The notes under the pieces were generated by a model. The model was not told where the DNA came from. It was given only the letters and a program-made list of their open reading frames with translations, and did no database searches. Below are positions 1 through 22,247 of a DNA stretch of 22,247 bases, one piece after another. Made by a program: the position numbers and the translations under genes. Origin of the DNA: a virus; IMG/VR virus record IMGVR_UViG_3300013094_000303, positions 1-22,247 of that record; one strand, 5' to 3'. Within the stretch, counting starts at the first letter, position 1, and every line of letters starts with the position of its first letter.

Positions 1-132
1 CAAGTCAAAAGCGCTGAAATGTGCAAAGAAAAAAGAATTCCACTTAATGTGGTAGATTCCAACGGAAATTCAGTTCCTAAAAAAGAAAAGGAGAGCTTTT
101 TACAAAAATTGCTTTCTAAAATACAAATATAA
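1..132 (+). CDS. C-terminal end of an unknown protein (partial)
   Basis: An open frame runs from the first base of the window to a TAA at 130-132 and encodes the last 43 residues of a protein whose start lies outside. The tail is lysine-rich and charged and ends in SKIQI. It holds no motif I recognise. The next gene starts one base after this stop, which fits the dense co-directional packing of this part of the genome. The reading frame is plausible because it abuts the next start so closely, but the fragment is too short to assign a function. Confidence 0.55.
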   Translation, partial: QVKSAEMCKEKRIPLNVVDSNGNSVPKKEKESFLQKLLSKIQI

Positions 133-133
133 T

Positions 134-430
134 ATGAACACCTTTCCATTATTCGAAGAGTTTGTAAGCAAAGACAAAGACGATAAAATCGTTCTTAAAG
201 TAACAATTTCAAACATTGATCAAGAGACAGCTGATGACTTCTTGAAAATGTTTGCTTTCATGGAATACTGTGGAAACGTCGGGACTGCTCGCACAATGAG
301 AGCATTCTTTGATGGCGACGGACATTTCCGTCCTAGCATTAAAATTGAAGGAGTTGATCTTAAAAAAATAGACATGGGTTTAGAAGACAAAGACAAAAAA
401 ATTGATCTAGACCTGGGTTTTGGAGCATAA
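134..430 (+). CDS. Hypothetical small phage protein, possibly with a degenerate capsid-targeting leader
   Basis: This 98-residue acidic protein begins one base after the preceding stop and ends two bases before the next start. Its N-terminus (MNTFPLFEEFVSKD) matches the F-E-E-F core of the leader shared by several downstream genes but lacks the Glu expected just before a cleavage point, so it may be a decayed or non-cleaved version. The middle carries an FFDGDGHFRP segment that resembles a recurring pattern in phage hypothetical proteins (from memory, not searched). The C-terminus is a run of alternating Lys/Asp residues. No catalytic motif is visible and the function is unknown. The start at 134 is chosen because it is the first ATG in frame and directly follows the upstream stop. 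Confidence 0.75.
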   Translation: MNTFPLFEEFVSKDKDDKIVLKVTISNIDQETADDFLKMFAFMEYCGNVGTARTMRAFFDGDGHFRPSIKIEGVDLKKIDMGLEDKDKKIDLDLGFGA

Positions 431-431
431 T

Positions 432-956
432 ATGAAATTCATAAAAACATTTGAAGAATACACAGTTTCCGAAGGATTCCGTTACCATGTAGAAAATGGA
501 TTAGGAATCAGTGACTCTGTGTTTCGCATTGGAAGCGAAGCATACAAAAGCTTGTTCGAAGAGACCAAGAAGTATTGGGACGAAGGAAACGTCATTCTTA
601 ACGGCAAAGAAGGCTGGATGGCAAAAAACCTAGAAGTAGGTAAGAAAGCCATTTACGATGGAAAGGAAGTAGAACTCGACACACCGAAGCGTGGCGGGGA
701 CAAGAAATTCATCGTCTATCACAACAGTGGAAGAAAGGACAAAGAAGGAAACATAGTAGCACAAAAGATCGAGTGGGGTGATACATCGGGTTTAAGCATC
801 AAGAACGATGATCCCGAAGCTTCTGCGAGCTTTTGGGCAAGACAGCAATGCGATACCAAAGCAAGAATGGACCCAAGCAAGCCTGGGTTCTGGGCTTGTT
901 ACGCTCCTTCGATATTTTCAAAGCAAATTGGTTTAAGCTCTGACAATCCTTGGTAA
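432..956 (+). CDS. Putative capsid-targeted internal protein with a phage C-terminal domain
   Basis: The protein has about 174 residues. I prefer the ATG at 432 over the in-frame ATG at 420, because 432 follows the previous stop by one base and places the leader MKFIKTFEEYTVSE at the exact N-terminus. That leader matches T4 internal-protein leaders (MKTYQEFIAE), with a candidate prohead-protease cut after Glu14 (VSE|G). The C-terminal half has a segment with a GD-turn, a D-D-P motif, an F-x-A-R-x-x-C and a final F-W-A-C-Y. It resembles a small domain common in T4-like phage proteins that ends in RHxC...WxC, possibly a metal site. The first half (residues 20-80) is unrecognised. The likely role is a head-internal or head-associated protein, inferred from the leader only. 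Confidence 0.8.
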   Translation: MKFIKTFEEYTVSEGFRYHVENGLGISDSVFRIGSEAYKSLFEETKKYWDEGNVILNGKEGWMAKNLEVGKKAIYDGKEVELDTPKRGGDKKFIVYHNSGRKDKEGNIVAQKIEWGDTSGLSIKNDDPEASASFWARQQCDTKARMDPSKPGFWACYAPSIFSKQIGLSSDNPW

Positions 957-972
957 AATAACAATCTTTTTT

Positions 973-1101
973 ATGGGACGTGCAAAGAAACCTAGAAAGC
1001 CCAGAGGCAATCGCGGGAACATCATAAAGAACCTCAAGGTCATCCAAAAGAACCTTGAAATAATAAACACAATCAAGAATGAAATACGTACAAACATTTG
1101 A
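973..1101 (+). CDS. Very small basic protein overlapping the next gene
   Basis: An ATG at 973 opens a 42-residue frame ending in TGA at 1099-1101, so it overlaps the start of the next gene (1079) by 23 bases in another frame. The product begins MGRAKKPRKPRGNRGN and is strongly basic at the N-terminus, followed by a helix-like stretch of Ile/Lys/Asn. It could bind nucleic acid. It fills the otherwise empty gap between the genes ending at 956 and starting at 1079, which supports it being real. A similar tiny basic gene sits at 5691-5831, also directly ahead of a leader-bearing gene. No family is recognised, and it could still be a chance frame. Confidence 0.5.
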   Translation: MGRAKKPRKPRGNRGNIIKNLKVIQKNLEIINTIKNEIRTNI

Positions 1102-1345
1102 AAACTTTCTGCATGAAAGGACTTTTACATCAGCTGAAAGAGCTGACATGACAGAGAAAGGATATGCATTGCCAGATGGAAGTTTTCCAATTGAAAATGT
1201 AGAAGATTTAAAGGCAGCAATTCATGCGTTTGGAAGATCAAAGGATCAATCTTTGGTCGCTAAGCACATCGCAAAAAGAGCAAAGGATTTAGGAAAAGAA
1301 GACCTAATACCTCAAACCGATATATTCCAAAAAGCTTTAAAGTAA
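1079..1345 (+). CDS. Putative capsid-targeted protein with DUF6582-like domain
   Basis: This 88-residue protein opens with MKYVQTFENFLHE, which fits the shared capsid-targeting leader, with a candidate cleavage after Glu13 (LHE|R). Residues 20-80 have the pattern ALPDGSFPI, then N-x-x-D-L-x-x-A-I-x-A-F-G-R, then H-I-x-K-R-A-x-x-L-G and IP. I know this pattern from a small domain (DUF6582-like) that is often attached to phage head proteins and prohead proteases. Its biochemical role is unknown. The gene follows the tiny basic gene with overlap and leaves a single base before the next ATG, so it is probably cotranscribed. Leader plus head-associated domain together suggest a component packaged in the prohead core. 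Confidence 0.8.
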   Translation: MKYVQTFENFLHERTFTSAERADMTEKGYALPDGSFPIENVEDLKAAIHAFGRSKDQSLVAKHIAKRAKDLGKEDLIPQTDIFQKALK

Positions 1346-1346
1346 G

Positions 1347-1619
1347 ATGAAACCCTTCATAGAGGAGAAGCTTAGTGATAAAGAATTGATACGCAAGTTC
1401 TCTTCGGATGTCGATGAAATGGAATTGAAGTGGCACTGGGACAGAGAAGATCGTACGATCATACCTATGTGTGACAACGATTGGATGTTCCAATTCGACA
1501 ACAATCTTCCGGTGCCTATCAACAGAAAGATAGATATACCAGCGGGGACAATCCATCGTGCAATCAAAGGTTCAACTGATCTTATCGTAAAAATAATTTT
1601 GGGAGATAAGAAAAATTGA
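1347..1619 (+). CDS. Small cupin-like phage protein
   Basis: This is a 90-residue protein. The C-terminal two thirds read as a short beta-rich domain: an ELKWHWDRED segment, a W-M-F-Q-F-D-N-N-L-P core, then IPAGTIHRAIKG and a final D-L-I-V-K-I strand. The I-P-x-G-x-x-H-R pattern is typical of small cupin-like proteins that recur in T4-like phages. I know no proven function for them. The N-terminus (MKPFIEEKLSD) has only a weak resemblance to the capsid-targeting leaders of its neighbours. It begins one base after the preceding stop and is followed by a good promoter for the next gene. Confidence 0.75.
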   Translation: MKPFIEEKLSDKELIRKFSSDVDEMELKWHWDREDRTIIPMCDNDWMFQFDNNLPVPINRKIDIPAGTIHRAIKGSTDLIVKIILGDKKN

Positions 1620-1628
1620 TTATATTTG
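1599..1628 (+). promoter_or_regulatory. Bacteroidota-type promoter
   Basis: TTTTG (TTG at 1599-1601), a 19-base spacer and TATATTTG at 1621-1628 match the TTTG / TAnnTTTG promoter of Bacteroidota with the expected spacing. It overlaps the end of the previous gene and lies 16 bases ahead of the ATG at 1645. The -7 box is followed by TATAAACAAA, close to the 19-bp element found ahead of the helicase and ligase genes. Confidence 0.55.
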
Positions 1629-1644
1629 TATAAACAAAAGGAAC

Positions 1645-1932
1645 ATGGCAAAAGTAAGAACATACGAACAATTCATCTTCGAAGAAGAAAAAGCAGGCGG
1701 ATGGGCGGCTATCATGAAAGGAGTTAAATCCGGTGGTGGATCTAGTCCATGGTGCTTAGTTGCCATTCAAGAATGGGTATAAGGAAAAAGAGCTGCCGTA
1801 GTTGGCCAAGAACTTGTAAACACAAAAGAAGCAATTCCAGCTGCTTACGAAGTATTCAAAAAACAATATCCAAAAGCTCACATACACATCGAAAATTCAG
1901 GAGGACAAACTGTTTGGTCAGAGAAAAAATAA
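1645..1932 (+). pseudogene. Leader-bearing small protein interrupted by an in-frame stop
   Basis: An ATG at 1645 starts a frame with the leader MAKVRTYEQFIFE, a match to the capsid-targeting family (candidate cut after Glu13). It continues through a Gly-rich stretch and SSPWCLVAIQEWV, then meets TAA at 1780-1782 after 45 codons. The same frame resumes at once and stays open to TAA at 1930-1932, encoding a well-behaved tail (VVGQELVNTKEAIPAAYEVF and onward to WSEKK). Between about 1769 and 1799 the +1 frame reads KNGYKEKELP, which would join both parts smoothly if one base were removed near 1769 and one added near 1799. The gene is therefore either broken by two nearby indels, miscalled at two places, or read through a stop. 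TAA is a normal terminator for most genes here, so reassignment is unlikely. Confidence 0.65.
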
Positions 1933-1941
1933 TTTATAACT

Positions 1942-2829
1942 ATGAAATATGTAAAGCTGTTTGAAGAATTCATCAATGAAAGCGGAAATTCTATTGAAGA
2001 TGCGCAACCTATCAGCCAAGCTGAGGTGATGCCTACTGCTCAATGGGTCGAGAAAAATGTTCTACAAAAAATCGGTCTTGTTGGATTGGATGACGATTCA
2101 GCAGTGATCGGTAGTGCAGGCAAAAAACTTCCTGATCAGACCAGCGGAGACATCGACATCGCCGTGTCTGTCGATAAGATTGCTGCTGAACTTGGCGTTT
2201 CGATTCAAACAGCTTTATTCGCTCTCAATGATAAATTGAAATCTATGGGCCTTTCTACAAAAATGGCTCCAGGATTCAACCAAGTCAGCATCGGCGCTCC
2301 GATTGGAGGAGACCCGAAAAAAGGAACAGTGCAAGTCGATTTGATGCTATCAACCGATTTGGATTGGAGTCGATTCATTTACCACGCTCCTGATTTCCGC
2401 ATTGCTGAATCTCGTTACAAAGGTGCGCATCGCAACCTCTTATTGATGGCTGCAATAGGTCAATCATTTAAGAAAATTGTGTCACAGACAGATGCAGGAG
2501 AGACCAAAGAATTTGAAGCGTATGTTGTCAGACTGAATCAAGGAATTGTCCAGGTTAGAAAATCTTTCGAAGGCAAAAAAGGTCTTCTTAAGAACGCAGC
2601 GCTATTGAAAGATTACGATAAGTTCGTCACCAACACGCCTCAACAAGTCGTTGAACTCCTCTTTAACGGCAACCACACTCCACGAGATCTTGACACTTAC
2701 GAAAAAACTAAAGATCTTATCGAATCATCGGACTTCAAATTTCCCGAAATGAGAAAAGCAATCTACCAAGATTTTGAACAAAAGGTGATCGACTCAAAAT
2801 TGCCGGTTCCTGATGATTTGCCTCTATAA
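1942..2829 (+). CDS. Capsid-targeted nucleotidyltransferase (Pol beta fold)
   Basis: The protein has 295 residues. The leader MKYVKLFEEFINE|SG is the closest in the window to the T4 internal-protein leader, with an I-N-E|S cleavage candidate after residue 13. Behind it is a nucleotidyltransferase signature: IGSAG at residues 56-60 followed by SGDIDIAVS, giving Asp70 and Asp72 as metal ligands, and VQVDLML with Asp133 as the third carboxylate. The remainder (residues 150-290) is mostly helical and unassigned. The family transfers a nucleotide to nucleic acid, protein or small molecules. The substrate cannot be told from the sequence. The leader suggests packaging in the head and possible delivery at infection. 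The start at 1942 follows the previous stop by nine bases and puts the leader at the exact N-terminus. Confidence 0.85.
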   Translation: MKYVKLFEEFINESGNSIEDAQPISQAEVMPTAQWVEKNVLQKIGLVGLDDDSAVIGSAGKKLPDQTSGDIDIAVSVDKIAAELGVSIQTALFALNDKLKSMGLSTKMAPGFNQVSIGAPIGGDPKKGTVQVDLMLSTDLDWSRFIYHAPDFRIAESRYKGAHRNLLLMAAIGQSFKKIVSQTDAGETKEFEAYVVRLNQGIVQVRKSFEGKKGLLKNAALLKDYDKFVTNTPQQVVELLFNGNHTPRDLDTYEKTKDLIESSDFKFPEMRKAIYQDFEQKVIDSKLPVPDDLPL

Positions 2830-2918
2830 AAATATATAATTGTCAACTTCCTGCTTTTCTGACCTGGATAAATATACTTTAATAACCAGGAAAAGAAAAC
2901 CTAAAAGCCCAAAAACAA

Positions 2919-4709
2919 ATGGCAGGAATTAAGCACATATCAGAAATCTACAAAAAGCAAGGCGAATCACGCTTGCGTGAGCTTTTAGCTCAAGAAGTTC
3001 GCATCAACGAAAAGTTCGATGCGTACCGTTTCTCATTCGAGAAAAACCACCAAAACTACAAACTTACCTTTTACGGAAAGAACGGCAAGACCGCTCTGAA
3101 CAAGGTCGATCGTACGATTAGCAACTTATACGAAAGTGCTATCGAATACATCGAGTCACTGCCGTATGAAATTAAGCGTGACATTCCGGCTCGACACCGC
3201 TTTGGTTTTTCTTGGTTCCCGACCAAAAATCCGCTAGGGACTGAATATGAAAGACGTCCCAAAAATGGCTTAGTGCTCACAGACATCACAATTCGTGACA
3301 AGAACAAAGATGTAGCACGTGAAGTCAAGGAATCGGAAGTTTTTCAACGATGGTCAAACATTTTCAATGTTGAAAATTCAGCGCCTATTTATCAAGGCAA
3401 GCTCGATGAGTCTGTCGTCGAATCAATCATTTCGATTGCGAAAAACGAAGCGCAGCCTTCACTTCTTACCGAGAGCTTTGACACCAAAGGCCTCCTCAAC
3501 ACACTGCATCCAAACATCGAAGCACTTGTCTTTGAAAGCGAAGATCAACTATTCAAAGTCACACACAAAGAAGAAGTAATTGTCACAGAAAAGCGTAGCC
3601 AAATGTTCGATGTGTTGCTTCTTGACATATTGGAACATGTCGAAAAATACAACATTCTTGGTATCAAATGCGCTGCTCACAACATCGATGAAGCGTACAT
3701 CGAGGCTGTTTCCGAACTTTTTAATAACTATGTAGACGTTCGCGGAAAAGACTACTTACAATACGAAATCCAAAAACCTAAATTCCTCGAAAAATCTGGA
3801 AGCTTTAACCGCAAGTGGGTAAAGAATCCAAAGACTCGAGTGCTACTCGAAAAAGATTCTCGATACGAATACCTATTCACAGTCTTCCTCGCCAACTTTA
3901 GAAAGACGAAATATGCTGGCGGACTGCTCAACGAAACGATGGCCAACAGGTTCAATGCAAAAATCGAAGAACTTGACAAAGCAATCGGTGATGATTATTC
4001 ATTCTTGGAATTCTCGACGATTCTTAAAGAGGATCGCGAAGAAATGAACGAAGCAATCAAACTCGAGACTCGAGAGAACACAATTCAGCCACAACCCGTG
4101 GTCGAAGAGGCTCCCGAAAATCCGGTAGATTATGAAAAGGCCGTACAATTGCTTACTCGTTTTTTTGATCCCGAAAGAACAAGCGCTTCAGGAGAAATTC
4201 CTGCAAACATCATCATAGTCAACGGCTCATTATTGACAAACAGAGTCATTGAGACGGCTAAAGACTTGATGAATCGCAACCAAAACAAGTGTTTCTTGGT
4301 CCATAACTCCAATACCGACAGCTATGGAGTATCAAATGACAACATTGAAAAAGTGTTGGCAAAAGTTTCGGTTGATCGTGGGGATTTGTTCCACGGGTAC
4401 CATATCATGAAGAATCCTACATTGTCAGACATTTTCAAGACTCTTAGACCATCGTATGAACCAGTCGCTGTTTCAACACCAAACGATCCAGCGCATTCGA
4501 TCAAAGAACTCGAAGGATTGCACGCGATATATGCTGATCCAAAACTCAAAAAATTAAAGATTCTACAGTACACAGACTCGAAAAAAGACGCCTTGGACAA
4601 ATCTGTCAATGATGGATCTTACAAAGATTTTTGTGACATGATGCCTGAACAGACATGGCCGTATTGGAACGAGATCAAAAGTTCCTATGAGATGCGCACA
4701 TACAAGTAA
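2919..4709 (+). CDS. Large two-part protein, ligase-like N-terminus and nucleotidylyltransferase-like C-terminus
   Basis: This 596-residue protein has no capsid-targeting leader. Near residue 32 the segment EKFDAYRF resembles ligase/nucleotidyltransferase motif I (KxDGxR), with Lys as possible nucleophile. FGFSWFP and RPKNGLVLTDI further on (residues 95-130) could be later motifs of that fold, but they are divergent. A variable middle and an acidic Pro-rich linker (about residues 395-410) lead to a C-terminal part (about 425-596). Its strand order and closing segment (DALDKSVNDGSYKDFCDMMPE) resemble phage HxGH nucleotidylyltransferases, but the HxGH motif itself is missing. Both assignments are tentative, and the two parts may be inactive relatives. 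The 89-base gap before the gene holds TATAATTG (2835-2842) and GATAAATA (2867-2874), possible promoter elements. Its place in the head-cargo cluster hints at a virion role. Confidence 0.7.
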   Translation: MAGIKHISEIYKKQGESRLRELLAQEVRINEKFDAYRFSFEKNHQNYKLTFYGKNGKTALNKVDRTISNLYESAIEYIESLPYEIKRDIPARHRFGFSWFPTKNPLGTEYERRPKNGLVLTDITIRDKNKDVAREVKESEVFQRWSNIFNVENSAPIYQGKLDESVVESIISIAKNEAQPSLLTESFDTKGLLNTLHPNIEALVFESEDQLFKVTHKEEVIVTEKRSQMFDVLLLDILEHVEKYNILGIKCAAHNIDEAYIEAVSELFNNYVDVRGKDYLQYEIQKPKFLEKSGSFNRKWVKNPKTRVLLEKDSRYEYLFTVFLANFRKTKYAGGLLNETMANRFNAKIEELDKAIGDDYSFLEFSTILKEDREEMNEAIKLETRENTIQPQPVVEEAPENPVDYEKAVQLLTRFFDPERTSASGEIPANIIIVNGSLLTNRVIETAKDLMNRNQNKCFLVHNSNTDSYGVSNDNIEKVLAKVSVDRGDLFHGYHIMKNPTLSDIFKTLRPSYEPVAVSTPNDPAHSIKELEGLHAIYADPKLKKLKILQYTDSKKDALDKSVNDGSYKDFCDMMPEQTWPYWNEIKSSYEMRTYK

Positions 4710-4716
4710 TATATAG

Positions 4717-4724
4717 TATAAATA
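4717..4724 (+). promoter_or_regulatory. Candidate T4-type late promoter box
   Basis: TATAAATA is an exact match to the T4 late-promoter core and lies in the 31-base gap between genes, 16 bases ahead of the ATG at 4741. That gene and those after it have features of head proteins, which are late in T4-like phages. In an A+T-rich gap a chance match is possible, and no matching late sigma factor is visible in the window. Confidence 0.35.
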
Positions 4725-4740
4725 AAACCCGATTAATATT

Positions 4741-5085
4741 ATGAATGGATATATTCAAAGCTTTGATGAATTCTTAAATGAAGGCAAGGTGACATTCAAA
4801 AGAAAATACACCGAAGCCTATCCCGCAAAGCATGTATTTACGAACGCACCAGTGCGTGAAAAGATTCTTTCATTTGTCAAGGAAAAGGGTGAAGTCACTC
4901 ATGATGAGATGATGGAATTTGTGAGAAGTGTCAATGAAGAAACCGGCGGAAACACTTCTCGCAAATGGTTGACCAAGAACACTCGTTACTTTAACATCAA
5001 GGAAAAGAACGGAACCAAGACTTATCGCCTTTCTTCTTTAGGAGAAAAGGTACATACATCTATCAATAAACTAAACGAACTCTAA
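4741..5085 (+). CDS. Putative capsid-targeted winged-helix-like protein
   Basis: This 114-residue protein begins MNGYIQSFDEFLNE|GK, a clear member of the shared leader family with an L-N-E|G cleavage candidate after residue 14. From about residue 35 the sequence VREKILSFVKEKGEVTHDEMMEF, then a second helix with NTSRKWL, and a hairpin-like YFNIKEKNGTKTYRLSS, reads like a small winged helix. That suggests DNA binding, but no family is recognised. Its stop directly abuts the next start (TAAATG). A basic DNA-binding body behind a head-targeting leader would suit a protein packaged with the genome. Confidence 0.75.
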   Translation: MNGYIQSFDEFLNEGKVTFKRKYTEAYPAKHVFTNAPVREKILSFVKEKGEVTHDEMMEFVRSVNEETGGNTSRKWLTKNTRYFNIKEKNGTKTYRLSSLGEKVHTSINKLNEL

Positions 5086-5718
5086 ATGCCAAGCAGATCA
5101 ACAGCACAACAAAAACTAATGGGTATGGCTTACGCGCTAAAGAAGGGCGACATGGATCCTTCAGACGCAAGCGATGAAGTCAAAGACCTAGCAAATAGCA
5201 TGACATTGCAACAGCTCAAAGATTTTGCAAGTACAAAACACGAAGGTCTTCCTGACCATGTCAAAGAAGACACCGTCAATGAATGGCTTCCTGGAGTATC
5301 AGCAGGACAAAAATGGTACACACAACCCGCACAAAGCGCTGGAGAATACGGCGAATACGTAAAAGATCACACCGATAAGTTGATCAAATCTTTCGTCGAA
5401 TTCATAGAGACCGGCAAAAAACCAAAGACAAAAAGTACAGAAGATCAAGGAGAAGCTGACGCAAGTCCGCTGGCTTCGATCAAAGAAGATGCAGCAGCAC
5501 CTGATTCTTTTTCAGCTCCGCAAGCATCGGTAGACAACACTCCTGGAATGGGTAATGTCGCACCTGGACAGATTGGCGGAAAAGGATCTGGAGATACGTT
5601 TGGTGGAAGCGACGATGATGAAGACGAGGAAGAAGAAAAGAAGAAAGTAGGAATTATGAGCTACGAAAAATACAAAAAATGGCTTAAAAAATGGCAGATG
5701 CAAAACAAAGACAAGTAA
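5086..5718 (+). CDS. DUF3008-like phage protein with acidic tail
   Basis: The protein has 210 residues. The N-terminus, MPSRSTAQQKLMGMAYALKK followed by a D-F-A-S-T-K-H-E-G-L-P segment at about residues 46-56, matches the small DUF3008-type phage domain (S-x-A-Q-Q-x-L-M-G-M-A ... K-H-x-G-L-P). The middle has a W-Y-T-Q region. The later part is low-complexity, rich in Gly/Ser/Pro and then Asp/Glu (about residues 175-188), ending in a basic helix with Tyr/Lys/Trp. There is no capsid-targeting leader. The start abuts the previous stop. A small basic gene begins inside its 3' end in another frame. The function is unknown; the long disordered acidic stretch resembles scaffold or core proteins, but this is only an impression. 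Confidence 0.75.
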   Translation: MPSRSTAQQKLMGMAYALKKGDMDPSDASDEVKDLANSMTLQQLKDFASTKHEGLPDHVKEDTVNEWLPGVSAGQKWYTQPAQSAGEYGEYVKDHTDKLIKSFVEFIETGKKPKTKSTEDQGEADASPLASIKEDAAAPDSFSAPQASVDNTPGMGNVAPGQIGGKGSGDTFGGSDDDEDEEEEKKKVGIMSYEKYKKWLKKWQMQNKDK

Positions 5719-5831
5719 GTTCAGGCGGATCTTTTAGAGTGAAAGCAAAAAAGAGAGGCAAAGCAAAAAAGAATTTTGGTCCAAAAGAGAGTAGACCAAA
5801 GGCATACAGAGGCCAAGGAAGAAAACCATGA
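5691..5831 (+). CDS. Small basic protein in an overlapping frame
   Basis: An ATG at 5691, inside the end of the previous gene, opens a 46-residue frame ending in TGA at 5829-5831. The TGA overlaps the next ATG by four bases (ATGA), a typical translational-coupling arrangement. The product is highly basic: a K-A-K-K-R-G-K-A-K-K-N-F-G-P-K core followed by R-P-K-A-Y-R-G-Q-G-R-K-P. The gap of about 110 bases it fills would otherwise be empty, and the ATGA junction supports it being real. It recalls short basic proteins in T4-like genomes that end in a Y-x-G-Q-G-R motif (from memory). Nucleic-acid binding is plausible; the function is unknown. Confidence 0.6.
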   Translation: MADAKQRQVSSGGSFRVKAKKRGKAKKNFGPKESRPKAYRGQGRKP

Positions 5832-6367
5832 ATAAATACATACTAACATACGAAAGCTGGTCATACGAAAACACTTTGTTGGAAGCTGATGACGACGACA
5901 AGCAATCAACCGATCGTAGTCCAATAGACAATCCAGCAATAGAAAAAGGGTTGAAGAAAAAAGCTGATGAATCGGGAGTTCCGATAGGAATCCTTCGCGC
6001 AGTAATGCGTCGAGGAATGGCTGCTTGGAAAAGCGGACACCGTCCAGGTGCTGGCCAAGAACAATGGGGCTACGCTCGATGTAATTCTTTCCTTACCAAA
6101 GGAAAAGGAACTTGGGGCAAAGCCGACAAAGATCTGGCTAAAGAAGTCAGAGAAGGTGGTCACGACAAAGACATGAAAGAAGGTCAAGGATATTTCAAAG
6201 GTATCAGCGATTCGACTGCGGCAAAGAAAAAAGCACAGATGAAACAACAAGCACAAGCCGATGATGACGATCCCGATGCATACAAAGAAATGCCTGGTGA
6301 CTCAAAAGGAAAACAATTATTAAAGACATCTAAACACACAAAGAAATACCACGAAGTTTACGGGTAG
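5828..6367 (+). CDS. Putative capsid-targeted DUF5824-like protein
   Basis: The protein has 179 residues. The leader is MNKYILTYESWSYENTLLE|AD: the same hydrophobic-aromatic-Glu pattern, but with the best cleavage candidate (L-L-E|A) slightly later, after residue 19. Residues 45-110 contain GVPIGILRAVMRRGMAAWKS, then GHRPGA, QWGYARCNSF and GKGTW, a set I associate with DUF5824, a conserved domain of large phages with unknown function. The rest is charged and lysine-rich, with an acidic DDDDPD stretch. The start overlaps the stop of the small basic gene by four bases. The leader points to a place in the prohead core. Confidence 0.8.
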   Translation: MNKYILTYESWSYENTLLEADDDDKQSTDRSPIDNPAIEKGLKKKADESGVPIGILRAVMRRGMAAWKSGHRPGAGQEQWGYARCNSFLTKGKGTWGKADKDLAKEVREGGHDKDMKEGQGYFKGISDSTAAKKKAQMKQQAQADDDDPDAYKEMPGDSKGKQLLKTSKHTKKYHEVYG

Positions 6368-6385
6368 AAAAAAAACAGATTAACA

Positions 6386-7000
6386 ATGACAACACCCATT
6401 ATCGTTGCTATTTGCGTTGCTTTGATAACGTCCATTCTTGGACCAATCGTAGTCGAGTACTTTAAAAGGCTCTGGAGTAGTTCAGAAAAAACAAAAGAAG
6501 ATGCAATGTACAAAGACATTGAATCAAGTGTTCTAATCGACGAGCAGTTACATTTGTTGTCCGAAATCATAGGAGCTGACCGTATTTGGGTAACACAATT
6601 TCACAACGGTGGACACTTTTACGCCACCGGTGCTTCGATCAAAAAATTCAGCATTTTCTTTGAAATCGTATCTGTAGGAATCGCTAAAGTCCAACAACAA
6701 TTTCAAAATACTCCGACAAGTTTCTTTAGCCGCAGCCTCAAAAAACTTTTGGATGATCATGAATTGCATGTCGAAGACATGAACAATCCTGATATTTGTA
6801 CTTATGGATTGAAAGATCAGGCTCAACAGACAGGCTGCCAATCATTGTTCATGGTAGCGCTGACGACACCAGGCGGCAGATTTCACGGTTCATTAGGAGT
6901 TGAATTTGTCAAAGAAACTCATACTTTCTCCGAAGAGGAAATAAATGAAATTCGTTTAGCGGGAACTTATATCAGCGGTTTGTTATCAGCAAATCATTAA
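6386..7000 (+). CDS. Membrane-anchored GAF-like protein
   Basis: The protein has 204 residues. Residues 2-22 (TTPIIVAICVALITSILGPIV) form a single hydrophobic segment, probably an N-terminal membrane anchor, followed by a basic stop (KRLW). The soluble part starts at about residue 40. It has a GAF-like pattern: a helix with LLSEIIGADRIWVTQFHNGG, a later strand FMVALTTPGGRFHGSLGVEF, and a closing helix. GAF domains bind small molecules or mediate regulation; the ligand here is unknown. A membrane sensor or a surface-exclusion role are both possible but unproven. It is the last gene of the left block and is followed by a strong hairpin. An A-rich stretch, not a Shine-Dalgarno site, precedes the ATG. 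Confidence 0.7.
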   Translation: MTTPIIVAICVALITSILGPIVVEYFKRLWSSSEKTKEDAMYKDIESSVLIDEQLHLLSEIIGADRIWVTQFHNGGHFYATGASIKKFSIFFEIVSVGIAKVQQQFQNTPTSFFSRSLKKLLDDHELHVEDMNNPDICTYGLKDQAQQTGCQSLFMVALTTPGGRFHGSLGVEFVKETHTFSEEEINEIRLAGTYISGLLSANH

Positions 7001-7020
7001 CTATAGCTTTTTACATAAAG

Positions 7021-7045
7021 AAAGCGGCAGAAATTCTGCCGCTTT
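7021..7045. terminator. Hairpin terminator between convergent genes
   Basis: A perfect 12-bp inverted repeat (AAAGCGGCAGAA paired with TTCTGCCGCTTT around a one-base centre) lies between the + strand gene ending at 7000 and the reverse-strand hsp20 gene ending at 7069. It can act in both directions, although the T-tract is interrupted (TTTGATTGTCTT on the + strand). Confidence 0.75.
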
Positions 7046-7068
7046 GATTGTCTTAATTTCACCGATTT

Positions 7069-7416
7069 TTATTTGACGCTAATCTTGCGTTTTGGTGAAG
7101 TCTTGGTAAGGATTTCCAAGTGAAGAATTCCGTTCTCGATGCTGGCTTCTACACTGTCTACTTCGATTCCTTCCAAATCATAAGACTTCTTGACATGTTT
7201 TTGGATGAAAGATGGAAGACTTCTTTCTGTCTTGGCCGTGATGGTCAAGCTTCCAGTTTCAAGGTCAATTTCAATTTCGTCTTTGACGAAACCTGGCAAA
7301 AGAACATCGATCGAGAATCCTTTGTCAGTCTTTTTTACTTGGGATTTGCTAGTGAACCCCGCTACTTCGAACAGATCATCGAAGTTTGTCGTTGTGAAGT
7401 GTGTTGTTCTAAACAT
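7069..7416 (-). CDS. hsp20: Hsp20 / alpha-crystallin small heat-shock protein
   Basis: This 115-residue protein is on the reverse strand, the only clear gene in that orientation. It has the alpha-crystallin domain: V-K-K-T-D-K-G-F-S-I-D-V-L-L-P-G-F, then K-D-E-I-E-I-D-L-E-T-G-S-L-T-I-T-A, and the closing E-A-S-I-E-N-G-I-L-H-L-E-I with the conserved N-G-I-L. The C-terminal tail K-I-S-V-K has the I-x-V oligomer-contact motif. Small heat-shock proteins hold unfolding proteins without ATP, and T4-like phages often carry one, possibly to help virion assembly. It converges on the left gene block across the terminator at 7021-7045. The start (MFRTTHF) is the first ATG in frame. Confidence 0.95.
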   Translation of the reverse strand: MFRTTHFTTTNFDDLFEVAGFTSKSQVKKTDKGFSIDVLLPGFVKDEIEIDLETGSLTITAKTERSLPSFIQKHVKKSYDLEGIEVDSVEASIENGILHLEILTKTSPKRKISVK

Positions 7417-7450
7417 ATGCTTTATTTTTTATTTTAATTAATACTAGATT

Positions 7451-7481
7451 CAAAATCATGCAAAAGTGTTTTTTGTGTCAA
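7451..7481 (-). promoter_or_regulatory. Candidate promoter for hsp20
   Basis: Read on the reverse strand, TTG (7481-7479), a 20-base spacer and TGATTTTG (7458-7451) match the Bacteroidota TTTG / TAnnTTTG promoter with one mismatch in the second box. It lies about 35 bases ahead of the hsp20 start. It overlaps the small cysteine-rich frame on the other strand. Confidence 0.3.
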
Positions 7482-7592
7482 TGTTTCCAAAAAGTCTGTC
7501 TTAAGATGAAGAAGTGTCATGGAAAAGAAGAATGCTGGTTACAAAATGACAGGTGTCTTAGAGTTAGCTTTACCCTCTCCAACTTAGGTTAA
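7458..7592 (+). CDS. Cysteine-rich miniprotein
   Basis: A 44-residue frame (ATG 7458, TAA 7590-7592) contains seven cysteines at residues 4, 7, 9, 14, 20, 26 and 33, in the pattern C-x2-C-x-C-x4-C-x5-C-x5-C-x6-C. Such a density is unlikely by chance and suggests a zinc-binding or disulfide-rich mini-domain. It lies in the 286-base stretch between the divergent hsp20 gene and the gene-56 relic, where no other gene is visible. No family is recognised. The start codon has no clear ribosome site, as is usual in this genome, so whether it is expressed is uncertain. Confidence 0.4.
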   Translation: MQKCFLCQCFQKVCLKMKKCHGKEECWLQNDRCLRVSFTLSNLG

Positions 7593-7702
7593 GTATTTTA
7601 TACGTGTTTTAAAACTAGTTCTTAAAAACCAAAAAATGTTAACAAATATTTGATGGAACTTTAATACTGCGATTGAATATAAAGTATCAAATCAATAAAA
7701 CT

Positions 7703-8032
7703 ATGGCAAACACAGACAACAGCTGCTCAGACTTAATCATTCCCGACGTTTGGACAGAAGCAAGAGGCAACTCTGACACTCTCGGTGACATTCTTAACTT
7801 GCAAGCCGAAACGCAAAAAAATGTATACGGATACGATTTTGAGAACATGAGCCTTCGCGAAGTTATGACGTTCTGGCACATGAACACTCACGCAATGATC
7901 GATGAAATCCATGAAGCAACAGACGCGCTAGGTGGAATCAAAGACGGCGCAGGAAATGCAATTTGGAAAAAGTGGAAAAAAGCGTACACAACTTTTTCGG
8001 AAAAGAAATTCAGTGACTTATCAGCTAACTAA
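7703..8032 (+). pseudogene. 56: N-terminal part of a gene 56-like dCTPase/dUTPase, truncated
   Basis: This is a 109-residue product from the ATG at 7703, preferred over 7673 because the extra residues look non-homologous and A-rich sequence precedes 7703. The section S-L-R-E-V-M-T-F-W-H-M-N-T-H-A-M-I-D-E-I-H-E-A-T-D-A-L, then GAGNAIWKKWKKAY and SDLSAN, follows T4 gp56 (the all-alpha dCTP/dUTP pyrophosphatase) up to its WKKWK segment and just past it. T4 gp56 then has the second metal-binding pair of helices (E-x-x-D) and a C-terminus ending in KNKEN-x-x-RQ-x-x-GY. Here the frame stops at SAN. The matching C-terminus turns up at 8525-8578, beyond an inserted dUTPase gene. Without the second helix pair it should be inactive alone. 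Confidence 0.7.
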
Positions 8033-8053
8033 AATTAAAATAAAAAATAAGAA

Positions 8054-8482
8054 ATGAAAATAGCAAAAATTAAAGATGTAAAAACGCCTAGCAGAGGCAC
8101 ACCAAAATCAGCAGGAGTTGATTTTTATGTTCCAAATGATTTTATTACTACAACATTATTTCCAGGAGAAAGTATTAAAATACCTTCAGGAATAAAAGTT
8201 AGTATACCTGAAGATTATGTAATGATTGCATTTAACAAATCTGGCATTGCCTTATCTGGATTGTCTGTTGGCGCTTGTGTTATTGACGAGGATTACCAAG
8301 GAGAAATACATATTCATTTAATAAATCATACAAACCATAAAGTTGAAATTACACCAGGTAAAAAAATTACACAGTTTATCTTATTACCTGTTTTATATAA
8401 TAACATTGAAATAGTCGATGAAAAAGATTTATTTGATAAAAAAACATATAGAGGTGATGGAGGGTTTGGATCTACTGGCTAA
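8054..8482 (+). CDS. dut: Trimeric dUTPase
   Basis: A 142-residue, full-length homotrimer-type dUTP diphosphatase, which converts dUTP to dUMP and pyrophosphate, keeping uracil out of DNA and feeding dTMP synthesis. All five family motifs are present: SAGVDFY at 19-25, NKSGIA at 61-66 (usually PRSG, so slightly variant), GACVIDEDYQGEI at 73-85 with catalytic Asp78, GKKITQFILLPV at 102-113, and the Gly-rich RGDGGFGSTG at 133-142, which ends the protein. Base composition and codon use are far more AT-rich (TTA, ATA, AAA) than the flanking polymerase and nrdB genes, pointing to recent acquisition. It sits exactly between the two remains of a gene 56-like dCTPase/dUTPase and appears to have replaced its middle. 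Confidence 0.96.
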   Translation: MKIAKIKDVKTPSRGTPKSAGVDFYVPNDFITTTLFPGESIKIPSGIKVSIPEDYVMIAFNKSGIALSGLSVGACVIDEDYQGEIHIHLINHTNHKVEITPGKKITQFILLPVLYNNIEIVDEKDLFDKKTYRGDGGFGSTG

Positions 8483-8524
8483 AATGAATTAATACATTAA
8501 AATTAAATGTTATAGAAAAATTGT

Positions 8525-8578
8525 ATGTACATGAGTAAGAACGAAGAAAATCGCGCTCGTCAACAAAGAGGTTACTAA
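8525..8578 (+). pseudogene. 56: C-terminal remnant of the gene 56-like dCTPase/dUTPase
   Basis: A 17-codon open stretch (MYMSKNEENRARQQRGY, then TAA) matches the very C-terminus of T4 gp56-type enzymes (L-Y-Y-L-K-N-K-E-N-F-E-R-Q-D-N-G-Y, from memory). The same frame is closed by TAG at 8513-8515, so only this end survives. With the N-terminal part at 7703-8032 it brackets the dUTPase gene. About 35 residues of the ancestral enzyme are missing in between. Confidence 0.6.
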
Positions 8579-8593
8579 TCCAAAACAAATAGA

Positions 8594-9985
8594 ATGATTG
8601 ATATTGAACAAGTAGACGGCACATTAAAAATATCTTACTTTAATGAAGCTGGAGAAATTGAAATAGAAACTTTGCATATCCCAGGAGAACAAATGTTTGA
8701 CTGGGAATATGTTCAGCCTGGAGAAAAGGCGTATCAAGGAATAACTTCTTGGGATGGAAAGCCGGTACGCAAGAAAAGAACTCGCTATTTAAGCAAGTGG
8801 AGAATCGAAGAATTCCTATTGACTCTAGGACCAAGCGTGACCGAAAAGTATACAAAACACGCTCCCAAAAAATTCTACCTGGATATTGAAACTTATGTTG
8901 GTGATGAATGGCCAAAACCCGATACCGCAAAATATCCGGTGACGGCTATATGCTTTTGTCATGAAAACAAGATCATCACATTGGGTGTCAAACCACTTAC
9001 CGCAAAACAAATCCTTAGCATCAAAGCCAGAATCAGAGAACACTTTAAGGATTATGTGAAAGACAAAGACGACATTGAATTCAACTATCTTAAATTCGAG
9101 ACCGAGTATGATATGTTGGTTTCTTTCTTTTACAAAGCAATCCAAAAGATGCCATTGATTTCGGGCTGGAACGTAATCGGCTATGACTGGATGTACCTTG
9201 TCAACCGTTGCAAGCGCCTGAACATTGATCCGAGCCCATGTTCACCATCACACAAGTTGGTAGGCGACAATCAATTGCCTATGCATAGGTTGGTCGTGGA
9301 TTACCTCGATGTGTACAAAAAGTGGGATCGAGTAATCGACATCAAGGAAAACAACACATTGGACTATGTGGCAAAAGCTGCTTTAGGAATCCAAAAAGTA
9401 AAGTACAGCGGAACACTACAAGAACTTTACGAAAATGATTTTGAATCTTATATTTACTACAATGCGGTCGATACCAAACTGGTCGATTTAATCGACAAGA
9501 AAATCAACACACTGCAAACATTCTTGACTCTGGGCAACATCACGCAGGTCGAAGCGACTCGTGCTTATTCACCGATATGGATGGCCGAGGCTGTGATGAC
9601 TCGTGAAAACTATTCACGCCGCCGAGTCTTCCCAAGAACCGATAAAGCATCGAAAAAACGTGAAAAGTACGAAGGCGCGTTCGTCGTCGACCCAAAGATG
9701 GGATTGTACGAATGGGTGGCTTCTTTTGACTTTGCGTCTCTGTACCCATCAATCATGCGCCAGTGGAACATATCTCCTGAATCCTATGTAAAAAACATCG
9801 ACATTACCGAAACATTCGACGCTACAAAGTACATCAAAACATCTTCAGGAGCTCTTTTCAAAAAAGACGAGGATTCTGTTTTTAAAACGATTCTAGCCGA
9901 TTATTATGGCAAAAGAAAAACGACAAAGAAGCAGTACACCGAAGTCGAGGATGAAATTGAACAATTGAAGAAATATCTAAAATAA
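8594..9985 (+). CDS. 43: N-terminal half of a split family B DNA polymerase
   Basis: This 463-residue protein matches the N-terminal half of a T4 gp43-type replicative polymerase. The 3'-5' exonuclease motifs are intact: FYLDIET (Asp97, Glu99), GWNVIGYDW (Asn193, Asp198) and YYNAVDTKLV (Asp293). The YEGAFV linker at about 359-364 and polymerase motif A DFASLYPSIMRQW (Asp379) follow. The protein ends shortly after, in the basic/acidic helix region that leads into the fingers (TEVEDEIEQLKKYLK), so motif B and the motif C DTD are absent. A whole gp43 is about 900 residues. The stop is 12 bases before nrdB, so the rest must be elsewhere in the genome. No intein-like end is visible. Split gene 43 is known in some Aeromonas T4-like phages, where two proteins associate. 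Confidence 0.9.
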   Translation: MIDIEQVDGTLKISYFNEAGEIEIETLHIPGEQMFDWEYVQPGEKAYQGITSWDGKPVRKKRTRYLSKWRIEEFLLTLGPSVTEKYTKHAPKKFYLDIETYVGDEWPKPDTAKYPVTAICFCHENKIITLGVKPLTAKQILSIKARIREHFKDYVKDKDDIEFNYLKFETEYDMLVSFFYKAIQKMPLISGWNVIGYDWMYLVNRCKRLNIDPSPCSPSHKLVGDNQLPMHRLVVDYLDVYKKWDRVIDIKENNTLDYVAKAALGIQKVKYSGTLQELYENDFESYIYYNAVDTKLVDLIDKKINTLQTFLTLGNITQVEATRAYSPIWMAEAVMTRENYSRRRVFPRTDKASKKREKYEGAFVVDPKMGLYEWVASFDFASLYPSIMRQWNISPESYVKNIDITETFDATKYIKTSSGALFKKDEDSVFKTILADYYGKRKTTKKQYTEVEDEIEQLKKYLK

Positions 9986-9997
9986 ACAAAACAAACA

Positions 9998-10993
9998 ATG
10001 AGTAAACTTTTTACACCAAGAATTCCTTACAAGCCGTTTGAGTACCCTGTGTACTTCAATGAAGGCTGGATGAAACAAGCACAGGTCTTTTGGTTGCATA
10101 CCGAGATTCCGATGCAAGGTGACTTTAAGGATTGGAAAGAATTTTTGACTCCAGCAGAGAAGAATTTAGTAGGTAACATTTTGCTAGGATTTGCACAGAC
10201 AGAATGCGCGGTCGGTGATTATTGGACGGGAATGGTAAAGCAATGGTTTCCTAAACACGAGATTCAACAAATGGCAATGATGTTTGGATCGCAAGAAACG
10301 ATCCACGCAACAGCATACTCTTATCTGAACGAGACTCTTGGATTGGAAGATTTCGCAGCATTCTTACAAGAGCCAGCGACAAAAGAAAAATTCGACCTCC
10401 TAACAGAGACTACGGCTGATTGGACGCCTGCAGACATCATCAACAATCCACAAGCAAGAATCGAAGTTGGAAGAAGCTTAGCAATCTTTTCAGCGTTTGC
10501 TGAAGGCGTTTCATTGTATTCATCATTTGCTGTATTGTATTCGTTTCAGATGAGAAATCTCCTCAAAGGAATCGGTCAACAAATGAAATGGAGCGTACGT
10601 GATGAATCACTGCATTCAAAAATGGGATGTACTTTGTTCAGACATATGTGTGAAGAATTTCCAGAATTGCTCGAGGCTTGTAAAGATACCATCAATGAAG
10701 CAGCCGAGTTAATTGTAAAGCTGGAATTCAACTACATTGACAAGATGTTCGAAATGGGTGACTTGGAAAATCTGAAAGCCTGCGACCTGAAAGAATTCAT
10801 CAAACAAAGAACCAACGAAAAATTAGCTGAACTTGGTTATGATGCTAAATTCGACATCAATAAAAAGAAAGTCGCAAACCTTGACTGGTTCTATAATTTA
10901 ACCGGTGGAAAAACGCATTCTGACTTTTTTGCGATTCGTCCTACAGATTATTCAAAGCCAAACGAAGGAGAAAATTGGGATGATATATTCTAA
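9998..10993 (+). CDS. nrdB: Ribonucleotide reductase class I, small subunit
   Basis: This 331-residue NrdB makes and stores the radical used by NrdA to reduce ribonucleotides. Metal ligands are all visible: Glu69 (in QTECAVGD), Glu100 and His103 (SQETIHATAY), Glu169 (FAEGVSLY), and Glu203 and His206 (RDESLH). Tyr107, four residues after His103, corresponds to the radical tyrosine of E. coli NrdB (Tyr122). The first ligand is Glu rather than Asp84 of E. coli. The C-terminal tail ends in acidic/aromatic residues (NWDDIF), as needed to dock on NrdA. The gene starts 12 bases after the polymerase fragment and precedes nrdA by 229 bases, with one small gene between. An A-rich leader (AACAAACA) precedes the ATG. 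Confidence 0.96.
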   Translation: MSKLFTPRIPYKPFEYPVYFNEGWMKQAQVFWLHTEIPMQGDFKDWKEFLTPAEKNLVGNILLGFAQTECAVGDYWTGMVKQWFPKHEIQQMAMMFGSQETIHATAYSYLNETLGLEDFAAFLQEPATKEKFDLLTETTADWTPADIINNPQARIEVGRSLAIFSAFAEGVSLYSSFAVLYSFQMRNLLKGIGQQMKWSVRDESLHSKMGCTLFRHMCEEFPELLEACKDTINEAAELIVKLEFNYIDKMFEMGDLENLKACDLKEFIKQRTNEKLAELGYDAKFDINKKKVANLDWFYNLTGGKTHSDFFAIRPTDYSKPNEGENWDDIF

Positions 10994-11015
10994 TAATAAA
11001 AATAAAAAATAAAAC

Positions 11016-11219
11016 ATGAAATTAAAAGAAATTAAAGAAGCATTATCTTTCTTATCAGAAGAAGATATAAAAAGACATGGAGTTTTGAATTGTAATTTAA
11101 TACATATTAGAGAAGGAAATCATTTACCAGTTCTAAATATAGATTTTCTTGATGGGCGTAAATACTCAACAAGCAATGAAGATGAAATATTAGAAATAAT
11201 AGAAAAAATTAAAAAATAA
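11016..11219 (+). CDS. Small AT-rich hypothetical protein between nrdB and nrdA
   Basis: This 67-residue charged protein has helical ends and a central strand region with H-I-R-E-G-N-H-L-P-V-L-N-I-D-F. No family is recognised. The gene is much richer in A+T than nrdB or the nrdA exteins, like the dUTPase and the intein/endonuclease segment, and its leader (AAAATAAAAAATAA before the ATG) resembles that of the dUTPase gene. It lies between two genes that are usually adjacent, with only three bases separating it from nrdA. It is probably an acquired accessory gene of unknown function. Confidence 0.65.
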   Translation: MKLKEIKEALSFLSEEDIKRHGVLNCNLIHIREGNHLPVLNIDFLDGRKYSTSNEDEILEIIEKIKK

Positions 11220-11222
11220 AAT

Positions 11223-12350
11223 ATGACAGCTGACGTTAGCAAATTGTTAAATGAATTAGGATGGGTAATAGGCGTTGATATACCAGAATGGGGCGCAACC
11301 GAGATTTACGTAAAGACCATCAGCAAAGGATACTTACTACCAGGAGAAAAACCTAAAGACGCATATTGGAGAGTCTGTACAACTGTCGCAAAGAGACTTG
11401 GAAAACCACAGATGGCTTCGAAGTTCTTTGATTACATTTGGAAACAGTGGCTGTGTTTGGCATCACCGGTGTTATCAAATACTGGAACAGATAGAGGATT
11501 GCCAATATCATGTTTCGGTATCGATGTAGGTGACAGCATCTATGAAATTGGATCAAAGAATTTGGAATTGATGTTGCTCGCAAAACATGGCGGCGGAGTA
11601 GGATTAGGAATCAATATGATTCGTCCTGCTGGATCAAAAATCACAGGCAACGGCACATCCGATGGAGTCGTTCCTTTCTGTAAAATATTTGATTCTACGA
11701 TATTGGCGACGAATCAAGGCTCGGTCAGACGTGGCGCAGCTTCTACAAACATCGACATCGACCACGGAGATTTCGAAGAATGGTTGGAAACAAGAGAGCC
11801 TAAGGGTGACGTCAATCGTCAGTGCATGAACACACACCAATGCGCAGTGATCGGTGACAAGTTCATGAGAAAGCTACAAGATGGCGATCCTGAAGCTCGT
11901 AGAAAATGGGGCAAGCTACTACAGAAAAGAAAGGCGACCGGTGAACCTTACATCATGTTCAAAGGAAATGTGAACAAGCAAAATCCGGATGCGTACAAAA
12001 GAAATGGTCTAAAAGTATTTATGACTAATATTTGTGTGACTGGGGACACTTTAATTGATATTCAGTTTGAGACCGGAGAAACTGATAAAGTTCAAATATC
12101 TCAGATTGGCGCTTTATTAGAATTAACACCTTCAATTAAAGTTTTATCAAAAAATACAAAAACAGGAAACTCTGAATGGAAACTTATAACAGATTTTGGA
12201 ATGACTGATGAATTTGCTGAAGTTTATGAAATAGAAGATATTAATACAGGAAAAATGGTAAAATGCACAGGTAATCATAAGTTCTTAACTTCACGAGGCT
12301 GGATAGCAGCTAAAGATTTAACCGAATCAGATGAACTTGTAATAAATTAA
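11223..12350 (+). CDS. nrdA: NrdA N-terminal half fused to split-intein N fragment
   Basis: The protein has 375 residues. Residues 1-270 are the N-terminal half of the class I ribonucleotide reductase large subunit: SPVLSNTGT, then LPISCFGIDVGDS, where Cys97 corresponds to the redox Cys225 of E. coli, GGGVGLGI and the CMNTHQCAV segment. The extein ends in KVFMTNI. Residues 271-375 are an intein N fragment: block A CVTGDTLI with nucleophilic Cys1, and block B CTGNHKFLTSRGW with the T-x-x-H motif. It ends in DELVIN and a stop. This matches the split inteins found in reductase genes. Only 270 residues precede the junction against about 438 in E. coli, so the allosteric ATP-cone domain is absent. 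The product must trans-splice with the protein from 12812 to give an active enzyme of about 597 residues. Confidence 0.92.
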   Translation: MTADVSKLLNELGWVIGVDIPEWGATEIYVKTISKGYLLPGEKPKDAYWRVCTTVAKRLGKPQMASKFFDYIWKQWLCLASPVLSNTGTDRGLPISCFGIDVGDSIYEIGSKNLELMLLAKHGGGVGLGINMIRPAGSKITGNGTSDGVVPFCKIFDSTILATNQGSVRRGAASTNIDIDHGDFEEWLETREPKGDVNRQCMNTHQCAVIGDKFMRKLQDGDPEARRKWGKLLQKRKATGEPYIMFKGNVNKQNPDAYKRNGLKVFMTNICVTGDTLIDIQFETGETDKVQISQIGALLELTPSIKVLSKNTKTGNSEWKLITDFGMTDEFAEVYEIEDINTGKMVKCTGNHKFLTSRGWIAAKDLTESDELVIN

Positions 12351-12910
12351 AATATGCAAATACTTAGAAAGACTCATGAAAAGAAATTGGATATTAAGAA
12401 TCCAATTTCTTTTTCTACAGATGAAATTATAGAATCTTTAGATCCTGGAATGATTTTTATACTTAATGATTTGTTTTTTTATACTATATCCGATAATTTT
12501 AACATCATAAACTTTTATTTAATAATTAATAATGAATGTAAATCTTTTTTATCATTTAATGTTGAGTATCAAAAAATAATAATAGATCTTTTTGACAAAG
12601 AAATTTATAGGAAAATATTGCTAAATAATTTTTTTAGCAACTCAGATGAATTATCAAATTTAAAAACTAGACATGCATCAGCATTGGGAAAAAAATGGTA
12701 CTATAACGAAATATCTGGAGAAGAAAAACTTTTATTAGAAGCTCCTAATTCTGAATGGAAGAAAGGAAGACCTTCTACAGCAAAAAATAATAAAAACAAA
12801 AATAAAACAAAATGATAAAAATTAGAAAATTAGAAGGCTTACATTCGGTTTACGATATAACCGTTGACGAAAATGAAAATTTTTATGCTAATGATGTATT
12901 AGTGCATAAC
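12033..12910 (+). mobile_element. Split intein locus with intervening endonuclease-like gene
   Basis: The IntN coding part (12033-12347, 105 residues) and the IntC coding part (12812-12910, 33 residues) flank a 462-base gene in the place a homing endonuclease would take. Together the intein halves have blocks A, B, F and G, ending in the required His-Asn before Cys+1. The whole segment is more AT-rich than the exteins. The layout matches the fractured-gene arrangement known from marine phage metagenomes (for example NrdA-2 and NrdJ-1 split inteins). Confidence 0.88.
12354..12815 (+). CDS. Homing-endonuclease-like protein inside the split intein
   Basis: The protein has 153 residues, is very AT-rich and starts three bases after the IntN stop. 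Its stop overlaps the IntC ATG (ATGA), so IntC translation may depend on it. Residues 105-142 (TRHASALGKKWYYNEISG ... WKKGRPS) resemble the DNA-contacting G-K-x-W-Y-N-N ... G-R module of phage homing endonucleases (NUMOD type). The N-terminal 100 residues, rich in Ile, Asn and Phe, have no LAGLIDADG, GIY-YIG, HNH or Vsr-like motif that I can see. It may be a divergent or degenerated endonuclease, or a DNA-binding remnant. Position strongly suggests it belongs to the mobility of the intein. The catalytic assignment is uncertain. Confidence 0.65.
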   Translation: MQILRKTHEKKLDIKNPISFSTDEIIESLDPGMIFILNDLFFYTISDNFNIINFYLIINNECKSFLSFNVEYQKIIIDLFDKEIYRKILLNNFFSNSDELSNLKTRHASALGKKWYYNEISGEEKLLLEAPNSEWKKGRPSTAKNNKNKNKTK

Positions 12911-12916
12911 TGCTCT
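12812..12916 (+). CDS. nrdA: Intein C fragment plus first two C-extein codons of NrdA (exon 1)
   Basis: An ATG at 12812 (overlapping the previous stop) encodes a 33-residue intein C fragment with block F VYDITVDENENFYAND and block G VLVHN. Cys+1 (TGC 12911-12913) and Ser (TCT 12914-12916) of the NrdA C-extein follow. Cys+1 is also the catalytic thiyl-radical cysteine of the reductase (E. coli Cys439). The frame then enters the group I intron, where it would read RFWSSL and stop at TAG, 12935-12937. After intron removal the frame continues with GAA at 13169, giving the TN-I-C-S-E-I active-site sequence once trans-spliced. Confidence 0.85.
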
Positions 12917-13168
12917 AGATTTTGGAGCTCTTTATAGAAATATAAAGATGTTAATCTGGTGAATTGTCTGGAACCCTTTAATATGGGAATCAGCAGCCAA
13001 GCTTAGGAAGCGAAAAAAGTACTAAGAAGGTTCAACGACTAATCCTTGAGAATCGCAATCAATAAAAGGGACACGAGCGCCGGACACCGTGTAGGTGATG
13101 ATATAGTCTGAACATTGTAGGAAACTACGAGAACTAAAGGATAAAGAGCCTTTAGGATAACAAATTTG
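12917..13168 (+). ncRNA. Compact group I intron in nrdA
   Basis: A 252-nt ORF-less group I intron. P1 pairs exon GCTCT (12912-12916) with GGAGC (12924-12928), giving the required U.G pair at the 5' splice site. P10 pairs GATTTT (12918-12923) with the 3' exon GAAATC (13169-13174). P3 is CCCTTT (12974-12979) with AAAGGG (13065-13070). P5-like hairpin: GCTT with AAGC near 13001-13012. P7 and its extension: GTTCA-AC-GACTA (13030-13041) with TAGTC-TGAAC (13104-13113). P8: ACACG (13071-13075) with CGTGT (13088-13092). P9: GTAG-GAAA-CTAC (13117-13128). A further hairpin joins CTAAAGG (13134-13140) and CCTTTAG (13149-13155). The last base is the expected G (13168). The GATATAGTCTG core resembles the T4 td intron. 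Confidence 0.92.
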
Positions 13169-14146
13169 GAAATCGTTCTACATACCGATGAACAACATTC
13201 ATTTGTGTGCTGTTTGAGCTCTTTGAACCTGGCAAAATACGATGAATGGAAAGACACTGATTTGGTGTATACAGCAACTTGGTTCTTGGACGGTGTACTT
13301 GAAGAATTCATCCAACGTGCAAAAGGTCTCAAAGGATTCGACAACGCTATCCGTTCTGCACAAAAAGGTAGAGCGCTTGGATTGGGAGTTCTTGGATGGC
13401 ACACTTACTTACAAAAGAAAGGAATACCGTTTGAAGGATTGACCGCACAGTTCGAGACTCGAAAGATATTTTCACAAATGAAGATCGAGAGCGAAAGAGG
13501 CAGCCGAGACCTTGCGAGCGAATTTGGTGAACCGCTTTGGTGCCGCGACACAGGTATGAGAAATACACACCTACGAGCAATCGCTCCTACTGTCACTAAC
13601 TCAAAACTTAGCGGTGATGTTAGCTCAGGAGTTGAACCTTGGATCGCAAATGTGTTTACTGAACAAACAGCAAAAGGCACCTTCATTCGTAAGAATCCTG
13701 AATTGGAAAGAATGTTGAAAAAGATTGGTAAGAACACAAAAGAGACTTGGGACAAAATTCTCGAAGATGAAGGATCGGTACAAGACTTGGATTTTCTTGA
13801 TGAGTGGGTTTACCTCGATGGCAAAGTGGTCGAAAAGTCCAGCGTCGTTGACGAAATATCTTTGGCAAGAACTTTTTCCGTCAAAGATGTATATAAGACA
13901 TTCAAGGAGATTAACCAACTGGAACTTGTAAAGCAAGGAGGAATCCGTCAACAATACATTGACCAATCCGTTTCTCTTAACTTGGCATTTCCTTCAGTGG
14001 CAGAACCCAAGTGGATCAACCAAGTGCATTTGGAAGCGTGGAAACAAGGCATCAAAACTTTGTATTACATGAGAACCGAAAGTGTGCTTAGAGGTGATAT
14101 AGCAGCAAGAGCGACTGATCCAAACTGTGTTAGCTGCGAAGGGTGA
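13169..14146 (+). CDS. nrdA: NrdA C-terminal part (exon 2)
   Basis: This stretch encodes 325 residues, starting with EIVLHTDEQHSFVCCLSSLNL. The Glu at the start corresponds to E. coli Glu441, and the first Cys of VCC to the redox Cys462. Further on are a central barrel region with GLGVLGWHTYLQ, and near the end T-L-Y-Y-M-R-T with the two radical-transfer tyrosines (E. coli Tyr730/731). The C-terminal tail NCVSCEG has the Cys pair used for re-reduction. It is in frame with exon 1, because the intron length is a multiple of three. A TTG at 13166-13168 could be mistaken for a start, but it is the intron's last three bases. Expression needs intron removal and then trans-splicing with the N half. 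Confidence 0.93.
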   Translation, partial: EIVLHTDEQHSFVCCLSSLNLAKYDEWKDTDLVYTATWFLDGVLEEFIQRAKGLKGFDNAIRSAQKGRALGLGVLGWHTYLQKKGIPFEGLTAQFETRKIFSQMKIESERGSRDLASEFGEPLWCRDTGMRNTHLRAIAPTVTNSKLSGDVSSGVEPWIANVFTEQTAKGTFIRKNPELERMLKKIGKNTKETWDKILEDEGSVQDLDFLDEWVYLDGKVVEKSSVVDEISLARTFSVKDVYKTFKEINQLELVKQGGIRQQYIDQSVSLNLAFPSVAEPKWINQVHLEAWKQGIKTLYYMRTESVLRGDIAARATDPNCVSCEG

Positions 14147-14159
14147 TAAATAACATGAT

Positions 14160-14804
14160 ATGGCAATTAAGATAACATCAGGTGCAATTGTACAAATGAT
14201 TAAGCCATCGAAAGCATACTTTGCTCTCGATGAGCTTAATTCTCATGTCCAGGGATGGATCGAACCACTAAAGGTTGGACCATTCTGGATCATGTACAAA
14301 GAAAATTCAAAAGACGAAGGAGCTGAATATAACCAGATCGCGTCTTTTTTCTTTGATGTCCCGATGTATGGGACGGTATTGATAGTTCCACCTCAGCAAA
14401 TGCCCGTCGAATGGGAGTTGCTCGATGAATCGGATTTGCGATACACAGCAGATCAAATCGATGCTGGATTTCTTACATCTCTACAGAATTCTTTGGAAAT
14501 GTACAGGACATTGAACACACAGTCAATCAATTCAGTCTTACCAAAAGAGGAGTGGTCGTACAAACCCGTCGAATATTTGGATGAAGAATCCGCAAACTTT
14601 TTCAATGGCGCATATCAAAAAATCATAGACCAAAAGAACACAGCCAAGATTTTGTACGAGGATTCCGAAACTATACTAAGGACGGAGAGCATCGAAGACA
14701 AAATTAAGACGCTACAGCTGATGATCGACTATTATATCGAGCAGGAAGAATACGAAAAGTGTGCTGCGTTGAAAAATTATATAGCCGAGATTGAACAAAA
14801 ATAA
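14160..14804 (+). CDS. DUF3846-like protein with C-terminal UVR-type motif
   Basis: The protein has 214 residues. Residues 15-80 (ALDELNSHVQGWIEP, then WIMYKENSKDEGAEYNQIA and G-T-V-L-I-V) fit the DUF3846 pattern of phage proteins: a strand-helix-strand core with V-x-G-x-I-E, an N-x-x-A segment and a closing G-x-x-L-I-V. The last 35 residues (IKTLQLMIDYYIEQEEYEKCAALKNYIAEIE) match the UVR motif, a helical hairpin first known from UvrB/UvrC and used for protein contacts. The function is unknown; the combination suggests an adaptor. The gene starts 13 bases after nrdA. The sequence just upstream includes GATAAATA, seven bases before the start. Confidence 0.75.
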   Translation: MAIKITSGAIVQMIKPSKAYFALDELNSHVQGWIEPLKVGPFWIMYKENSKDEGAEYNQIASFFFDVPMYGTVLIVPPQQMPVEWELLDESDLRYTADQIDAGFLTSLQNSLEMYRTLNTQSINSVLPKEEWSYKPVEYLDEESANFFNGAYQKIIDQKNTAKILYEDSETILRTESIEDKIKTLQLMIDYYIEQEEYEKCAALKNYIAEIEQK

Positions 14805-14878
14805 TTTTTCTGGTTCAAACTAATTGTTTATAATTGTTCTATCAATAAGATTGATATTCAAAAAATAAAAAACAGATT

Positions 14879-15505
14879 ATGAACAAAGTCGTTCTCAGCT
14901 ACGAAAATTTTATCAATGAGTCACAAGGTACTCTTTTTGGTAACATGGATGAATATATTGATAGATTTAAAAATGTCCCTGGATTCGAAGTAGGTGAATA
15001 CCTTCCAAGAGTTGCTGGAACTCCGGGTGAATTCCCAGAAATTGATTCAAAAGGCAACTGGAAAACTGACGGATGGAACTACACATCTATCAGAACATAT
15101 ACACAAAACGAGTTCAAAAATTCTAGAGAAGTCCTAAACATGTTCTTGGATAAAGTAATTGGTCCAAACAAAAAAGAATGGAAGACGACGAATCTAAGAA
15201 AACCAAACGGTGCATTTGATTTCCAAAAGAAAGATATGACTGTTGCTATGGAAAAACCAGGATTAGGAATCATATTTTTCTATTGCTGGGATGCAGCAGG
15301 TGACACCACTCGTACACGTAGTAGCACACCATACAAATTCCAAATACGCGGAATGTTCTTAAATGCTGAACAATACTGGGGCGACATAGAAAAATATCCT
15401 GCAGTGAAAACACAACTGGATGACATCTTTGCTTCGAATCGTATGGATGATACAACCTACAAAACAATCATTCGCTACATCGAGAATCGCTACATGGATC
15501 GATAA
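14879..15505 (+). CDS. Capsid-targeted protein of unknown function
   Basis: The 208-residue protein begins MNKVVLSYENFINE|SQ, one of the best matches to the shared capsid-targeting leader, with I-N-E|S cleavage after residue 14. The body has Trp/Tyr-rich segments such as KTDGWNYTSIRTYTQNEF and GLGIIFFYCWDAAGD, and a C-terminal helix ending R-Y-I-E-N-R-Y-M-D-R. I recognise no domain. It is separated from the leader-gene cluster at 134-6367 by about 8.5 kb of replication and nucleotide genes. A 74-base gap with TATAATTG at 14829-14836 precedes it and a strong terminator follows, so it may be its own transcription unit. Confidence 0.8.
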   Translation: MNKVVLSYENFINESQGTLFGNMDEYIDRFKNVPGFEVGEYLPRVAGTPGEFPEIDSKGNWKTDGWNYTSIRTYTQNEFKNSREVLNMFLDKVIGPNKKEWKTTNLRKPNGAFDFQKKDMTVAMEKPGLGIIFFYCWDAAGDTTRTRSSTPYKFQIRGMFLNAEQYWGDIEKYPAVKTQLDDIFASNRMDDTTYKTIIRYIENRYMDR

Positions 15506-15526
15506 TGCCATTTGTGCAAAATATTG

Positions 15527-15554
15527 AAAACTGCTACTATGTAGCAGTTTTTTT
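15527..15554 (+). terminator. Rho-independent terminator
   Basis: AAAACTGCTAC, a three-base loop and GTAGCAGTTTTTTT form an 11-bp stem running into seven T residues, 22 bases after the stop of the leader-bearing gene at 14879-15505. Confidence 0.92.
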
Positions 15555-15569
15555 ATGCGGTATTCTCTG

Positions 15570-15589
15570 TTAACAAAATTTTAACAAAA
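15570..15589 (+). repeat. Pair of TTAACAAAA direct repeats ahead of the helicase gene
   Basis: TTAACAAAA occurs at 15570-15578 and again at 15581-15589, one helical turn apart, between the terminator and the promoter-like element of the helicase gene. It may be a protein-binding site, but A+T-rich low complexity makes chance possible. Confidence 0.35.
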
Positions 15590-15626
15590 ATATTTTTCAA
15601 AAATGATCGAGATTAGGAAAAGTGTT

Positions 15627-15645
15627 TTATATTTGTTATAACAAA
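15627..15645 (+). promoter_or_regulatory. Shared promoter/operator element upstream of helicase
   Basis: TTATATTTGTTATAACAAA contains a perfect -7 type box TATATTTG (15628-15635) overlapping the perfect palindrome TTGTTATAACAA. The identical 19 bases occur ahead of the ligase gene at 17205-17223, both times 13 or 14 bases before the ATG. No TTTG box at the usual distance is visible here, so a phage-specific activator or sigma may be used. Confidence 0.6.
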
Positions 15646-15659
15646 TTAATACTGACATT

Positions 15660-17159
15660 ATGAATACTTCATCTTCTTCTACGCCTACTTACTCCAGCTA
15701 CCAAACAGCAATTTTCGACTTCGTCGAGAAAGGTACTGGTAATGCAGTCGTTAACGCGGTCGCTGGTGCTGGCAAGACCTTTACTATCACAAAGGCTTTG
15801 GAACTTATTCCAAACAACCAATCAGTGTTGTTTCTTGCTTTCAATAAGCACATCGTCGAGGAGCTTAAGGTGAAGCTTTCAAAGCTGAACAAATCCAACG
15901 TGGAAGTAATGACGTTGCATTCATACGGTGCAAAAGTTTTATGGATGAACTCCAAATCACATCTCGATGCTGATAAGATTTGGAAGGTTTGTGACGCTCT
16001 TTATCCTTCTTGGAACGTCAACGAGGAAATCGCTAACGGTTACATCGGCAGAGTTAAGCGCTTGGTTGAATTGGCCAAGCTTAGCCTGGCAACTACCGTT
16101 GATGATTTGTACGATCTTGCTGAAAAGCACGGTATAGAAATCTTCAATGGCGAAGTCGATAATGCTTTGCAGGTGAAGCAGATTACCGATACCAACACAC
16201 GTTCTCATGATTTCAACGATATGATCTACTTTCCGATCCGCCACAACATGCGTTGCAAACAATATGATTGGGTGTTTATCGATGAGTGCCAGGATCTTTC
16301 AGCATGTCAACAAGAGTTGATGAAAAGAGCGATCAAGCCAAACGGTCGTTTCATCGCCGTAGGCGATCCTCACCAATGTATTTATGGATTCGCTGGTGCT
16401 GACGTTGAATCTTTCCGTAAGTTGGCCGCGGTTCCTAATACCGTTACTCTTCCGTTGAGCCTTACATACCGTTGCTCAAAAGCGGTTGTTGCCTTTGCAC
16501 AATCGTTGGTCCCTCACATCGAGGCTTTGGAAACTGCTCCAGAAGGTAACATTCGCCACGATGGCAAAATAGCAGAATTTTCTACGGGTGATATGATACT
16601 TTCCAGGGTCAACCGTCCATTAATTACTTTGTGTATTCAGTTGCTTGCTCAACACACTAAGGCCTATGTAAAAGGTAAGGACATCGGTATGAATTTGATC
16701 AACATGCTGAAGAAGACAAAAAAGGACAATTATGAAGCGGCTATGAAGCACCTTCAAAAAGACCGTCAATTGATGGTGAACAAAATGGTTCGTAAAGGAA
16801 CTCCTCTTGAGGATGCTGAAAATTCTCCTGCCATCAATCACTACAATGAAAAGATGGATGCATTGGACGCTTTAAGTTCTGGCTTAACCAAAGTTTCACA
16901 GGTGATCTCTCGAATCGAGAAAATCTTTTCTGATGATAGCGATGGGATCTGTCTATCAACTGTTCACAAGGCAAAAGGATTGGAAGCCGACAGAGTTTTC
17001 ATCGTTGAACCTGCCATGATGCCTGCACCGTTTGCCAAAAAAGATTGGGAAATGGTTCAAGAAGACAACATTGCTTATGTTGCCTATACCAGGGCCCGCC
17101 AAGAATTGGTGTTCGTTCCTGAAAGTGAATTCACCACTTATGAAAAAAGAAAAAAATAA
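15660..17159 (+). CDS. UvrD/PcrA-like superfamily 1 DNA helicase
   Basis: This 499-residue ATP-driven helicase of superfamily 1A has motif I VAGAGKT at about 34-40 (Walker A), motif II DECQDL at 208-213 (Walker B), motif III GDPHQCIYGFAGAD at 235-248, motif IV-like LTYRCSKAVV at about 268-277, motif V STVHKAKGLEADRVFI at about 433-448 and motif VI VAYTRARQEL near 474. The length is short for UvrD (about 720) and closer to compact phage helicases. T4 uses Dda, also superfamily 1, in replication start and recombination. The role here is probably similar, but the sequence is of the UvrD type. It shares its upstream element with the ligase gene that follows 77 bases later. Confidence 0.94.
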   Translation: MNTSSSSTPTYSSYQTAIFDFVEKGTGNAVVNAVAGAGKTFTITKALELIPNNQSVLFLAFNKHIVEELKVKLSKLNKSNVEVMTLHSYGAKVLWMNSKSHLDADKIWKVCDALYPSWNVNEEIANGYIGRVKRLVELAKLSLATTVDDLYDLAEKHGIEIFNGEVDNALQVKQITDTNTRSHDFNDMIYFPIRHNMRCKQYDWVFIDECQDLSACQQELMKRAIKPNGRFIAVGDPHQCIYGFAGADVESFRKLAAVPNTVTLPLSLTYRCSKAVVAFAQSLVPHIEALETAPEGNIRHDGKIAEFSTGDMILSRVNRPLITLCIQLLAQHTKAYVKGKDIGMNLINMLKKTKKDNYEAAMKHLQKDRQLMVNKMVRKGTPLEDAENSPAINHYNEKMDALDALSSGLTKVSQVISRIEKIFSDDSDGICLSTVHKAKGLEADRVFIVEPAMMPAPFAKKDWEMVQEDNIAYVAYTRARQELVFVPESEFTTYEKRKK

Positions 17160-17204
17160 TTTGAAAAAAGTTCATAAATTATTTTTCTACGTGAACTATT
17201 TGTA

Positions 17205-17223
17205 TTATATTTGTTATAACAAA
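17205..17223 (+). promoter_or_regulatory. Shared promoter/operator element upstream of ligase
   Basis: An exact 19-base copy of the element at 15627-15645, with TATATTTG at 17206-17213 and the palindrome TTGTTATAACAA at 17211-17222. It lies 13 bases ahead of the ligase ATG. Confidence 0.6.
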
Positions 17224-17236
17224 CAAACTCCGTTAT

Positions 17237-19072
17237 ATGTCACAAATCTTTGAATTAGAACAGCTCTACCTACAGGCCAAAGAGGCCTACTACATGGGAA
17301 CAGCTATTATGTCCGATGATGAATTCGATAGAATCGAACAAGAGCTGCTATCTGCAGGGTCTACCGCTCCACATATCGTAGGTGCTGATGATCGCAAAGC
17401 AAAATATACACACCCATCATCAATGTTATCATTGGCCAAGTACCAAGCAACGATCGATGGAATCCCTCCTACAACACAAGCAATCGCTTGGATGCTAAGT
17501 ACAAAAGGCAACATTTTCGAAGCGACCCCAAAGTTCGACGGAAATGCTGCAAACGTGATATACACAAACGGAAAACTTTTACAAGTTCTCTCTCGTGGCG
17601 CCGACAACAAAGGCCGTGATATCACGGACAAAGTAAAACATTCAGTTCCTGCCACAATCGACATCCTTGGTACGGTCGAAATTCGCGGTGAAGTGGTATT
17701 GAAGGTTTCTACTTTCAATGAAAAATATTCAGCTTTCAAAAATCCTCGCAACTTGGTTGCCGGTATTCTTAACCGCGATGATAATCCAGCCGAAACGATT
17801 GCCGACATTGATTTCGTACCGGTCGAAGTTCGTCAACACACCGACAACGGAATCAACTACGTGGATTTTGAAAAGTTCTTATCGACTTGGGAATTCAACA
17901 AACCGTTCATTACCACTTTCAAAGCAAATGATTTCGAAAGTGTCTACAAATTGATGGAGGATTATCGCATCAACAAATCACCGTATCAGCTTGATGGGTT
18001 TGTGATCAAAACCGAAACATCGTTAAGAGCGATCCTTGGAGAAAATTCACACGATCCCAACTGGGCAATCGCAATTAAATTTCCTCCAAAAGAGGCCATT
18101 ACCAAGATCATCAGCATTTCTTGGCAGTACGGAAAAACCGGTGAATTAACTCCGGTCGCTGTGATGGAACCAATTGATTTGGACGGATCAACTGTATCAA
18201 GAGCGGCTCTTTTCAACTATGGATATTTGATCAACAAAGGAGCATGTCCTGGCGCTATCGTGGCCATCGCAAAATCCGGTGATATTATTCCGCAAATCAC
18301 TCGAGTTATTACGGCAGGCGACATCTCAAAAATCAATCACCCTGATAAGTGCCAATGCGGTGCCACACTAAAAATCGAAGGAATACATTTGTTCTGTCCT
18401 TCAGAGGATTGCTCAGTAAAAAACTGGCACAAATTTTATTTAGGCGTAAGATCGTTCGGATTGGATGGCGTAGGTGGTGCTTTAATCCAACAATTTTGGA
18501 AAGCAGGATTCACAAGTCCTTTGGAATTTTTGGATCCTCAAAAAATGGATAGAAAAAGATTGATCAGCCTTGGTGTAAAAGACGGAAAAATCCTAGATAA
18601 TATGTACAAGGAATTGGCAAAAGTCAAGGAACTTCGTCCAAAGGACATCATCATCACAATGGGAATCGATGGTATGGGCAACACGATTGCTACACAATTA
18701 GGAAACTATTTGTCCGACGTCCCTTATGATTTCAAAGGCTTGGAAAAAGCCGTGATTGCAGGATTCGAACCAGGCGGTGCAAAACGTGCTCAATACGAAA
18801 GAATGATCGAACAAGTTAAATCATTCGTCACGATTGTGATGCCTGAAAAAATATCAGCTGATTCAATTGGCTGTGAGTTCACTGGGTCACCTAAATCTGC
18901 TGGTTTCAAAACAAAGGAAGAATTCCTTGCCGCCGCTAAGGCAAAAGGCTACCACCACGCGAGCCTTAAGGATGCAAAGGTGCTTTTTGTCGATGATCTT
19001 AATTCATCCAGCTCAAAAATGACTACCGCTAAAGCAAAAGGTCTTAAGATTATGCTTTACTCAGAATTATAG
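17237..19072 (+). CDS. ligA: NAD-dependent DNA ligase
   Basis: The protein has 611 residues and seals nicks using NAD+ as the AMP donor. Visible parts in order: Ia-like N-terminal helices (residues 1-60); adenylation domain with the nucleophile Lys99 in TPKFDGN, then SRGADNKGRDIT, EIRGEVVLK and QLDGFVIK; OB fold with YGKTGELTPVAVMEPI and GSTVSRA; four-cysteine zinc site (Cys372, 374, 387, 392); helix-hairpin-helix region; and a C-terminal BRCT-like domain from about 545 (FTGSPKSAGFKTKEEFL). That is the full bacterial LigA layout, somewhat shorter than the usual 670. T4 itself uses an ATP-dependent ligase (gene 30), so the NAD enzyme replaces that role here. A strong terminator follows. Confidence 0.97.
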   Translation: MSQIFELEQLYLQAKEAYYMGTAIMSDDEFDRIEQELLSAGSTAPHIVGADDRKAKYTHPSSMLSLAKYQATIDGIPPTTQAIAWMLSTKGNIFEATPKFDGNAANVIYTNGKLLQVLSRGADNKGRDITDKVKHSVPATIDILGTVEIRGEVVLKVSTFNEKYSAFKNPRNLVAGILNRDDNPAETIADIDFVPVEVRQHTDNGINYVDFEKFLSTWEFNKPFITTFKANDFESVYKLMEDYRINKSPYQLDGFVIKTETSLRAILGENSHDPNWAIAIKFPPKEAITKIISISWQYGKTGELTPVAVMEPIDLDGSTVSRAALFNYGYLINKGACPGAIVAIAKSGDIIPQITRVITAGDISKINHPDKCQCGATLKIEGIHLFCPSEDCSVKNWHKFYLGVRSFGLDGVGGALIQQFWKAGFTSPLEFLDPQKMDRKRLISLGVKDGKILDNMYKELAKVKELRPKDIIITMGIDGMGNTIATQLGNYLSDVPYDFKGLEKAVIAGFEPGGAKRAQYERMIEQVKSFVTIVMPEKISADSIGCEFTGSPKSAGFKTKEEFLAAAKAKGYHHASLKDAKVLFVDDLNSSSSKMTTAKAKGLKIMLYSEL

Positions 19073-19087
19073 TAACAGGATATCCAG

Positions 19088-19119
19088 AGTTCCGTAGATG
19101 TATTCTACGGAACTTTTTT
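19088..19119 (+). terminator. Rho-independent terminator after ligase
   Basis: AGTTCCGTAGA and TCTACGGAACT form an 11-bp perfect stem with a five-base loop, followed by six T residues, 15 bases after the ligase stop. Confidence 0.93.
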
Positions 19120-19151
19120 GTGTTTTATTGGTGTACTAATTACAAAAAAAT

Positions 19152-19180
19152 TAGAATGTCTAGAATGTCATTAGAATGAC
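19152..19180 (+). repeat. Three TAGAATGTC-type repeats ahead of the topoisomerase genes
   Basis: TAGAATGTC occurs at 19152-19160 and 19161-19169, and TAGAATGAC at 19172-19180. The last copy forms an inverted repeat with the preceding bases (GTCATT-AG-AATGAC, 19167-19180). The gap between the ligase terminator and the topoisomerase start contains no gene. The repeats may be an operator or another protein-binding site. Confidence 0.45.
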
Positions 19181-19235
19181 ACAAAAAACTATTGGGTGGC
19201 GCATGTATAAAATACTATAAAGATATACATACTGA

Positions 19236-21206
19236 ATGGAAAAATCAATAGACAAAAAATACAAAAAGTTATCCGAAATTGAACATGTTCTTCAAAGAAG
19301 TGGAATGTACGTGGGTTCTATCAAACCACATGAAGGAAACCTCTTCATCCTGAATGAAGAATCAAAATTCCAAAAACTCTACACAACTTACAATCCAGCA
19401 TTTCTTAAGCTGTTCGATGAAATCATTTCGAACTCTGTCGATGAACACAAGAGAAATCCAAAGCTCAACAAAATCGATGTGAAGGTCGACCTACAAACAT
19501 CGACTGTATCGATCACAGACAACGGCGGAATTCCCGTACAAAAGCACTCTGAATACGATGAATGGATTCCTGAATTTATCTTTTCCAACTTACGCACTGG
19601 TTCGAATTTCGATGACGAAGAAGAACGTTTAGGAGCGGGCACCAATGGCGTTGGTTCGACTTTGACGAACATCTTTTCAAAGACGTTCAAAATCCGAACA
19701 GCTGACGGTAAGAAAGAGTTTACTCAGATCTTTTCGGACAATATGCACAAGCGCACTGAACCGGTAGTCAAAGATTTGAAGAAAAACTTTACCGAAATAT
19801 CTTATGTGCCTGACCTTGCAAGGTTTGGAATGGAGAGCATCGATGATGTACATATTGCTTTGTTAAAGAAACGAGCGATCGATGCAGCCGCTTGTAATCC
19901 AGGAATCACTGTATCGTTCAACGGCGAAGTCTTTCAGTTCAAGACGTTCAAGGACTATTGCTCAATGTACGTAAACGAAGTCTTCTATGAAGAATCACCC
20001 AGGTGGAAGATAGGAATCGGTGTATCAAATGACAACTTCCAACAAGTGTCATTTGTGAACTCGGTGGAAACCAAAGATGGCGGGACTCATGTCGAATACA
20101 TCATCAATCAAATTGCCGCTTGGATCAGAGAACGCATCAAAAAGAAACATAAGTTCGATGTCCGCCCGTCCGAGATTCGCAATCACATCTTCCTGTTTGT
20201 CAATTCAGACATCGTCAATAGCTCGTTTTCTTCGCAGACAAAGGAAAAGTTGATCACTGAAATCAAAGATTTTGGTTCCGAGCACATAATATCCGAAAAG
20301 ACACTCAAAAACATATTCACATCCGAGATCATCAAACAATTGTTGGATTGGATTGAACAAAAGCAGTTGGCCGACGAACGCAAACAACTACGAGCTTTGA
20401 ACAAATTCGTGGACACGACAAAGATCATCAAGCTCATCGATGCAAAATCTAAAGATCGTGAAAAATGTACGCTGGCGATTTTCGAAGGTGATTCGGCAAA
20501 GAGTGCTTTTCGAAACTACAGTGATCCAAACTTTCAAGGCGCATTTCCTTTGCGTGGAAAATTCATCAATGTGATGGAACTTCCAAGCGCAAAAGTCATA
20601 CAAAACCAAGAAGTGAAAAACTTATTGGCATCCATTGGATTGAAAATGGGAGAAGCGCCATCAAACCTACGTTTCGGAAAAATCCTGTTGTACACCGATG
20701 CTGACCCAGATGGAGATTCAATCGCTGGATTGCTAATGAACTTCTTTGGTAAGTATTGGCCAGAACTGTTTGAACAAGGCAAAATCTTGCGAGTGCTGAC
20801 ACCGCTTGTCGTTGCACAAAAAGGTAAGGACAAAGAATGGTTTTACACCAACCAAGATTTCTTGGATTGGGAATCGTCGCAAAAGAATCTGAATCAGTGG
20901 AAGATTTCGTACAAAAAAGGATTGGCTGCACTCGAAAACGAAGAGTACAAAGAAATCATCAGGAATCCCCGAGCTGTCACAATCGACAAAGGTGATAAGT
21001 TCCACGAAACGCTAAGCACTTGGTTCTCGGGAGATTCAGTTCCACGTAAGCATAAGATCTTAGGAATTGCGGCACCTGAACCTGTGGATATAGCAAAGGT
21101 AAAAAAAGAAAAATTGGCAAAGGGTGATAAAGTAGAAGCATCGGTGCTAAAATCACAAGACGCAAAACCAAGAAACCAAAAGCCATCAACCAAACAACTT
21201 TTTTAA
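19236..21206 (+). CDS. 39: DNA topoisomerase II large subunit (gp39 fused with gp60 part)
   Basis: This 656-residue subunit is the ATPase plus TOPRIM of a T4-type topoisomerase II (GyrB/ParE-like). The GHKL ATPase motifs are DEIISNSVDE at 61-70 (Glu62, Asn66), DNGGIPV with Asp95, and GAGTNGVGS at 133-141. The transducer follows, then the TOPRIM domain with EGDSAKSAF (Glu417) and TDADPDGD with Asp488, Asp490 and Asp492 for Mg2+. In T4 this polypeptide is divided between genes 39 (516 residues) and 60 (160 residues); here it is one gene of about the combined length. The C-terminus is a lysine-rich tail. It is followed after three bases by gene 52, so the two subunits are made together. Confidence 0.96.
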   Translation: MEKSIDKKYKKLSEIEHVLQRSGMYVGSIKPHEGNLFILNEESKFQKLYTTYNPAFLKLFDEIISNSVDEHKRNPKLNKIDVKVDLQTSTVSITDNGGIPVQKHSEYDEWIPEFIFSNLRTGSNFDDEEERLGAGTNGVGSTLTNIFSKTFKIRTADGKKEFTQIFSDNMHKRTEPVVKDLKKNFTEISYVPDLARFGMESIDDVHIALLKKRAIDAAACNPGITVSFNGEVFQFKTFKDYCSMYVNEVFYEESPRWKIGIGVSNDNFQQVSFVNSVETKDGGTHVEYIINQIAAWIRERIKKKHKFDVRPSEIRNHIFLFVNSDIVNSSFSSQTKEKLITEIKDFGSEHIISEKTLKNIFTSEIIKQLLDWIEQKQLADERKQLRALNKFVDTTKIIKLIDAKSKDREKCTLAIFEGDSAKSAFRNYSDPNFQGAFPLRGKFINVMELPSAKVIQNQEVKNLLASIGLKMGEAPSNLRFGKILLYTDADPDGDSIAGLLMNFFGKYWPELFEQGKILRVLTPLVVAQKGKDKEWFYTNQDFLDWESSQKNLNQWKISYKKGLAALENEEYKEIIRNPRAVTIDKGDKFHETLSTWFSGDSVPRKHKILGIAAPEPVDIAKVKKEKLAKGDKVEASVLKSQDAKPRNQKPSTKQLF

Positions 21207-21209
21207 AAT

Positions 21210-22247
21210 ATGAACATATTAAGAAAACCAATTGACAAATTCTTTGATGAGGAGTATCTGGATTACGCAACATACGTCGTTGAAAACCGAGCAATCCCAT
21301 CAGTCGTTGATGGGTTCAAGCCTACACAAAGAAAAATCATCTGTGCGGCGAACAGAGTCTGGAGGACAGGAAACGAAAAAGTCCTAAAGGTGTTCCAACT
21401 TGCTGGTACTGTCGCTGCGACCATGTACTATCACCACGGTGACTCGAGTCTTAACGGTGCGATCATCGGTATGGCGCAAGACTTTAAGAACAGCATGCCA
21501 TTGTTCATGGGTGAAGGCCAGTTTGGATCCTTAAGAAGCCCAGAAGCTGGAGCTCCAAGATACATCGGTGTAAAGCTCAATGAAAATTTCAAGCTGCTGT
21601 ACAAGGATTTTGATCTGCTAAGTTCAAGGTTTGAAGAAGGTGAAGAAATCGAGCCTTCGTATTTTTTGCCTATCATTCCCGCTGTGTTGCTCAACGGTAG
21701 CTCGGGCATCGCTGTCGGATTTGCGACCAACATCATGAACCGTCATCCAATTGATTTGGTCGATGCTTGCATGGATGTGCTTACCGAGAAAAAGAAAATC
21801 AGAGAAATCAAACCTTGGATCAAAGGGTTCAAAGGTTCATTTTCAAGAACATCCGATGGTGAAAACAGTTGGATCATCAAAGGTGTATACGAAGTCAAAA
21901 ATACTACTACCGTCGAAGTGACGGAAATCATCCCAGGATATACATTCGAGGATTATGATACACACTTGACTTCTCTCGAAGAGAAAGGAATCATCGTATC
22001 GTACGATGACAATCGTCAAGGTGGCAACTTAAGCTACACTCTCAAGTTCACACGGTCAAAGCTGGCTGAATTGCTGGAAAAAAACAAGCTTGAAGAAGTC
22101 CTTAAGATCAACCAGCGTGAGACTGAAAACCTTACGACGCTCGATGAATTTGGCAAACTAAAGATTTTCAAAGATTCCGAAGAAATTGTGAAGTACTTTG
22201 TGAACTTTAGATTGAAATACTACCAAAAGCGCAAAGATTTTTTGATC
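21210..22247 (+). CDS. 52: DNA topoisomerase II medium subunit (gp52), partial
   Basis: An ATG at 21210, three bases after the stop of the large subunit, opens a frame that runs to the window edge (346 residues, unfinished; T4 gp52 has about 442). It is the DNA-cleaving subunit, GyrA/ParC-like: LDYATYVVENRAIPSVVDGFKPTQR near the N-terminus, YYHHGDSSLNGAI, MGEGQFGS, and EAGAPRYI with the nucleophilic Tyr118 that links covalently to DNA. The GyrA-type IIPAVLLNGSSGIAVGFAT follows. It works with gp39 to pass one DNA duplex through another. Confidence 0.95.
   Translation, partial: MNILRKPIDKFFDEEYLDYATYVVENRAIPSVVDGFKPTQRKIICAANRVWRTGNEKVLKVFQLAGTVAATMYYHHGDSSLNGAIIGMAQDFKNSMPLFMGEGQFGSLRSPEAGAPRYIGVKLNENFKLLYKDFDLLSSRFEEGEEIEPSYFLPIIPAVLLNGSSGIAVGFATNIMNRHPIDLVDACMDVLTEKKKIREIKPWIKGFKGSFSRTSDGENSWIIKGVYEVKNTTTVEVTEIIPGYTFEDYDTHLTSLEEKGIIVSYDDNRQGGNLSYTLKFTRSKLAELLEKNKLEEVLKINQRETENLTTLDEFGKLKIFKDSEEIVKYFVNFRLKYYQKRKDFLI

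Follow-up and report, generated by a model that had tools for sequence, protein, structure and literature searches.

A phage nrdA gene with a split intein and a group I intron two codons apart in its catalytic loop

The window, a stretch of 22,247 nucleotides of phage DNA (IMG/VR record IMGVR_UViG_3300013094_000303), raises the question of how one active ribonucleotide reductase (RNR) could be rebuilt from an nrdA gene that is interrupted at its active site by both a split intein and a group I intron. The sequence itself shows how the locus is built, to what each element is homologous and that P1 and P10 can pair. On this basis, the locus is very probably a functional class Id-like nrdA carrying two self-removing parasites in one catalytic loop, and its active enzyme should require RNA splicing as well as protein joining.

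Layout of the locus and distribution of the catalytic residues

A class Id-like nrdB-nrdA pair is encoded in this 22 kb piece of a phage genome, and all features described here lie on its plus strand. The nrdB gene, encoding the radical-generating small subunit, is intact (9998..10993; Pfam Ribonuc_red_sm, 3.4e-56), and nrdA reads in the order N-extein, IntN with a stop codon, an open reading frame (ORF), IntC, Cys-Ser, intron and exon 2. The NrdA N-extein (11223..12032; 270 aa, ending ...VFMTNI) is 87% identical over residues 11-270 to the uninterrupted NrdA of its sister L002, and fused to it is the 105-aa IntN, whose coding segment (12033..12350) includes the TAA stop codon of NrdA-IntN at 12348-12350. 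An ORF of 153 aa with the intein halves on either side (12354..12815) ends in an ATGA overlap, its TGA being overlapped by the ATG of IntC at 12812, and the 33-aa IntC (12812..12910; SVYDITVDENENFYANDVLVHN) leads into the remnant of exon 1, TGC TCT or Cys-Ser (12911..12916). The 252-nt group I intron, which has no ORF of its own (12917..13168), separates this remnant from exon 2 (13169..14146), which reads EIVLHT...CVSCEG and then TGA (Pfam Ribonuc_red_lgC, 8.1e-44).

The two NrdA halves can be aligned over their full length with the NrdA of PDB entry 6dqw, in which the catalytic Asn is residue 284, the Cys residue 286 and the Glu residue 288. The Asn is found on the first polypeptide, in the N-extein, which also carries the LPISCFG cysteine; the exon 1 Cys is both the radical cysteine and the +1 extein residue of the intein; and exon 2 carries the catalytic Glu together with the SFVCCLSS cysteine, the LYYMR tyrosines and the C-terminal CxxC (CVSC). 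The 6dqw alignment and the anatomy together therefore spread the Asn, the radical Cys and the Glu over three coding segments. The best PDB relatives of the NrdA halves are 6dqw/6dqx (2e-54 and 1.1e-78) and those of NrdB include 6cwo and 5olk, all of which we take to be class Id enzymes, the PDB search naming them only as ribonucleotide reductases. NrdA and NrdB are thus closest to presumed class Id proteins, with catalytic cysteines and tyrosines kept.

The split intein and the reading frame between its halves

IntN (12033-12347) reads CVTGDT...ELVIN, and IntC reads MIKIRKLEG...VLVHN. Cys1 opens block A (CVTGDT), and the TxxH of block B is present as CTGNH; blocks F and G are followed by the terminal His-Asn and the +1 Cys (VYDITVDENENFYANDVLVHN and then C), and each half is encoded in a separate ORF joined to one extein half, a layout that recurs in other nrdA loci. 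The Pfam model Intein_splicing reached 3e-6 and 8e-7 on the two halves, both below Pfam's own cut-off, while IntC matched NCBIfam intein_Cterm at 1.6e-9 and the best solved relative of IntN in a PDB search was NrdJ-1 (1e-9). The intein of the window resembles the fractured-gene split inteins of the gp41-1 and NrdJ-1 type in its split between blocks B and F, its IntN of ~105 aa and IntC of ~33 aa, its intervening gene and its nrdA host; it differs from them in that the intervening gene is not a recognisable nuclease and in the group I intron six bases past the junction. Fractured nrdA inteins have been reported from ocean metagenomes (Dassa 2009, as cited in PMC3653736).

At this place in relatives, GIY-YIG-like or PD-(D/E)xK-like ORFs are found, as judged by reading their sequences. 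A sequence-only reading of the window had likewise called the ORF at 12354-12815 an endonuclease-like gene, and this assignment was rejected because neither family nor fold searches support a nuclease: the free-standing ORF separating the intein halves gave no nuclease match in either, no significant Pfam domain and only chance-level matches in PHROGs. The AlphaFold prediction for the ORF (pLDDT 80.1) has core elements in common with that for a protein of locus L092 (pLDDT 92.9). No PDB match to the predicted fold of the window ORF fell below E 0.06, with no nuclease among the top matches; the L092 fold had no convincing match in the PDB and none among viral models, and no homologue of the L092 protein was found in 50,697 phage records.

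The window ORF aligns with the C-terminal domain of a 471-aa ORF in the nrdA locus L124 (38% over 76 aa, E 3e-9), and this domain in turn aligns with free-standing ORFs of ~108 aa (31%, E 3e-8), which in many further fractured nrdA loci lie between the intein halves, mostly immediately after IntN. Direct similarity between the window ORF and the ~108-aa group is weak, and the connection runs through the L124 domain. Searches of IMG/VR with peptide patterns gave no relatives of the ORF, which emerged only by way of intein loci. These alignments place the ORF in a small protein family of intein cassettes, as yet without a name, that recurs in fractured nrdA inteins and looks like their undescribed companion, and the locus exposes this family linked to fractured inteins. 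The window ORF has an extra C-terminal motif, GKKWYYNEISGEEKLLLEAPNSEWKKGRP (WYYNE...GRP), with weak matches only (E 1 or worse).

The group I intron, its fit with the intein and the allele states

The intron matched Rfam RF00028 with 88.1 bits (cut-off 50 bits; E 1.4e-21) over the full model, 1-253, including the conserved core P3-P8, and the minimum-free-energy z-score of the intron region was a modest -2.04. An internal guide, GAUUUU-GGAGC (12918..12928), supplies both guide strands: GGAGC pairs with exon 1 GCUCU to form P1, with a U.G at the 5' splice site, a helix also present in the minimum-energy fold, and GAUUUU pairs with exon 2 GAAAUC to form a P10 of six base pairs. The 3' end of the intron is ...UUUG/GAAAUC, with G as its last base. 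If the intron is left in place, the reading after Cys-Ser is RFWSSL and then an in-frame TAG at 12935-12937.

The whole P1 exon strand sits within the two codons that separate intein and intron, and the signals of the two elements adjoin without overlap, the intein contributing nothing past its Asn codon. The six-base spacing is tolerable because the intein needs only the +1 Cys and the ribozyme only the five P1 exon bases, and since one pair of codons, TGC TCT, satisfies both elements, the spacing is possible. The same TGC-TCT stands at the junction in the window and in L127, the two close intron-bearing alleles, versus 1/80 empty loci and 0/67 intein junctions, a bias that would be expected if guide pairing constrains codon choice. 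The sequence-only reading had described a split intein in nrdA, a group I intron of 252 nt, six bases between the intein junction and the intron, and an intein directly before the radical cysteine with Asn, Cys and Glu on three segments; these claims are borne out by the intein models matching both halves and the NrdJ-1 similarity, by the RF00028 score, by the codons at 12911-12916 as re-derived from the sequence and by the 6dqw alignment, respectively.

Excision of both inserts gives TNI-CS-EIVLHT, which is contiguous in 80/80 nearest NrdA loci of IMG/VR, and four allele states occur within this NrdA family: empty, intein only, intron only and both. The intein-only allele L124 (IMG/VR 3300043425_001539; NrdA 84% identical to that of the window, IntN 58% and IntC 67%) shares with the window its split intein, at an identical site, and differs from it in lacking the intron and in its 471-aa ORF, a nuclease-like region fused before the small domain. 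The intron-only allele L127 (IMG/VR 3300010354_000207; nrdA 78% identical) has the intron at the identical base and no intein at the Cys, and it differs from the window in carrying another, unusually split intein ~75 codons downstream. The L127 intron is 71% identical to that of the window, and compensatory changes separate the two in P8, P9 and the stem that follows. We rejected co-conversion between the exon flanks of L127 and those of the window, identity not being raised outside the guide-paired bases. Two distant nrdA genes, L132 and L134, have the intron at the same site, and both the intein site and the intron site are recurrent targets in NrdA.

A pattern joining NrdA to an intein that opens with Cys-x-x-Gly-Asp-Thr placed an intein at the site in 20 contigs, and an IntC pattern gave 67 nrdA-type intein junctions, of which 60 run on into 280 or more codons of extein, six are truncated where the contig ends and one stops 51 codons past the junction. 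An intron two codons past the junction was found in 0/60 complete intein-bearing nrdA junctions, and the window is the sole sequence with both elements among those searched, in keeping with the earlier suggestion that the pairing is rare. IntN as a direct query returned two distant loci only. A strict intron-end pattern had no matches, a relaxed one matched 14 contigs, three of them with the intron in nrdA at the site (L127, L132 and L134), and a pattern for the intron-only allele matched L127 and eight sequences judged by translation to be chance matches. A scan of a genome collection for an intein and intron junction, narrow in that the spacer length was fixed at that of the window, found none. 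In a tree made by a quick method and with many weak branches, the window stands beside the empty L002, away from L124 and L127.

Proposed working of the gene, rival explanations and precedents

In the proposed mechanism, a single message would cover the nrdB-nrdA region, and the group I ribozyme would use P1 and P10 to join TGC-TCT to GAA-ATC. Translation would yield three separate polypeptides: NrdA-IntN, the product of the small ORF and IntC-Cys-Ser-NrdA(C), with the ATGA overlap coupling the second to the third. After association, IntN and IntC would trans-splice to ...TNI-CSEIVLHT..., a reaction that would draw on Cys1, the terminal His-Asn and, as the +1 nucleophile, the radical Cys. The double state may have arisen by stepwise single insertions, or by an insertion and an allele exchange, in a lineage with empty alleles in its nearest relatives.

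An alternative, which we regard as unlikely, is that the nrdA of the window is already non-functional or becoming so, with one splicing reaction lost and the phage relying on the host's RNR or on another; as the window covers 22 kb of an incomplete genome, a second RNR may lie outside it. Such decay would suit a gene that carries two insertions and lacks an active homing gene, and PMC3653736 describes the broken RNRs of some Campylobacter phages as degenerating. Against it, no premature stop codon and no loss of a catalytic residue was seen in the window nrdA outside the elements, the ribozyme score is high and P1 and P10 are intact. The amino-acid-changing rate relative to L005 is 0.108 and 0.152 for the two nrdA halves of the window, equal to that of the uninterrupted sister L002 (0.106 and 0.151), selection being judged by this relative rate and not by a ratio because synonymous sites are saturated. 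This comparison with the sister gave no sign of gene decay and argues that NrdA function has been retained since the insertions; the gene is probably functional.

Two further explanations have less to commend them. It is very unlikely that only the intron splices and that the NrdA halves form a non-covalent two-chain enzyme without protein splicing. A two-piece RNR that keeps its function is known from Aeromonas phage Aeh1 (NrdA-a/NrdA-b; Friedrich 2007, as cited in PMC10448857), but in the window the break interrupts the catalytic N-x-C-x-E loop and has an intein half attached on each side, the splicing residues of the intein are all retained, and the radical Cys of such an enzyme would follow 33 aa of IntC. 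That the locus is an assembly artefact, a chimera of two alleles of one sample, one with the intein and the other with the intron, hardly seems credible: the source is a metagenome contig, in which alleles could have been mixed during assembly, but IntN, IntC and the intron are only 58-71% identical to known single-element alleles, and identity runs along the flanks without a breakpoint. As these elements differ from the L124 and L127 versions, no sampled allele is a source for such a chimera.

For the preferred reading of a working gene with two self-removing elements, the present state of those elements remains to be considered. The sequence-only reading had called both of them mobile, which stands in so far as we infer the mobility of both from their relatives and fails in so far as neither has an identifiable homing nuclease in the window; for that reason, neither now seems able to move by itself. 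Without a recognisable homing nuclease, the cassette is probably a remnant, and it probably persists because imprecise loss would kill the enzyme. A more far-reaching reading, which we hold to be doubtful, joins an ordered double splicing gate on the phage dNTP supply to a ~110-aa protein dedicated to split inteins. If there were such a gate, ribosomes translating IntC across the spacer would compete with the pairing of P1, and ligated NrdA would be made only where RNA splicing wins; the ~110-aa protein, an undescribed family, would serve split-intein assembly, regulation or mobility.

Two unrelated parasites, one acting at the RNA level and one at the protein level, thus share 12 bases within an essential active site, and each takes the two spacer codons as its own splicing substrate. 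The empty, intein-only, intron-only and double alleles of this gene family lend themselves to the question of whether homing elements that lie side by side in nature tolerate or exclude one another. Where two inteins occupy one archaeal gene, each has been found to hamper the homing of its neighbour (PMC10643990); the window differs from that system in having no recognisable homing nuclease.

Each component is of a known kind, and what is new is their exact pairing, among the sequences searched. In the matches of a full-text literature search, no title or abstract mentioned a split intein adjoining a group I intron. An intron and an intein in one phage RNR gene are already known: Bacillus phage SPbeta bnrdE (Lazarevic 1998) has, like the window, a group I intron and an intein in an RNR large-subunit gene, and its intein occupies exactly the intein site of the window (NL/CSE). 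SPbeta bnrdE differs in that it is a class Ib NrdE with a contiguous rather than a split intein and an intron ~146 codons upstream of it, whereas the window intron lies two codons downstream. The nrdE of Brochothrix phage A9 is described in PMC3653736 as having three introns and an intein-coded nuclease. Staphylococcus phage Twort nrdE is also an RNR large-subunit gene with group I introns; both introns are at other sites and no intein is present, and they were rejected as same-site precedents. The 3' part of Twort nrdE intron 1 is 80% alike to the window intron over 79 nt.

A further break in nrdA of a related locus

The nrdA gene of L127 (IMG/VR locus 3300010354_000207), which is encoded on the reverse strand, carries a second break, located after residue 77 and before residue 78 of the NrdA C-part. 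This break looks like a split intein in which the division falls between blocks A and B, not B and F. The first piece is an ORF closed by a stop and begins C-VAKGSKIEIV, while the second begins MKIKIITKE and ends YVIHN|T. Because the intron is also present in this gene, L127 nrdA would likewise combine an intron with a split intein, with 75 codons lying between them.

Genes between the intein halves

Fractured nrdA inteins repeatedly hold, between their two halves, a member of a protein family of ~110 aa, independent of the type of endonuclease located there (IMG/VR loci L085, L086, L087, L090, L092, L095, L099, L146, L148, L166, L203, and L124). The L124 version is fused and sits behind a nuclease-like region, and no PDB match to the predicted fold of the family was found.

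In L088, L089, L094, L100, and L101, more divergent RNR genes are likewise interrupted at this site by split inteins, but the halves enclose other genes or nearly nothing. Judged by reading, the intervening genes include GIY-YIG-like and HNH-like ORFs, and in L100 almost no sequence separates the halves.

Neighboring ORFs in the window

A 67-aa ORF (11016-11219) lies between nrdB and nrdA; family searches with it gave no match, and relatives were absent from all loci retrieved for comparison. Immediately before nrdB, a DNA polymerase B ORF (8594-9985) stops after 463 aa and covers the exonuclease and the beginning of the polymerase domain. L124 also has this short version, as does L002, which has an uninterrupted sister nrdA, so DNA polymerase B seems to be a split gene in this group of phages.
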